NCBI GenBank assembly: GCA_002973635.1
Contig: CP027224.1
Coordinates: forward strand, 1,312,501-1,376,500
From: Lysinibacillus sp. B2A1
Lineage (GTDB): Bacteria; Bacillota; Bacilli; Bacillales_A; Planococcaceae
Length of the DNA stretch: 64,000 bases
Reading direction: 5' to 3'
Notes under the pieces: model-generated
What the model saw: the letters and a program-made list of their open reading frames with translations, nothing else
What the model was told of the DNA's origin: nothing
Databases searched by the model: none
Part shown: piece after piece, positions 1 to 64,000 of the stretch
Numbering within the stretch: the first letter of the stretch is position 1
How the letters are laid out: each line of letters begins with the position of its first letter
Position numbers and translations under genes: made by a program

Positions 1-1079
1 CTGATGAGGCAGTGAAAGTAGCGAAGGAACTTGGCTCTAATGTAACGGTAGTCAAGGCGCAAATTCATGCAGGTGGACGTGGTAAAGCAGGTGGTGTAAA
101 AATCGCTAAAAACCTTGACGAGGTGCGTACGTACGCAAAGGAATTACTAGGTAAAATTTTAGTGACTCATCAAACAGGTCCTGAAGGAAAAGAAGTAAAA
201 CGCTTATATATTGAAGAGGGTTCTGATATTCAAAAAGAGTACTATTTAAGTTTAGTATTAGACCGCGCAACATCCCGTGTTACAATGATGGGATCGGAAG
301 AAGGCGGTATGGATATTGAAGAAGTAGCGGAAACAAATCCGGAAAAAATCTTCAAGGAAGTAGTAGATCCTGTTGTTGGATTAACAAGTTTCCAAGCACG
401 TCGTATGGCGTTTAATATGAATATTCCAGCAAACCTGGTAGGGAAAGCTGTTAAATTAATGTTAGGTTTATATCAAGCATTTATCGACAAAGATGCATCA
501 ATTGTTGAAATCAATCCGCTTGTTGTTACTGGACAAGGCGATGTAGTGGCACTAGATGCTAAATTCAATTTTGATGCCAATGCATTATATCGTCATAAAG
601 ATATTGTCGAATTGCGCGACTTTGATGAAGAGGATGCAAAGGAAATCGAAGCATCCAAATATGACCTTAGCTATATTTCACTAGATGGCAACATTGGCTG
701 CATGGTTAATGGTGCGGGTCTTGCTATGGCTACAATGGACACAATTAGCTATTACGGCGGAAGCCCCGCTAACTTCCTTGATGTAGGTGGCGGTGCAACA
801 GCTGAAAAAGTAACAGAGGCTTTCAAAATTATCCTTTCTGATCCACATGTAAAAGGTATTTTCGTAAACATTTTTGGCGGAATTATGAAATGTAACATTA
901 TTGCTGAAGGTGTGGTAACAGCTGCTAAAGAAATTGGCTTAGCTGTGCCGTTGGTTGTACGTTTAGAAGGTACAAATGTAGAACTTGGAAAAGAAATTTT
1001 AAATGCATCTGGTTTAAACATCGTTGCAGCGGATTCGATGGCTGACGGTGCACAAAAAATTGTGGGACTAGTAGGCTAA
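1..1079 (+). CDS. sucC: Succinyl-CoA ligase (ADP-forming) beta subunit, 5'-truncated by window edge
   Basis: Beta subunit of the TCA-cycle enzyme that converts succinyl-CoA to succinate with formation of ATP; it pairs with SucD encoded 17 bases downstream. The open frame runs from the window edge (first whole codon at base 3), so the true start lies outside; about 358 codons of an enzyme usually near 386 are visible. The ATP-grasp part shows the glycine-rich loop [10 protein letters not shown] near the start and EINPLV for metal binding. The C-terminal CoA-ligase-like domain has [11 protein letters not shown] and [10 protein letters not shown]. The GTG at 12 is internal, because the homologous reading [11 protein letters not shown] continues upstream of it. 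Confidence 0.97.
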
Positions 1080-1096
1080 GGAAGGCAGGGAGAATA

Positions 1097-1999
1097 ATGG
1101 CTGTATTTATTAATAAAGATACGAAGGTAATTGTACAAGGGATTACAGGCGAAACGGCGCTTTTCCATACAAAACAAATGCTTGAGTACGGTACTAAAAT
1201 CGTAGCAGGTGTAACACCTGGTAAAGGTGGTCTTGAAATTGAGGGAGTACCTGTATTTAATACAGTAGCAGAAGCAGTAGCTGCAACAGGTGCAACTACA
1301 TCAGTTATTTATGTGCCAGCTCCATTTGCAGCAGATGCAATTCTAGAAGCTGTAGATGCTGAATTAGAATTAACAATCTGTATAACAGAACATATACCTG
1401 TCCTTGATATGGTAAAGGTTAAACGTTATATGGAAGGTAAAAAAACCCGCCTAGTAGGACCAAACTGTCCAGGTGTTATTACAGCAGATGAATGTAAAAT
1501 TGGTATCATGCCTGGCTATATTCATACAAAAGGACATGTAGGGGTGGTTTCTCGCTCTGGAACATTAACATATGAGGCAGTTCATCAATTAACACAAGAG
1601 GGTATTGGTCAAACTACGGCTGTAGGTATTGGTGGAGACCCTGTCAATGGTACAAACTTTATCGATGTATTAGAAGCTTTCAATAATGACCCAGAGACAT
1701 ATGCAGTTGTTATGATTGGGGAAATCGGTGGTACTGCAGAAGAGGAAGCTGCTGAATGGATTAAAGCAAATATGACGAAACCTGTCATTGGCTTTATCGG
1801 TGGACAAACTGCACCTCCAGGAAAACGTATGGGCCATGCTGGTGCCATTATTTCTGGTGGTAAAGGAACAGCCGCTGAAAAAATTAAGGCTATGAATGCA
1901 GCTGGTATTGAAGTAGCTGAAACACCATCTGTCATTGGTGAAACGCTTATTAAAGTAATAAAAGAAAAAGGGCTATACGAAAAGTGTAAAACCCATTAA
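1097..1999 (+). CDS. sucD: Succinyl-CoA ligase (ADP-forming) alpha subunit
   Basis: Alpha subunit of succinyl-CoA synthetase; it binds CoA in an N-terminal Rossmann domain and carries the histidine that is transiently phosphorylated. The 300-residue length is normal. The phosphohistidine motif [10 protein letters not shown] is present, with His at about residue 247, and the conserved block GPNCPGVI lies mid-protein. The ATG at 1097 is preceded by a GGCAGGGAG-type ribosome-binding site. It forms a two-gene operon with sucC and is followed at once by a strong intrinsic terminator. Confidence 0.98.
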
Positions 2000-2005
2000 A
2001 ATGGA

Positions 2006-2036
2006 AGATGTAGCACATTGTGGCTACATCTTTTTC
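2006..2036 (+). terminator. Intrinsic terminator of sucCD
   Basis: Perfect 9-bp inverted repeat AGATGTAGC / GCTACATCT with an 8-base loop, followed by a T-rich tract, starting 7 bases after the sucD stop codon. Confidence 0.9.
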
Positions 2037-2186
2037 TTTACTTTAAATGGACAAAAATTAAGTACTTTTCCTGCTTGCCCGATATAAAAGTGCCAGCCTA
2101 ACTAGTAGTTATATTTTTATTGATTATGTGATGAAAATTATGATTGCGGTCATTTATCTTTCTTCTATTTAAAAGGAGGTTTTTAA

Positions 2187-3083
2187 ATGATTTTTTCAGT
2201 TGATACACAAAGATTACTAGCTTTGCATTATATTTACCCGTTACCACTTCAAAAACTTCAACAATTACTGTCTCCAGTAGATTTATTAAGTTATTTTGAA
2301 GAAGCAGCCCCCAATGAGATTGCAAATGCATTGCAAGTATCATCGCACAAAGCCTTGCAAATTTCTCGAAATTTTCGACAAATTATGACATGGTCGTTTG
2401 AAGAGGCCTATGAACGTTCCCATATTTTCCCCATACCTTTTCATCATCCTTATTATCCAGCGCAATTATTTGAAATCTCCAGTCCACCTACTGTATTGTA
2501 TGTGAAAGGTCAGTATTTGCAATTAATGAAAGGAAAACAAATAGCTATAATAGGCTCTAGAAAGGCTACAGCTTATACAAAAACCGCAATGGACTTAATT
2601 GTCCCACCTCTCGTTGAACACGGGTATACGGTAGTGAGTGGGCTTGCAAGAGGTGCAGATACAATGGCTCATGAGGCAACTATAAAAGTTGGTGGGCAGA
2701 CAATTGCAGTGCTTGGTCACGGTTTTAACTATATATACCCTAAGGAGAATAAAGCTCTAGCAGAGAGTATAGCGGAGCATCATTTATTAGTCACGGAGTA
2801 CCCACCTTACATGAAACCTGAGAAATGGCATTTTCCAATGCGAAACCGTATCATTAGCGGTTTATCACAAGCATTAGTTGTCACAGAAGCCTCATTAAGA
2901 AGTGGAACACTTATTACGACGGAATGTGCGCTAGAGCAAGGAAAAGATGTGTTTGTTGTGCCAGGTCCAATTGATGCTGAGCAATCAAAAGGGACAAATA
3001 GGTTACTGGTAGAAGGAGCTATTCCAGTATGTAATGGTCATGAAATCGTTGCATCCCTTGCACTCTTTTCTAACAAAAATTGA
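2187..3083 (+). CDS. dprA: DNA processing protein DprA (Smf)
   Basis: DprA binds incoming single-stranded DNA during natural transformation and loads RecA on it; it is also found in bacteria not known to be competent. The 298 residues contain the Rossmann-fold DprA core: IGSRKATAYT, VSGLARGADTMAHEA, GHGFNYIYPKEN and RNRIISGLSQALVVTEA. The N-terminal ~70 residues are helical and SAM-like. AAAGGAGGT lies 8 bases before the ATG. dprA followed by topA, trmFO, xerC, hslVU and codY is the conserved Bacilli order. Confidence 0.96.
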   Translation: MIFSVDTQRLLALHYIYPLPLQKLQQLLSPVDLLSYFEEAAPNEIANALQVSSHKALQISRNFRQIMTWSFEEAYERSHIFPIPFHHPYYPAQLFEISSPPTVLYVKGQYLQLMKGKQIAIIGSRKATAYTKTAMDLIVPPLVEHGYTVVSGLARGADTMAHEATIKVGGQTIAVLGHGFNYIYPKENKALAESIAEHHLLVTEYPPYMKPEKWHFPMRNRIISGLSQALVVTEASLRSGTLITTECALEQGKDVFVVPGPIDAEQSKGTNRLLVEGAIPVCNGHEIVASLALFSNKN

Positions 3084-3174
3084 AAAAAAGTTGCATTATC
3101 TTAAAATCTGTTATACATTTTGCAACAGGTAACTTAAAAAATTAGCAATAGACCTCGCTAAGGGGGAGACATAG

Positions 3175-5253
3175 ATGGCGGATTATTTAGTGATTGTAGA
3201 ATCACCAGCAAAAGCAAAAACAATTGAACGGTATTTAGGAAAAAAATATAAAGTAAAAGCGTCAATCGGGCATGTTCGGGACTTACCACGTAGCCAGATG
3301 GGCGTTAGTGCTGAAAATAACTTTGAGCCTAAATATATTACTATTCGCGGTAAAGGACCTGTTTTACAGGAATTAAAATCTGCGGCAAAAAAAGTGAAGA
3401 AAGTTTATCTAGCGGCCGATCCAGACCGTGAGGGAGAAGCGATTGCTTGGCACCTTGCGACTGCGTTAAATATTGATATTCATTCAGATTGTCGTGTTGT
3501 GTTTAACGAAATAACAAAAGATGCAATTCTAGAATCTTTTAAAAATCCACGTCCAATTAATATGGATCTAGTAGATGCACAGCAAACAAGACGTATATTG
3601 GACAGACTTGTTGGCTATAACATTAGTCCAATTCTTTGGAAAAAGGTTAAAAAGGGATTATCAGCAGGACGTGTACAATCTGTAGCATTGCGCATGATTA
3701 TTGACCGTGAAAATGAAATTAAAAACTTCCAACCTGAAGAGTATTGGACAATTGAGGGCTCTTTTGAGAAAGGCAAAAAAACGTTTGATGCACTTTACTA
3801 TGGTAATGGTAAAGACAAAATTAAATTAACCAATGAAGAACAAGTAAAGGCTGTTTTAAAAGATGTAAAGGGTACAGATTTTACTGTTGCCAATGTTTCT
3901 AAAAAAGAACGTAAACGAAATGCAGCACCAGCCTTTACAACTTCCTCTTTACAGCAAGAAGCGGCACGTAAGTTAAATTTCCGTGCGAAGAAGACCATGA
4001 TGCTAGCGCAACAATTATATGAAGGAATTGATATTGGTAAAAAAGAGGGAACAGTTGGTTTAATTACCTATATGCGTACCGATTCAACTCGTATTTCTGA
4101 TACTGCAAAAACGGAAGCGAATGCATACATTGAATCGAAATATGGCAAAGAATACATCTCAACAGAAACGAAGCAGGCAAAAAAAGCATCAAATGCACAG
4201 GATGCCCATGAGGCGATTCGTCCAACTAGCACGATGCGATCTCCAGAGGAATTAAAAGCAGTACTTAGCCGTGATCAATTACGCTTATATCGTTTAATTT
4301 GGGAGCGCTTTATCGCAAGCCAGATGGCACCAGCTATACTTGATACAGTTGCGGTAGATCTTCAAAATGGTGATGTTTTATTCCGTGCAAACGGCTCACA
4401 AGTTAAATTTGCAGGCTTTATGAAGCTATATATTGAGGGTACTGATGATCAAACAGAGGAAACAACCAAGCTTCTACCTGAAATGGAAGTTGGCGATCAA
4501 GTAAAATCTCTTGAAATCGAGCCAAAGCAACATTTTACTCAGCCACCACCACGTTATTCAGAGGCGCGTCTTGTAAAAACAATGGAAGAGCTAGGTATAG
4601 GGCGCCCGTCCACATATGCACCGACCCTCGATACAATTCAGCGCCGTGGCTATGTCGTGTTAGATGCTAAGCGATTTATGCCAACAGAGCTAGGAGAAAT
4701 CGTACACCAACTCGTACTAGAATTTTTCCCTGATATCATAAACATCGAATTCACAGCACAAATGGAGCAAGATTTAGATGATATTGAAGAAGGTAGTCGC
4801 CAATGGAAAAATGTTGTAGAAGAGTTTTATAAAGACTTTGAGGTTCATGTAAAATATGCAGATGAGGCGATGGAAAAGGTCGTTATAAAAGATGAGCCAG
4901 CTGGCGAGGATTGTGAGCTTTGTGGATCGCCAATGGTATTTAAGTTAGGACGATATGGGAAATTTATGGCTTGTTCAAACTTCCCAGATTGTCGTAATAC
5001 AAAAGCGATTATGAAGCCGATTGGTGTAAAATGCCCTGCGTGTGAAACTGGCGAGATCGTAGAACGTAAAAGTAAAACAAAGCGTTTATTCTATGGCTGT
5101 AATCAGTACCCTGAATGTGAATTTGTTTCATGGGACAAGCCAATTAGTAGACCATGTCCAAAATGTAGTGCATTATTAGTAGAGAAAAAAATTAAAAAAG
5201 GTGTACAAATTCAGTGTACAAAATGTGACTATGAAGAAGCACCAACTCAATGA
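3175..5253 (+). CDS. topA: DNA topoisomerase I (type IA)
   Basis: Relaxes negatively supercoiled DNA by cutting one strand through a 5'-phosphotyrosine. The 692-residue length matches Bacilli TopA. The TOPRIM domain starts at the N-terminus ([15 protein letters not shown]) and contains [12 protein letters not shown] near residue 82. The active-site tyrosine is in [11 protein letters not shown] (Tyr at about residue 299). Three C-terminal Cys4 zinc-ribbon modules follow, opening with CELC, CPAC and CPKC. GGGGGAG precedes the ATG. A possible weak promoter (TTGCAT at 3091, TATACA at 3112, 15-base spacer) lies in the dprA-topA gap, so transcription may restart here. Confidence 0.98.
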
Positions 5254-5271
5254 TAGAAAGATGGTAAGAAC

Positions 5272-6585
5272 ATGACGGAACAAGTAGTAAATGTAATAGG
5301 TGCAGGTCTTGCAGGAAGTGAAGCTGCTTGGCAAATTGCCAAACGTGGTGTGAAAGTTAAACTTTATGAAATGCGTCCCGTAAAGCAAACACCAGCTCAC
5401 CATACTGATAAATTTGCAGAGCTTGTATGTTCGAATTCTTTGCGTGCGAATGGTTTAACAAATGCTGTAGGCGTTATTAAAGAAGAAATGCGTATGCTAG
5501 ATTCAGTTATCTTAAAGGCAGCAGACCAATGCTCAGTACCTGCTGGAGGTGCATTAGCAGTAGACCGTCACGAATTTGCTGGATATGTGACAGAGACTGT
5601 AAAAAATCATCCGCTTGTAGAGGTTATCAATGAAGAGGTCACAGAAATTCCTGAAGGTATAACAGTTATTGCAACAGGCCCTTTAACATCAAAAGCCTTA
5701 GCTGAAAAAATTCAAGGTTTAACAGGGTTAGATTATCTATATTTTTATGATGCGGCTGCCCCAATCATCGAAAAAGATAGTATAGATATGGATAAAGTAT
5801 ATTTAAAATCCCGTTATGATAAAGGGGAAGCAGCCTATTTAAACTGTCCTATGACAAAGGAAGAGTTTGATCGTTTCCGCCTAGCATTAATTGAAGCAGA
5901 AGTTGTACCATTGAAAGAATTTGAAAAGGAAATTTACTTTGAGGGCTGTATGCCAATTGAAGTAATGGCAGCTCGCGGAGAGAAAACAATGTTATTTGGA
6001 CCGATGAAACCAGTAGGTCTTGAAGATCCAAAGACAGGAAAGCGTCCATATGCTGTTGTCCAATTACGCCAAGACGATGCTGCGGGTACTCTTTATAATA
6101 TTGTTGGTTTCCAAACGCATTTAAAATGGGGACCACAGAAAGAAGTACTGCAGCTAATCCCTGGATTAGAAAATGTGGAAATCGTTCGTTATGGTGTGAT
6201 GCATAGAAATACCTTTATTAATTCACCAAAAGTATTAGAGAAAACCTATCAACTTCGTGAACAAAAGAATATTTTCTTTGCTGGTCAAATGACAGGTGTT
6301 GAAGGGTATGTTGAGTCAGCTGGAAGCGGACTAATTGCTGGAATTAATGCAGCCCGTTTAGCATTGGGACAAGAACTAATTATTTTCCCATTCGAAACGG
6401 CATTAGGCAGTATGGCGCGTTATATAACAGAAGCGCAATCGAAAAACTTCCAGCCAATGAATGTTAACTTTGGTATTTTCCCTGAATTACCACCGGGTCG
6501 TCGTTCCAAACCAGAGCGTGCTGAGATGCATGCTAACCGTGCAATAATCACAATTCGTAATTTTGTGAATTCACAAACAATTTAA
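5272..6585 (+). CDS. trmFO: Methylenetetrahydrofolate-tRNA-(uracil-5-)-methyltransferase TrmFO
   Basis: FAD- and methylene-THF-dependent enzyme that makes 5-methyluridine at position 54 in the T-loop of tRNA in most Gram-positive bacteria (formerly gid). The 437-residue protein opens with the FAD dinucleotide fold [13 protein letters not shown]; conserved blocks [10 protein letters not shown] and [13 protein letters not shown] are visible. It starts 18 bases after the topA stop with a weak AAGATGG-type site and is probably co-transcribed with topA. An intrinsic terminator follows. Confidence 0.97.
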
Positions 6586-6592
6586 TTGCAAT

Positions 6593-6634
6593 AAGCCTCT
6601 AATAGTTGTTATACTCTTAGAGGCTTTTGTTTTT
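6593..6634 (+). terminator. Intrinsic terminator after trmFO
   Basis: AAGCCTCTAA pairs with TTAGAGGCTT across a 14-base loop and runs directly into a T-rich tail. Confidence 0.9.
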
Positions 6635-6680
6635 TGTAGACAAAATGCTGATTTACACGTATTTTATTATTTTGTATGGA

Positions 6681-6695
6681 GATTTTCTCAAAATA
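6681..6695 (+). promoter_or_regulatory. Candidate CodY-binding box upstream of xerC-hslVU-codY
   Basis: GATTTTCTCAAAATA matches the published CodY consensus AATTTTCWGAAAATT at 12 of 15 positions. It lies about 150 bases upstream of the first gene of the operon that ends in codY. A perfect 12-base palindrome, GATAAGCTTATC, lies at 6769-6780 between the box and xerC. Binding and autoregulation are inferred; in an AT-rich intergenic region a 3-mismatch match can occur by chance. Confidence 0.35.
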
Positions 6696-6846
6696 TAACC
6701 ATTTTCACTTGCTATATTATGTAGATAGGTATAGTGTCAGTATGTATGTTTATTAACGATACGGTACTGATAAGCTTATCCATTTAAATTGTAAGTGTTC
6801 GTCATTTGAGAAGATTATTAATAAATCATTGGTGGTGAATCTTTTC

Positions 6847-7746
6847 ATGTTAGTTTCGTCCCAAGATGCACTTGAACAGTTCATGCTTTACATCCAGGTA
6901 GAAAAGAACTTCTCTGTTCATACGGTGCGAGAATATGAATCAGACCTACTAGATTTTTTAACCTTTTTACAGGCAGAGGGCGTTAATGATTTAGCTAGTG
7001 TTGAGTATATACATGCACGTCTTTATGTAACAAAGTTGTATGATGAAAAAAGAGCAAGATCTTCAGTATCTAGAAAAATTTCTTCAATACGCTCCTTTTT
7101 TCGCTTTCTAAATAGACAGTACGGATTAGATGATGGAGCATTTCGTTCACTTTATCATCCGAAAAAAGAAGCACGCTTACCTAGTTTTTTCTACGAAGAG
7201 GAATTGATGCAGCTTTTTGAAGCAAATACTGGTGATGATTTGAAATCAATCAGAAATATAGCTATATTAGAGCTGTTATATGCGACAGGAATTCGTGTCA
7301 GTGAGCTTACTTCAATTCAAGTGAAGGATGTAGATTTTCATTATTCAATTATTCGAGTAATGGGAAAAGGACGAAAAGAGCGTATTATTCCATTCGGTCA
7401 ATTTGCGAGTTTAGCGATGCAGGATTACATAGAGCAAGCTCGTCCACGATTGATGAAAAAAACAAGTCATCAGCAATTGTTTGTCAACATGCGTGGTGGG
7501 GAACTTACTCCAAGAGGGGTACGTCATATTTTAACAGAAATGATTGACAAGGCCTCACTCCATACGAAAATATATCCTCATATGCTTCGTCATACTTTTG
7601 CTACACATTTATTGAATAATGGCGCAGATTTACGTACGGTGCAGGAATTATTAGGCCACGCACATTTATCTTCTACACAGGTTTACACACATGTAACGAA
7701 AGAGCATCTTCGTCAAACATATATGAATGCTCATCCAAGGGCATAA
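6847..7746 (+). CDS. xerC: Site-specific tyrosine recombinase XerC (CodV)
   Basis: Tyrosine recombinase that, with XerD, resolves chromosome dimers at dif. The 299 residues have the SAM-like N-terminal DNA-binding domain and a catalytic domain showing the full set: Arg in ATGIRVSEL, Lys in GKGRKERIIP, His/Arg in HMLRHTFATH, and LGHAHLSSTQVYTH ending in the nucleophilic Tyr. I chose the ATG at 6847 because GGTGGTG lies 9 bases upstream; an in-frame TTG at 6829 would place that site inside the gene. First gene of the xerC-hslV-hslU-codY operon, with hslV 21 bases downstream. Confidence 0.96.
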   Translation: MLVSSQDALEQFMLYIQVEKNFSVHTVREYESDLLDFLTFLQAEGVNDLASVEYIHARLYVTKLYDEKRARSSVSRKISSIRSFFRFLNRQYGLDDGAFRSLYHPKKEARLPSFFYEEELMQLFEANTGDDLKSIRNIAILELLYATGIRVSELTSIQVKDVDFHYSIIRVMGKGRKERIIPFGQFASLAMQDYIEQARPRLMKKTSHQQLFVNMRGGELTPRGVRHILTEMIDKASLHTKIYPHMLRHTFATHLLNNGADLRTVQELLGHAHLSSTQVYTHVTKEHLRQTYMNAHPRA

Positions 7747-7767
7747 TAGAGCTAAGGAGGAAGACGA

Positions 7768-8313
7768 ATGGGACAAATTCATGCGACAACGATATTTGCA
7801 GTTCATCATAACGGAGGCTGTGCAATGGCTGGTGATGGCCAAGTGACCTTAGGGAATGCAGTTGTGATGAAAGGTACAGCAAGGAAGGTCAGACGTCTGT
7901 TTAATGAACAGGTCCTTGCTGGTTTTGCTGGATCAGTTGCCGATGCCTTCACACTTTTTGAAATGTTTGAAGGAAAGTTAAATGAATACAATGGTAATTT
8001 ACAACGTGCAGCTGTAGAAGTTGCAAAGCAATGGCGTGGTGATAAAATGCTTCGTCAATTGGAGGCAATGCTTCTTGTAATGGATAAAAACACCCTTCTT
8101 CTTGTTTCTGGTACAGGAGAAGTTATTGAACCTGATGATGGTATATTAGCGATAGGTTCTGGTGGAAACTATGCATTATCTGCTGGCCGAGCGCTTAAAA
8201 AATATGCAGGTGAAACAATGTCTGCTCGTGAAATTGCCGAAGCAGCACTAGAAACGGCTGCTGAAATATGTGTATTTACGAATCATAATATTATCGTGGA
8301 GGCGCTGAGCTAA
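7768..8313 (+). CDS. hslV: HslV (ClpQ) ATP-dependent protease peptidase subunit
   Basis: Proteasome-beta-like peptidase that forms a two-ring chamber capped by HslU. The 181-residue length is typical. The N-terminus reads [14 protein letters not shown]: the HATTIF block carries the Thr-Thr that aligns with the N-terminal threonine nucleophile of proteobacterial HslV, preceded by six extra residues as in Bacillus. In B. subtilis the second residue is Ser, reported as the nucleophile; here it is Gly. GDGQVTLG and [14 protein letters not shown] are conserved. The AAGGAGG site and ATG are clear, and the stop overlaps the hslU start by one base. Confidence 0.97.
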
Positions 8314-9713
8314 TGACGCAAAATAATTTAACGCCAAGACAGATTACTGAGCATCTGGACCGTTATATCGTAGGACAAAATGAAGCAAAGCGAGCAGTTG
8401 CTATTGCCTTGCGTAATCGTTATCGTCGCTCGTTGTTAAATGATGACATGAAGGCTGAGGTTATTCCTAAAAATATCTTGATGATAGGGCCTACAGGTGT
8501 TGGAAAAACAGAAATTGCTAGAAGAATTGCAAAGTTAACGAATGCACCATTTGTCAAAGTGGAAGCAACAAAATTTACAGAGGTAGGCTATGTTGGACGT
8601 GACGTAGAGTCTATGGTACGTGATGTTGTAGAAGCTTCACATCGTCTAGTAAAAGAAGAGATGATGGAATCTGTGAAAGAGCAAGCGGAAGAATTAGCGA
8701 ATGAGGCAATCGTTAAATTATTGGTTCCCTCCTTGCGAAAAAAACAATCGATGCAAAATCCTTTCGAAATGCTATTTGGTGGTAAAGATCAGCAGTCAAC
8801 GGATGAAAACTCATCTGAGGAGACCGAAGTGCGTTCAAAGCGCGCACAAATCGCGATAGATTTACGTAATGGTAAATTAGAAAACGAGTGGATTACTGTT
8901 GAAGTAACAGAGCAAAATCCTTCTATTTTTGATGCATTACAAGGAACAGGTATGGATATGTCTGCTAATAGCGGTATGCAGGATATGTTATCTAGCTTGA
9001 TGCCTAAGAAAACGAAAAAACGCAGAGTCCAAGTGAAGGATGCACGACGCATTTTAACAATTGAAGAAGCGAACAAGCTCATTGATACAGATGAAGTTGC
9101 ACAAGAAGCAATAGTAAGGGCTGAGCAATCAGGCATTATCTTTATTGATGAGATCGATAAAATTGCTAGTAAGGAAAGTAACTCTTCTGCGAATGTATCA
9201 CGAGAAGGTGTACAACGTGATATTCTGCCAATCGTTGAGGGATCTACAGTTACAACGAAGTATGGCGCTGTAAAAACGGACTATATGCTTTTTGTTGCTG
9301 CAGGAGCATTCCATATGTCAAAGCCATCAGATTTAATTCCTGAACTACAGGGGCGTTTCCCAATTCGGGTAGAACTCGAAAAGTTAACGAAGCAAGATTT
9401 TGTCCGTATTTTGCAAGAGCCAGATCAATCGCTTATTTTGCAATATAAGGCATTGTTAGAAACAGAGGGTGTAGAGATTAACTTTACAGAAGATGCCATT
9501 GAACGTATTGCCGAAATTGCAACTGAGGTAAATCAAGAAACCGATAATATTGGAGCGAGACGTTTGCATACGATTTTAGAGCGCTTGCTAGAGGAATTAT
9601 CGTTTGAGGCATCAGAAATTGCACCTGCAAATATTCCAATCTCTGCTGCATATGTTGATCAAAAACTGGCGGGTATAGTAAAAAACAAAGATTTGTCACA
9701 GTTTATATTGTAA
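8313..9713 (+). CDS. hslU: HslU (ClpY) ATPase subunit of the HslUV protease
   Basis: AAA+ unfoldase that recognises, unfolds and threads substrates into HslV. The 466 residues show Walker [10 protein letters not shown] near residue 55, the pore-loop block [10 protein letters not shown], a Glu/Lys-rich I-domain insertion in the middle, Walker [10 protein letters not shown], and the sensor block [13 protein letters not shown] near the end. Start and hslV stop overlap (TAATG), implying translational coupling. The codY gene follows after 87 bases. Confidence 0.98.
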
Positions 9714-9800
9714 GATAAAGCTGAATAGTACCATTCAATTGTAAAAACCTTTAGAATAGTAAGAAAATACTCTTTGGACCATTTATAGGAGGAACATATA

Positions 9801-10580
9801 ATGAATTTATTAGAAAAAACGCGTAAAATTAACTCAATGCTCCAAGCATCTGCTGGTAAACCGGTAAACTTTAAGGAAATGGCTGATACGCTAGGAGATA
9901 TAATAGACAGTAATGTATATATTGTGAGCCGTAAAGGAAAGCTTTTAGGCATTTCCATCCATCAGCAAATTGAAAATGAGCGAATGAAGAAGATGTTTGA
10001 AGAGCGTCAATTCCCTGAGGAGTATACACATAGCTTGTTTACAATTTCAGAAACATCATCAAATCTTGATATTAATAACGAGCATACTGCTTTCCCAGTA
10101 GAAAACAAAGAGTTATTCCAAAATGCGCTAACAACTATTGTGCCAATCGTTGGTGGTGGAGAACGCCTAGGAACATTAATCCTTGCTCGTTTATCTGCAC
10201 AATTTGAGGATGATGATTTAATTTTAGCTGAGTATGGTGCAACAGTGGTTGGTATGGAAATATTACGTGAGAAATCTGAAGAAATTGAAGAAGAAGCTCG
10301 TAGCAGAGCTGTTGTGCAAATGGCGATTAATTCACTTTCTTACAGTGAGCTAGAAGCCATTGAACACATCTTCGAAGAACTTGATGGTAACGAAGGGTTA
10401 CTAGTAGCTTCGAAAATTGCAGACCGAGTGGGGATTACACGTTCAGTGATCGTAAATGCATTACGTAAACTAGAGTCTGCAGGTGTTATCGAATCGCGTT
10501 CTCTTGGGATGAAAGGTACTTATATTAAAGTGCTCAATGATAAGTTTTTAAATGCATTAGCAGAAATTAAAATGAAATAA
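9801..10580 (+). CDS. codY: GTP- and branched-chain-amino-acid-sensing repressor CodY
   Basis: Global regulator that represses stationary-phase, nitrogen and motility genes when GTP and branched-chain amino acids are abundant. Length is 259 residues, as in Bacillus. The N-terminal GAF-type ligand domain (residues ~1-155) is followed by a winged helix with the recognition segment [30 protein letters not shown] precedes the ATG. In B. subtilis CodY represses the fla/che operon, which starts about 800 bases downstream here. A strong terminator ends the operon. Confidence 0.98.
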
Positions 10581-10613
10581 GTTAAATTTTCCTCGCGTTT
10601 AGGAACTACAGAA

Positions 10614-10648
10614 GGTATCTGGAAAAGTTTTTTCCGGATACCTTTTTT
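10614..10648 (+). terminator. Intrinsic terminator after codY
   Basis: GGTATCTGGAAAA pairs with TTTTCCGGATACC (one G-T pair) and is followed by six T residues. Confidence 0.93.
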
Positions 10649-11388
10649 GAAGTTTTTAGAATTACTAGTAGCGATGATTTAACTTTATTTAACCTCTCTA
10701 TAGAAGGCTAGATGAATAAGCTTTTTTCTACTCAACAAGCATTTGTACATCCGCTGAGTTAAAAACAACAGATGTCATGGATTTTTGATTAGATTGAAAA
10801 AATCTGGAGCTGGGACGTAACTGATATTTTCTAGCGGAAAGTAATTATCAATGATCAGGAAGTCTTTGTGAATGGTTTATGCCCTTAAAATGTGAATAAT
10901 TTCTGTCTCCCTGTGGCTTATCATGCATTATTAACTTCTTAATTTTTGCTAAAGGCAATACATACCATCATAACATTTACACTTTTCTATTACTAATAGT
11001 ATAAAAATAAAGGCAGATCTTAATTTATTTGTCATATAGCAACTAATCGGTTTAATCCATTATATTTATTAATTGAAATAGTAAAAATGGACTTAAAATT
11101 TGGTACTGAGTCAACGGCGAAAAAGCGAAAAAAAGGGAATATTCAATACTGAAACCGTAAGCACTGTCGAAATAGTGTAAAATAACTAGATTCAACTTGA
11201 AACTCTGTGAAAGCATGTGGCTCAAGGGGTTCGGGAGTTTTGTTACGGTTAATCATGAGAAAAAATAGGGCGTATCTACTATTAAAAAATGACAAAAGAC
11301 AATAGACACTACGTATCATCTTAATTACAATTGTATTATTGGATAAATTAAGAAGTACATAGATTGAAATAAAATGAGGTGAATGGTT
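10649..11388 (+). other. Gene-free AT-rich leader between codY and flgB
   Basis: About 740 bases without a supportable gene. It presumably holds the fla/che promoter, but I could not identify a convincing SigA or SigD (TAAA-N15-GCCGATAT) site. A short stretch from 10804 (GAGCTGGGACG) to about 10915 (CTGTCTCCC) looks like a degraded intergenic repeat. TCCATT/AATGGA form a hairpin near 11056-11090. The one extended structure is at 11153-11250 and is listed separately. Confidence 0.6.
11153..11250 (+). ncRNA. Possible structured leader RNA of the fla/che operon
   Basis: Three nested helices can be drawn by eye. The closing stem is AACCGTAA (11153-11160) with TTACGGTT (11243-11250), 8 perfect pairs. 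Inside it are CACT/AGTG (11162-11165 with 11174-11177) and AAACTC/GAGTTT (11200-11205 with 11235-11240), giving a three-way-junction-like fold. It lies about 140 bases before flgB. I do not recognise a known riboswitch class and the fold could be fortuitous in AT-rich DNA. Confidence 0.3.
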
Positions 11389-11781
11389 TTGAATTTATTT
11401 GGAGGAACTATTAGTAGCCTGGAAAATGGACTTTCCTATGCAACTTTAAATCATAAAACAATTGCCAATAACATTGCGAATGTTGATACGCCAAATTATA
11501 AGGCGAAAAGTGTAAGCTTTAAAGATATGCTAGAACAAGAAAAACAACTATCAATTTCAGCATATCGTACAGATAGCAGACATTTTGATTTTTCGATTCG
11601 ACAATCTACACCTGGTGTAAATAATATTGATGGCTTAAGATATCGAAATAATGGTAATGGTGTTGATATGGATGCTGAACAGGCGAAATTGGCAGAAAAT
11701 CAAATTTATTATAATGCTTTAATTGACCGTGTTAATGGTAAATTAAATACATTAAATACTGTAATAAAAGGAGGTAAGTAA
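11389..11781 (+). CDS. flgB: Flagellar basal-body rod protein FlgB
   Basis: Proximal rod protein of the flagellar basal body, exported by the flagellar type III system. I place the start at TTG 11389 because GAGGTG (11376-11381) is 7 bases upstream; the ATG at 11383 is only one base from that site. This gives 130 residues beginning MNLFGGTISSLENGLSYA, aligned with other FlgB proteins. The rod signature NNIANVDTPNYKAK is present. First gene of the fla/che operon, 3 bases from flgC. Confidence 0.95.
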   Translation: MNLFGGTISSLENGLSYATLNHKTIANNIANVDTPNYKAKSVSFKDMLEQEKQLSISAYRTDSRHFDFSIRQSTPGVNNIDGLRYRNNGNGVDMDAEQAKLAENQIYYNALIDRVNGKLNTLNTVIKGGK

Positions 11782-11784
11782 TAA

Positions 11785-12246
11785 ATGTCTATTTTTTATG
11801 GGATGAATACCACTGCCTCAGCTTTAACAGCACAGCGTTTACGAATGGATGTCATTTCTTCAAATATGGCCAATATGGATACTGCGCGTGCTAGACAAGT
11901 AAATGGAGAGTGGGAGCCCTACCGCCGTAAATCAGTAACATTTACTGCACAAGAGGGACAGTTTTCAAAATATTTCAATGTTGCTCTTGGGAAAAACGCA
12001 AAAAGTGGAGTCGGTAACGGCGTAAAAGTAACACAAATAAAAGAAGATAGAGAAACACCTTTCAAACTTGTGTATGATCCAACTCATCCAGATGCAAACG
12101 CAGATGGCTATGTAAACATGCCAAATGTGGATCCATTAAGAGAAATGGTAGATTTAATGTCAGCTACTCGTTCTTATGAGGCAAACGTAACTGTATTCAA
12201 TGCAAATAAATCTATGCTGACAAAGGCTTTAGAGATTGGTAAATAA
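11785..12246 (+). CDS. flgC: Flagellar basal-body rod protein FlgC
   Basis: Rod protein that polymerises with FlgB and FliE between the MS ring and the hook. The 153 residues have the N-terminal rod motif (SSNMANMDTARA) and the C-terminal block SATRSYEANVTVFNANKSM that forms the coiled-coil core of axial proteins. AGGAGGTAAGT overlaps the flgB stop and serves as its ribosome-binding site. Confidence 0.97.
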   Translation: MSIFYGMNTTASALTAQRLRMDVISSNMANMDTARARQVNGEWEPYRRKSVTFTAQEGQFSKYFNVALGKNAKSGVGNGVKVTQIKEDRETPFKLVYDPTHPDANADGYVNMPNVDPLREMVDLMSATRSYEANVTVFNANKSMLTKALEIGK

Positions 12247-12269
12247 CTAAGAAGAAAGGAAGATACATA

Positions 12270-12575
12270 ATGATAATTTCGTCCGTTTCACTAATGACAC
12301 CAACTCAGGTAGTAAATCAAACAAATAAACTCCAGACGACACCTTATGAAGCACAGCAAAACTTTGCGAACTCTTTAAAAGAAGCAATAGCAAAAGTGAA
12401 TGATCAGCAAATTACTTCTGATAATTTTACACAAAAGCTAATTACTGGTGGAGATGTAGAGCTGCATGATGTGATGATTGCATCACAAAAAGCAAGCATT
12501 ACATTAAATGCAACAATTGAAGTTCGCAATAAGGTGATTGAAGCTTACCAAGAAATAATGCGAATGAGTGTCTAG
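12270..12575 (+). CDS. fliE: Flagellar hook-basal body complex protein FliE
   Basis: Adaptor that joins the MS ring to the rod. The 101 residues have the usual FliE C-terminus (DVELHDVMIASQKASITL, then a Val/Met-rich helix). AGAAAGGAAG precedes the ATG. A 124-base gap with a hairpin separates it from fliF, the widest spacing in the early part of the operon. Confidence 0.95.
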   Translation: MIISSVSLMTPTQVVNQTNKLQTTPYEAQQNFANSLKEAIAKVNDQQITSDNFTQKLITGGDVELHDVMIASQKASITLNATIEVRNKVIEAYQEIMRMSV

Positions 12576-12609
12576 CTTTATCGAATAGTTGAACAGTTCG
12601 ATGAAGATT

Positions 12610-12641
12610 ATAACCCAAAATAACTTGTTTATTGGGGTTAT
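12610..12641 (+). other. Intra-operon hairpin between fliE and fliF
   Basis: ATAACCC (12610-12616) pairs with GGGTTAT (12635-12641), and the A/T-rich interior can pair further. No T tract follows, so it is more likely an RNA processing or stability element than a terminator. Confidence 0.5.
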
Positions 12642-12698
12642 CACCGCTTTCGCGAATTATTGATGGTTAGGTTATTCACTATAACCGGAGGATTCATA

Positions 12699-14294
12699 AT
12701 GAATGAACGATTGACGAAAATAAAAAACGACACCAGCCAATTTTGGACAAGTCGTAGTAAAAAACAAAAGATTTTAATGATTGGATCCGTCATCGGAGTA
12801 ATAGCACTAGCTGCTGTTATTACAATTATTGCTACAAAGACTACATATGTACCTCTCTATAAAGATTTATCGACAAGAGAAATCGGACAAGTGAAGGAAG
12901 CTTTAGATTCTCAAGGGGTCAAATATGAAATTGCCCCAGGTGGAACATCCATTTTAGTCCCAGAGGAACAAGTGGATTCCCTATTAGTACAATTAGCTTC
13001 AGAGGGATATCCACAAACAGGTACAATTGATTATTCATTTGCAAACAGCTCTGGATTTGGTATGACAGATAATGAGTTTAATCTATTAAAAAAAGCAGCA
13101 ACTGAAACAGAAATTGCTAAGCTCATTAAAAATCTTGAAGGTGTCAAAGATGCGAAAGTGATGATAAATGTTCCTGAAAAGGGTGTTTTTGTAAAAGACG
13201 CTAACTTAGAAGAAGCTACTGCATCTATTGTCTTGAATACTGATCCTGGTTATAAATTTACAGAGCAGCAAATTTCAACAATGTATAATTTAGTAGCGAA
13301 AAGTGTTCCGAACTTAAGTACGGATAATATTGTAATCTCAAACCAATTTTCTGAGTACTTTGATTTAAACGCTGCAACTGCTGATGGAGCTTCCACAACA
13401 ACAGCTGAGGGTCAATTACAAGCAAAGAAATTGGTGGAGCGTGACCTACAGCGTCAAGTGCAAAATATACTTGGTACACTGATGGGACAAGATAAAGTAA
13501 TTGCTTCTGTAACAACAGACATTGATTTCAAAAAAGAAAATCGTGAAGAAAACTTAGTTACGCCAGTTGATGAAGAGAATATGGAAGGGATCGCCATTAG
13601 TGCGCAGCGTATTACAGAACAATATTCTGGTACTGGAGCTGCAGCCACTGGTACACCTGAAGCAGAAACAACTACTGATAACTTCACAACTTATAATGAA
13701 GGTGCGATGGGGAACGGGGATTATGAACGTACAGAAGAAACGATTAATAATGACGTAAACCGTATCCGCAAAGATATTCAAGAGGCACCTTATAAAATTC
13801 AAGATATTGGTATCCAAGTAATTGTAGAGCCACCGACAGCGACTGATGCAGCTTCATTACCTGATGGGGTTCGAGAAGATATTGAGAAAATTTTAAGTAC
13901 TATTGTTCGTACAACGATTTCAAAGGATGTCGCAGCCGAGCTTACTCAAGAGCAAATTAATGAAAAAGTGGCTGTTTCAGTACAACCTTTAAATGGTAAA
14001 GCAACTGATGTGGCTGAAGAAACGCCTGTTATTCCATGGTGGGTTTGGGTCATTGGCGGTATCTTATTAGCTGTAATACTATTGCTAGCATTCTTCATTA
14101 TCCGCTCACGTAAACGTGCGAAGGAAGAAGAGGAACTTAGCATCTTAGAAGAACAAGAAGAACTAATGATTGATGATATAAATGAAGAAATTGAAACGGA
14201 AGCTACAATGCGTCGTAAGCAGCTTGAAAAAATGGCAAAAGAAAAGCCAGACGATTTTGCAAAGTTACTGCGTAGTTGGATTGCTGAAGACTAA
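12699..14294 (+). CDS. fliF: Flagellar MS-ring protein FliF
   Basis: Membrane ring that nucleates basal body assembly and holds FliG on its cytoplasmic C-terminus. From the ATG at 12699 (CGGAGGA site 7 bases upstream) it is 531 residues. A first membrane segment spans about residues 27-47 (MIGSVIGVIALAAVITII), followed by the YscJ/FliF periplasmic domain. The second segment is VWVIGGILLAVILLLAFFII, and the tail ends in the FliG-binding region KLLRSWIAED. Upstream in-frame codons from 12660 lack a ribosome-binding site. Confidence 0.97.
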   Translation: MNERLTKIKNDTSQFWTSRSKKQKILMIGSVIGVIALAAVITIIATKTTYVPLYKDLSTREIGQVKEALDSQGVKYEIAPGGTSILVPEEQVDSLLVQLASEGYPQTGTIDYSFANSSGFGMTDNEFNLLKKAATETEIAKLIKNLEGVKDAKVMINVPEKGVFVKDANLEEATASIVLNTDPGYKFTEQQISTMYNLVAKSVPNLSTDNIVISNQFSEYFDLNAATADGASTTTAEGQLQAKKLVERDLQRQVQNILGTLMGQDKVIASVTTDIDFKKENREENLVTPVDEENMEGIAISAQRITEQYSGTGAAATGTPEAETTTDNFTTYNEGAMGNGDYERTEETINNDVNRIRKDIQEAPYKIQDIGIQVIVEPPTATDAASLPDGVREDIEKILSTIVRTTISKDVAAELTQEQINEKVAVSVQPLNGKATDVAEETPVIPWWVWVIGGILLAVILLLAFFIIRSRKRAKEEEELSILEEQEELMIDDINEEIETEATMRRKQLEKMAKEKPDDFAKLLRSWIAED

Positions 14295-14309
14295 CTAGGA
14301 GGTTCGGCT

Positions 14310-15323
14310 GTGTCCAAGAAAGATAAGGAATTAACCGGAAAACAAAAGGCCGCTCTCTTGTTAATTTCGTTGGGGCCTGAGGTTTCAGCTTCTGTCTATA
14401 AACATTTAACAGAGGAAGAGATTGAACGCTTAACATTAGAAATTTCAAGTGTTAAAAAGGTAGAAGCAAACGTTAAAGAAGAGATTATAGAGGAATTTCA
14501 TAATATTGCACTTGCGCAAGATTATATTACACAAGGCGGTATTGGCTATGCAAAAACAGTATTGGAGAAAGCACTGGGTGTTGAACAAGCACAAACGATT
14601 ATTAATCGTTTAACATCTTCTTTACAAGTGCGGCCATTTGACTTTGCACGTAGAGCTGACCCGTCGCAAATCTTTAACTTTATTCAAAATGAACATCCAC
14701 AAACGATTGCCCTCATTCTTTCTTATTTAGAAGCAGGGCAAGCAGGTGTTATTTTATCTTCACTTCCACAAGAGGTGCAGGCAGATATCGCCAAACGTAT
14801 AGCAATGATGGAGTCCACTTCGCCAGAAGTAATTAGTGAAATTGAGTCTGTCTTAGAGCGTAAATTATCGTCAACAGTTACACAAGATTACACGGAAACT
14901 GGTGGTATTGATGCAGTCGTTGAAGTATTAAACGGTGTAGATCGACAAACAGAAAAAACAATTTTGGATGCACTCGAAATTCAAGATCCAGAGCTTGCAG
15001 AGGAAATCAAAAAACGTATGTTTGTATTCGAGGATATTGTTACACTCGACAACCGTTCGATTCAGCGTGTTATTCGTGATTGTGAAAATGAAGACTTATT
15101 ACTATCTATGAAAGTTTCAAGTGAGGAAGTGAAGGACATTATCTTCCGTAATATGTCACAACGTATGGCTGAAACCTTCAAAGAAGAAATGGAGATTATG
15201 GGACCTGTACGTTTACGTGATGTAGAGGAAGCACAATCTCGAATTGTTGCAGTGATTCGTCGCTTAGAGGATGCTGGTGAGATTATTATTGCACGTGGTG
15301 GAGGAGATGACGTCATTGTCTAG
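14310..15323 (+). CDS. fliG: Flagellar motor switch protein FliG
   Basis: C-ring protein that touches both the MS ring and the MotAB stator and generates torque. The 337 residues include the mid-domain EHPQTIALILSYL motif and the C-terminal charged torque helix around KEVKDIIFRNMSQRMAETF. Start is GTG 14310, with AGGAGG 8 bases upstream. Its end overlaps the fliH start. Confidence 0.98.
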   Translation: MSKKDKELTGKQKAALLLISLGPEVSASVYKHLTEEEIERLTLEISSVKKVEANVKEEIIEEFHNIALAQDYITQGGIGYAKTVLEKALGVEQAQTIINRLTSSLQVRPFDFARRADPSQIFNFIQNEHPQTIALILSYLEAGQAGVILSSLPQEVQADIAKRIAMMESTSPEVISEIESVLERKLSSTVTQDYTETGGIDAVVEVLNGVDRQTEKTILDALEIQDPELAEEIKKRMFVFEDIVTLDNRSIQRVIRDCENEDLLLSMKVSSEEVKDIIFRNMSQRMAETFKEEMEIMGPVRLRDVEEAQSRIVAVIRRLEDAGEIIIARGGGDDVIV

Positions 15324-16104
15324 AATCATCCGTTCTATCTATACAGAGTCCAATGGCGATAATGTTAAAACGATAAAAATTCGTGATATGTTTGAAATAC
15401 CCGAAATTGAAGGGGAAGAAACACCATTACAAAAACAAATTACGATTGAAGAAATTCTCGAAGAGAGAGACCGTGTATTGACAGAAGCGAGAGCCGAATT
15501 GCAGGCAGAACGTGAAGCTTTTGAACAGGAGAAGCAAATGTTCTATCAGGAAATTGAGCATCTAAAGCATAACTGGGAGGAAGAACGCCCTAATCGCGTG
15601 CAAGAGGCATATGATGAAGGATTTGGCCAAGGATATGAAGATGGGACAAACAAGGCGAATGAAGCGATGATGCAATCTCTCCAAACTGCCAATGAGGTCA
15701 TCATACATGCTAAGGAAAATGCACGGAAATATATTGAGGATCAAGAGGCAGTCATATTAGAGCTGGGCTTAACAGCAGCAGAGCGAATTATTGATGCATC
15801 CTTGGAGCGTGAAAATGAATTATTTGTTTCTATCGTTCGCAGAGGACTTAAAGAAGCAAGAGAAATGAAAGAAATAAAAATTTATGTTTCACCGAACTAC
15901 TATGCATTAATTACTGCAAATCGTGATGAATTAGCTGAAATGTTTCCAACTGATGTCCCATTCATGATTTTTGTTAATGAAGACTTAGAAAATGAAACAG
16001 ATTGTTTTATCGAAACAAATCATGGTCGAATTGTTGTCAGCATTGATGAACAATTGAATGAATTAAGATTAAAACTCTATGAAATATTAGAAAGTAAGGA
16101 ATGA
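15307..16104 (+). CDS. fliH: Flagellar assembly protein FliH
   Basis: Negative regulator and peripheral stalk of the export ATPase FliI. The protein is about 265 residues with a long Glu/Gln-rich coiled coil (residues ~40-105) holding the GxxxG-like run EGFGQGYEDG, then a V-ATPase subunit-E-like C-terminal domain. The start is uncertain: ATG 15307 is only 2 bases after GGAGG (15300-15304), whereas in-frame TTG 15316 has an 11-base spacing. Either way it overlaps fliG. Confidence 0.9.
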   Translation: MTSLSRIIRSIYTESNGDNVKTIKIRDMFEIPEIEGEETPLQKQITIEEILEERDRVLTEARAELQAEREAFEQEKQMFYQEIEHLKHNWEEERPNRVQEAYDEGFGQGYEDGTNKANEAMMQSLQTANEVIIHAKENARKYIEDQEAVILELGLTAAERIIDASLERENELFVSIVRRGLKEAREMKEIKIYVSPNYYALITANRDELAEMFPTDVPFMIFVNEDLENETDCFIETNHGRIVVSIDEQLNELRLKLYEILESKE

Positions 16105-16109
16105 TCTAG

Positions 16110-17435
16110 ATGAAAACGGCTCAATTAATCGAACAAATTCCTCATATATCAACCTTTAAAAAGTTTGGTAGGGTTACTCGAGTTGTCGGCTTAATGATTG
16201 AGTCCCAAGGTCCAGATAGTTCCATTGGCGATGTTTGTAAAATTCATGTGGAGACTTCAAAAAATGGTCATCAAATCATACTGGCAGAGGTGGTTGGTTT
16301 TAAGGATGAAATAGTTGTCTTAATGCCTTTTACCTCTCTGCGAGAAATTTCAATTGGATGCTTAGTTGAAGGGACTGGAGCACCACTTGAAGTAAAAGTA
16401 GGACCCGAGCTAATTGGTAAAGTACTAGATTCAATGGGAAATCCTATTGATGGAACAGTGTTGCCAAAGGGATTATTAACGGTTCCAACTGAGCAGGATC
16501 CACCAAATCCACTGACACGTCCACCAATAGATGAAAGGCTTGAAGTGGGCGTAAAGGCAATAGATGGTATGCTGACAGTCGGGAATGGTCAACGTGTTGG
16601 TATATTTGCTGGTTCTGGTGTAGGGAAAAGTACCTTGCTGGGCATGATTGCACGAAATACACAAGCTGATTTAAATGTTATTGCACTGATCGGAGAACGT
16701 GGTCGTGAAGTACGTGAGTTTATAGAACGTGATTTAGGATCCGAGGGTTTAAAACGTTCAATCGTTGTTGCTGCCACTTCTGACCAACCTGCACTCATGC
16801 GTATTAAAGGAGCTTTTACCGCAACTGCCATTGCAGAGTATTTTAGAAACCGTGGTTTAAATGTCATGTTGATGATGGACTCTGTCACTCGTGTTGCGAT
16901 GGCGCAGCGTGAAATTGGTCTTGCTACTGGCGAACCACCAGCTCAAAAAGGCTATACGCCATCGGTGTTTGCCATTTTACCTAAACTGTTAGAACGTACA
17001 GGAACGAATGAAAATGGTTCTATTACAGCCTTCTATACAGTATTAGTAGATGGGGATGATATGAATGAACCGATTGCAGATACTGTACGAGGGATTTTAG
17101 ATGGTCATATTGTGCTTGATCGGAACCTTGCCAATAAAGGTCAATATCCAGCCATCAATGTTTTAAAAAGCGTTAGCCGTTTGATGAATCATGTGGCAGA
17201 ACCAGAGCATAAAAAGGCAGCAGAACGATTAAGAGAGCTTTATTATACATATGACAAATCAGAGGATTTAATCAATATCGGTGCATACAAACGCGGCACA
17301 TCCAAAGAAATCGATGAAGCTATCTATTATGAGCCTCTAATAACAGCATATCTTAAGCAAGGTTATTTAGATAAAGTGACTCTTATTGAAAGTATGAATG
17401 AGTTAATTACATTATCGAACGGTGGTGGAAAATAA
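16110..17435 (+). CDS. fliI: Flagellum-specific type III export ATPase FliI
   Basis: Hexameric ATPase, related to F1-beta, that feeds substrates to the export gate. The 441-residue length is normal. Walker A GSGVGKST lies at residues 168-175, Walker B is in VMLMMDSVTR, and GERGREVREFIE is the family signature. fliJ begins on the base after its stop codon. Confidence 0.98.
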   Translation: MKTAQLIEQIPHISTFKKFGRVTRVVGLMIESQGPDSSIGDVCKIHVETSKNGHQIILAEVVGFKDEIVVLMPFTSLREISIGCLVEGTGAPLEVKVGPELIGKVLDSMGNPIDGTVLPKGLLTVPTEQDPPNPLTRPPIDERLEVGVKAIDGMLTVGNGQRVGIFAGSGVGKSTLLGMIARNTQADLNVIALIGERGREVREFIERDLGSEGLKRSIVVAATSDQPALMRIKGAFTATAIAEYFRNRGLNVMLMMDSVTRVAMAQREIGLATGEPPAQKGYTPSVFAILPKLLERTGTNENGSITAFYTVLVDGDDMNEPIADTVRGILDGHIVLDRNLANKGQYPAINVLKSVSRLMNHVAEPEHKKAAERLRELYYTYDKSEDLINIGAYKRGTSKEIDEAIYYEPLITAYLKQGYLDKVTLIESMNELITLSNGGGK

Positions 17436-17885
17436 ATGGTGAATTATTTATATCGTTTTGAAAAAGTGTTAACCATTCGTGAACAAGAAAAAAATGAAAC
17501 AGAAATAGCTTATAAAGAATCAGTTCGTTCTTTTGAAGAAATAGCAACTAAGCTGTATGAACTGTTGAAAAAGAAAGAGGATTTAATTGACTTTCAACAA
17601 GAGCGCTTAGCTGTTGGCTCATCTATAGATGAGATTCATCATTATGCAAGATTTATTGATAGCCTCGAAAAAACAATTGTAGATGTACAACAGAAGGTAG
17701 TGCAAGCACGTTCAAAAATGAATTGGTACGAAGAAAAACTGTTAGAAAAAAACTTGGAAGTACGTAAATTTGAAAAAATGCGAGAAAAGGATTTTAAGTT
17801 ATTCCAGCAGGAGCAAGATCGGATTGAAGGTATTTTCTTAGATGAAATTTCAACCCTTACGTATAACAAGAGAGAAATCAGGTGA
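17436..17885 (+). CDS. fliJ: Flagellar export chaperone FliJ
   Basis: Small coiled-coil protein that sits in the FliI ring like the gamma subunit of F1 and links it to FlhA. The 149 residues are almost entirely charged alpha helix (Glu, Lys, Gln), with an N-terminal RFEKVLTIREQEKNE block typical of FliJ. ATG follows GGTGGTGGAAAATAA directly at the fliI stop. Confidence 0.92.
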   Translation: MVNYLYRFEKVLTIREQEKNETEIAYKESVRSFEEIATKLYELLKKKEDLIDFQQERLAVGSSIDEIHHYARFIDSLEKTIVDVQQKVVQARSKMNWYEEKLLEKNLEVRKFEKMREKDFKLFQQEQDRIEGIFLDEISTLTYNKREIR

Positions 17886-17889
17886 TTTC

Positions 17890-18498
17890 ATGGCGAAAAA
17901 GGAAAATCGACTTTCAGTAGAATTAGCAGAGCAACAACCAAAGCGTAAATCAGGAGGCTTGAGAAAATTTTTCACCTGGTTTGTCATACCTATTATGTTT
18001 GTGGTAGCCGTGTTACTTGTTGTAGCAACGCTAATGAATACGAATGTCTTTGATTTAGGAAAGAAAGCTTTTGAAAGCTTGCCATTTGTTCCTTCACAAG
18101 AACAACAGGCAAAAGATGCAGTCGTTAACAATGATTCAAAACTTGTAAATCTACAAGCGGAAATACAGGAAAAAGAAGCTGAAATTGCACAGCTACAAAA
18201 GAAATTGGATACTACAACGACTGAAAAGGAAAAATTATTGACAGAAAAAGAGCAACTCCAATTTGAAATTGAAAAACTAAATAGAGAACAAAGCGATGCA
18301 AAGCGAGATTTTAATGATATTTTAGTAACATTCGATAAAATGTCTCCTAAAGCTGCAGCACCCGTGTTAATCAAAATGAGTGATGCTGAGGCTCTTCGTA
18401 TTTTAACAAATTTAAAGCCAGATAAATTAGCAGCTATTCTAGAAAAAATGAGTCCAGAGAATGCTGCGAAATATACAGAAATGATGGCTAAGCAATAA
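17890..18498 (+). CDS. motE: MotE-like flagellar protein (YlxF)
   Basis: A single-pass membrane protein with a coiled coil, found between fliJ and fliK in Bacilli. Start chosen at ATG 17890 (MAKKENRLSVE, 202 residues); an earlier in-frame ATG at 17842 lies inside fliJ. A membrane helix spans about residues 28-50 (WFVIPIMFVVAVLLVVATLM), followed by a Gln/Glu/Lys coiled coil. The C-terminal MgtE-N-like domain reads MSPKAAAPVLIKMSDAEAL. The family is thought to support stator or export function; the exact role is not settled. Confidence 0.88.
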   Translation: MAKKENRLSVELAEQQPKRKSGGLRKFFTWFVIPIMFVVAVLLVVATLMNTNVFDLGKKAFESLPFVPSQEQQAKDAVVNNDSKLVNLQAEIQEKEAEIAQLQKKLDTTTTEKEKLLTEKEQLQFEIEKLNREQSDAKRDFNDILVTFDKMSPKAAAPVLIKMSDAEALRILTNLKPDKLAAILEKMSPENAAKYTEMMAKQ

Positions 18499-18523
18499 CA
18501 CACATGAAAGGAGGTGAAAAAAG

Positions 18524-19798
18524 ATGGATGTAGCAATGATGCAAATGATATCCAAAGCAATACCACCTAAAACAGCAGCTACTGCTACAAATGGTGGTTC
18601 TGATGTTAAAGCTAGTGGAGGGTCAAAAAATGATAACCTATCTGCATTTGGCTCAGTTTTTGGACAAATTATGTCTGCGTCAAATCAAACAACTCAGCCT
18701 GCACAACCAACAGCAACAGGAGAGATTGCTCAGTTAGCAGCTGTTCTTAACGCTGAATCAATTGAGGAAGTACTTGACTTACTAGATATTCCACATGATG
18801 ATGGTCTGTTAATGCTTCAAATTGGTGAGGATGATAAAGCTGTTGCGATTGATGAAATGCTCAATCTTGAGAATTTAATGGATGCATTAGGCATTGATTC
18901 TGAACAGCTTCAAAATTTAGTACAGAAGTTGCTAGGTGAAGATAAAGAAGCAAAGGATGTTTGGGAGCTTTTAGCATTAGTAGACGTTCAGGCACCTGTA
19001 CTACAGGCACAAGTGGTTACTGCTTTACAGGGTGAAGGACAGGTTACACCAAAAGAGGCAACGCAATTACTTCAAGTATTAAAATTAGCACAATTAGTTG
19101 GACAAAAAACAGATTTAACAGCTCCACAAGAAAACGTGCTGACAAATATTAAAAGCCTTTTAACAGTGTTACAAACGAATGTAGAGACAATTCAAACTAC
19201 ACCACAGGTAACAACAAAAACAACTGTAACTCTTCCATTGCAGGGTTTTCAGAATGTGATACAGCAGGTTCAGGTAACAAAGCAGACTGACACAAGCGCC
19301 AATGAAATGGTAACGGCCAATACAGTGCAAACAAAAGCAGATACATTCCAAGTAACGTTGCCAGCAGCTAAACCTGCACAATCTGAGGCATTATTAAAAG
19401 AGATGCAAGCTATCATGAATAAAGCTCAAATATCGAATGTGCAGGGTATTACACGTTTAACATTGAAATTGTATCCTGAGAATTTAGGAACAATTCGAAT
19501 TGAACTAGTGCAGAATGATGGAGTCCTAACAGCTCGACTGCTTGCTTCAACAGCACATGGACGAGAATTACTGGATAGTCAAGCTCATCAGTTAAAGCAA
19601 GCATTTGTTCAGCAAAATATCCAAATTGAGCGTCTTGATATTGCTCAATCGCTACAGGACGCAGATCGTCAACAAAGAGATCAAAGCTTCTTTAGTAATT
19701 TCTTTAAGCAGCAACAGCAAGAAGAACAGGAGCAAAGCAGCGAAGATGACGATGAAGGCAAATCCTTTAGTGATTATCTAATAAACGAGGAGGTGTAA
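18524..19798 (+). CDS. fliK: Flagellar hook-length control protein FliK
   Basis: Secreted molecular ruler that measures the hook and switches export specificity through FlhB. The 424 residues have a long, low-complexity Gln/Thr-rich middle typical of the ruler region. The conserved C-terminal Flg_hook domain is seen in LTLKLYPENLGTIRIELVQ, followed by an acidic, Gln-rich tail. AAAGGAGGTG precedes ATG 18524. flgD starts 2 bases after the stop. Confidence 0.92.
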   Translation: MDVAMMQMISKAIPPKTAATATNGGSDVKASGGSKNDNLSAFGSVFGQIMSASNQTTQPAQPTATGEIAQLAAVLNAESIEEVLDLLDIPHDDGLLMLQIGEDDKAVAIDEMLNLENLMDALGIDSEQLQNLVQKLLGEDKEAKDVWELLALVDVQAPVLQAQVVTALQGEGQVTPKEATQLLQVLKLAQLVGQKTDLTAPQENVLTNIKSLLTVLQTNVETIQTTPQVTTKTTVTLPLQGFQNVIQQVQVTKQTDTSANEMVTANTVQTKADTFQVTLPAAKPAQSEALLKEMQAIMNKAQISNVQGITRLTLKLYPENLGTIRIELVQNDGVLTARLLASTAHGRELLDSQAHQLKQAFVQQNIQIERLDIAQSLQDADRQQRDQSFFSNFFKQQQQEEQEQSSEDDDEGKSFSDYLINEEV

Positions 19799-19800
19799 GT

Positions 19801-20490
19801 ATGGCAGATGCAACGAATAATACTGTGAACACATCAATAACGGATGATTTATATTATTCTAATTATAAAAGACCAACAAAACAGACAGGAAATAGTGAAC
19901 TTGGTAAGGATGCCTTTCTAAAATTACTGATTACACAATTACAACATCAAGACCCAACAAATCCAATGGATGACCGAGAGTTTATCTCACAGATGGCTCA
20001 GTTTTCTTCATTAGAGCAAATGCAAAATATGACGAAAGCAATGGAGTCATTGCTTGCCTCACAGCAACAAACACAGATGATGAATTATTCGACCTTTATC
20101 GGTAAGGAAGTCAAATGGCACGAGTTAACTGACAAGGTAGATGAAGATAAAAAACCTATTGTCAATGAAGGAACCGGTGTTATCCAATCCCTGAAATTCG
20201 TAGATGGTAATGTTGTATTTGTATTAGCGGATGGTAAAGAAATAACACCAGGTAATATTTCAGCCATTTTAAGTGGTTCTACAACGGATTCAAATAGTAA
20301 TGGTTCAGTTTCAGAATCGCCACTTGTACAGGCAAGTAAGTTAATTGGTAAAAATGTTACTTATAAAGACGGAGAACAAGAACTGCAAGGACGAATTGTT
20401 TCTGTAACAAATAAAGATGGCGCTATTCATTATGTGCTAGACAATGATAAAAGGTTAACAGACAAGGATTTTACCGTAATAAGCGAATAA
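19801..20490 (+). CDS. flgD: Flagellar hook assembly (capping) protein FlgD
   Basis: Scaffold that caps the growing hook and promotes FlgE polymerisation; it is removed afterwards. The 229 residues contain the FlgD signature LGKDAFLKLLITQLQHQDP followed by MAQFSSLEQM. GAGGAGGTGTAAGT at the fliK stop provides the ribosome-binding site. Confidence 0.96.
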   Translation: MADATNNTVNTSITDDLYYSNYKRPTKQTGNSELGKDAFLKLLITQLQHQDPTNPMDDREFISQMAQFSSLEQMQNMTKAMESLLASQQQTQMMNYSTFIGKEVKWHELTDKVDEDKKPIVNEGTGVIQSLKFVDGNVVFVLADGKEITPGNISAILSGSTTDSNSNGSVSESPLVQASKLIGKNVTYKDGEQELQGRIVSVTNKDGAIHYVLDNDKRLTDKDFTVISE

Positions 20491-20502
20491 AGGTGGAGAA
20501 TA

Positions 20503-20877
20503 ATGATGGATAAATTTTCAATTCATCGTGTACCATTGCATCCATCTATTCGCCAAACACAGCCCTCGCCGATAAAATCACAGCAATCGTTTCAAGCTCA
20601 TTTACAGGAGGCTACCAAACAACAAGAACTAAAAGTGAGCAAACATGCCCAAGAACGTATTATGGAGCGTAAAATAGCGATTTCTGATCAGGAATGGCAG
20701 GTTGTATCAGACAAGGTATTTGAGGCACATTCAAAAGGTGTCAAACAACCATTAGTCTTGATGGATCAAGCGGCTTTAATTGTCAGTGCTAAAAATGCTA
20801 CTGTCATTACAGCAATGGATCGCACGGAGGCAAAGCAACAATTATTTACAAATATTGATGGCACCATTGTGCTTTAA
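20503..20877 (+). CDS. Flagellar operon protein, TIGR02530-like
   Basis: A 124-residue protein of the kind often found between flgD and flgE in Firmicutes. The core KVSKHAQERIMERKIAI and the ending FTNIDGTIVL match what I recall of that family. Function is unknown. The first ~35 residues are Gln/Ser/Pro-rich and probably disordered, which would suit an exported factor or chaperone (inference). AAAGGTGGAG precedes tandem ATG codons at 20503 and 20506. Confidence 0.85.
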   Translation: MMDKFSIHRVPLHPSIRQTQPSPIKSQQSFQAHLQEATKQQELKVSKHAQERIMERKIAISDQEWQVVSDKVFEAHSKGVKQPLVLMDQAALIVSAKNATVITAMDRTEAKQQLFTNIDGTIVL

Positions 20878-20954
20878 AGGCTGGACCTTAATTGGAAGCC
20901 TAGTGTGCTGAATGATAGACGCGCACAATTTAAAATGAAGGGAGAACGGCATTT

Positions 20955-21923
20955 ATGTTACGTTCTATGTATTCAGGTATTTCAGGTCTTAAAAACTTTC
21001 AAACGAAACTAGATGTAGTTGGTAATAATATTGCCAATGTTAATACAGTTGGCTTTAAAAAAGGTCGTGTTAATTTCAAAGATTTAATGTCTCAAACACA
21101 AGCAGGTGCATCTGCCGCAACTGCTACACGTGGAGGCGTTAACCCTCAACAAGTTGGTTTGGGTTCTCAATTAGCTGCCATTGATACGATTCATGGAGGT
21201 GGTTCAATTCAAGGTACAGGACGTGCACTTGACTTCGCAATTGAAGGGGACGGCTTCTTTATGGTAGCTGATGCAAATGGTGCCCCAGATCCAGATAGTG
21301 GTTTTATTGATGAAGAAGGCTTCAACAATACTTTATTTACTCGAAATGGTATTTTCTATATGGATAGTAATGGCTACTTAGTTAATGCTGATGGTAAATA
21401 CTTAGTGGGTGTATCTGCTGGGGAAGAGATTGTTATGGAAGCTGATGATGATGGTATAATCCCTGATGATGCACCAATCGCTTCAGGAGATGAGGGTGCT
21501 AACTTATTTAATGAAGATGGTGAATTAACACCTGCTGATGGTACTGTAGGACCAATTCGTATTCCAACAACGGCTAAAGAGATTAGCGTAGGACCAAATG
21601 GTACGGTTGAATATATAGACTTAAACGGTAAACGTAAGTGGGCAGGACAGATAATTATGGCTAAATTCCCGAATGCGGGTGGTCTTGCTAAGGTTGGTGG
21701 TAACTATTATCAACAAACAGCAAACTCTGGTGCTGCTTATGCACAAGTAGCAACTGTAGCAGGAATGGGTAAAGTGGCTCCTGGTGCAGTAGAAATGTCT
21801 AACGTTGATTTATCAGAAGAATTTACGGAGATGATTGTGGCACAGCGTGGCTTCCAAGCAAACACTCGTATCATCACAACATCTGATGAAGTACTTCAAG
21901 AGCTAGTAAACTTAAAACGATAG
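20955..21923 (+). CDS. flgE: Flagellar hook protein FlgE
   Basis: Builds the flexible universal joint outside the cell. It is 322 residues, somewhat longer than the ~264-residue B. subtilis protein because of a more acidic, Asp/Glu/Gly-rich central domain (residues ~108-195). The N-terminal axial motif GNNIANVNTVGFKKGR and the C-terminal EFTEMIVAQRGFQANTRII are conserved. Strains and databases also call this gene flgG; position before swrD-fliL supports the hook protein. GGGAG lies 10 bases before the ATG. Confidence 0.93.
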   Translation: MLRSMYSGISGLKNFQTKLDVVGNNIANVNTVGFKKGRVNFKDLMSQTQAGASAATATRGGVNPQQVGLGSQLAAIDTIHGGGSIQGTGRALDFAIEGDGFFMVADANGAPDPDSGFIDEEGFNNTLFTRNGIFYMDSNGYLVNADGKYLVGVSAGEEIVMEADDDGIIPDDAPIASGDEGANLFNEDGELTPADGTVGPIRIPTTAKEISVGPNGTVEYIDLNGKRKWAGQIIMAKFPNAGGLAKVGGNYYQQTANSGAAYAQVATVAGMGKVAPGAVEMSNVDLSEEFTEMIVAQRGFQANTRIITTSDEVLQELVNLKR

Positions 21924-22034
21924 ACTAAAGTAGTTTTAATTTTGTATGCTTTATTTGTTAAGAAATACTTGCTAATGCATATATTACTAGGATATGAATA
22001 CAGCATTCAGATTTATCAAAACATAATTTCATAT

Positions 22035-22083
22035 GAGGGAGGGTCGGGCCGGCTCTCACGCTAGACCCGGCCCTATTTCAATG
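22035..22083 (+). promoter_or_regulatory. Shine-Dalgarno separated from the swrD start by a GC-rich hairpin
   Basis: GAGGGAGGG (22035-22043) is the only ribosome-binding-site-like sequence, yet the swrD ATG is at 22081, 38 bases from GGAGG. Between them GGGCCGG (22046-22052) and CCGGCCC (22067-22073) form a 7-bp all-G/C stem. If folded, the site and start are left about 10 bases apart. A competing pairing GGGTC/GACCC (22041-22045 with 22064-22068) would bury the end of the ribosome-binding site. Confidence 0.6.
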
Positions 22084-22302
22084 ATTGAACTAACACGTCT
22101 AAATGGCAAAGCATTTACATTGAATGCTTTATACATAGAAACGGTCGAATCTTTTCCAGATACGACTATAACATTAACGACTGGAACCAAAATCATTGTT
22201 TTACAGAGTGAAGATGAGGTGCGACAAAAGGTAACCGCCTTTTATAAAAATATACAAATACTATCAAACCCGCATCTACGAGGTGAAGAAGATGAAGAAT
22301 AA
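22081..22302 (+). CDS. swrD: Flagellar protein SwrD (FlbD family)
   Basis: 73-residue FlbD-family protein that in B. subtilis raises flagellar motor power and enables swarming. The start MIELTRLNGKAFTLNALYIE matches the family; the in-frame ATG at 22033 would add 16 residues read through a GC-rich hairpin and is rejected. ETVESFPDTTITLTTG is conserved. The 3' end overlaps the fliL start by 11 bases, so the two are probably translationally coupled. Confidence 0.92.
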   Translation: MIELTRLNGKAFTLNALYIETVESFPDTTITLTTGTKIIVLQSEDEVRQKVTAFYKNIQILSNPHLRGEEDEE

Positions 22303-22719
22303 CAAAATGTTGACGATGATTATTATCGTACTAGTAGCAATCATACTTATCGGGGTATTGCGTTTGTATTGCTTACCCAATTTAATAAGCCAGCTGGATC
22401 GCTTGAACCATCGATTGATGACATCGTAAAAGCTTCTGTAGAGGTTCCAGAAATAACGACAAATCTAGCTGATAACAGAGTCGTACGCTTTTCGTTAAAA
22501 ATTCAAACATCAAGTGAAGATGCAGCTAAAGAATTAACGAAACGTATGTTCCAGGTGCAAGATATTGTTATTCAGGAGCTTTCCGAAATGGAGCAAAAAG
22601 ATTTAGAAGGTAAGCAAGGTAAACAAATTTTCCAAAAATCATTAAAAACGCGAATAAATGAATTGATGCAAGAGGGAGAAGTTCAGGAGATTTATTTTAC
22701 CTCCTTTATTACTTCATAA
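22292..22719 (+). pseudogene. fliL: Flagellar basal body-associated protein FliL, frameshifted in this sequence
   Basis: FliL is a single-pass membrane protein that surrounds the stator and supports motor output. Reading starts at ATG 22292 (MKNNKMLTMIIIVLVAIIL) but shifts frame at the G run 22352-22355. The downstream frame continues AFVLLTQFNKPAGSLEPSID to the stop at 22719. Restoring one G (four to five) gives one 142-residue protein with a membrane helix at about residues 6-28 and the FliL C-terminal domain. A missing base from sequencing is the likeliest cause; a real motility mutation is possible. Confidence 0.88.
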
Positions 22720-22751
22720 AACGAAAAACTGCTTGAAATGGAGGTGGGCAA

Positions 22752-23747
22752 ATGGCAGGAGATGTGTTATCTCAATCCGAGATAGATGCGCTGCTTTCCG
22801 CAATATCAACTGGGGAAATGTCAGCGGACGACATAAAGAAAGAGGACGAGGGGCGCAAGGTTAAGGTCTATGATTTTAAACGAGCACTTCGATTCTCCAA
22901 AGATCAAATCCGAAGTTTGACCCGAATACATGAAAATTTTGCACGACTACTGACAACCTTCTTTTCTGCACAGCTGAGAAGCTATGTGCAGATAACGGTT
23001 GCATCAGTGGACCAAATACCATTTGAAGAGTTTGTACGTTCGATTCCGAATATGACGCTCATTAATGTGTTTGAAGTGCCGCCATTAGATGGTAATATAT
23101 TGATGGAAATAAATCCGAATATCGCCTACTCCATGCTAGATCGTTTAATGGGCGGTAGTGGGTCAAGTCATAGTAATGTGGATAATTTAACAGAAATTGA
23201 AACAAAGATTATGACTAACCTATTTGAACGTTCATTTGATAATTTACGTGAAGCGTGGGAAAATGTTGCGGAAATTGATCCGATTTTAGTGGAGCTTGAG
23301 GTGAATCCTCAATTTTTACAAATGATTTCACCCAATGAAACAGTTGTAGTCATTTCCTTAAATACGATTATCGGTGAAACAAGTGGCATGATTAATATTT
23401 GTATTCCGCATGTCGTACTGGAACCAATTGTTCCAAATCTTTCTGTTCGTTACTGGATGCAAACAAATACGAAAGAGATGTCTCCAGAACAAACAAAAAT
23501 GCTTGAAACACGTGTTAAACAAGCACAATTACCACTTACCGTTGAATTAGGTAATACAGATATCACGATTGAGGATTTCCTGACAATGCAAGTTGGGGAT
23601 GTCATACAGTTAGATCAAAAATTCGAAAATCCTTTAATGTTAAAAGTAGGAACATTACCGAAATTTACTGTTCAACCAGGTAAGCAAGGCAAAAAATTAG
23701 CAATCCAAATTATCGACCCTTTGAAAGGAGGAGACGAAGATGAGTGA
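22752..23747 (+). CDS. fliM: Flagellar motor switch protein FliM
   Basis: C-ring protein that binds CheY-P through its N-terminus and sets the direction of rotation. The 331 residues start with the CheY-binding peptide VLSQSEIDALLSAI, then a CheC-like middle domain (GGSGSS, LTEIETKIMTNLF) and a C-terminal SpoA/FliN-like domain. GGAGGTGGGCAA precedes the ATG. Its end overlaps fliY by 8 bases. Confidence 0.98.
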   Translation: MAGDVLSQSEIDALLSAISTGEMSADDIKKEDEGRKVKVYDFKRALRFSKDQIRSLTRIHENFARLLTTFFSAQLRSYVQITVASVDQIPFEEFVRSIPNMTLINVFEVPPLDGNILMEINPNIAYSMLDRLMGGSGSSHSNVDNLTEIETKIMTNLFERSFDNLREAWENVAEIDPILVELEVNPQFLQMISPNETVVVISLNTIIGETSGMINICIPHVVLEPIVPNLSVRYWMQTNTKEMSPEQTKMLETRVKQAQLPLTVELGNTDITIEDFLTMQVGDVIQLDQKFENPLMLKVGTLPKFTVQPGKQGKKLAIQIIDPLKGGDEDE

Positions 23748-24960
23748 TGAAATGCTCTCCCAAGAAGAAATTGAAGCGTTATTAAGGGGCGAGACGTTGG
23801 AAGATAAAAACAGCGGCTCTGAAGCTTCTACAATTGATGATATGAATGATATACGAGTAGAGGATTATCTCGATTCGTTTGCCCAAGATGCATTAGGTGA
23901 GGTAGGTAATATATCTTTTGGTAGCTCTGCTACAGCACTTTCAGCGTTGTTAGGTCAAAAAGTAGATATTACTACCCCAAGTATTTCAATGATTAACCGC
24001 AATAAGTTAGAAGAGGAATTTCCTCATCCTTATGTGGCAGTCCAAGTTGAATATACGATTGGTTTAACAGGTATGAATTTACTTGTTATTAAACAATCTG
24101 ATGCAGCGATTATTGCTGATTTAATGTTAGGCGGAGATGGTTTAAATCCAAAACCAGACTTAGGTGAGATTCAGTTAAGTGCTGTTCAAGAAGCTATGAA
24201 CCAAATGATGGGTTCTGCGGCTACGTCCATGTCGACTGTATTCAACAAAAAAGTGGATATTTCTCCACCAACAATTGATTTAATGAATATTTCTCAAAAT
24301 GAAGGGCGAGAAAATATTCCAGAAGATGATCTGCTTGTAAAAGTATCCTTCAGATTACGTATTGGTAATTTAATTGATTCAAATTTAATGCAATTATTAC
24401 CACTTAAATTTAGTCAAAATATTGTTAAGTCACTTTTAGGAGAAACACAAACAATAGAAGAACCTGTAGCTGCGACGATTGCACCTGAAGCACCAGTAGC
24501 GCCACCGCCAATGCAACCACAAGCGCCAGCAACACCACCAGCACAGCCAGTTTATCAACAGCAGGAGGCGCCAGTACAGCAGCAACCAATGTATCAAGAG
24601 CAACAACAAATCCCTTATGCAACAAGACCTGTTCAGCCTGTCAATGTTCAACAAGCGCAGTTTGCTAGTTTTGATACGAATGTAATCTCGCAATCTGAAG
24701 CTAGAAATTTAAATATGCTACTTGATATTCCATTGCAAGTTACTGTAGAGTTAGGACGTACGAAACGTTCTGTAAAAGAGATATTAGAACTATCTAGTGG
24801 TTCGATTATTGAACTGGATAAATTAGCTGGTGAACCAGTTGATATTTTAGTAAATAGCCGTTTAATCGCTAAAGGTGAAGTCGTTGTTATTGATGAAAAC
24901 TTCGGTGTCCGCATTACAGATGTTTTAAGTCAAGCAGAGCGTTTAAATAATTTAAGATAG
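23740..24960 (+). CDS. fliY: Flagellar motor switch protein and CheY-P phosphatase FliY
   Basis: Gram-positive switch component that also dephosphorylates CheY-P. The 406 residues have an N-terminal CheY-binding peptide (MLSQEEIEALLRGE) and a CheC-like domain with two phosphatase helices, DALGEVGNISFGSSATALS and LSAVQEAMNQMMGSAATS. A Pro/Gln/Ala-rich linker covers residues ~245-300, and a FliN-like C-terminal domain follows (NLNMLLDIPLQVTVELG). GGAGGAGACGAAG at the fliM end is the ribosome-binding site. Confidence 0.96.
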   Translation: MSDEMLSQEEIEALLRGETLEDKNSGSEASTIDDMNDIRVEDYLDSFAQDALGEVGNISFGSSATALSALLGQKVDITTPSISMINRNKLEEEFPHPYVAVQVEYTIGLTGMNLLVIKQSDAAIIADLMLGGDGLNPKPDLGEIQLSAVQEAMNQMMGSAATSMSTVFNKKVDISPPTIDLMNISQNEGRENIPEDDLLVKVSFRLRIGNLIDSNLMQLLPLKFSQNIVKSLLGETQTIEEPVAATIAPEAPVAPPPMQPQAPATPPAQPVYQQQEAPVQQQPMYQEQQQIPYATRPVQPVNVQQAQFASFDTNVISQSEARNLNMLLDIPLQVTVELGRTKRSVKEILELSSGSIIELDKLAGEPVDILVNSRLIAKGEVVVIDENFGVRITDVLSQAERLNNLR

Positions 24961-24981
24961 TTTCAATTGGAGGAGTTAACC

Positions 24982-25344
24982 ATGTCTAAAAGAATTTTGA
25001 TTGTAGACGACGCTGCATTTATGCGCATGATGATCAAGGATATTTTATCGAAAAATGGATTTGAAGTGGTTGGAGAGGCAGCTGATGGTTTACAAGCTGT
25101 CGAAAAGTACAATGAACTGAAGCCAGATTTAGTAACAATGGATATTACAATGCCGGAAATGGACGGCATTGCTGCTCTTAAAGCAATTAAGGGCTCAGAT
25201 CCAAGTGCAACTGTAATCATGTGTTCAGCAATGGGGCAACAAGCAATGGTAATCGATGCAATTCAAGCAGGTGCGAAAGACTTTATCGTAAAGCCTTTCC
25301 AAGCTGATCGTGTAATTGAAGCGATTCAAAAAGCTCTAGGATGA
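24982..25344 (+). CDS. cheY: Chemotaxis response regulator CheY
   Basis: Phosphorylated by CheA and then binds FliM/FliY. From ATG 24982 (TTGGAGGAG 7 bases upstream) it is a 120-residue single receiver domain. Asp9/Asp10 lie in VDDAAFMR, the phosphoacceptor is Asp54 in VTMDITMPEMDG, and the conserved Lys is in KPF. There is no output domain. It sits between the switch genes and the export genes, as in Bacillus. Confidence 0.98.
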   Translation: MSKRILIVDDAAFMRMMIKDILSKNGFEVVGEAADGLQAVEKYNELKPDLVTMDITMPEMDGIAALKAIKGSDPSATVIMCSAMGQQAMVIDAIQAGAKDFIVKPFQADRVIEAIQKALG

Positions 25345-25348
25345 TTGC

Positions 25349-26026
25349 ATGCAAATGTTAAAATCATTTCGTCTAACGATGATTTTTGCATTTCTTGTAC
25401 CCTTCCTATTTTTGTACCCTGCACCTGCTTCTGTCTTCGCTGAATCTAACACAGGCAGTGTCGATGATTGCATCAATAAAACAGAAGCATGTAAAGAAGA
25501 TACTGATCCAGCTGCTCCGCAAGATTCAAAAGTATCAGCAGCTGGAGATATATCTGCATGGGAATACATAAAAATGGTTTTGGCGCTTATTTTTGTTGTA
25601 GCTTTATTTTATGGATTAATGAAGTTTTTAAATAAAAGAAATTTAAACTTTCAACGTAATCAATTGGTACAAAATTTAGGCGGTTTATCGTTAGGTGCAC
25701 AAAAGTCAGTGCAGTTATTACAAGTAGGGAAAACACTCTATTTAGTTGGGGTTGGCGAGGATGTTCAGCTGTTACGTGAAATTACTGATCCTGAAGAAGT
25801 TGCAGCACTTTTAGCACTTTATAATGAACGACAAGAACTTGCAGCAACATCACCGTATATTGCAGAAGTATTTTCAAAGTTTAAGAGAAAAAATAATGGG
25901 AGTTCATCCATAGAGCAAGGAAAAGACTCATTTGGTGAGCTATTTGAAAAAAAGATATCCGAAATTAAACAGGAGCGAAATGAAGAACTGGAGAGATGGA
26001 AGCAAAAGGAGAATGATGATAAATGA
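25349..26026 (+). CDS. fliO: Flagellar biosynthesis protein FliO (FliZ)
   Basis: Membrane protein that assists assembly of the FliP export-gate ring. The 225 residues have a signal-peptide-like N-terminus (FRLTMIFAFLVPFLFLYPA, then ASVFAES). A short extracytoplasmic segment precedes a membrane helix (MVLALIFVVALFYGLMKFL), and a cytoplasmic FliO domain contains LGGLSLGAQKSVQLLQVG. The C-terminus is highly charged. The start could be ATG 25349 or 25355. It overlaps fliP by 4 bases. Confidence 0.92.
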   Translation: MQMLKSFRLTMIFAFLVPFLFLYPAPASVFAESNTGSVDDCINKTEACKEDTDPAAPQDSKVSAAGDISAWEYIKMVLALIFVVALFYGLMKFLNKRNLNFQRNQLVQNLGGLSLGAQKSVQLLQVGKTLYLVGVGEDVQLLREITDPEEVAALLALYNERQELAATSPYIAEVFSKFKRKNNGSSSIEQGKDSFGELFEKKISEIKQERNEELERWKQKENDDK

Positions 26027-26688
26027 ATGATGCAATCAGTATTTTGTCCAACAGCGACCCGACAAATGTCTCCAATTCTGTGAAGCTCCTTTTACTGTTA
26101 ACGGTTCTCTCACTGGCACCAAGTATATTGATTTTGATGACTTCGTTTACGCGAATTGTTATTGTCTTATCATTTGTTCGAACTGCGTTGGCGACTCAAC
26201 AAATGCCGCCAAACCAAGTTATTGTTGGACTTTCTTTATTTTTAACTTTCTTTATCATGGCTCCGACATTCCAAGAGGTTAACAAAGAGGCATTGCAGCC
26301 TTTATTTTCTGAAGAAATTGGGCTTGAGGAAGCTTATGATCGTGCCAGTGTACCTTTTAAGGAGTTTATGAGTAAGCATACAAGGCAAAAGGATCTTGAT
26401 TTGTTTTTAACATACAATCAGGCGGAAAAACCTGCATCGTTAGAAGAAATTCCGTTAACAATGCTTGTACCTGCTTTTGCATTAAGTGAGATTAAAACCG
26501 CTTTCCAAATTGGTTTTATGATTTTTATTCCATTTCTAGTCATCGATATGATAGTTGCAAGTACGCTTATGTCGATGGGGATGATGATGTTACCACCGGT
26601 TATGATTTCATTACCGTTTAAGATTTTATTATTTGTTCTCGTTGATGGTTGGTATCTCGTGATGAAATCATTACTACAAAGTTTTTAG
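26023..26688 (+). CDS. fliP: Flagellar type III export gate protein FliP
   Basis: Core pore protein of the export gate, forming a pentamer with FliQ and FliR. The 221 residues have four hydrophobic segments. Family blocks PSILILMTSFTRIVIVLSFV, IGFMIFIPFLVIDMIVAS and MGMMMLPPVMISLPFKI are clear. It begins inside the fliO stop (ATGA overlap). Confidence 0.98.
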   Translation: MNDAISILSNSDPTNVSNSVKLLLLLTVLSLAPSILILMTSFTRIVIVLSFVRTALATQQMPPNQVIVGLSLFLTFFIMAPTFQEVNKEALQPLFSEEIGLEEAYDRASVPFKEFMSKHTRQKDLDLFLTYNQAEKPASLEEIPLTMLVPAFALSEIKTAFQIGFMIFIPFLVIDMIVASTLMSMGMMMLPPVMISLPFKILLFVLVDGWYLVMKSLLQSF

Positions 26689-26701
26689 GGGATGATACAG
26701 T

Positions 26702-26971
26702 ATGACAGGTGAATTGGTTATTTCAATTGCAGAGCGTGCCATTATGGTTATCCTTCTAACAAGCGGTCCACTACTCTTAGTTGCACTAATTTCAGGTTTA
26801 GCGGTAAGTATTTTTCAAGCAACAACTTCGATTCAAGAGCAAACATTAGCATTTGTTCCAAAAATCATCGCTGTATTAGTGGCCATTGTATTTTTCGGGC
26901 CATGGATGTTATCCCAGGTGACAAACTATGCGAGAGATATTTTTGAGAATTTAACGCGTTATATAGGGTGA
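26702..26971 (+). CDS. fliQ: Flagellar type III export gate protein FliQ
   Basis: Small two-helix membrane subunit (89 residues) that packs around FliP/FliR. The block SGLAVSIFQATTSIQEQTL is diagnostic of the FliQ/SpaQ family. It lies 13 bases after fliP and 4 bases before fliR. Confidence 0.97.
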   Translation: MTGELVISIAERAIMVILLTSGPLLLVALISGLAVSIFQATTSIQEQTLAFVPKIIAVLVAIVFFGPWMLSQVTNYARDIFENLTRYIG

Positions 26972-26975
26972 GTAG

Positions 26976-27752
26976 ATGAATGAATTAATTCCGCACTTTA
27001 CGGTTTTCTTGTTAGTGCTTGTGCGTGTATCAGCATTTTTTGTTACGGTTCCTTTCTTCTCGTACAGAACGATTCCACCACAAGTCAAAATAACTCTCGC
27101 ACTCGTTTTAGCTTGGATGATGTATTATACGATAGACGTCGAGCCATTAGCCTTTAATGGTGATTACATACTGTTAGTGATGAAAGAAGCCCTCATAGGA
27201 TTGTTACTTGGTCTAGTAGGCTATATCATCATGTCGGCAATTCAAATAGCCGGAAGCTTTATTGATTTTCAAATGGGATTTGCTATCGCTAATATAATTG
27301 ACCCGCAAACTGGTGCACAAAGTCCTTTAATTGGTCAATTTTTTAATATGTTAGCATTCCTCTTACTATTAGCCATTAATGGACATCATATGATTCTAGA
27401 TGGCATCTATTATAGTTATCAATTTTTACCGATAGATCAAGGATTTCCTCATTTCTCGAGTGACAATTATATTACGTTTATTATTACAACATTTACAGCT
27501 GTTTTTGCTATTGCCTTTCAAATGGCTGCACCCGTAGTAGCAACATTGTTTTTAGTTGATTTAGCGCTCGGTATTACTGCTAAAACAGTCCCGCAGTTAA
27601 ACATTTTTGTAGTCGGTTTTGCTATTAAAATTGGTGTAAGTTTTCTAGTGTTATTTACAATGATGGCTGTAATGATTCAGGTTATCCAAAAGCTGATTAG
27701 TATCATGATTTATGCAATGCGAGATTTTATGGCAATTTTAGGTGGTGGATAA
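26976..27752 (+). CDS. fliR: Flagellar type III export gate protein FliR
   Basis: Single-copy gate subunit that closes the FliP5 ring; 258 residues with about six hydrophobic segments. VRVSAFFVTVPFFSYRTIP and DFQMGFAIANIIDPQTG are conserved family blocks. GGTGAGTAG lies just upstream of the ATG. flhB starts 2 bases after its stop. Confidence 0.97.
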   Translation: MNELIPHFTVFLLVLVRVSAFFVTVPFFSYRTIPPQVKITLALVLAWMMYYTIDVEPLAFNGDYILLVMKEALIGLLLGLVGYIIMSAIQIAGSFIDFQMGFAIANIIDPQTGAQSPLIGQFFNMLAFLLLLAINGHHMILDGIYYSYQFLPIDQGFPHFSSDNYITFIITTFTAVFAIAFQMAAPVVATLFLVDLALGITAKTVPQLNIFVVGFAIKIGVSFLVLFTMMAVMIQVIQKLISIMIYAMRDFMAILGGG

Positions 27753-27753
27753 A

Positions 27754-28842
27754 ATGAAGCTACTACTAGACTTAGATTTACAATATTTTTCTGGAGAAAA
27801 GACGGAAAAGGCGACACCTAAAAAACGTCAAGATGCACGAAAAAAGGGTCAGGTTGTCAAAAGTCAGGATATTTCCAGTGCAATTGTCATGCTCATGGTC
27901 TTTATCTTCTTATTCTTCTTCGCAGGTTCAATGCGAGACGATTTATTGGCCTTTTTCAGACAAACTTTCATTCATAATATACACGTAGAAACTCTAACGA
28001 TTGAAAGTGTCATGCATTTATTTATAGAAATGTTGGTGGAGATGGCTTATATCGTTGTTCCAATTATGGCAATAGCCTTTGTAGGAGCATTAGCAGGTAA
28101 CTTTCTACAATTTGGTTTTTTATTTACTTTAGAGCCTATGAAATTTGATTTAACGAAGATGGATCCAATCAAGGGATTAAAAAAAATATTTTCAGTTAAG
28201 GCCATTGTAGAGCTGATTAAATCCGTATTAAAGATTGGTTTTATCGGTGGCGTTACGACCATTATTGTATGGACTAATTTGCCAGAGGTTTTGGCATTAT
28301 CCTTTAAAAGCCCTGGAATTACGCTTATTACAGTGGGCAAGCTTGTAGGAATCATGGGAATTGCAGCTTCTCTCGTCCTGCTCTGTGTATCCATTTTAGA
28401 TTGGATGTACCAAAAACATGATTATGAAAAAAATCTTAAAATGTCTAAGCAAGATATTAAAGATGAATATAAAAATAGTGAGGGTGACCCGCTAATTAAA
28501 TCAAAAATCAAACAGCGTCAACGCGAAATGGCGATGCGTCGTATGATGTCGGAAATTCCTAGCGCGGATGTTGTCATTACAAACCCTACGCACTATGCAA
28601 TTGCTCTCAAATATGATGAGAATAATATGGATGCTCCTCGCGTTGTGGCGAAGGGGACAGACTTTATTGCTCAAAAGATTAAACTGATTGCTAAAGAACA
28701 TGATGTCATTATGGTTGAAAATAGACCATTGGCACGAGCAATGTATGATCAGGTAGAAGTTGGCGATCAAGTACCAGACGAGTTTTTCAAAGCAGTGGCA
28801 GAAGTGCTTGCTTATGTATATCGAATTAAGCGGAAAATTTAA
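27754..28842 (+). CDS. flhB: Flagellar export switch protein FlhB
   Basis: Export-gate component whose cytoplasmic domain self-cleaves in an NPTH loop, allowing the change from hook to filament substrates. From ATG 27754 it is 362 residues, starting MKLLLDLDLQYFSGEKTEKA. Four membrane helices are followed by the cleavage site in NPTHYAIALKYD. The upstream in-frame GTG at 27742 overlaps fliR and its GGTGGTGG would be the ribosome-binding site for the ATG, so I reject it. Confidence 0.97.
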   Translation: MKLLLDLDLQYFSGEKTEKATPKKRQDARKKGQVVKSQDISSAIVMLMVFIFLFFFAGSMRDDLLAFFRQTFIHNIHVETLTIESVMHLFIEMLVEMAYIVVPIMAIAFVGALAGNFLQFGFLFTLEPMKFDLTKMDPIKGLKKIFSVKAIVELIKSVLKIGFIGGVTTIIVWTNLPEVLALSFKSPGITLITVGKLVGIMGIAASLVLLCVSILDWMYQKHDYEKNLKMSKQDIKDEYKNSEGDPLIKSKIKQRQREMAMRRMMSEIPSADVVITNPTHYAIALKYDENNMDAPRVVAKGTDFIAQKIKLIAKEHDVIMVENRPLARAMYDQVEVGDQVPDEFFKAVAEVLAYVYRIKRKI

Positions 28843-28865
28843 AGTTTTAAGTAGGAGGGACACAA

Positions 28866-30899
28866 ATGAAAGTTCGCGATATAGGGGTTTTAGGTGCGGT
28901 TATTTTAATCGTTGCGATGCTCATCATCCCTCTTCCTCCGTGGATGTTAAGTTTCTTAATCGTCATTAATATTACATTGGGATTAATCGTACTTTTAACA
29001 GCAATGAGTATGAAGGAAGCATTAGATTTTTCTATATTTCCTTCCGTTATTTTACTGTTAACCTTGTTCCGACTTGGACTGAGTGTTTCCACAACACGTG
29101 CCATTTTGGCGAATGGAGACGCTGGTTCTGTTGTTGAAACCTTTGGTGATTTCGTAGTCGGTGGTAATGTTCTTGTTGGATTAGTTGTATTCTTAATTCT
29201 AGTGTTAATACAGTTTATCGTTATCACAAAAGGAGCAGAGCGTGTAGCTGAGGTTGCGGCACGGTTTACACTGGATGCGATGCCTGGTAAACAAATGAGT
29301 ATTGATGCTGACTTAAATGCAGGAGTTATTTCTGAGCGAGAAGCACGTGAACGACGCGATAAAGTATCGGGTGAAGCGGATTTCTACGGAGCAATGGATG
29401 GTGCCACAAAATTTGTTAAAGGGGATGCCATTGCCTCTATGGTAATGGTTATTATCAACCTGTTATTTGGGATTATCATCGGTGTTGTGCAGATGAAGCT
29501 TCCATTTGCAGAAGCAGCAACTCATTTTTCTAAGTTAACTGTTGGTGACGGTATTGTATCTCAAATTCCTGCGCTATTAATTTCTACAGCGACAGGTATT
29601 GTTGTAACACGTGCATCCTCTAAAGGAAGTCTTGGACAAGATATTACGGGCCAGCTCTTTGCCCAGGCAAAACTACTCTATGTTGCAGGTGGTACGATTG
29701 TATTACTAGGGTTATTTACGCCTATCCCAAACTGGGTTACACTGCCAATTGGTGTCTCACTAATTGCTGGTGCATATATGATGGAGCGTAAGAAACCAGA
29801 GGATGAAGAAGAATTACTTGAAATTGAGGAAGAAGTGGCAACAGACGGCATGAAGAGCCCTGAAAACGTTGTGAATTTATTAAATGTGGACCCAATTGAA
29901 TTTGAATTTGGCTATGGACTAATACCTTTAGTAGATGCAGCTCAAGGTGGAGATTTATTAGACCGTGTCATTATGATTCGTCGTCAATTAGCATTAGAAT
30001 TAGGGATTGTTATTCCAGTTGTACGTATTCGAGATAACATTCAATTACAGCCAAATGAATATCGAATTAAAATTAAGGGGAACGAAATGGCACGGGGTGA
30101 ACTATTGCTCGATCATTATTTAGCAATGAGTCCAGGAGATGATGATTCTATTGAGGGCATTGACACAGTCGAGCCGTCATTTGGCTTACCTGCTAAATGG
30201 ATAACTGAGCAAGTGAAAGAAGATGCTGAAATGTTTGGCTATACAGTCGTTGACCCACCAAGTGTTGTTTCAACACATCTCACAGAAATGATTCGTGCCA
30301 ATGCTTATGAGCTACTTGGTCGTCAAGAGACAAAGCAGCTGATCGATCATTTACGCGAGACACATCCAATTTTAGTAGAAGAATTGACGCCTACTCCTTT
30401 ATCAACAGGGGAAATTCAAAAAGTACTGGGTAAATTACTTCGAGAAAATGTTTCTGTCCGCAATCTACCAATTATCTTTGAAACATTAGCTGATTATGCA
30501 AAATTAACTAGCGATACGGATATATTAACGGAGTATGTGCGTCAATCTCTGGCGCGTCAGATTACTTCACAATTTGTTGGAGACGGTTCATCATTGAAGG
30601 TTATTACTGTTTCGGGTAAAGTAGAGAAAATGATTGCTGATAGTATTCAGCAAACCGATCATGGTAATTATTTGGCAATGGATCCACAAGATTCTCAAAT
30701 TGTACTGGAATCCATTGCAGCAGAAATAGAACGTGTTTCCTTTATGGAGCAATCAGCTATTATTTTATGCTCTCCTGCTGTTCGTATGTACCTGCGCCAG
30801 CTAACAGAGCGTTACTTCCCGCAGATTCCTGTTCTATCGTATAACGAACTTGATGCTACGGTTGAAATTCAAAGTGTTGGGGTGGTGAATGTAGAATGA
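28866..30899 (+). CDS. flhA: Flagellar type III export protein FlhA
   Basis: Largest export-gate protein: eight membrane helices in the first ~310 residues, then a cytoplasmic ring that docks chaperone-substrate complexes. The length of 677 residues is typical. The conserved cytoplasmic loop between helices 4 and 5 holds RFTLDAMPGKQMSIDADLNA. TAGGAGGGAC precedes the ATG. The end overlaps flhF by 4 bases. Confidence 0.98.
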   Translation: MKVRDIGVLGAVILIVAMLIIPLPPWMLSFLIVINITLGLIVLLTAMSMKEALDFSIFPSVILLLTLFRLGLSVSTTRAILANGDAGSVVETFGDFVVGGNVLVGLVVFLILVLIQFIVITKGAERVAEVAARFTLDAMPGKQMSIDADLNAGVISEREARERRDKVSGEADFYGAMDGATKFVKGDAIASMVMVIINLLFGIIIGVVQMKLPFAEAATHFSKLTVGDGIVSQIPALLISTATGIVVTRASSKGSLGQDITGQLFAQAKLLYVAGGTIVLLGLFTPIPNWVTLPIGVSLIAGAYMMERKKPEDEEELLEIEEEVATDGMKSPENVVNLLNVDPIEFEFGYGLIPLVDAAQGGDLLDRVIMIRRQLALELGIVIPVVRIRDNIQLQPNEYRIKIKGNEMARGELLLDHYLAMSPGDDDSIEGIDTVEPSFGLPAKWITEQVKEDAEMFGYTVVDPPSVVSTHLTEMIRANAYELLGRQETKQLIDHLRETHPILVEELTPTPLSTGEIQKVLGKLLRENVSVRNLPIIFETLADYAKLTSDTDILTEYVRQSLARQITSQFVGDGSSLKVITVSGKVEKMIADSIQQTDHGNYLAMDPQDSQIVLESIAAEIERVSFMEQSAIILCSPAVRMYLRQLTERYFPQIPVLSYNELDATVEIQSVGVVNVE

Positions 30900-32092
30900 A
30901 AATGAAAAAATATTATGCATCTTCCATTCCAGAGGCTATGAAGCTTGTGCGTGCTGAGTTAGGTGAGGACGCTGTCATTTTGAATTCAAAGGTAGTAATC
31001 AACAAGAAATTTTTCGGGATCATAAAAAAGAAAAGTTTTGAGGTAGTGGCAGGTATCGATTCAATGGAGCCCAAGAACTTGGCTCCAGCACCTGCTGTTG
31101 TTCCAGAAATACCGCTTAAAAAAGAAAATGTAAGGCTGCAAGAAATTACCCATGCTGTTCAAGCCAAAATACACCAGGGACAACCGCAGCAAGATGTGTC
31201 CTTACATGAAGACACAGGCATTCCTGATGAATTGAGGAAGGAAATTGCAGATTTAAAATCTTTAATGCAATCTATGCATAAAAAGACTACCCAAGCTCAA
31301 TATCCCGATGAACTCTTCCCCTTCATTGAATACTTAAGACAGCAGGAGCTAAGTGAAGAGCTCATCACGGAGATTGGTGATGAGCTTTTTATGCATTTTA
31401 GAGAAGCATCAGAAATTAATTTTTCACAATGCAAGCTGATAACGAAAAATTTATTGCGCAAAAGGCTAGAGGATCTCCCAATAGGAGGAATATCCTATGA
31501 AAGAAAATATATTAATGTTCTTGGTCCTACAGGTGTTGGCAAAACAACAACTATCGCAAAAATGGCAGCTAGAGCAGTTTTAGAGAAAAAGAAAAAAATA
31601 GGATTTATTACAACTGATACGTACCGGATTGCAGCAATTGAGCAATTGAAAACATATGCAGGACTTTTACAGGCACCTGTCGAGATTGCCTATAATGCAA
31701 CAGACTTTGAACAAGCCGTTCATCGTTTGGCTCATTTAGATTTAGTATTTATCGATACAGCAGGTAGAAATTATAAAGAAGTAAAATATGTCGATGATTT
31801 ACAGCGTCTAATTAAATTCGATGATCAAGCGGAATCCTTCTTAGTCCTTGCCATGACAACAAAAGAGAAGGACATGGCAAACATTATAGAGCAATTTAAG
31901 CAATTATCAATTGAAAAATTCATTTTTACAAAGCTAGATGAAACAAATTCTATTGGCACAATGATTAATTTAATGATTAAATATAATAAAGGACTTGCTT
32001 ACTATACAAATGGTCAAGAAGTACCAGAAGATATTGAAGAAGCTAATCTAGAAGCAGTGCTTAATTTGTTTTTCCAAGGTGAAGAAAAATGA
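30896..32092 (+). CDS. flhF: Flagellar placement GTPase FlhF
   Basis: SRP-family GTPase that sets where flagella are built. The 398 residues have a basic N-terminal B domain, a helical N domain, and a G domain with G1 GPTGVGKT at residues 210-217, [23 protein letters not shown] and TKLDET. Start is ATG 30896, overlapping flhA; ATG 30902 is an alternative. It overlaps flhG by 4 bases, matching the functional pairing in which FlhG activates the GTPase. Confidence 0.97.
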
Positions 32093-32963
32093 GAGACCAA
32101 GCTGAAACATTACGCTTGAAAATGCTAAGGCGGCAAGGTGATTTAGGTAGAGCAATTGCTGTTGTAAGCGGCAAAGGTGGGGTAGGTAAAAGTAACTTCA
32201 CTATGAATTTTGCAACTATGCTAGCGAATAAAGGGAAAAAAGTTGCAATCGTTGATATGGATATTGGTATGGGGAATATCAATATCTTAATAGGAAAAAT
32301 GTTTCTTATAGTTTAAAAGATTACTTGGAAGGAAATAAGTTACTAGATGAAGTGGTATTTGAGGGTCCATACGGTTTAAAGTATATTTCAGGTGGATCTG
32401 GCATGTCGAGTGTCCTAGAATGGTCAGAAGTGTTGCTTGAACGACTCATACATGCATTTGAGCAACTACAAAAAAATTTTGATTATATCTTATTTGATAT
32501 GGGGGCAGGAGCAACTAGCTGGTCATTAGATTTACTGAAATCAATCGATGAGATTATTGTTATCTCAACGGCTGAGCCAACTTCTATTACAGACGCCTAT
32601 TCGATGATGAAATATATTCATGTAAGAGATATGGATAAACAGTTTTATATTCTCTGTAATCGTGCTTATAGTAAGGAAGAAGGAATGGAAACCAATGAAC
32701 GATTAAAGCAGACCATGAAACGTTTTTTGGACAAAGAGGTTACTGTTTTAGGATCATTACCCGAGGATGCAGTTGTGCGTAAGGCTGTGCGTGAGCAAGT
32801 ACCTTTTTCACTTGCTTATCCGGACGCACTTATTTCGAAGACACTTCAACTTATAGTGGCTCGTTTTATGGAACACCGTGTGGAGGAAGTTCACGCACAT
32901 GATCAGTCAGCGAGTAAATTCTTAACTAAATTAAGAAGTATTTTTTCGAAAGGGCGTGATTAA
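32089..32963 (+). pseudogene. flhG: Flagellum number regulator FlhG (YlxH, MinD/ParA-like ATPase), frameshifted in this sequence
   Basis: MinD-like ATPase that limits and positions flagella with FlhF. The first frame ([13 protein letters not shown]) reaches the deviant Walker [14 protein letters not shown] and [15 protein letters not shown], then hits a stop at 32316. From the A run 32295-32299 another frame continues [18 protein letters not shown] to 32963. Restoring one A gives 291 residues, close to the 298 of B. subtilis. The remaining family motifs (FDMGAG, CNRAYSKEEG) are intact, so the gene is probably whole in the organism. Confidence 0.88.
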
Positions 32964-34118
32964 TTGGACTTTTTACATAAAAGCAAGCTATTGGTAGTTG
33001 ATGATTCTGCTTTTATGAGAAAGCTAATTAGTGACTTTTTTGTTGGTAATTCGAAGGTTGAAGTAGTTGGAACTGCACGAAATGGGAAAGATGCGATAAA
33101 AAAAATTCAAACATTGAGGCCGACAGTTGTGACAATGGATATTGAGATGCCTGAAATGAATGGACTTGATGCTTTAAAAGAAATAATGACAATATGTCCA
33201 GTACCTGTGGTGATGCTTTCTAGTACAACTCAACGAGGTGCTGAAAATGCCTTATCAGCAATCGAATTTGGAGCAGTGGATTTTGTTGCGAAGCCGAGCG
33301 GAACAATTTCTCTTGATTTACATAAAATCCAAACTGAACTTGTCCACAAGGTTGAACAAGCATCATTGGTACCTATTTCAAAATTAAAGAAGCCTTCTGG
33401 TAGTAAAAGACAACAAGAACCGGCATTAAACGTGAGTACCATAAGAAGAGAATCACTTAATGAAGGAAAGATAGCCCCTCCTGTCAATATTTCTCCAACA
33501 AGAGTAGAGCTATCAAGGTCACGTGTGGAGTGGAATAAAATAGGTAGGAAAATTGTGTTGATTGGTACTTCTACTGGTGGACCAAGAGCATTACAGGAAG
33601 TCATTACGAAAATACCTAAAACAATTCAAGCACCGATTTTAATTGTCCAGCATATGCCAGCTGGGTTTACAAAATCACTTGCGACTCGTCTTGATTAATT
33701 GAGTGAAATTACTGTAAAAGAAGCCGAGCAAGGCGATATTCTCCAAAATGGAGTGGCCTATATTGCACCTGGAGGGTATCATCTGAAACTGCGGAAAGTA
33801 GGTACCTCCTTTGGCATTGTTCTAGATAATAATGAACCACCTAGATCCGGACATCGACCTTCTGTAGACGTGATGTTCGAAGATGTGAGTCAATGGAAAG
33901 ATTTTGATAAGGTAGCAGTGATTATGACAGGTATGGGTCAAGATGGTTCAAATGGACTAAAGGTACTAAAAAGTACTGGCAATGTAATTGCTATCGCTGA
34001 GTCAGCCGAAACATGCATTGTATATGGAATGCCAAAAGCAGCAGTAGAAACGCAGCTTATTGATGAAGTTGCAGATGTAGATGATATTGCACAAACAATA
34101 ATGAAATATTTGCCTTAA
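32964..34118 (+). pseudogene. cheB: Chemotaxis-specific methylesterase/deamidase CheB, interrupted by an in-frame stop
   Basis: Response regulator that removes methyl groups from chemoreceptors when phosphorylated by CheA. The TTG start at 32964 opens a receiver domain (VDDSAFMRKL, VTMDIEMPEMNG), a linker, and the methylesterase with GTSTGGPRALQ and VQHMPAGFTKSLA. A TAA at 33696-33698 interrupts RLD-LSEITVKEAEQG with no frame change; CAA (Gln) would be read through. The rest, including the active-site region TGMGQDGSNGL, continues to 34118 for 384 residues in total. Sequencing error or a true nonsense mutation are both possible. Confidence 0.9.
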
Positions 34119-34133
34119 AAGGGGTGTCCTCTT

Positions 34134-36533
34134 ATGGAAGTAAATCAATATTTAGAGATGTTTATCGAAGAAAGTAAAGAACATTTACAAGCATGTAGTG
34201 AACATTTATTAGAATTAGAAAAAAATCCGGAAGATTTGGCGATTGTTGGGGAAATTTTCCGTTCGGCACATACATTAAAAGGTATGTCTGCAACGATGGG
34301 CTTCGAGGATTTAGCAGATTTAACGCATAAAATGGAGAACGTATTAGATGCAATCCGAAACGAGAAAATTCATGTGTCGCCAGAAATTCTAGATGTTGTC
34401 TTTGAGTCTGTAGATCATTTAGAAGAAATGGTGATGGACATTGCAAATGGTGGAGATGGAAAGCGAGATGTATCTTCAACCGTTGCTCAATTAAAGCGTA
34501 TTGAATTAGGTGAGGAAGCGATTCCTGAAGTAGTAACTACTGAGACACCAGCTACAGCTGTAGCAAGTGTGTTAGAGTATGACAGCTTTGAACAAACAGT
34601 TATTGCTCAATCTACTGAACAAGGTTTTAATGCATTCGAAATTTCAGTCAAATTACGTGAGGACTGTCTTTTAAAAGCAGCACGAGTATTTATGGTGTTC
34701 GAGATTTTAGAAAAAGATGGGGAAGTTATTAAAGCAAATCCATCAGTAGAAAAGCTTGAAGACGGACAGTTCGACCAACAATTTTACGTAGCTTTCGTAA
34801 CGAAAGAATCTGCTGAAGATATGCAGAAAAAGATTATGAGCGTTTCAGAAGTTGAAGAAGTGATTGTCGCAACTATAGAGACACCAACTACTGATGTAGC
34901 AAGTGTGTTAGAGTATGACGGCTTTGAACAAACCGTTATTTCACAATCTGCTGAACAAGGTTTCAATGCATTCGAAATTTCAGTGAAATTACGTGAGGAC
35001 TGTCTTTTGAAAGCAGCACGTGTATTTATGGTGTTTGAAATATTAGAAAAAGATGGGGATGTCATTAAATCAACTCCATCTGTAGATAAGCTTGAAGACG
35101 AACAGTTCGACCAACAATTTTACGTAGCTTTCGTAACAAAAGAATCTGCTGAAGATATGCGGAAAAAGATTATGAAAGTTTCTGAAGTCGAAGAAGTGAT
35201 TGTCGCAATTATCGAACTAAAGCAACATAGCGCAAAAGAACAAGCAATTCAAGAAGTAGTGGCAACAGCAACGGTAGAAGTTGAGGCTCAACCTGCTACT
35301 GCACCAAAAACAAATACTGCAAAACCTACACCTGCAAAAGCAGCGGCGCCTGCTAAGTCTGAAAAAAATCATGCGCCTGTTGGTAATAAAACAATTCGTG
35401 TAAATATCGAGCGACTTGATATATTAATGAACTTATTTGAAGAACTTGTTATTGATCGAGGACGACTACAGTCTATTGCAACTGAAGTTAACCATGGAGA
35501 GTTAAATGAAACAGTGGAACGTATGAGCCGCGTCATGGGTGACTTACAAACTATTATTTTAACGATGCGTATGGTTCCGGTTGAAACAGTATTCAATCGC
35601 TTCCCGAAAATGATTCGTCAGTTATCTCGTGATCTAAACAAGAAAATTAACCTCGAAATTATTGGTGCTGAAACAGAGCTAGATCGTACAGTTATCGATG
35701 AAATTGGGGATCCACTTGTTCATTTAATCCGAAATTCTGTTGATCATGGTATTGAAAATCCTACTGCGCGTCGTGCTAAAGGCAAGCCAGAAGAAGGAAC
35801 AGTTGTACTACGTGCATATCATAGTGGTAACTATGTCTTTATCGAAATTGAGGATGATGGCGCAGGGATTAACCGTGATAAAGTATTAGCAAAAGCAATA
35901 TCAAAAGGTGTTGTGACACAAGAGCAATCCTATTCAATGTCAGATAAGCAAATTAACGAGTTAATTTTAGCATCTGGGTTCTCTACAGCTGATGTCATTT
36001 CAGATGTATCCGGGCGAGGCGTTGGATTAGACGTTGTGAAAACAACCATTGAATCTTTAGGTGGAAATATTTCAATTGAATCCACACAAGATGTAGGATC
36101 AATTTTCTCAATTCAATTACCTCTAACATTATCGATTATTTCTGTTATGTTAGTAGAAATTGAAAAAGAGATTTATGCTATTCCACTTTCATCAATCATT
36201 GAAACTTCTATTATCCGTTCATCAGAGATTATGAATGCGCATAATCAAAAAGTAATTGACTTCCGTGGTAAAGTTGTCCCACTTGTGTTCTTAGAAGAAA
36301 TCTTTGAAGTACCTCGGAAAGAACAGCAGGATGATGAATTCCATTCAGTAGTGATCGTTCGAAAAGGTGAGAAACTTGCTGGTCTAGTTGTGGATTCATT
36401 CATTGGCCAACAAGAGATTGTACTGAAGTCATTAGGCAATTACTTAACGAATATCTTTGCTATTTCAGGTGCAACTATTTTAGGTAACGGAAAAGTAGCC
36501 TTAATTGTGGACTGTAACGCACTTATAAAATAA
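34134..36533 (+). CDS. cheA: Chemotaxis histidine kinase CheA with two tandem P2 domains
   Basis: Receptor-coupled kinase that phosphorylates CheY and CheB. Domains of the 799 residues: P1 (HPt) with phosphorylated His46 in RSAHTLKGMSATMGF; two successive P2-like CheY-binding domains at about 137-248 and 249-360; a Pro/Ala-rich linker (~365-415); P3 dimerisation; P4 ATPase with LIRNSVDHGIE, IEDDGAGI and GRGVGLDVV; and a CheW-like P5. The B. subtilis protein is about 672 residues, and the extra ~125 correspond to the additional P2. GGGGTG lies 11 bases before the ATG. Confidence 0.97.
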   Translation: MEVNQYLEMFIEESKEHLQACSEHLLELEKNPEDLAIVGEIFRSAHTLKGMSATMGFEDLADLTHKMENVLDAIRNEKIHVSPEILDVVFESVDHLEEMVMDIANGGDGKRDVSSTVAQLKRIELGEEAIPEVVTTETPATAVASVLEYDSFEQTVIAQSTEQGFNAFEISVKLREDCLLKAARVFMVFEILEKDGEVIKANPSVEKLEDGQFDQQFYVAFVTKESAEDMQKKIMSVSEVEEVIVATIETPTTDVASVLEYDGFEQTVISQSAEQGFNAFEISVKLREDCLLKAARVFMVFEILEKDGDVIKSTPSVDKLEDEQFDQQFYVAFVTKESAEDMRKKIMKVSEVEEVIVAIIELKQHSAKEQAIQEVVATATVEVEAQPATAPKTNTAKPTPAKAAAPAKSEKNHAPVGNKTIRVNIERLDILMNLFEELVIDRGRLQSIATEVNHGELNETVERMSRVMGDLQTIILTMRMVPVETVFNRFPKMIRQLSRDLNKKINLEIIGAETELDRTVIDEIGDPLVHLIRNSVDHGIENPTARRAKGKPEEGTVVLRAYHSGNYVFIEIEDDGAGINRDKVLAKAISKGVVTQEQSYSMSDKQINELILASGFSTADVISDVSGRGVGLDVVKTTIESLGGNISIESTQDVGSIFSIQLPLTLSIISVMLVEIEKEIYAIPLSSIIETSIIRSSEIMNAHNQKVIDFRGKVVPLVFLEEIFEVPRKEQQDDEFHSVVIVRKGEKLAGLVVDSFIGQQEIVLKSLGNYLTNIFAISGATILGNGKVALIVDCNALIK
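34542..35213 (+). repeat. In-frame tandem duplication of the CheA P2 domain
   Basis: Two head-to-tail 336-base units (34542-34877 and 34878-35213), each encoding 112 residues starting ETPxTxVASVLEYD. I count 13 residue differences (88% identity). The core from EQGFNAFEISVKLREDC through FEILEKDG is almost unchanged. The divergence is spread along the unit, which argues against an assembly duplication. Confidence 0.95.
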
Positions 36534-36564
36534 GTAAGGTGAATGAATAAGAGAGGTGTTAATC

Positions 36565-37011
36565 ATGACAAATGCAGTGGAACAAGAAAGTATTAAAGTA
36601 ATTGTCTTTCAATTAGCCGATAAAGAATATGCAATCCCAGTGTCACATGTTCAAGGGATTGAAAAATTAATGCATATTACGCGTGTACCAAAAACAGCGA
36701 AATATGTAAAAGGTGTCATAAACCTTCGTGGTGTCGTAACACCAATTGTTGATTTACGAGAAAGATTTGATTTACCAATTTCTGAGCACGAAGAAACAAC
36801 GCGTATTATCATTATTTCATTAGAAGATATGGAAGTAGGCTTCGTCGTAGACTCTGCAAATGATGTATTAGACATCCCTGCTAATTCAATCGAACCACAG
36901 CCAGAAGTAGTTGGCTCGCTTGAAGAAGAGTTTATTTCAGGAGTTGCTAAAATTGATAAACGATTATTAATTTTATTGCATTTAGAGAAAGTACTAAATC
37001 CACTAAAGTAG
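36565..37011 (+). CDS. cheW: Chemotaxis adaptor protein CheW
   Basis: Couples CheA to chemoreceptors. Starting at ATG 36565 (GAGAGGTG 7-8 bases upstream) it is 148 residues; the in-frame GTG at 36556 overlaps that site. CheW fold blocks KVIVFQLADKEYAIPVSHV, VKGVINLRGVVTPIVDLR and GFVVDSANDVLDI are clear. It lies 31 bases after cheA and 9 before cheC. Confidence 0.97.
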   Translation: MTNAVEQESIKVIVFQLADKEYAIPVSHVQGIEKLMHITRVPKTAKYVKGVINLRGVVTPIVDLRERFDLPISEHEETTRIIIISLEDMEVGFVVDSANDVLDIPANSIEPQPEVVGSLEEEFISGVAKIDKRLLILLHLEKVLNPLK

Positions 37012-37020
37012 GGATCGATA

Positions 37021-37653
37021 ATGACATTTAATCAAAAGATTACATCACTACATTTAGATGTATTGAAGGAAATTGGGAATATTGGTGCTGCGCATGCTGC
37101 GACAGCACTTTCCAATTTGCTCGGAAAAAAAATTGATATGCGAGTACCAAAGGTAGAAATGGTGTCGTTTAATGACATGATGGAGCTTGCTGGTGGATCT
37201 GAAAATGTTGTAGTTGGCATCTATCTACGCATCGAAGGTGATGCTGAAGGCAGTATGTTCTTTATCTTGCCAATAGAACAAGCGAATCGATTTATTCGTC
37301 GTCTTATTTATGATGAATCATTTGACTTTAAAAAACGACCAGTTTCAGAGTTAGGATTATCTGCCATGCAGGAAATGGGGAATATTTTATCGGGTTCCTA
37401 TTTATCCGCGTTATCTGACTTTACAAATTTAAAAATTTATCCAACTGTACCAGGACTAAGCGTTGATATGTTTGGTGCTATTATCAGTATTGGCTTAATT
37501 GAATTATCACATGTAAGCGATAATGTTATCGTCATAAACACATCCATTTTTGAAGACGGTGTAGAGGATCATGAAACAGTAAGGGGCCACTTTTTCTTAT
37601 TGCCTGATCCAGACTCATTTGATGCTATTTTTAAGGCATTGGGAGTTTCATAG
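37021..37653 (+). CDS. cheC: CheY-P phosphatase CheC
   Basis: Dephosphorylates CheY-P and, through CheD binding, feeds back on receptor activity. The 210 residues show both phosphatase helices, LKEIGNIGAAHAATALSNLL and LGLSAMQEMGNILSGSYLS, each with the Glu/Asn pair. cheD begins on the base after its stop codon, in keeping with the CheC-CheD complex. Confidence 0.97.
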   Translation: MTFNQKITSLHLDVLKEIGNIGAAHAATALSNLLGKKIDMRVPKVEMVSFNDMMELAGGSENVVVGIYLRIEGDAEGSMFFILPIEQANRFIRRLIYDESFDFKKRPVSELGLSAMQEMGNILSGSYLSALSDFTNLKIYPTVPGLSVDMFGAIISIGLIELSHVSDNVIVINTSIFEDGVEDHETVRGHFFLLPDPDSFDAIFKALGVS

Positions 37654-38157
37654 ATGATGCTGAATAGTAGTGGGCTAGTGATTAAAGTTGGAATTGCACA
37701 AATGGATGTGGTAAAGTTACCAAACACCATCAGAACATCAGGTCTTGGATCTTGTGTGGGTGTTATTTTATATGATGAGTCAAAAAAAATTGCTGGTTTA
37801 ATACATGTGATGTTGCCAGATTCAAGTTTAGGTAGACAAGAGTCAATAAACGTAGCCAAATTTGCTGATACAGGTATTTCGGCTATGATTGACTTATTAA
37901 AAATAGAAGGCGTACAAAAATTCAAGTTAAAAGCAAAAATTGCAGGTGGTGCGCAGATGTTCCAATTCACTTCAGATAAAGACTCGATGCGCATTGGTCC
38001 ACGTAATGTAGAGGCTGTAAAACGTGAGTTGAAACGTCATGGCATCCCATTAGTTGCTGAAGACACTGGTGGTAATAGTGGTAGAACAATTGAATTTAAT
38101 CCCGCGACGTCAACATTACATATTCGAACAGTTAACCAAGGAGTGAGCGAAATATAA
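37654..38157 (+). CDS. cheD: Chemoreceptor glutamine deamidase CheD
   Basis: Deamidates receptor glutamines and is a partner of CheC. The 167 residues contain the catalytic Cys in [14 protein letters not shown] and the His in [21 protein letters not shown] and [11 protein letters not shown] are further family motifs. The start is the tandem ATGATG at the cheC stop, and the final base is shared with the next gene. Confidence 0.97.
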
Positions 38158-38528
38158 TGTTTGGTTCTATTTTTTACAACCTATGGGGAGCGCTAATTGC
38201 TTTTTCAATTTATTTTTTTAGTACATTTCAAAAACCTCTTACGCCACTACGTATTCTTATAGGATCATTTGTAGCAGCCATAATTGTGTTTTTCGCAATG
38301 TATATAATTCGCTTTATAATTGCCTATATTTTATATACACCAGAGGATAAAGAAGAAATGGGTGAAGGTGAGTTGGAAGAAAACACATCCGACGAACTTC
38401 AAGAAGGCAATCAAGAAGCATCTTCTGCTAGTTCAACTGTTGAATTTCAGGATGAAAGCTCGGAAGAAATTGCACAAGTTGTACGAACGATGATGAGTCG
38501 AGAAGATCAACAACAAGTAAATGCATAA
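38157..38528 (+). CDS. Small two-helix membrane protein of unknown function
   Basis: 123 residues; not recognised. Two hydrophobic segments (IFYNLWGALIAFSIYFF near the N-terminus and ILIGSFVAAIIVFFAMYIIR) precede a strongly acidic, Ser/Gln-rich cytoplasmic-type tail (GELEENTSDEL onward). The ATG overlaps the cheD stop (TAATG), so it is coupled to the fla/che operon and probably acts in motility (inference). Nothing in the sequence assigns a mechanism. Confidence 0.75.
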   Translation: MFGSIFYNLWGALIAFSIYFFSTFQKPLTPLRILIGSFVAAIIVFFAMYIIRFIIAYILYTPEDKEEMGEGELEENTSDELQEGNQEASSASSTVEFQDESSEEIAQVVRTMMSREDQQQVNA

Positions 38529-38752
38529 TATAAGGGGGTCGCGAGTTGCGGCTCTTTTTTTGTTATAGTGAACTTGAATAGCATCAAGCAATGAAAGAAA
38601 TTTGAATGAAACTTCATTTCTTGTTAATTACCTCTCTATAAACATCTTTTCATAAATACACAAGTTGTAAAAACTAAGTTAAAAACCTAGCAATCAACTA
38701 AATTATACACTCTCAAAAATTTAAACAATATGTGAGAGAGTAGGAGAAACAA

Positions 38753-38781
38753 ATGAAATTATGGTCGATTATTGCTATAAT
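38753..38781 (+). promoter_or_regulatory. Probable SigA-type promoter upstream of sigD
   Basis: ATGAAA (38753-38758), a 17-base spacer and TATAAT (38776-38781), with TGC directly before the -10 box (extended -10). It would give sigD a promoter of its own in addition to read-through from the long operon. Confidence 0.5.
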
Positions 38782-38802
38782 GTAGGAAAGAATGGTAATC
38801 AT

Positions 38803-38882
38803 TTTATCTTCATTCAGAAGGAGACTCCCAGGCTTGGGCACAATTCAAAATCCGGACGCAATTATGCCAAGGCGAAATTGAT
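38803..38882 (+). repeat. Dispersed intergenic repeat, copy 1 (upstream of sigD)
   Basis: Begins TTTATCTTCATTCAG (38803-38817) and ends in a 44-base block at 38839-38882 that matches 48826-48869 at 41 of 44 positions. The middle is short here, so this looks like an internally deleted copy of the longer element before proS. Confidence 0.75.
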
Positions 38883-38964
38883 CTTGGCGGCTCACAACAG
38901 TAAAGCTTAGTGTTTTCTAAATGAACAGGCGCGTAGAGGCGTTTTCTTAAGAGAGGTGGATTTC

Positions 38965-39735
38965 ATGACACAACCAAATCTAAACGATGAACAAAAGCTG
39001 TGGAACCGTTGGATATATGACCGTGATCCAGATGCTGGGGATTTGCTTATCAAAAAATATATTTCACTAGTATCTTATCATGTACAACGCATTGGTGCGA
39101 GCTTACCGAAAAATGTATCTCGAGACGATCTAACAAGCTTGGGCATGGTAGGTCTTTTTGATGCATTAAATAAATTTGACATTAAGAGAGATTTGAAATT
39201 TGATACTTACGCTTCTTTTAGAGTAAGAGGAGCAATTATAGATGGTTTACGGAAGGAAGATTGGTTGCCGCGTTCTGCTCGTGAAAAAGCTAAAAAATTG
39301 GATGCCCAAATTGAACAATTAGAACAAAAATATATGCGTCATGTAACACCTGAGGAGCTTGCTGAAAATTTGGAATTACCAGTGGAGGAAGTCTACCAAA
39401 CTGTACAGGAGCATTTCTTTTCAAATGTCCTTTCCATTAATGAACAACAAGATCAGGAAGAAACGGATGGCAAGTCATTTGTTATTAGGGATGATACAAC
39501 AAAAACACCTGAACAGATTATTATTAAATCAGAATTATTGGGTGATTTAGCGGAAAATATTCAAAAATTGAATGAAAAGGAACAATTGGTGCTTAGTTTA
39601 TTTTATACAGAGGAATTGACCTTAACAGAAATCGGTGAAATGCTTGAATTATCAACTTCACGTATATCACAAATTCACTCAAAGGCGCTATTAAAGCTAC
39701 GAAAATTATTATCTAATGAGATGATTAATGCCTAA
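38965..39735 (+). CDS. sigD: Flagellar/motility RNA polymerase sigma factor SigD (FliA)
   Basis: Sigma-28 family factor that directs late flagellin, stator, receptor and autolysin genes. From ATG 38965 (GAGAGGTGG 6-8 bases upstream) it is 256 residues. Region 2 has DDLTSLGMVGLFDALNKFD and KFDTYASFRVRGAIIDGLR; region 4 has LTEIGEMLELSTSRISQIH. The in-frame GTG at 38956 lies within the ribosome-binding site. In B. subtilis the gene sits at the end of the fla/che operon, as here. Confidence 0.97.
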   Translation: MTQPNLNDEQKLWNRWIYDRDPDAGDLLIKKYISLVSYHVQRIGASLPKNVSRDDLTSLGMVGLFDALNKFDIKRDLKFDTYASFRVRGAIIDGLRKEDWLPRSAREKAKKLDAQIEQLEQKYMRHVTPEELAENLELPVEEVYQTVQEHFFSNVLSINEQQDQEETDGKSFVIRDDTTKTPEQIIIKSELLGDLAENIQKLNEKEQLVLSLFYTEELTLTEIGEMLELSTSRISQIHSKALLKLRKLLSNEMINA

Positions 39736-39772
39736 TGATGATTAGATACATAACATTAAGGGAGGAATTCCA

Positions 39773-40078
39773 ATGAGTTTAAAGGGTGTCGAATTACAAA
39801 TTGCTATTCCAAAAACGTTTGAGGCAGGGAAAATGGCAGATCAGGCACAGCAGCAAACTTTGGCTCAACAAGCACATGCAAATGAAGCATTAAAAAAAGA
39901 AATAGATCGCAAGCAAAAAATTGTGAATACTTCAGAAGGTATGGATGAAATTAGTGAGGATGAAGAAGCAGGTGGCGAATACATTAAGGGGACTCGCAAA
40001 AAAAAGAAAAAGGGTGAACAGCAAGAAAAACAGGCACCACATCCGTTTAAAGGAAATTTTGTGGATTTTAGTGGATAG
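39773..40078 (+). CDS. Conserved hypothetical protein, charged, downstream of sigD
   Basis: 101 residues, not recognised. The N-terminal third (VELQIAIPKTFEAGKMADQA) is followed by a Gln/Ala helix, an acidic run and a Lys-rich run (KGTRKKKKKGEQQEK), ending HPFKGNFVDFSG. No membrane segment or signal peptide. AAGGGAGGAATTCC precedes the ATG, so it is well translated. It lies 37 bases after sigD and 9 before the swrB-like gene, so it belongs to the motility operon by position. The basic run could bind nucleic acid (speculative). Confidence 0.75.
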   Translation: MSLKGVELQIAIPKTFEAGKMADQAQQQTLAQQAHANEALKKEIDRKQKIVNTSEGMDEISEDEEAGGEYIKGTRKKKKKGEQQEKQAPHPFKGNFVDFSG

Positions 40079-40087
40079 GAGTTTACT

Positions 40088-40666
40088 ATGGCAACCATAC
40101 TAATTACGATTCTATTTTTTTTACAGTTGCTTTCATTTTACTTCCTTATTATTTTAAATACGAAATTAGCTAAATTTAAAGATTTAGAAAAAAAACAGGA
40201 ACGTTTAATGCGCGAAATGGATGATACAATTAGTGTCTATTTAGCAGACATGAAAGATGAGAATGATCGTTTAATACAAGAACTGCAGAGTGTTTCAAAA
40301 TCAGGAGTGAAAGAAAATGCTTTGCAGCAAACTGAACAAATTGTCTTTCAGAAGGAGCAGGAACCTCTTACTGGCACAATAAAGAAAGAACAAGAATCTG
40401 CTACTTTAGAGACGGACTCGCGAAAGTATATACCTAAAAATATTGTTGCGAGTGCTTATTCACGTCAGCAACAGACTGTTTCAAAAGCAGCACAATCTGC
40501 TAGTATTAATATGACGAATGAAGCAGAAAAGGAACAATCAAAGATTTTAACAACGGAGCAACAAGCCATTGAATTAGCGAAACAAGGAAAAACACCAGAG
40601 GAAATTGCGAAACAACTCCAAAAAGGCAAGACAGAAATCGAGCTTTTATTGAAATTTCATGGCTAA
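40088..40666 (+). CDS. swrB: SwrB-like swarming motility protein
   Basis: 192-residue single-pass membrane protein. An N-terminal helix (ILITILFFLQLLSFYFLIIL) anchors it, followed by a charged coiled coil, a Gln/Ser-rich linker and a short C-terminal helical module (QQAIELAKQGKTPEEIAKQL) resembling a helix-turn-helix. Same position (after sigD) and architecture as B. subtilis SwrB, which promotes activation of flagellar export. The assignment rests on position and layout, not on a diagnostic motif. Confidence 0.7.
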   Translation: MATILITILFFLQLLSFYFLIILNTKLAKFKDLEKKQERLMREMDDTISVYLADMKDENDRLIQELQSVSKSGVKENALQQTEQIVFQKEQEPLTGTIKKEQESATLETDSRKYIPKNIVASAYSRQQQTVSKAAQSASINMTNEAEKEQSKILTTEQQAIELAKQGKTPEEIAKQLQKGKTEIELLLKFHG

Positions 40667-40671
40667 AACAG

Positions 40672-40700
40672 TTGCGAATAGGGTAAAGCTATGATATAGT
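40672..40700 (+). promoter_or_regulatory. Promoter of rpsB-tsf
   Basis: TTGCGA (40672-40677), a 17-base spacer and TATAGT (40695-40700), overlapping the end of the motility operon. It begins the well-separated ribosomal-protein unit. Confidence 0.65.
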
Positions 40701-40714
40701 TGCAAATGGTGTTG

Positions 40715-40777
40715 TTACTACACACGCATTTTGATGTAGTAAGTGGTGCTCTAAGATTAGGGTAGCTTGTTGCAAGC
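40715..40777 (+). promoter_or_regulatory. Structured 5' leader of rpsB
   Basis: Just after the promoter, TTACTACA (40715-40722) pairs with TGTAGTAA (40735-40742). A second hairpin GCTTG/CAAGC with a 3-base loop lies at 40765-40777. No T tract follows. A leader bound by ribosomal protein S2 for autoregulation would fit, but this is inferred from position only. Confidence 0.4.
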
Positions 40778-40823
40778 GATAAATGCGGAGGATAAAAACC
40801 AAACATACTAGGAGGAAATTCAC

Positions 40824-41543
40824 ATGTCAGTAATTTCTATGAAACAATTACTTGAAGCTGGTGTACATTTCGGTCACCAAACTCGTCGTTGGAACCCAAA
40901 AATGAAGAAATATATCTTCGTTGAACGTAACGGGATCTACATCATCGACTTACAAAAAACTGTTAAAAAATTAGAGGAAGCTTATGACTTCATGCGTCAA
41001 GTTGGTCAAGACGGTGGTAAAGTTCTTTTCGTTGGTACGAAAAAACAAGCACAAGAAGCGATCAAAGATGAAGCTGAACGTTCAGGCAACTACTACATCA
41101 ACCAACGTTGGTTAGGTGGTACTCTTACAAACTTCGGTACAATTCAAAAACGTGTTGCACGTATGAAAGAAATCGAAAAAATGGAAGAAGTAGGAACTTT
41201 CGAAGTTCTACCTAAAAAAGAAGTAATCCAACTTAAAAAAGAACACGAACGTCTAATCAAATTCTTAGGCGGTATCCGTGATATGCACGATCTTCCAGAC
41301 GTAATGTTCGTGGTTGACCCACGTAAAGAACGTATTGCGGTTGCTGAAGCTCGTAAATTAAACATCCCTCTAGTAGGTATTGTTGATACAAACTGTGATC
41401 CAGATGAAATCGACTACGTAATCCCTGCTAACGATGATGCTATTCGTGCTGTTAAACTTTTAACTGCTAAAATGGCTGACGCTTTAATCGAGTCAAAACA
41501 AGGTGAAGAAGAAGCTCCAGCTGTAGAAGCTGCTGCTGAGTAA
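40824..41543 (+). CDS. rpsB: 30S ribosomal protein S2
   Basis: Late-assembling small-subunit protein at the mRNA exit side. The 239 residues start [20 protein letters not shown]; the family blocks [11 protein letters not shown] and [15 protein letters not shown] are present, and the tail is acidic and Ala-rich. AGGAGGAAA lies 7 bases before the ATG. Codon use is strongly biased (CGT, GTT, AAC), as expected for high expression. Confidence 0.99.
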
Positions 41544-41559
41544 TTCACGTTTACAAAAA

Positions 41560-41595
41560 GGTGATAAGTGGCTCAGAACCCTTATCACCTTTTTT
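41560..41595 (+). terminator. Intrinsic terminator/attenuator between rpsB and tsf
   Basis: GGTGATAAG pairs with CTTATCACC across a 12-base loop and is followed by six T residues. It likely lowers the tsf transcript level relative to rpsB. Confidence 0.92.
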
Positions 41596-41644
41596 AGAAC
41601 CTATCACTAAAATTTGTCCAACCAATTTGAGGAGGAAACACTAA

Positions 41645-42532
41645 ATGGCAAACATTACTGCACAATTAGTAAAAGAATTACGCGAAAAAACTGGCGCTGG
41701 TATGATGGATTGTAAAAAAGCGTTAGTACAAACAGAAGGCGATTTAGAAGCTGCAATCGACTTCTTACGCGAAAAAGGTCTATCTTCAGCTGCTAAAAAA
41801 GCTGACCGTATCGCTGCAGAAGGTACAACTTACATTTTAGAAAATGGTAACGAAGCAATTATTCTTGAAGTAAATGCTGAAACTGACTTCGTTGCTAAAA
41901 ATGATAAATTCCAACTTTTAGTTACATCTTTAGCAGAGCAATTACTTGCTGCTAAACCTGCATCTGTTGAGGATGCATTAGAGCTTTCAAATGCTGAAGG
42001 TGTTAAAATTGTTGACCAAATTTCAACAGCAGTTGCAACAATTGGTGAAAAAATCAACCTACGTCGTTTCGAAGTGAAAACAAAATCAGATGCAGATGCA
42101 TTTGGTTCTTACTTACACATGGGTGGTCGTATCGGTGTATTAGTAACTTTAGAAGGTTCTACTGATGCAGCAGCTGCTAAAGATGTTGCTATGCATATCG
42201 CAGCAATCAACCCAACTTATGTTTCTCGCGATGAAGTTTCTGCTGAAGAAGTTGAACGTGAGCGTAAAGTATTAACTGAACAAGCACTTAACGAAGGTAA
42301 ACCAGAAAACATCGTTGCTAAAATGGTGGAAGGTCGCCTTGGTAAATATTTCGAGGATGTTTGTTTACTTGACCAAACATTCGTTAAAAACTCTGACCAA
42401 AAAGTGCGTGACTTCGTTGCATCAACTGGTGGTTCAGTAAATGGTTTCGTACGCTATGCTGTAGGTGAAGGTATCGAAAAACGTGAAGATAACTTTGCTG
42501 AAGAAGTAATGAGCCAAGTTAAAGGTAACTAA
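41645..42532 (+). CDS. tsf: Translation elongation factor Ts
   Basis: Guanine nucleotide exchange factor for EF-Tu. The 295 residues begin with the UBA-like domain and the signature [16 protein letters not shown], then the core [20 protein letters not shown] is positioned 6-7 bases before the ATG. Codon use is highly biased like that of rpsB. Confidence 0.99.
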
Positions 42533-42586
42533 TTTAGTCACATTTGATCCTAATCAAATAATATCTAGATTTTCTAGAAAAAAATG

Positions 42587-42617
42587 GGGAACACAATTTA
42601 ACGTGTTCCCTATTTTT
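42587..42617 (+). terminator. Intrinsic terminator after tsf
   Basis: GGGAACAC (42587-42594) pairs with GTGTTCCC (42603-42610) and is followed by a T-rich tract. Confidence 0.9.
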
Positions 42618-42691
42618 CCGAAGAGAGCGAAAAGAAGGATATAATTTTCTATTCTGCCTTATTCACAACTAGTAATTATTGTAATATATAC

Positions 42692-42697
42692 TATAAT
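42692..42697 (+). promoter_or_regulatory. Possible -10 box of a pyrH promoter
   Basis: A consensus TATAAT lies about 50 bases before the pyrH start and after the tsf terminator, but no good -35 hexamer is found at 16-18 bases. Confidence 0.4.
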
Positions 42698-42745
42698 GGA
42701 AAAGGGAATAGAGATGTTTTAAATAAAGTCTGACGGAGGTTTACA

Positions 42746-43471
42746 ATGAGTGTGCCACAATATAAACGAGTAGTTATAAAATTAAGTGGTGAAGCGTTAG
42801 CGGGAGAAGCTGGCTTCGGTTTATCACCAAAAATAATCAAGGCTGTTGCTGAGGAAGTAAAAGAAGTAGTAGATCTTGATGTAGAAGTTGCTGTTGTTGT
42901 AGGTGGCGGTAATATATGGCGTGGAAAAATCGGTAGTGAAATGGGGATGGATCGTGCTGCAGCCGATTATATGGGTATGCTTGCAACGGTTATGAACTCT
43001 TTAGCATTACAAGATGCACTTGAAAAATTAGGCATTGAAACACGTGTCCAATCTTCTATTGTGATGACACAAGTAGCAGAACCATATATTCGTCGTAAAG
43101 CAGTTCGTCATCTAGAGAAAAAACGTGTGGTTATTTTTGCAGCAGGGACAGGTAATCCGTTCTTCTCTACTGATACAACTGCTGCATTACGTGCAGCGGA
43201 AATCGATGCAGATGCGATTTTAATGGCTAAAAATAATGTAGATGGTGTTTATTCTGCAGATCCTAAAATAGATACAAATGCCATTAAATACGATACACTC
43301 ACATACTTAGACGTTATTCAACAAGGTTTACAAGTAATGGATTCAACAGCTTCTACTTTATGTATGGATAACGATATTCCGTTAATTGTCTTCTCAATTA
43401 CAGAACAAGGTAATATTAAACGTGCCGTACTAGGCGAGAAAATTGGAACAGTTGTTAGGAGGAATGCATAA
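42746..43471 (+). CDS. pyrH: Uridylate kinase (UMP kinase)
   Basis: Converts UMP to UDP with ATP; bacterial amino-acid-kinase fold, hexameric and allosterically controlled by GTP and UTP. The 241 residues show [34 protein letters not shown] and [27 protein letters not shown] precedes the ATG. It overlaps frr by one base (TAATG). Confidence 0.98.
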
Positions 43472-44028
43472 TGGCTAAACAAGTATTGGAACAAGCTAAA
43501 GAAAAAATGAACAAAACAATCGCTGCCTTCAGTCGTGAATTATCATCAATCCGTGCAGGGCGTGCTAACGCATCACTATTAGATCGCATTACGGTTGATT
43601 ACTATGGTGCACCAACACCGATTAATCAGCTTGCAGGTGTTGCGGTACCAGAAGCGCGTTTATTAGTTATTACGCCTTACGATAAGACAATCTTAGGTGA
43701 AATCGAAAAAGCGATTATGAAATCAGATATTGGTATTACACCAACAAATGACGGCTCTGTCATTCGTTTAATGATTCCTGCTTTAACAGAAGAGCGTCGT
43801 AAAGATCTTGTGAAGCAAGTGAAAAAAGAAGCAGAGGATGCAAAAATCGCTGTACGTAACGTTCGTCGTGATGCGAATGACGATCTGAAAAAACTTGAAA
43901 AAGCTGGCGAAATCACAGAGGATGATCTACGTGGCTACGGTGAAGATATTCAAAAATTAACAGATGAATTCATTGTAAAAGTAGATCAAGTAACGAAAGA
44001 AAAAGAAAAAGAAATTCTAGAGGTGTAA
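43471..44028 (+). CDS. frr: Ribosome recycling factor
   Basis: With EF-G, splits post-termination ribosomes. The 185 residues are two-domain, with the signature [17 protein letters not shown] near the N-terminus and a long charged C-terminal helix. AGGAGGAATGCATA at the pyrH end supplies the ribosome-binding site. Confidence 0.98.
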
Positions 44029-44073
44029 GCAGACGCTTTACATATCTAAGATGGAACTTTTTAAGGAGATGAA

Positions 44074-44102
44074 GGCGTCCTATATATATCAGGACGTCTT
44101 TT
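44074..44102 (+). terminator. Intrinsic terminator after frr
   Basis: GGCGTCCT (44074-44081) pairs with AGGACGTC (44091-44098) with one G-T pair, then a T-rich tail. Confidence 0.85.
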
Positions 44103-44415
44103 CTCTTTACAATTAGATCTTAATGTATCAGATTTAGTCAAATCTCATACATTCAAGCTTTTAATTGTCTTAGAGAAATACCTTTCAACTATTTTTGCTT
44201 TCTTTTTTGGATTAAGAAGAACTGTTCTTTACGTGAAACGGAAACACAGATGAGGATTGCATGAGATTAAGGGAAAAGCCCTTTAAAAGCCTTACTTGTA
44301 AATAGTTCTAAATAAAGCTGGTTCATACATAGTCAATTTAGAGAAAGACAAAACGTGCTTTTGTTTGTTATGATAGGTTAGTATACGTCCGATTAGTTGT
44401 AGTGGGGGAGTTAGC
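44103..44415 (+). other. Intergenic region before uppS
   Basis: About 310 AT-rich bases without a supportable gene. TATGAT at 44369-44374 could be a -10 box for uppS but lacks a clear -35. Nothing else stands out. Confidence 0.5.
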
Positions 44416-45210
44416 ATGTTTAAAAAGCTATTAGGTAAACAAATAAATATGAATACACTATCATTGGGGGAACGTGTTGCCCTTGCTAAAAGCGAGCCAA
44501 TTCCTGCCCATGTTGCGATTATTATGGACGGAAATGGACGTTGGGCAAAAAAACGCGCGATGCCTCGTGTTGCCGGGCACCATGAAGGTATGAAGACGGT
44601 ACGAAAAGTCACTAGGTTTGCGTCAGATCTTGGAATAAAGGTTTTAACGGTGTATGCGTTCTCAACAGAAAACTGGAAGCGGCCAAAAACAGAAGTAGAT
44701 TTTCTTATGCGTTTACCTGTTGAATTTTTAGGCTCCTTTTTACCAGAGATGATGGAACGTAATGTACGTGTGGAAATGATTGGAGATCCTGCTTTATTGC
44801 CCGCACATACACAAAAGGCATTGTTTGAAGCGATGGAGGAGACGAAGCATAACACAGGGTTAATCTTAAATTTTGCTTTGAATTATGGAAGTCGTTCTGA
44901 AATGGTAAATGCAATGAAAACGATGCTTCAAAAAGTGCAAGATGGTCAATTAACGTTACAAGATATAACAGAAGAATGTTTAACATCTCATTTAATGACA
45001 GCTCATTTACCAGAGCCAGATTTATTAATTCGTACCAGCGGTGAAGTACGATTAAGTAACTTTATGCTATGGCAGCTCGCCTACACAGAATTTTGGTTTA
45101 CAGATACATTATGGCCAGATTTTGGCGAGGAAACCTTATTGGAAGCGGTGGAAAACTATCAAAAACGTAATCGCCGTTACGGTGGGTTGAAGGGAGAAGA
45201 AACAACTTGA
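44416..45210 (+). CDS. uppS: Undecaprenyl diphosphate synthase
   Basis: cis-Prenyltransferase that makes the C55 carrier lipid for peptidoglycan and teichoic acids. The 264 residues contain the catalytic Asp in VAIIMDGNGRWAKKR and the blocks LTVYAFSTENWKRP and DLLIRTSGEVRLSNFMLWQ. GTGGGGGAG precedes the ATG. It overlaps the cdsA start by 4 bases. Confidence 0.98.
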   Translation: MFKKLLGKQINMNTLSLGERVALAKSEPIPAHVAIIMDGNGRWAKKRAMPRVAGHHEGMKTVRKVTRFASDLGIKVLTVYAFSTENWKRPKTEVDFLMRLPVEFLGSFLPEMMERNVRVEMIGDPALLPAHTQKALFEAMEETKHNTGLILNFALNYGSRSEMVNAMKTMLQKVQDGQLTLQDITEECLTSHLMTAHLPEPDLLIRTSGEVRLSNFMLWQLAYTEFWFTDTLWPDFGEETLLEAVENYQKRNRRYGGLKGEETT

Positions 45211-46007
45211 AACAAAGAATCATCACAGCAATAATTGCAGCTGCGCTTTTTATTCCATTTGTTATTTATGGAAATGTACCATTTACACTACTTGTGCTTG
45301 CAATGGCTGTTGTCGGCTTTTATGAAATACTAAAAATGAAAGGTATATCACTTTTTTCAGTGCCCGGTATTTTAGGGCTACTGATTTTACTATTACTTGT
45401 TATACCTAAGGATTGGTCGGGTAAGGTAGTAGAAGCAATTGGCTATTCCTCTAATTTGATGGTTGTGTATGGCATCGTTATGCTTTTACTGATATATGTA
45501 GTTCTTGTGAAAAATAAAATCACATTTGATGAAGTTGGTTTTATTTTATTAGGTGCGTTTTATGTAGGCTTGGGCTTCCATTATTTAGTTGAAACAAGAA
45601 ATGAAGGACTTGTATATGTTGTCTACTGTTTACTAGTTGTTTGGACGACAGACTCAGGAGCATATTTTGTTGGAAGAAAGCTAGGTAAAAATAAGCTATG
45701 GCCAGAAATTTCACCAAAGAAAACGATAGAAGGTTTTGTAGGCGGTATTGTAATTGCAGTAATCTTTGCAATAGGGATGCAGGCAATGTACCCATTTGCA
45801 AATGGCTACATCTCACTTATTTTCATCACAATTTTTGCATCTATCATTGGGCAGATGGGTGATTTAGTGGAATCCGCCATAAAACGTCATTTCAATGTAA
45901 AGGATTCAGGAACTATACTACCTGGACACGGCGGAATTTTAGATCGCTTTGATAGTCTATTATTTGTTGTGCCGCTATTACACTTTTTGCATTTTTTAGG
46001 GAATTAA
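45207..46007 (+). CDS. cdsA: Phosphatidate cytidylyltransferase (CDP-diglyceride synthase)
   Basis: Membrane enzyme that makes CDP-diacylglycerol, the precursor of membrane phospholipids. The 266 residues are mostly hydrophobic, with about seven or eight membrane helices, and the C-terminal CDP-AP signature GQMGDLVESAIKRHFNVKDS, then GHGGILDRFDS. Start is TTG 45207, overlapping the uppS stop, with AGGGAGAAG upstream. Confidence 0.95.
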   Translation: MKQRIITAIIAAALFIPFVIYGNVPFTLLVLAMAVVGFYEILKMKGISLFSVPGILGLLILLLLVIPKDWSGKVVEAIGYSSNLMVVYGIVMLLLIYVVLVKNKITFDEVGFILLGAFYVGLGFHYLVETRNEGLVYVVYCLLVVWTTDSGAYFVGRKLGKNKLWPEISPKKTIEGFVGGIVIAVIFAIGMQAMYPFANGYISLIFITIFASIIGQMGDLVESAIKRHFNVKDSGTILPGHGGILDRFDSLLFVVPLLHFLHFLGN

Positions 46008-46071
46008 AGCCATCTAGATTAATGATAACGTAGTATTTCATTTGTTAGAGAGAAGAAGGGGACAATTTGTC

Positions 46072-47217
46072 GTGAAAAAAATTAGTTTACTTGGTGCAAC
46101 TGGGTCCATTGGCTGGCAAACCTATGATATTTTAAAGGAACAACGTGATGCCTTTCAGCTAGTCGCATTTTCTTCAGGGAAGAATATCGAAAAAACGCGT
46201 GAAATGATTGAAGCTTTGAAGCCAGAGCTGGTATCTGTTCAGCGAGAAGAGGATGCATTGACACTGGCTAAAGAGTATCCTCAAATCCAATTTTCATTTG
46301 GAGAAAAAGGGCTTGTTGAGGTGGCTACACATCCTGATTCTACAGTTCTCGTTAATGCTGTTCTTGGTAGTGTTGGTCTTGAGTCAACATTAGCCGCAAT
46401 TCGAATGGGGAAAACAGTTGCTATTGCAAATAAGGAAACACTTGTAACGGCTGGGCATTTAGTGATGGCAGAGGCCAAGAAATACAATGTAACAATTTTA
46501 CCAGTTGATAGTGAGCATTCTGCAATCTTTCAGTCAATGAATGGTGAAAATCCAAAAAATATCGAACGTTTAATTATTACAGCTTCTGGTGGTAGCTTCC
46601 GTGACAAATCACGTGATGATTTAAAGCATGTAACCGTTGCGGATGCACTCAATCACCCAAACTGGTCAATGGGTGCGAAGATTACCATAGATTCGGCTAC
46701 AATGATGAATAAAGGACTAGAAGTCATAGAAGCACATGTCCTATTTGATATGCCTTATGATAAAATTGATGTACTTTTACATAGAGAAAGTATTATTCAC
46801 TCTCTAGTTGAGTATCATGATACTAGTGTCATTGCGCAGCTAGGTACTCCAGATATGCGTGTACCTATCCAGTATGCCTTAAGCTACCCAGATCGAATGC
46901 CGTTGCATAACGGACAACGGCTCAATTTAGCACAGATTGGTCAACTTCATTTTCAAGAAATGGATTTCAAACGTTATCCAGCATTGCGTCTTGCCTATGA
47001 GGCTGGGCGAACAGGCGGTACGATTTTGACAGCCATGAATGCAGCAAATGAAGCAGCAGTTGCAGCCTTTTTACAAGGGAAAATAACATTCCTAGAAATC
47101 GATGAAACAATCGAACGTGTAATGCAGGCACATAACAACATATTAGTGCCAGATTTGCAGACAATTTTACAGGTAGACGGTGAAACAAGAAAAACAGTGT
47201 TAGACATGGTAAAATAA
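46072..47217 (+). CDS. dxr: 1-deoxy-D-xylulose 5-phosphate reductoisomerase
   Basis: Second enzyme of the MEP pathway to isoprenoids, NADPH-dependent. The start GTG 46072 gives [16 protein letters not shown], the normal N-terminus with the NADPH-binding GATGSIG, and 381 residues; the in-frame start at 46042 adds an unconserved stretch. [16 protein letters not shown] and [10 protein letters not shown] are catalytic-domain motifs. The product feeds the UppS substrate supply. Confidence 0.97.
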
Positions 47218-47263
47218 CAAAAGTAAGATTACGTTAACTATTCACTTTTAAAGGTGGGGTATT

Positions 47264-48520
47264 ATGCAAACAGCCATTGCATTTATATTAATTTTTGGTC
47301 TGCTCGTATTCTTCCATGAACTTGGTCACTTCCTTTTTGCGAAACGCGCAGGAATTATGGTTCGTGAATTTGCTATCGGTATGGGTCCAAAAATTTATGG
47401 AAAAACACATGGTGAAACAATTTATACGGTACGACTTTTGCCAATTGGTGGTTACGTTCGTATGGCTGGTGATGACATGGATGGTACTGAATTGCTACCT
47501 GGATACCGTGTAGGGCTTATTGTTGATGAAGATAATCGTGTCAAAAAAATTATTTTCAATCAAAATAATAAGCAGTTACCAGACTTATTATTTTTAGAAG
47601 TTGAACGAGCTGATTTAGAAAAAGATTTATATATTGAAGGCTATGATGAAGAAGAGAATTTAGTGCGTTATAGTGTAACAAGGGATTGTATTTTGGTCGA
47701 AAATGGAAAAGAAACATTGATCGCACCATATGACCGTCAATTTAACGCTAAAACAGTGGGACAACGTGCGATGACAATCTTTGCGGGACCATTGTTTAAC
47801 TTTATATTAGCATTTTTCATTTATTTAATGATTGGTTTGTTAAATGGTGTACCAACAAATGAGCCAATTATTACAGATGTAGTAAAAGATCATCCGGCTG
47901 CACAGGCAGGTATGCTTGCAGGTGACAGGGTGAAATCAATAGATGGACATGCTGTTGAGACGTGGCAGGATTTAGTTTCCATTGTACAAAGTCGACCTGG
48001 TAAGACGATTAATGTTACAGTTGAGCGAGAGGGAACAACGAAAAATCTCACAATGACAGTGAAAGAGAAGAAAGAGAATGGGGAGACATATGGTCAAATT
48101 GGAGTGACAAGTCCTAAAGTCTATAACCCGTTAAAAGCTGTCGTCTATGGTGCTCAAGAAACATATCATATGACAATGCGTATATTTGAATTACTGGGAA
48201 TGCTTATTACTGGTCAATTTACAATTGATGCATTATCAGGTCCTGTTGGAATTTACAAAACGACAGAGACTGTTGCCACATGGGGAATTTTTGCTTTAAT
48301 GAATTTTGCAGCCATGTTAAGTATTAATCTAGGCATCATGAATTTATTACCACTTCCTGCTCTTGATGGTGGCCGCCTATTATTCTTCGGCTTCGAGGCT
48401 TTAAGAGGTAAGCCAATTGATCGTCAAAAAGAAGGTATGGTCCATTTTGTTGGTATTGTACTATTAATGATTTTAATGGTAGTTGTCACATGGAATGATA
48501 TACAGCGATTCTTCTTTTAG
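47264..48520 (+). CDS. rseP: Site-2 intramembrane zinc metalloprotease RseP (RasP)
   Basis: Cleaves anti-sigma factors and signal-peptide remnants within the membrane. The 418 residues have zinc-binding HELGH in the first membrane helix (FFHELGHFLFAKRAG), one PDZ domain (VKDHPAAQAGMLAGDRVKSI), and the second metal site in LLPLPALDGGRLLFF. Four membrane helices are visible. AAAGGTGGGG precedes the ATG. Confidence 0.97.
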   Translation: MQTAIAFILIFGLLVFFHELGHFLFAKRAGIMVREFAIGMGPKIYGKTHGETIYTVRLLPIGGYVRMAGDDMDGTELLPGYRVGLIVDEDNRVKKIIFNQNNKQLPDLLFLEVERADLEKDLYIEGYDEEENLVRYSVTRDCILVENGKETLIAPYDRQFNAKTVGQRAMTIFAGPLFNFILAFFIYLMIGLLNGVPTNEPIITDVVKDHPAAQAGMLAGDRVKSIDGHAVETWQDLVSIVQSRPGKTINVTVEREGTTKNLTMTVKEKKENGETYGQIGVTSPKVYNPLKAVVYGAQETYHMTMRIFELLGMLITGQFTIDALSGPVGIYKTTETVATWGIFALMNFAAMLSINLGIMNLLPLPALDGGRLLFFGFEALRGKPIDRQKEGMVHFVGIVLLMILMVVVTWNDIQRFFF

Positions 48521-48600
48521 AAGAAAGAATAACATTACATCATAGTTAGAGGAAGCCTATGCGTGATTATTACGTCAAGGCTAACATGGATGGAAAACAT

Positions 48601-48650
48601 AGCTTTGAGCGCAATTTATTTGAAACATTGCGTTCAAAGCTAAATTTGTT
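48601..48650 (+). terminator. Hairpin after rseP, probable terminator
   Basis: AGCTTTGAGCGCAAT (48601-48615) pairs with ATTGCGTTCAAAGCT (48627-48641), 15 pairs with one G-T, followed by a mixed A/T-rich tail AAATTTGTTT. Confidence 0.7.
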
Positions 48651-48674
48651 TATGCTAATTAGAGTATAAACTTA

Positions 48675-48869
48675 TTTATCTTCATTCAGCAGAAGACTTC
48701 CACCATTACAGGTGGTGAGATGAATGCAGTTTTGGTTCCTTTTCAGTAGGTGTCCAAACACATGCTGAATGAAGATAAAACCTCCGGCGGATGTCACGGA
48801 TTTTCAAAGGAATGAATTATGCATGCACAATTCAAAATCCAGACGCAATTACGCCAAAGCGAAATTGAT
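48675..48869 (+). repeat. Dispersed intergenic repeat, copy 2 (long form, before proS)
   Basis: Perfect 17-base inverted arms TTTATCTTCATTCAGCA (48675-48691) and its complement (48763-48779) enclose a small CCACC/GGTGG hairpin. About 45 bases later a 44-base block (48826-48869) repeats that at 38839-38882. The arm alone recurs at 57806-57822. No open reading frame is inside. It behaves like a non-autonomous element, but family unknown. Confidence 0.75.
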
Positions 48870-48889
48870 GAAAAAAGGTGGAACACTGA

Positions 48890-50596
<1,707 letters not shown>

Positions 50597-50666
50597 TTTC
50601 CTTTAACAAAGGTGTAAATGCTTCCAATAGAGGCTGCCCTTTAATTTTGATAAGATAGTAGTAAAG

Positions 50667-50766
50667 AATTCGCGACACTTCTGCGGGACAATGAACCAAT
50701 CAAGCAATGACAGAAAGTATCTGTTGTTGTTTGTAGATCGCCCGTAGAGAGGGTGCGAATTTTTTT
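50667..50766 (+). promoter_or_regulatory. Folded leader ending in a terminator between proS and polC
   Basis: Three coaxial stems: AATTCGC/GCGAATT (50667-50673 with 50755-50761), CTGCGGG/CCCGTAG (50681-50687 with 50741-50747, one G-T) and CAATGACAG/CTGTTGTTG (50705-50713 with 50721-50729, two wobbles), followed by T7. It could be an elaborate terminator of proS or an attenuator in the polC leader. The only sequence left before polC is about 35 bases. Confidence 0.55.
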
Positions 50767-50802
50767 CTTCAATTTAGATTGTAGAAAGCAGGTGTCACTA
50801 AA

Positions 50803-53728
50803 TTGGAACAGCAACAAGAGGCAAGAACGAGATTTCGAATGCTCTTGCAGCAACTAGAGTTAACAGAAGATGTGTATATGTCCTTTTTTGAAGAAGGTGA
50901 ATTATCACGTTTAACCGTTCACAAAAAAAACAGACTATGGCATTTCACCATTAAATTACGAGGAATACTTCCGTTTCCGTTATATCAGCTTTTTCGTACA
51001 CATTTAACGGAGAAATTTTCTGCTATTGCTCAGATCCATACAACTTTTGAAACGATAGAGAAAGATGTGACAGAAGAGCTTGTTCAGGCATATTGGTTAA
51101 CTGTAGTTGAACAAATAGATGAAATGGCGCCAACCCTTAAAAACTGTCTTGCATCTCAAATGCCAATGTGGAATGGTCAAAAGATTACTTTATCCTGTAT
51201 GCAAGAAATGGAATTTATGATGCTAAAGACGAAGTATGCAGAAAAGCTTTCCATAAGCTATAGTCAATTTGGTTTTCCACAGATGGCTATAGACTTTGTG
51301 TTGCAGGATGAAACAGAAGAAATGATTGCAGCACAGGAAGCTTTTATGGAACAGAAGCGCTTGGAAGAAGCGGCATTAGCCCAGCAAGCGATACAAGATT
51401 ACCAAAAACGGGAGCAGGAGAAGAAAGACAATCCAGCAATTGCGAACCTTGGTGATCGCCCATTCCAGCTGGGAATGCATATTAAAGACGATGAAATTAT
51501 GGAAATTAAACGTATTGTTGAGGAAGAACGTCGGGTTATTATTGAAGGATTTGTCTTTGATACAGAAATTAAGGAACTGAAAAGTGGTCGCTCATTATTA
51601 CAAATCAAAATGACCGACTATACGGATTCTATCATTGTCAAAATGTTCTCTCGCGATAATGATGATGCTGAACTGATGCAATATTTGAAAAAGGGTATGT
51701 GGATAAAAGTTCGAGGCTCTGTTCAAACAGATACATTTATTCGTGACTTAATCGTGATGGCCAATGACATTAATGAAATCAAAAAGGAAACACGACAGGA
51801 TAAGGCACCAGAGGGTGAAAAACGTGTTGAATTACACCTCCATACACCAATGAGTCAAATGGACGCTGTTACCCCAGTTGATCGCCTTGTGGCTCAGGCC
51901 GCAAAATGGGGGCATCCTGCTGTCGCTATTACAGACCATTCAGTAGTACAATCCTTCCCAGATGCGTATGCAGCAGGAAAAAAACATGGCATCAAAGTAA
52001 TCTATGGCATGGAAGCAAATTTAGTGGATGATGGCGTGCCAATTGCTTATGCCCCTGAGCATCAATTATTAACTGATGCTACCTATGTTGTATTTGACGT
52101 GGAAACAACAGGTCTTTCCACAGCTTATGATACAATCATTGAGCTTGCAGCAGTTAAAATTAAGGATGGAAATGTGATTGATAAATACGAAAGCTTTGCC
52201 AATCCACACCATCCGTTATCAGCGACGACCATTGAATTAACGGGTATTACAGACGATATGGTGCGAAATGCGCCAGAGGTGGAGCAAGTCATCAAGGAGT
52301 TCCATGCATTTATTGGAGATGGCATTGTTGTAGCTCATAATGCATCATTTGATATTGGCTTTTTATATACAGGCTATAAAAAATATGAGCTAGAGGGCAC
52401 CATTCATCCAGTCATTGATACGCTGGAGCTTGCCAGATTACTCTACCCGACGATGAAAAATCACCGTTTAAATACACTTTGTAAAAAATTCAATATTGAA
52501 TTAACTCAACATCACCGAGCTATTTATGATACAGAGGCAACAGGTTACTTACTTTTACAGCTATTAAAAGATGCAGATGAATTAAATATTAAATACCATG
52601 ATGATTTTAATAAGCATATTGGTGGTGGAGATGCTTATAAAAAAGGAAGACCGATGCACTGCACAATCTTAGCAATAGATAATGCCGGGCTTAAAAATTT
52701 ATTTAAAATCGTCACTCACTCACATACAAAAACTTTCTATCGTGTGCCTCGTGTTACACGAGCAGTCCTAGAGCAATATAGAGAAGGTTTATTGATCGGA
52801 TCTGGCTGTAGTAATGGTGAAGTATTTGAGACAATGATGAATAAATCACCAGAGGAAGCTGAGAAAGTTGCAAGATTTTATGATTATATTGAAGTCCAAC
52901 CTAAGGCAGTGTATGCGCCATTAATTGAGCGTAATGTCGTTCGTGATGAATGGACGCTTGAGGATATTATTCGAAAACTTGTAAAGCTTGGGAAGAAGCT
53001 GGATAAACCAGTTGTGGCAACAGGGAATGTTCATTATTTAGATCCGACAGATGGGATGTTCAGACAAATATTAATTGGTTCACAAGGTGGTGCCAACATT
53101 TTAAATAAATCAAAGCTACCTGAGGTTCATTTCAGAACGACAGATGAAATGCTCAAAGAGTTTGATTTTTTAGGACCAGATTTTGCAAAAGAGGTAGTTG
53201 TTACCAACTCTCAAAAAATTGCAAATATGATTGGTGATGTGAAGCCTATTAAAGACGATTTATATACACCTAAAATTGAAGGCTCAGATGATGAGGTAAC
53301 AAATTTAACTTATGAAATGGCCCATCGCATTTATGGTGATGACTTGCCTGAAATCGTGAAGGCACGTATTGAGAAGGAACTAAAATCGATTTTAGGTCAT
53401 GGCTTCGGTGTAATTTATTTAATTTCTGCGAAGCTTGTGAAAAAATCATTAGCTGATGGCTATTTAGTAGGTTCCCGTGGATCTGTTGGATCTTCATTAG
53501 TAGCGACCTTTATGGAGATTACTGAAGTAAATCCACTTCCACCTCATTATGTTTGTCCAAATTGTAAGCATGCCGAGTTTTTTGATGATGGTTCTGTTAG
53601 CTCAGGCTTTGACTTACCGAATAAAGATTGTACGGAATGTGGAACACCTTATAAAAAGGATGGACAAGATATTCCATTCGAAACATTCCTTGGTTTTAAA
53701 GGAGATAAGGTGCCTGACATCGATTTGA
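50803..53728 (+). CDS. polC: DNA polymerase III PolC, exon 1 (N-terminal part up to the catalytic DID motif)
   Basis: Essential replicative polymerase of low-GC Gram-positives. Exon 1 encodes residues 1-975: an N-terminal helical domain, an OB fold, a PHP domain (VELHLHTPMS near 342) interrupted by the DEDDh proofreading exonuclease (VFDVETTGLS near 431), the palm with zinc-binding CPNC...CTEC (about 917-945), and the catalytic Asp972 and Asp974 of PDIDL. Start is TTG 50803 with AGCAGGTG upstream. The exon ends after the first base of codon 976; unspliced RNA would stop at 53743-53745. Confidence 0.95.
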
Positions 53729-54453
53729 GTGCGACACGTTGTTAACTGAAAAGGTTAACCACCATATTTGGTAGAACTGCTATTTCGAAGTGTGGAATGA
53801 TAGCGTAACGTCTTGAAACACACTCGCTGAAGCTACGACATGCAAGTAGATGACTGCAAAACTGAAACTTGTATGAAGCTCGTTAAAGTGGGCTGAAGTT
53901 CACCCAAACAGTACGGCTGTGGAAAGAGAGCAATCTTGTGAATGATAGGTCTGGTGTCTATAAACTTTCTATGGTTAGAATCAGTAGAATCACTGGGACG
54001 AACCCTCGACTGACTTTTCGTGAATGTCACGTAGTAGAAATGCTACGGGGTCCAAATAGGACTTCTAGCTGTGGATGAGTAAGCGTTTGGTTATGAAAAT
54101 CCATCTTGTGTTACAGGCACATGCAAGCCTAGCGGAATTTAGGGGGAACCTAAGGAAAGATGTACAGATAGAAATAGTGGAACGTGTGAAGCTCCGAACG
54201 TAAGAGGAAGTTGCATTCTGATGACAACGGTGTAAGGAAAGGCTAAGTAATTAGCTATAACTTACTTAAACGGAGTGGCAGTAGTGCCGTAGTACCGTTG
54301 AAGAAATGCCATTGATGACTGAATAACAAATAGGTCGGAGGAGAAAACATTTCAGAGGGAAGGGCACAAGTCGTTAGTGTTGAAGATAAACCTACACAAG
54401 TCAGATTCTAGTATGACTAAAGAGAATGAAAGCTTCGAGTACGAGGTGATTAA

Positions 54454-55680
54454 TTGGCTGACTTAATGATACAAAAGTTAAGAAATAACGAATATTTTGG
54501 ATTACAAACAGCTTTTGATAATCTTTATGAAGAAAGTAAAAGTGGTCGATATTTTACAGACCTTTATGATGTGATTATTTCCGAAGAAAATATCATGCTC
54601 GCCTTTCGTAACCTTAAAAGTAATACAGGTAGTAAAACGAAAGGTACTAATGGACACACAATTAAACATTTAAACAAAATGAATGCTGATAAACTAATCA
54701 AGCTTGTTCGAAGAAGACTAGAAAATTATTCACCACATGCAGTTAGGCGATTATTTATTCCGAAACCAGATGGGAAGATGAGACCTCTAGGTATTCCAAC
54801 AATTGAGGATAGGCTAATACAACAAATATTTTTACAAGTATTAGAACCAATTACGGAGGCAAAATTCAATCCACAAAGTTACGGATTCAGACCCAAACGC
54901 AGCACACATGATGCATTGGCAAGATGTTATCATATGGTGAATCATAGCCATCAACACTTTGTAATTGATATCGATATAAAAGGTTTCTTCGATAATGTGA
55001 ATCATAAAAAACTTATGAGACAATTATGGACAATTGGCATTAGGGATAAAAAAGTATTAGCTATTATAACGAAGATGCTGAAAGCTGAAATTACAGGTGA
55101 AGGAGTACCGTCAAAAGGGACACCACAAGGAGGCATTTTATCTCCTCTACTTGCAAATGTAGTATTAAATGAGTTAGACTGGTGGATTTCGAATCAATGG
55201 GAAACAAAACCTACCAAAGTACCTTACAAGCTAAAACGCAATAAAACGGACGCACTTAAAAAGACAAGGTTAAAACCAATGTATCTAGTTCGATACGCAG
55301 ATGATTTTAAAATATTCACGAACTCATATGAAGATGCTCGAAAGATTAAAATAGCTGTTGAAAAATGGTTAAAAGAACGATTAGGGCTAGAAACTAGTGA
55401 AGAAAAAAGTAAAATCACGAATTTGCGTAAGAATGGTACAGACTTTTTAGGAGTTCGCTTTAGAGCGGTACAAAAAGGCAATGCGAAAACAGGATACATC
55501 GTCAATTCTAAGATGGACCCAAGAGCAAAAGAAAAGGTACAAGGCGTTATAAGGCATCAGCTAGTAAAACTAAGAAAAAGTCCTACTCCACAAAAAGTGA
55601 TGAATTTTAATGCGAATATTTTAGGGCTGCAAAACTATTATAAGATTGCAACTCGGATCGCTCAGGATTTAATGAGATAA
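54454..55680 (+). CDS. ltrA: Group II intron-encoded protein, reverse transcriptase/maturase part (frame broken at its 3' end)
   Basis: Synthesises intron cDNA during retrohoming and, as maturase, helps the RNA fold. 408 residues: RT motifs include LGIPTIEDRLIQQ, YGFRPKRSTHDAL, IDIDIKGFFDNVNH, GTPQGGILSPLLANV and catalytic YADD in LVRYADDFKIF, then the maturase X domain ending QNYYKIATRIAQD. TTG start with GAGGTG 6-7 bases upstream. The T run at 55668-55670 appears one T short; with it the reading continues FNEIRHNIHPNIKSL into the HNH frame, giving 586 residues in all. Confidence 0.92.
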   Translation: MADLMIQKLRNNEYFGLQTAFDNLYEESKSGRYFTDLYDVIISEENIMLAFRNLKSNTGSKTKGTNGHTIKHLNKMNADKLIKLVRRRLENYSPHAVRRLFIPKPDGKMRPLGIPTIEDRLIQQIFLQVLEPITEAKFNPQSYGFRPKRSTHDALARCYHMVNHSHQHFVIDIDIKGFFDNVNHKKLMRQLWTIGIRDKKVLAIITKMLKAEITGEGVPSKGTPQGGILSPLLANVVLNELDWWISNQWETKPTKVPYKLKRNKTDALKKTRLKPMYLVRYADDFKIFTNSYEDARKIKIAVEKWLKERLGLETSEEKSKITNLRKNGTDFLGVRFRAVQKGNAKTGYIVNSKMDPRAKEKVQGVIRHQLVKLRKSPTPQKVMNFNANILGLQNYYKIATRIAQDLMR

Positions 55681-55712
55681 GGCATAACATTCATCCAAAC
55701 ATTAAATCACTC

Positions 55713-56213
55713 ATGATAAGAAACATCTTTTTGAAAACAAAAGAAACAAACGGAGTGATTGATAAATTTTACGGAGATTACAATTATCCACGTTTCAAAA
55801 GCAATGGATTACTGGTATATCCTATTGAAGCAGTTCGACATGATATACGAGGACAACGCAAACCTGAATTTACGATTTATAACGCAAAAGATAGGCTAGC
55901 AATTCATAAAGATTTAAAACAAGTGTCTGTTAGAGAAATTGAAATATTTCGTAGAGGAATATATAAATCGAAAGGTGTTCTGTATGAAAATAACCGCCTT
56001 AGTAAATATGTAGCACAAAAAGGTTGTTGTGGTATTACAGGTGAGAGATTAACACCGCATCAAGCCATTTGCCACCATAGAAAACCAACAGCTCATAGCG
56101 GCACAGATGAGTATGATAATTTAATTATTATCAACAAGCAATATCATATGCTTATCCATCATTCAGATCCACTAACAAATAAAGAATATCAAAAGATAAT
56201 AAGTAAATTTTAA
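55713..56213 (+). pseudogene. C-terminal DNA-binding and HNH endonuclease part of the intron-encoded protein
   Basis: Continuation of the intron protein in the next frame; the homologous reading actually begins near 55668, before the ATG at 55713. The HNH nuclease cuts the second target strand for retrohoming. The zinc/HNH region is visible: CCGITGERLTPHQAICHHRK, then NLIIINKQYHMLIHH. No ribosome-binding site supports separate translation, so it is called a detached fragment rather than a free homing endonuclease. Confidence 0.85.
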
Positions 56214-56300
56214 GTAAAAGCAATAAATAAATTAAACAGGCTAAGAACGGAAGTAGGAAATCCAAAACTAAGCCTTTAAATTCAACAAAACTAACGATGG

Positions 56301-56337
56301 AACGCCGTATGAGTGTGAAAGCCTCATGTACGGTGTG
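56301..56337 (+). ncRNA. Catalytic domain V of the group II intron
   Basis: CGCCGTA pairs with TACGGTG, then a 2-base bulge, then TGAG with CTCA, capped by a GAAA-type loop. The catalytic triad position reads CGC rather than the commoner AGC; CGC is also known from some bacterial introns. Domain VI lies between it and the splice site. Confidence 0.85.
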
Positions 56338-56385
56338 GGACGGGGGAAAAACTAGAGATAACGTCAAAGGTTTACCTATCGTCAT

Positions 56386-57790
56386 ATTTTTCTGGTGAAT
56401 ATCAACCAAATGCCCATAACTATACGAAAGTTCTATTCGGTGAAGATTATGTATATCGTGCTGGAACAATCGGTACGGTTGCCGAGAAAACAGCGTATGG
56501 CTATGTAAAGGGCTATGCAAGTGATAATAACCTGCATTTTCGTGGGGCAGAAGTAGATCGCTTAGTGCAGGGCTGTACAGGTGTTAAACGAACAACAGGA
56601 CAACATCCTGGGGAATTATCGTAGTACCAGATTATATGGATATTTACGACTTCTCCCCAGTACAATACCCTGCAGATGCACAGGATGCTGAATGGCGAAC
56701 AACTCATTTTGATTTCCATTCCATTCACGACAATATTTTAAAGCTGGATATTCTTGGGCACGATGATCCGACTGTGATTCGTATGTTGCAGGATTTATCA
56801 GGGATAGATCCAAAAACAATTCCAACAGATGATCCAGTCGTTATGAAGATTTTTAGTTCTCCTGAAACTTTAGGTGTAACAGAAAAACAAATCGGCTGTA
56901 AAACAGGAACATTAGGAATTCCAGAGTTCGGTACTCGTTTTGTGCGTCAAATGCTTGAAGATACAAAGCCATCGACTTTCTCAGAGCTTGTGCAAATTTC
57001 AGGGCTTTCCCACGGAACGGACGTATGGCTAGGAAATGCTCAGGAATTAATACAAAACGGTACATGTGTACTGAAAGAGGTAATTGGCTGTCGTGACGAT
57101 ATTATGGTCTATTTAATTTACCAAGGACTAGAACCGTCATTGGCCTTTAAAATTATGGAGTCCGTGCGTAAAGGGAAAGGACTATCTGAAGAGTTTGAAG
57201 CAGAGATGCTTGCAAATAAAGTACCGGGCTGGTATATCGAATCATGTAAAAAAATAAAATACATGTTCCCGAAGGCCCATGCAGCAGCTTATGTGTTAAT
57301 GGCTGTACGTATTGCTTGGTTTAAGGTACACTTCCCAATCCTTTATTATGCAGCTTATTTCACAGTTCGTGCCGATGATTTTGATTTAATATCGATGGTA
57401 CAGGGTTCACAAATGATTCGTGCCAAAATTGATGAAATCAATATGAAAGGCTTAGATGCATCTACTAAGGAGAAAAACTTATTAACCGTAATGGAGCTTG
57501 CTCTTGAAATGTGCGAGCGTGGTATGAGCTTCCAAAAGGTTGACCTGTACCGTTCAAAGGCTAGTGAATTTGTGATAGATGGTAACACATTAATCCCTCC
57601 ATTTGATGCAATTCCTGGACTCGGTACGAACGTTGCGAAAACAATTGTGGCGGCACGTGAGGATGGTGAGTTTTTATCGAAGGAAGATTTACAGCAACGA
57701 GGTCGTGTGTCTAAAACTTTAATTGAATACATGGATCAACTGGGTTGTCTAGAAGGCATGCCAGATGCTAATCAGCTATCACTTTTCTAA
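56386..57790 (+). CDS. polC: DNA polymerase III PolC, exon 2 (C-terminal part, one-base frameshift)
   Basis: Continues PolC from residue 976 ([19 protein letters not shown]) through the palm, fingers and helix-hairpin-helix C-terminus to LSLF. The reading frame breaks at the G run 56610-56613 inside the conserved TTGQHPGGIIVVP; one G is missing, and a stop arises at 56622. Downstream reading resumes [17 protein letters not shown]. With the G restored, exons 1 and 2 total 4,332 nt, i.e. 1,443 residues, against 1,437 in B. subtilis. An essential gene cannot tolerate this break, so an assembly error is likely. Confidence 0.95.
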
Positions 57791-57805
57791 TGATTACGTA
57801 TGTTA

Positions 57806-57822
57806 TTTATCTTCATTCAGCA
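57806..57822 (+). repeat. Dispersed repeat arm, copy 3 (after polC)
   Basis: TTTATCTTCATTCAGCA, identical over 17 bases to the left arm at 48675-48691 and preceded by the same TTA. The right arm is absent, so this may be a solo end. Confidence 0.65.
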
Positions 57823-57888
57823 AATGTTTTTGTATGGAAAGCATAAGGCGAAAATGATTTTTTATGGTAAACTAATGGACATTTTCGA

Positions 57889-57931
57889 ATTCTAGACACA
57901 TTTATGGCCATGTGCCAGTGGTGTCTAGAAT
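57889..57931 (+). repeat. Large perfect inverted repeat between polC and rimP
   Basis: ATTCTAGACAC (57889-57899) and GTGTCTAGAAT (57921-57931) are perfect complements, and the 21-base loop contains a further TGGC/GCCA hairpin. There is no T tract, so it is not an ordinary terminator. Confidence 0.7.
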
Positions 57932-58001
57932 AAGGAAATTTGCATTGTGCTGTAAACTGTGCTATTCTTATGGTAATAATTTGTTGATAATTTTCCAGCA
58001 A

Positions 58002-58026
58002 AAGAGTGGGGCCTTCCCGCTCTTTT
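58002..58026 (+). terminator. Terminator-like hairpin before rimP
   Basis: AAGAGTGGG (58002-58010) pairs with CCCGCTCTT (58016-58024) with one G-T pair; the T tail is short. Likely end of the polC transcript. Confidence 0.65.
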
Positions 58027-58080
58027 CTGTTGTTATACCGTAGCAAAACAAATTTTTGACTAACAGCAGGTAAGACCGTA

Positions 58081-58113
58081 AAATTTCACCAAAGCAATGG
58101 TGGAATTTCTGTT
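58081..58113 (+). terminator. Second terminator-like hairpin before rimP
   Basis: AAATTTCACC (58081-58090) pairs with GGTGGAATTT (58099-58108) with one wobble pair, followed by a T-rich tail. About 80 bases before rimP. Confidence 0.6.
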
Positions 58114-58192
58114 TTATTATGGTTCATTACAACATTTTGTTTTAGTAATGAATCCTTATTACGCTAGAATTTAATAGATACAGGAGGCAACA

Positions 58193-58669
58193 ATGAGCAA
58201 AGTACCATCTTTAATTGAAGAGCTCGCTAAACCAATTGTAGAAGAGTTAAACCTTGAGTTAGTGGACATCGAGTTCGTAAAAGAAGGACGTAACTGGTTT
58301 TTACGTGTTTATGTTGATACACCTGAAGGCGGAATTGACATTGGCCAATGTGCTCAAGTAAGTGAAAAACTAAGTCTACTACTGGATGAAAAAGATCCAA
58401 TTACACAAAACTATTATTTAGAAGTTTCTTCACCTGGAGCAGAACGTCCACTAAAAAAAGATGCTGATTTTGAAAAAGCGGTTGGTAAATTTATTTACGT
58501 AAAGACCTATGAGCCCATTAAGGACATGAAGGAATTCCAAGGCTACTTAACGTCATACAATGAACATACATTAGTGATGGAAGTAAGTATTAAAACACGC
58601 AAAATAACAGTAACCATTGAACAAGAAAAAATCGCATTGGCACGACTAGCCATCGATTTTTCAGCATAA
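58193..58669 (+). CDS. rimP: Ribosome maturation factor RimP
   Basis: Assembly factor for the 30S subunit. 158 residues: N-terminal alpha/beta domain with NLELVDIEFVKEGRNWFLRV and DISSPG-like LEVSSPGAERPLK, then an SH3-like C-terminal domain. ACAGGAGGCAAC precedes the ATG. First gene of the rimP-nusA-ylxR-ylxQ-infB-ylxP-rbfA-truB unit that couples transcription and translation initiation. Confidence 0.97.
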   Translation: MSKVPSLIEELAKPIVEELNLELVDIEFVKEGRNWFLRVYVDTPEGGIDIGQCAQVSEKLSLLLDEKDPITQNYYLEVSSPGAERPLKKDADFEKAVGKFIYVKTYEPIKDMKEFQGYLTSYNEHTLVMEVSIKTRKITVTIEQEKIALARLAIDFSA

Positions 58670-58693
58670 TGCATATTTAGGAGTGAAAACAAA

Positions 58694-59833
58694 ATGAGTA
58701 GTGATTTGTTAGATGCGCTAACTGCGCTAGAAGAACAAAAAGGAATTTCAAGAGAAGTGTTGATTGAAGCAATTGAAGCGGCATTGGTTACAGCTTACAA
58801 ACGCAACTTTAATCAAGCACAGAATGTTCGTGTGGACTTAAATTTAGATAAGGGCTCTATTCGTGTCTTTTCGCGTAAAGATGTTGTAGAAGAGGTAGAG
58901 GATGATCGTTTACAAATATCTTTAGAGGATGCAAAAGCTATTAACCCAGCTTATCAATTAGAAGATGTGGTTGAACAAGAAGTGACACCTCGTAACTTCG
59001 GTCGTATTGCTGCTCAAACAGCGAAACAAGTCGTGACACAACGCGTACGTGAGGCTGAACGAGGCTTAATTTATGAACAATACGTAGACCGTGAAGACGA
59101 TATTGTTACAGGTGTAGTAGAGCGACTAGATGCTCGCAATATTTATGTAGGTTTAGGTAAAGTTGAAGCTGCACTGCCAGTCAATGAACAAATACAAGGT
59201 GAAAAATATCACCCACATGATCGTATTAAAGTTTATATTACAAAGGTTGAGAGAACAACTCGTGGACCTCAAGTCATTGTGTCACGCACACATCCAGGAT
59301 TATTACGCCGATTATTTGAGATGGAAGTACCTGAAATTTATGAAGGTATTGTAGAAATTAAATCGATTGCTCGAGAAGCGGGAGATCGTTCAAAAATCTC
59401 TGTACATGCACACAATGAAGAGGTAGATCCAGTCGGCTCATGTGTAGGAGCAAAAGGTGCTCGTGTTCAAACTATTGTCAATGAATTAAACGGTGAAAAA
59501 ATCGATATCGTTGAATGGTCAGAAGATCCAGTTGTCTTCGTGGCAAATGCGCTTAGCCCTTCAAAGGTTTTAGATGTTCAAGTAAACGAAGAAGAAAAAT
59601 CTACAACGGTTGTCGTACCTGACTATCAATTATCTCTTGCAATTGGAAAACGTGGTCAAAATGCACGTTTAGCTGCAAAGCTAACTGGTTGGAAGATTGA
59701 TATTAAGAGTGAAACAGATGCTCGTGAGCTAGGAATTTATCCATCTGCTACAAGCACTTTCATTCCTGCTGAGGATGATGAAAGTGATTTTGATGATGTA
59801 GCAGTTGACTTATATCAAGACGACGAAGAATAA
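58694..59833 (+). CDS. nusA: Transcription termination/antitermination factor NusA
   Basis: RNA polymerase-binding factor that modulates pausing and termination. The 379 residues comprise the N-terminal polymerase-binding domain, an S1 domain (around DDIVTGVVERLDARNIYVGL), and two KH domains (VDPVGSCVGAKGARVQ and LSLAIGKRGQNARLAAKL), then an acidic tail. TTAGGAGTG precedes the ATG. A palindrome and ~160 bases separate it from ylxR. Confidence 0.98.
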   Translation: MSSDLLDALTALEEQKGISREVLIEAIEAALVTAYKRNFNQAQNVRVDLNLDKGSIRVFSRKDVVEEVEDDRLQISLEDAKAINPAYQLEDVVEQEVTPRNFGRIAAQTAKQVVTQRVREAERGLIYEQYVDREDDIVTGVVERLDARNIYVGLGKVEAALPVNEQIQGEKYHPHDRIKVYITKVERTTRGPQVIVSRTHPGLLRRLFEMEVPEIYEGIVEIKSIAREAGDRSKISVHAHNEEVDPVGSCVGAKGARVQTIVNELNGEKIDIVEWSEDPVVFVANALSPSKVLDVQVNEEEKSTTVVVPDYQLSLAIGKRGQNARLAAKLTGWKIDIKSETDARELGIYPSATSTFIPAEDDESDFDDVAVDLYQDDEE

Positions 59834-59860
59834 GTAAGAAAGGCCGTGTGACTAGTCTAC

Positions 59861-59905
59861 TGCCATTATTCAGTGGACGTTGAGGGCGTCGACTGAATAA
59901 TGGCA
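59861..59905 (+). repeat. Inverted repeat between nusA and ylxR
   Basis: TGCCATTATTCAGT (59861-59874) and ACTGAATAATGGCA (59892-59905) are perfect complements around a 17-base loop. No T tract follows. The flanks also share a near-direct repeat, GACTAGTCTAC and GGCTAGTCCAC, on either side. Confidence 0.7.
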
Positions 59906-59996
59906 TTGTCTACTTAGGATTAATCAGGACATAACTGAGGTAGTGCGTGGCTAGTCCACCTCTTACGACAAGCTTCAGAGAGGAAAGGTGATTCTT

Positions 59997-60275
59997 ATGG
60001 CTGTTAATAAAAAAGTACCTCTTCGAAAATGTGTAGCTACTGGAGAAATGCTACCCAAAAAAGAAATGATTCGTGTTGTTCGTTCAAAAGAGGGCGAGGT
60101 AAGTGTGGATGTTTCTGGAAAAAAATCCGGACGTGGTGCTTATGTCTCTAAATCAGAGGAGGCAGTTGAAATCGCCCGCAAGAAAAATGTTTTAGGGCAC
60201 CAACTTGATGTGAAAATTCCTGAAGAAATTTACGATGAACTACTGTTGCTGATTCGCAGGGAGTCTATTATATGA
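59997..60275 (+). CDS. ylxR: YlxR family RNA-binding/nucleoid-associated protein
   Basis: 92-residue basic protein from ATG 59997 (GGAAAGGTG upstream). The family motif RKCVATGEMLPKKEMIRVV is followed by SGRGAYVSKS. Always next to nusA and infB; reported as an RNase P modulator or regulator in some species, but its role is not settled. Overlaps ylxQ by 4 bases. Confidence 0.93.
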   Translation: MAVNKKVPLRKCVATGEMLPKKEMIRVVRSKEGEVSVDVSGKKSGRGAYVSKSEEAVEIARKKNVLGHQLDVKIPEEIYDELLLLIRRESII

Positions 60276-60580
60276 TCCAGCAAGCAGTGTTTAATTTGCT
60301 TGGAATAGCGGCCAGAGCCCGTAAAGTTATTTCAGGAGAAGAGTTAGTAGTGAAAGAAGTCCGCAATGGTAATGCTAAGCTAGTACTGCTTGCAAACGAT
60401 GCTTCTAAAAACTCTAGCAAGAAAATTCAAGATAAATGCACGTACTACAACGTTGAGTATCATGTAATTGGTGATCGTTATGATCTAGGACATGCTACAG
60501 GTAAGGAGGCCCGAGTGGCTTTAGCTATTACCGATAAAGGTTTTGCAAGTAAATTGTCTAGTCTACTCAACGAAAAATAA
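60272..60580 (+). CDS. ylxQ: YlxQ, L7Ae-family RNA-binding protein
   Basis: 102-residue member of the L7Ae/L30e family of kink-turn RNA binders. [20 protein letters not shown] and [17 protein letters not shown] are conserved. ATG lies in the ylxR stop overlap, with CAGGGAG upstream. Physiological role is unclear. Confidence 0.93.
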
Positions 60581-60594
60581 TCGGGGGTGAGCAG

Positions 60595-62880
60595 ATGACC
60601 AAAATCAGAGTTCATGAATATGCAAAACAAGTGAATAAAACGAGTAAAGAGGTTATTGAAGCACTAAGTAAATTAAATGTGAGTGTAACAAATCACATGT
60701 CTATGTTAGAAAAGGACATTGTGTCGAAGTTAAACCAATCATTTAGTACATCAGGAAAAAAAGAAGTGAAACCACCTACTCAAAACATATCACAAAGAAC
60801 ACAAGCAAATGGCCAACAAAAACCACAGCAATCGATGAGAAGGCAAGAAGGGCAAATGCAACAATCTGCTACTTCTAAGCCTAAAGCAAACAATCAGCAA
60901 CAAATGCGTCAAAACTCAAATTCGTCTAACGAAAAATCTAAGAATACTAAAGGTAATCAAAATCGAAATATGACACAAAATAATAATAATAATAACAATA
61001 ATAATAATCGTAGAGGTGGCGGTGGTTTTAACCAACGTCCAAAACCAGGAATTCACGGAGGCAAACGTCGCCATCCAAAAACACATCAACCATCAGTACC
61101 AGTGAAACAAAAGGAATTACCAGAAAAAATTACATTCGTTGAATCACTATCTGTTGCGGAATTAGCAAAAAAACTACATCGTGAACCATCAGAAATCATT
61201 AAAAAGTTATTTATGCTCGGTGTGATGGCAACAATTAACCAAGAATTAGATAAGGATGCAATTGAATTAATTTGTGCAGACTATGGTGTAGAAGTTGAAG
61301 AAGAAATTCGTGTAGATATTACGGATTTAGAAACGCACTTCGAACAAACAGAAGAAGTTAATGAGGAAGAATTATCAGAACGTCCTCCTGTCGTAACAAT
61401 TATGGGTCACGTTGACCATGGTAAAACGACGTTATTAGACTCTATTCGTCATACAAAAGTTACAGCAGGAGAAGCTGGTGGTATTACACAGCATATCGGT
61501 GCTTACCAAGTAACTGAAGGCGACAAAAAAATTACGTTCCTTGATACACCAGGTCACGCTGCTTTTACAACAATGCGTGCACGTGGAGCAAAAGTAACAG
61601 ACTTAACAATTTTAGTGGTAGCTGCGGATGATGGTGTCATGCCTCAAACGGTAGAAGCTATTAATCATGCAAAAGCAGCAGAAGTACCAATTATTGTTGC
61701 TGTCAATAAAATGGATAAACCTTCAGCGAACCCTGATCGTGTGATGCAAGAATTAACAGAGCATGGTCTTGTTCCAGAGGCTTGGGGCGGAGATACAATT
61801 TTTGTACCGATTTCTGCATTAAAAGGCGAGGGAATTGATACATTACTTGAAATGATTTTACTTGTTGCAGAAGTAGGCGAATTAAAAGCGAACCCTAACC
61901 GTCTAGCTATAGGTACAGTTATTGAAGCACAGCTTGATAAAGGTCGTGGTTCAGTTGCAACGCTGTTAGTACAGGATGGAACACTAAAAGTAGGAGACCC
62001 GATTGTTGTTGGTCATGCTTACGGGCGAGTACGTGCGATGGTAAATGATAAGGGCCGTCGTGTGAAGGAGGCTGGACCATCAACGCCAGTAGAAATTACT
62101 GGTTTAAATGATGTACCACAAGCTGGTGACCGCTTCGTTGTTTTTGAAGATGAAAAAACAGCACGTCAAGTCGGTGAAACACGTGCAATGTCTGCCATTC
62201 AAGCACAACGTTCTGAAAAACAGCGCGTAACATTGGATAATCTATTTGAACAAATGAGCCAAGGTGAAATGAAAGAACTTAACCTCATCGTGAAGGCTGA
62301 CGTTCAAGGTACTGTTGAAGCAATGGCTGCATCTTTAATGAAAATTGATGTAGAAGGCGTTAACGTAAAAATTATTCACACAGGCGCAGGAGCAATTACA
62401 GAATCAGATATATCTCTTGCTGCGGCATCAAATGCCATTGTAATTGGTTTTAACGTTCGTCCAGACGTTAATGCAAAACGTGCAGCAGAACAAGAAGGCG
62501 TAGATATTCGTTTACACCGTATTATTTATAAAGTAATTGAAGAAATTGAACAAGCGATGAAAGGTATGCTTGATCCAGAGTTTGAAGAAAAAATTATTGG
62601 TCAAGCAGAAGTACGTCAAACAATTAAAGTTTCTAAAGTTGGTACTATCGCTGGTTCGTACGTAACAGACGGAAAAGTAACGCGTGATTCTGGCGTACGT
62701 GTCATTCGTGATAATGTAGTTATTTTTGAAGGTGAGTTAGATACTCTAAAACGTTTCAAAGATGAAGTGAAAGAAGTTGCGAAAGGGTACGAATGTGGTA
62801 TTACAATTACAAACTTCAATGATATTAAAGAAGGCGACATTATTGAAGCCTATATTATGGAAGAAGTTAAACGCGTCTAA
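60595..62880 (+). CDS. infB: Translation initiation factor IF-2
   Basis: GTPase that brings fMet-tRNA to the 30S subunit. 761 residues: an N-terminal IF2_N module, a long Gln/Asn/Lys-rich linker that contains an Asn tract of about 10 near residue 130, a second IF2_N module, the G domain with [24 protein letters not shown] and NKMDKP, then domains II-IV. GGGGGTGAG precedes the ATG. The end abuts ylxP. Confidence 0.98.
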
Positions 62881-63158
62881 TGATTGTCTACGCAGAGGTT
62901 GAATTCATCATTCAAACTGCCCATTCGTTAAAGGAAAAACGTGCTGTCTTACAGCGTATGATTACCCGCACAAAGCAAAAATTTAATGTATCTATTGCGG
63001 AAATTGACCATCAAAATGTATGGCAGCGCACGAAATTAGCACTTGTTGCTGTTTCTTCTTCAAAAGAAGCAGCCGAGCGAGAAATTAATCATGCGCTTCA
63101 TTTCTTACAGTCAAATCCGTCATGGGAACAGCTCAATGTGTGGCGAGACTATTTATAA
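62880..63158 (+). CDS. ylxP: YlxP family protein (DUF503)
   Basis: 92-residue ferredoxin-like-fold protein of unknown function, always near infB and rbfA. Motifs: HSLKEKRAVLQRMITRTKQK and VSIAEIDHQNVWQRTKLALV. The start overlaps the infB stop by one base (TAATG). Possibly linked to ribosome maturation by neighbourhood. Confidence 0.92.
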   Translation: MIVYAEVEFIIQTAHSLKEKRAVLQRMITRTKQKFNVSIAEIDHQNVWQRTKLALVAVSSSKEAAEREINHALHFLQSNPSWEQLNVWRDYL

Positions 63159-63167
63159 GTAACTGAA

Positions 63168-63233
63168 GATAGCTGTGTCATTTATATGTAGAGATGATTC
63201 TAATACCTATAAAAGGATGAGCACACAACTATC
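63168..63233 (+). repeat. Inverted repeat upstream of rbfA
   Basis: GATAGCTGTGT (63168-63178) and ACACAACTATC (63223-63233) pair at 10 of 11 positions across a 44-base loop. It may form a leader hairpin before rbfA; no T tract. Confidence 0.35.
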
Positions 63234-63260
63234 TGTACATCGAAATAGAGGTGACAAATT

Positions 63261-63602
63261 ATGTCTCTACGCTCAAACCGTGTTGCTGAGCAAATGAAAA
63301 AAGAACTCGGTGATATTCTTGGCCGTAAAATAAAAGATCCGCGTGTTGGGTTTGTTACTGTTACGGGTGTTGAGGTAACAGGTGATTTACAGCAAGCGAC
63401 TATTTATATTACATCTTTAGGCAATGAACGTGAACGAGAAGAAACGCTTAAAGCTTTAGTAAAAGCTTCTGGTTTTATTCGTTCAGAAATCGGTTCCCGT
63501 ATCCGATTACGCCGTACACCAGAATTAATCTTTGAATTTGATTCATCGATTGAATATGGGAACCGTATTGATACATTGCTACGAGGTCTACACGAAGAAT
63601 AA
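63261..63602 (+). CDS. rbfA: 30S ribosome-binding factor RbfA
   Basis: Cold-adaptation and 16S rRNA 5'-end maturation factor with a KH-like fold. The 113 residues include [32 protein letters not shown] and the terminal [16 protein letters not shown] block. AGAGGTGAC precedes the ATG. A terminator lies between it and truB. Confidence 0.97.
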
Positions 63603-63623
63603 GGAAAAGGTAAAGGTAAAGAG

Positions 63624-63659
63624 TCTGCCACATGCATGTTCATGCAGGCAGGCTTTTTA
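63624..63659 (+). terminator. Intrinsic terminator between rbfA and truB
   Basis: GTCTGCC (63624-63630) pairs with GGCAGGC (63648-63654) with one G-T pair, followed by T5. Confidence 0.8.
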
Positions 63660-63720
63660 TTGTAGAAAAAATTTGTTGTTTTGGCAAAGCTACAACAAAG
63701 AAGACTTTGGGAGGAACTAT

Positions 63721-64000
63721 ATGAACGGTATTTTACCGCTTTGGAAAGAACGTGGCATGACAAGCCATGATTGTGTTTTTAAATTACGAAAAATTTTACG
63801 CACAAAAAAAGTAGGGCATACAGGTACGCTTGATCCAGGAGTAGAGGGTGTTCTGCCAATTTGTATTGGACAGGCAACAAGGATTGCAGAATATTTAACA
63901 GATGCAGGAAAAACCTATGAAGCTATTATATCTATTGGTCGAACAACGACAACTGAGGATGCAGAAGGTGAAACAGTTCAACAAGATAACACTATGAAGA
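63721..64000 (+). CDS. truB: tRNA pseudouridine(55) synthase TruB, 3'-truncated by window edge
   Basis: Makes pseudouridine 55 in the tRNA T-loop. Only the first 93 codons are visible: [20 protein letters not shown], then [20 protein letters not shown] with the catalytic Asp in the GTLDP motif. GGGAGGAAC is 6-7 bases before the ATG. With trmFO this is a second enzyme acting on the T-arm in this window. Confidence 0.97.

Follow-up and report, generated by a model that had tools for sequence, protein, structure and literature searches.

The stretch of DNA analyzed here, 64,000 nucleotides of contig CP027224.1 from Lysinibacillus sp. B2A1 (positions 1,312,501 to 1,376,500; hereafter the window), carries a polC gene that is split by a group II intron after the first base of the Asn codon that follows the motif PDIDL (Table 1). 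With the TTG at 50803 as codon 1, the last residue of PDIDL is number 975 and the split codon is 976. The exon 1 product aligns up to PDIDL with the solved PolC chains 9qpc and 3f2b, and we take Asp972 and Asp974 to be the catalytic pair of PolC. The borders are exact: exon 1 ends in GACATCGATTTGA, the intron runs from GTGCG to GTCAT, and exon 2 opens with ATTTTTCTGG, and the joined exons read PDIDL-N-FSGEYQP. In the closest relative within the genus (G014), polC is uninterrupted, encodes 1443 aa, is 97% identical over exon 1, and contains PDIDLNFSGEYQP. A sequence-only reading of the window had placed an intron at codon 976, next to PDIDL, and the exact borders, the Rfam domains, and the uninterrupted gene of this relative confirm that position. 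Its claim of GUGYG/AY termini (GTGCG...AT here) and a restored frame holds as well, throughout the 24 introns that could be followed from end to end. The genome contains one full copy of the polC intron.

Table 1. Features of the interrupted polC locus, in window coordinates
Feature	Position	Strand	Description
polC exon 1	50803..53728	+	Codons 1-975 and one base of codon 976; ends PDIDL-A; junction same in relatives
Group II intron	53729..56385	+	2657 nt; 5' GTGCG, 3' AT
Domain I core of ribozyme (Rfam RF02004)	53772..53964	+	140.6 bits, E 6.6e-31
EBS2 (AUGUC)	54024..54028 (intron 296-300)	+	Pairs with exon -13..-9 (GAYAT)
EBS1 (UUUGGU plus U)	54086..54092	+	Pairs with exon -1..-7 (GAYYTRA); U.U mismatch at -3
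Intron-encoded protein (IEP), N-terminal part	54454..55680	+	Reverse transcriptase, 408 aa, then frame break; RVT_1 E 1.4e-43
IEP, C-terminal part	55638..56276	+	Other frame, covers HNH region; alignment to intact L112 relative
Domains V and VI (Rfam RF00029)	56300..56385	+	49.6 bits, E 9.6e-7
polC exon 2	56386..57790	+	One-base frame break near 56608-56615 as assembled

Both Rfam models, for domain I and for domains V and VI, score above gathering in the insert, and a scan of the window at gathering level gave no match besides these two group II models. The insert is not an intein, in that translation is not uninterrupted through it and it is a ribozyme. It encodes a reverse transcriptase (RT)/maturase recognized by RVT_1, the open reading frame (ORF) of which is broken in this assembly; the C-terminal part is 86% identical to residues 396-608 of the protein of an intact relative (L112), a group II RT/maturase of 608 aa with an HNH nuclease domain that scores 364.9 bits against TIGR04416 (cut-off, 300). 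By sequence, the closest solved IEP is PDB 6me0, presumably the maturase of a Thermosynechococcus IIB intron; it is a homologous RT/maturase with another host and target, and its match to the 608-aa relative spans residues 40-574 of the latter (E 1.6e-52). The polC intron is of the RT/maturase plus HNH type and, to judge from this closest solved maturase, probably of subgroup IIB.

How widespread the insertion is among Lysinibacillus genomes, a question raised by the sequence-only reading, can be answered directly. All 32 genomes of the genus have polC; the frame stops just past the site in 7 of them (980-1007 aa) and runs on in 25 (1443-1507 aa). A junction pattern that allowed one mismatch, although every listed family match had none, found the site interrupted in 21 of 261 family genomes and 8 of 19 genera, and a reversed control pattern had no match in the 261 family genomes. 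In a scan of 84,980 species, the pattern returned 26 loci, 22 of which are PolC and all named Bacillales (Lysinibacillus, Metalysinibacillus, Metasolibacillus, Kurthia, Caryophanon, Domibacillus, Priestia, Mesobacillus, and Bacillus); the other four (L059, L070, L077, and L079) are unrelated to PolC. Pooling the family set and the species scan and removing 13 duplicates gave a set of 30 introns. Because the searches were built around this insertion point, introns elsewhere in polC would escape them. All 30 introns start with GTGYG, as the search required. Both ends were seen in 24, with the 3' end placed by the exon 2 motif; five of the remaining six loci ended before exon 2, and the sixth was that of G217, whose exon 2, although present and open, was missed by the motif. 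In each of the 24, joining the exons gives DIDL-N-F with the Asn codon restored, and the intron ends in AT. The same insertion point across many genera, together with the horizontal re-homing described below, bears out the suggestion that the active-site motif offers a stable homing site. An isolated or species-specific insertion is ruled out by the counts in the genus, in the family, and in the species scan.

The first 640 columns of the 30-intron alignment gave a predicted structure of 180 pairs in which 98.5% of cells are paired. Two-sided change was seen at 65 of these pairs, against 9-14 when the 3' partner was slid, and pairing under sliding fell to 36-41%, a control that leans in the structure's favor because one alignment served both to predict the structure and to count the pairs. 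The ribozyme appears to be kept under selection, covarying across introns. The IEP frame is open at 607-608 aa in 12 of the 30 introns, and in 10 of the 24 complete introns it is largely or wholly gone, which leaves lengths of 767-1674 nt, with IEP fragments remaining in G001, G024, G062, and G012. Lysinibacillus macroides DSM 54 (L068) and Caryophanon tenue DSM 14152 (L083) are among the carriers of ORF-deleted introns, which include introns of 847 and 767 nt. All ten ORF-deleted introns pass the Rfam models for domain I and domains V/VI, and 98.9% of their domain I-III cells are paired. The intron tree requires 7 changes between ORF-bearing and ORF-deleted states among 27 introns, a count that leaves out three introns cut by a locus end. 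Judged against one reference, deletion ends are clearly different in G012, G040, G042, G062, and G067, while G153 and G163 seem to have theirs in common, G013 comes close to them, and G001 and G024 may share part of theirs. Since deletion ends are partly shared, we count several losses and not ten, and dropped the idea of ten deletions all with different ends. The reverse transcriptase has thus been lost on several separate occasions with the core of the ribozyme intact.

Seven of the ten genomes with ORF-deleted introns encode a full-length IEP relative elsewhere, at 45-48% identity for the best match, and an eighth (G163) has one at 28%. G012 has partial matches to distant RTs only, plus its own 53-residue IEP remnant. 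In G042, an assembly of 40 contigs estimated to be 100% complete, no IEP relative was found at E 1e-20 and no match to RVT_1; nor was there a match to GIIM (PF08388), which is weaker evidence than the RVT_1 search because GIIM detects this class of IEP poorly (it finds none in G013 and G067, despite their related RTs). The polC intron of G042 would then be spliced with the aid of general host factors, unless an RT lies hidden in an unassembled gap.

Related introns sit in pcrA, addA, recJ, dnaE, and topB. In the genome under study, addA is interrupted by an intron of 2692 nt (L019), recJ by one of 2774 nt (L020), and pcrA by an ORF-less intron of 801 nt (L021); all three joins restore the frame, and gene identity was confirmed on both exons of each. 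A second copy of pcrA exon 2 was not found in this genome. For the DEYQD site of PcrA and AddA, 14 of the 261 family genomes, from 9 of 19 genera, carry an interruption (17 matches in the search, one with a mismatch, and one control match); for the recJ site the count is 5 of the 32 genomes of the genus, with no control match. For dnaE (G067) and topB (G062), single cases were identified.

Both EBS1-IBS1 and EBS2-IBS2 pairings were found in the polC introns. EBS2 pairs at all five positions in 30 of 30 introns, G.U allowed. EBS1 consists of the six bases (intron 358-363) before a conserved TATGAAA, mostly UUUGGU or UUAGGU, and the U after this hexamer also pairs, with exon position -7. EBS1 relies in part on G.U pairs, also at the fixed position -7, and 19 of the 30 introns, that of the window among them, have a U.U mismatch at -3; two have a further mismatch at -2, both with the Leu codon CTC. 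The register of EBS1 is upheld by the related introns in other genes, where UGAUUU in dnaE and UCGCGU in topB each pair at 6 of 6 positions, as does UGUCUU in 13 distinct copies of the pcrA/addA introns (an extra one, L182, has no motif match). The recJ introns fit worse; of six distinct ones, two have no motif match and four have mismatches or a shifted register. Two other candidates for EBS1 were set aside: a hairpin loop around intron 320-332, which differs from one intron to the next although the exon is constant, and the output of a search for seven-base complementarity, which was found in only 3 of 30 introns and at scattered places.

The silent positions of the polC site are -2 (R, facing U), -4 and -5 (Y, facing G), and -11 (Y, facing G), and position -8, the third base of the Ile codon, falls between EBS1 and EBS2. 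Since G stands opposite Y or U opposite R at the two-fold positions and -8 is unpaired, silent changes keep the pairing, and homing would be expected to tolerate them likewise. The tolerant base is present at -2, -4, -5, and -11 in 30, 30, 29, and 28 of the 30 introns (117 of 120 degenerate cells). Among the 25 uninterrupted genus genomes, 23 empty sites were read, and the guide UUAGGUU/AUGUC pairs with all 23 without mismatch; the window's own guide, UUUGGUU/AUGUC, has one mismatch in each of them, at -3. Had the guide been strictly Watson-Crick to the commonest site, it would fit 16 of the 23. Alternatively, the G and U bases of the guides could reflect structural constraint or chance and not an adaptation to synonymous variation, which we regard as possible but somewhat doubtful. 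Across five site classes, G.U is the most frequent pair at 7 of 12 degenerate positions against 2 of 24 fixed ones (Fisher p 0.0025). The test is post hoc and entered recJ by its best-fitting intron, which weakens its force against chance, as do the use of G.U at the fixed position -7, the poor fit of the recJ introns, and the small number of independent cases, with sites within a class related by descent. Adaptation is favored by the EBS1 sequences, which differ among site classes (UUWGGU, UGUCUU, UGAUUU, and UCGCGU) yet follow the same rule at Y and R positions, and by the introns without a tolerant base (G012, G040, and that of Domibacillus antri), all three of which are without an intact IEP (3 of 15 such introns against 0 of 12 with one, p 0.23, leaving out three introns cut by a locus end).

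Divergences between introns do not follow those between their hosts. The introns of two Kurthia genomes (G051 and G052) differ by 0.3%, against 59% of four-fold sites in polC, and those of G217 and Domibacillus mangrovi are 2.6% apart, against 30% of residues in a compared PolC stretch of 430 residues. The window intron lies 6.3-6.9% from introns of other genera (G153, G053, and G163), compared with 11.6-12.2% from four of the other six Lysinibacillus introns, 6.1% from that of G013, and 8.9% from that of G012. Approximately unbiased (AU) tests rejected a single intron clade for three of four host groups, namely Lysinibacillus (p 1.2e-4), Kurthia (4e-7), and Domibacillus (2e-59), but not for Caryophanon (p 0.065). 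Because intron and host groupings conflict in this way, we conclude that the intron re-homes horizontally: it moves between species, and divergences and tree alike place it in previously empty copies of the site. Retrohoming is the presumed route. Vertical descent from an ancestor shared by these genera, followed by loss of the intron in most of their lineages, is very unlikely. A single insertion site throughout would fit such a history, as would the grouping by host of four of the seven Lysinibacillus introns and of the three g16 introns, but as a main account it is rejected by the AU tests and by an intron divergence far below that of host polC across genera, and the uninterrupted frame in most of the genus, the near relative G014 included, also speaks against it. 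A plasmid or phage vector for the spread was considered and dropped; among records with any match to the full-length L112 intron, 0 of 367 from plasmids and 0 of 5 from phages cover 80% of the query, and no such record carries a near-complete copy of the intron.

polC is essential in Bacillus, and group II introns normally avoid vital bacterial genes. Each of the 21 family carriers has exactly one cellular polC exon 2 (77-100% identical), which is open at 476-492 aa in 20 of them. An extra, divergent PolC (34-38%) is present only in the genome under study (G000) and in G217, and no other PolC was found in the remaining 19 of the 21 family carriers; since no alternative was found there, splicing must be what makes PolC. 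From this comparison of genomes, we have high confidence that splicing of the polC transcript is required for PolC. The claim of the sequence-only reading that this gene depends on group II splicing accordingly gains backing from the single exon 2 per carrier, the restoration of the frame in 24 of 24 introns, and the covarying ribozyme, although it is still to be read as a prediction. That reading had also named a second intact polC elsewhere in the genome as grounds, together with a missing spliced junction, for giving the claim up. A second intact PolC-like gene does exist (L018:9558-13634, 1358 aa, motif PDVDLNF). Its start lies 2 kb past a tyrosine recombinase gene, its protein falls below both PolC equivalog cut-offs (711.5 against 873 and 668 against 1043.45), and its matches in phage records are 27-35% identical among the matches listed (15 of 97). 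Given that this gene is divergent, near a recombinase, and below the cut-offs, we do not, on present evidence, count it as such a second polC.

As assembled, exon 2 of the window goes out of frame after 78 residues, counted from FSGEYQP, at the run of G where the sequence-only reading had noted a break, and the IEP frame is broken near 55660. We compared ORFs of >=90 aa between the window and the syntenic stretch of G014. Of the 76 matched G014 ORFs, three are split over frames in the window (near 22.35 kb, near 32.29 kb, and in polC exon 2), each with one base missing from a homopolymer run of the window, whereas none of 80 matched window ORFs is split in G014. This imbalance argues for assembly error in the window and not for decay; the break in exon 2 is most economically read as a homopolymer error, and that in the IEP, the fourth in the window, is probably an assembly error too. 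These frame breaks and the second PolC-like gene count against the account given here, so that for this one strain the output of PolC from the locus is putative. They would be expected if the polC locus were a pseudogene, killed by the insertion, in a cell that uses the PolC-like protein of L018 with its similar motif. We consider this highly improbable, in view of the 97-99% identity of the coding pieces of polC to G014, the same kind of homopolymer break in two other conserved genes of the window, the position and subthreshold scores of the second gene, and the 19 carriers in which no second PolC was seen. Separate translation of the two halves, with assembly into a split polymerase and no RNA splicing, for which one might cite the stop that the exon 1 frame meets five codons past the site (after SATRC) and a downstream ATG ORF of 384 aa in exon 2, is scarcely credible, given that the cut falls inside a codon beside the active-site motif and that the frame is restored in all 24 introns and the ribozyme kept even after loss of the IEP, neither of which a split protein needs.

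We therefore prefer, and consider very likely, an account in which a mobile group II intron homes to the DIDL codons of polC, its splicing is needed, its guide tolerates synonymous change, it spreads horizontally, and its reverse transcriptase is dispensable while its ribozyme is not. The proposed steps are that a site-specific mobile intron would home into the polC codons for the active-site Asp-Ile-Asp-Leu, recognizing this target through a pair of short guides, of which EBS2 pairs with GAYAT and EBS1 with GAYYTRA; that the polC transcript would be spliced to yield PolC; that the intron would spread between species horizontally, by retrohoming; and that, once resident in the sole polC, it may shed its reverse transcriptase but not its ribozyme.

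For Geobacillus kaustophilus, Chee and Takami reportedly described, in 2005, a group II intron within recA. That intron is described as active (PMC3522654) and, like the polC intron, occupies an essential gene of DNA metabolism in a Bacillales species; the polC intron differs in its host gene, in one site common to 30 species-level genomes, in its ORF-deleted versions, and in its horizontal re-homing. The excerpt of a second source describes C.te.I1 of Clostridium tetani as ORF-less, in a genome without a related IEP (PMC4424553), a situation that looks like that of G042, which has the ribozyme without its own maturase and a genome without a related IEP. C.te.I1 is located in a surface-layer protein gene (PMC3919590), whereas the polC introns are in a single polC and arose by repeated deletion. 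The sequence-only reading had cited cyanobacterial dnaE as another case of introns in a replication gene, which is doubtful, as the excerpted text of PMC3919608 speaks of split inteins; these are likewise selfish elements in a gene for the alpha subunit of a replicative polymerase but, going by that excerpt, are removed by protein splicing, in contrast to the RNA splicing of the polC intron. Introns disrupting essential genes have been reported, according to the excerpt of PMC8919778. Among the titles and abstract beginnings listed from open-licence papers (20 of 98 in one listing), none concerns a group II intron in polC, and the polC intron belongs to a larger pattern across genes for which no description was found in the same searches.

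Taking that pattern as a whole, we lean slightly toward the view that a lineage of Bacillales introns has specialized on the conserved-motif codons of replication and repair enzymes, with guides that read the motif, domestication through RT loss, and maturase-free splicing of polC in at least one host. The motifs concerned are DIDL in PolC, DEYQD in PcrA and AddA, GDYDA in RecJ, YQEQI in DnaE, and DHHA in TopB, with degenerate codon positions faced by G or U or left unpaired. The motif-reading guide and the maturase-free splicing are the bold parts of this account; if true, maturase-free splicing of a sole polC would be a bacterial parallel to organelle introns. One site in a replicative polymerase is used across many genera, with IEP losses as natural replicates and uninterrupted sister genomes as controls, which opens to test how mobile introns turn into obligate residents, whether a bacterium is able to splice an essential gene without a maturase, and whether RNA guides evolve toward synonymous tolerance. 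Surveys that read an interrupted polC as fragments may miscount polC genes.

Like polC, the addA, recJ and pcrA genes of the window's genome are each interrupted by a group II intron that sits within codons of a conserved motif; the one in pcrA is without an ORF. Related introns lie in dnaE and topB of relatives (see table). Among the polC introns, a strict rather than wobble-tolerant guide base was found only in G012 (L055), G040 (L110) and Domibacillus antri (L071), all three of which lack an intact intron-encoded protein (3/15 introns without intact protein versus 0/12 others; p 0.23), as if the guide of the polC intron gained a better splicing fit once mobility was lost.

The genome also holds a second PolC-like gene, with a tyrosine recombinase gene 2 kb ahead of it. 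Relatives of its product in phage records show 27 to 35% identity among the 15 matches listed of 97. The gene looks like part of an integrated element with its own replicative polymerase. Adjoining genes encode secreted, putatively SLH-like proteins, so named for a motif; by eye, two of the three resemble each other.

The conserved genes with frame breaks in the window are unbroken in the near relative G014, and the pattern suggests that homopolymer error in the assembly lies behind the breaks.

Features located in the window, its genome (G000) and relatives
Feature	Location	Remarks
Second PolC-like gene	L018:9558-13634 = G000:C1 about 1793557-1797633	1358 aa, ORF intact
Presumed SLH-like secreted protein genes	L018:14872-18946	Three in a row; adjoin PolC-like element
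Group II intron in addA	L019:6735-9426	Window's genome
Group II intron in recJ	L020:6955-9728	Window's genome
Group II intron in pcrA	L021:7334-8134, minus	Window's genome
Related intron in dnaE	L127:2-703	G067; site YQEQI|M
Related intron in topB	L134:1-792	G062; site DHHA|I
Bacillaceae-1 RNA (RF01690)	L052:3932-4002	Within ORF-deleted polC intron of G001
Frame breaks	Window about 22351, 32294, 56608-56615	Homopolymer runs, conserved genes
Frame break in intron ORF	Window about 55660
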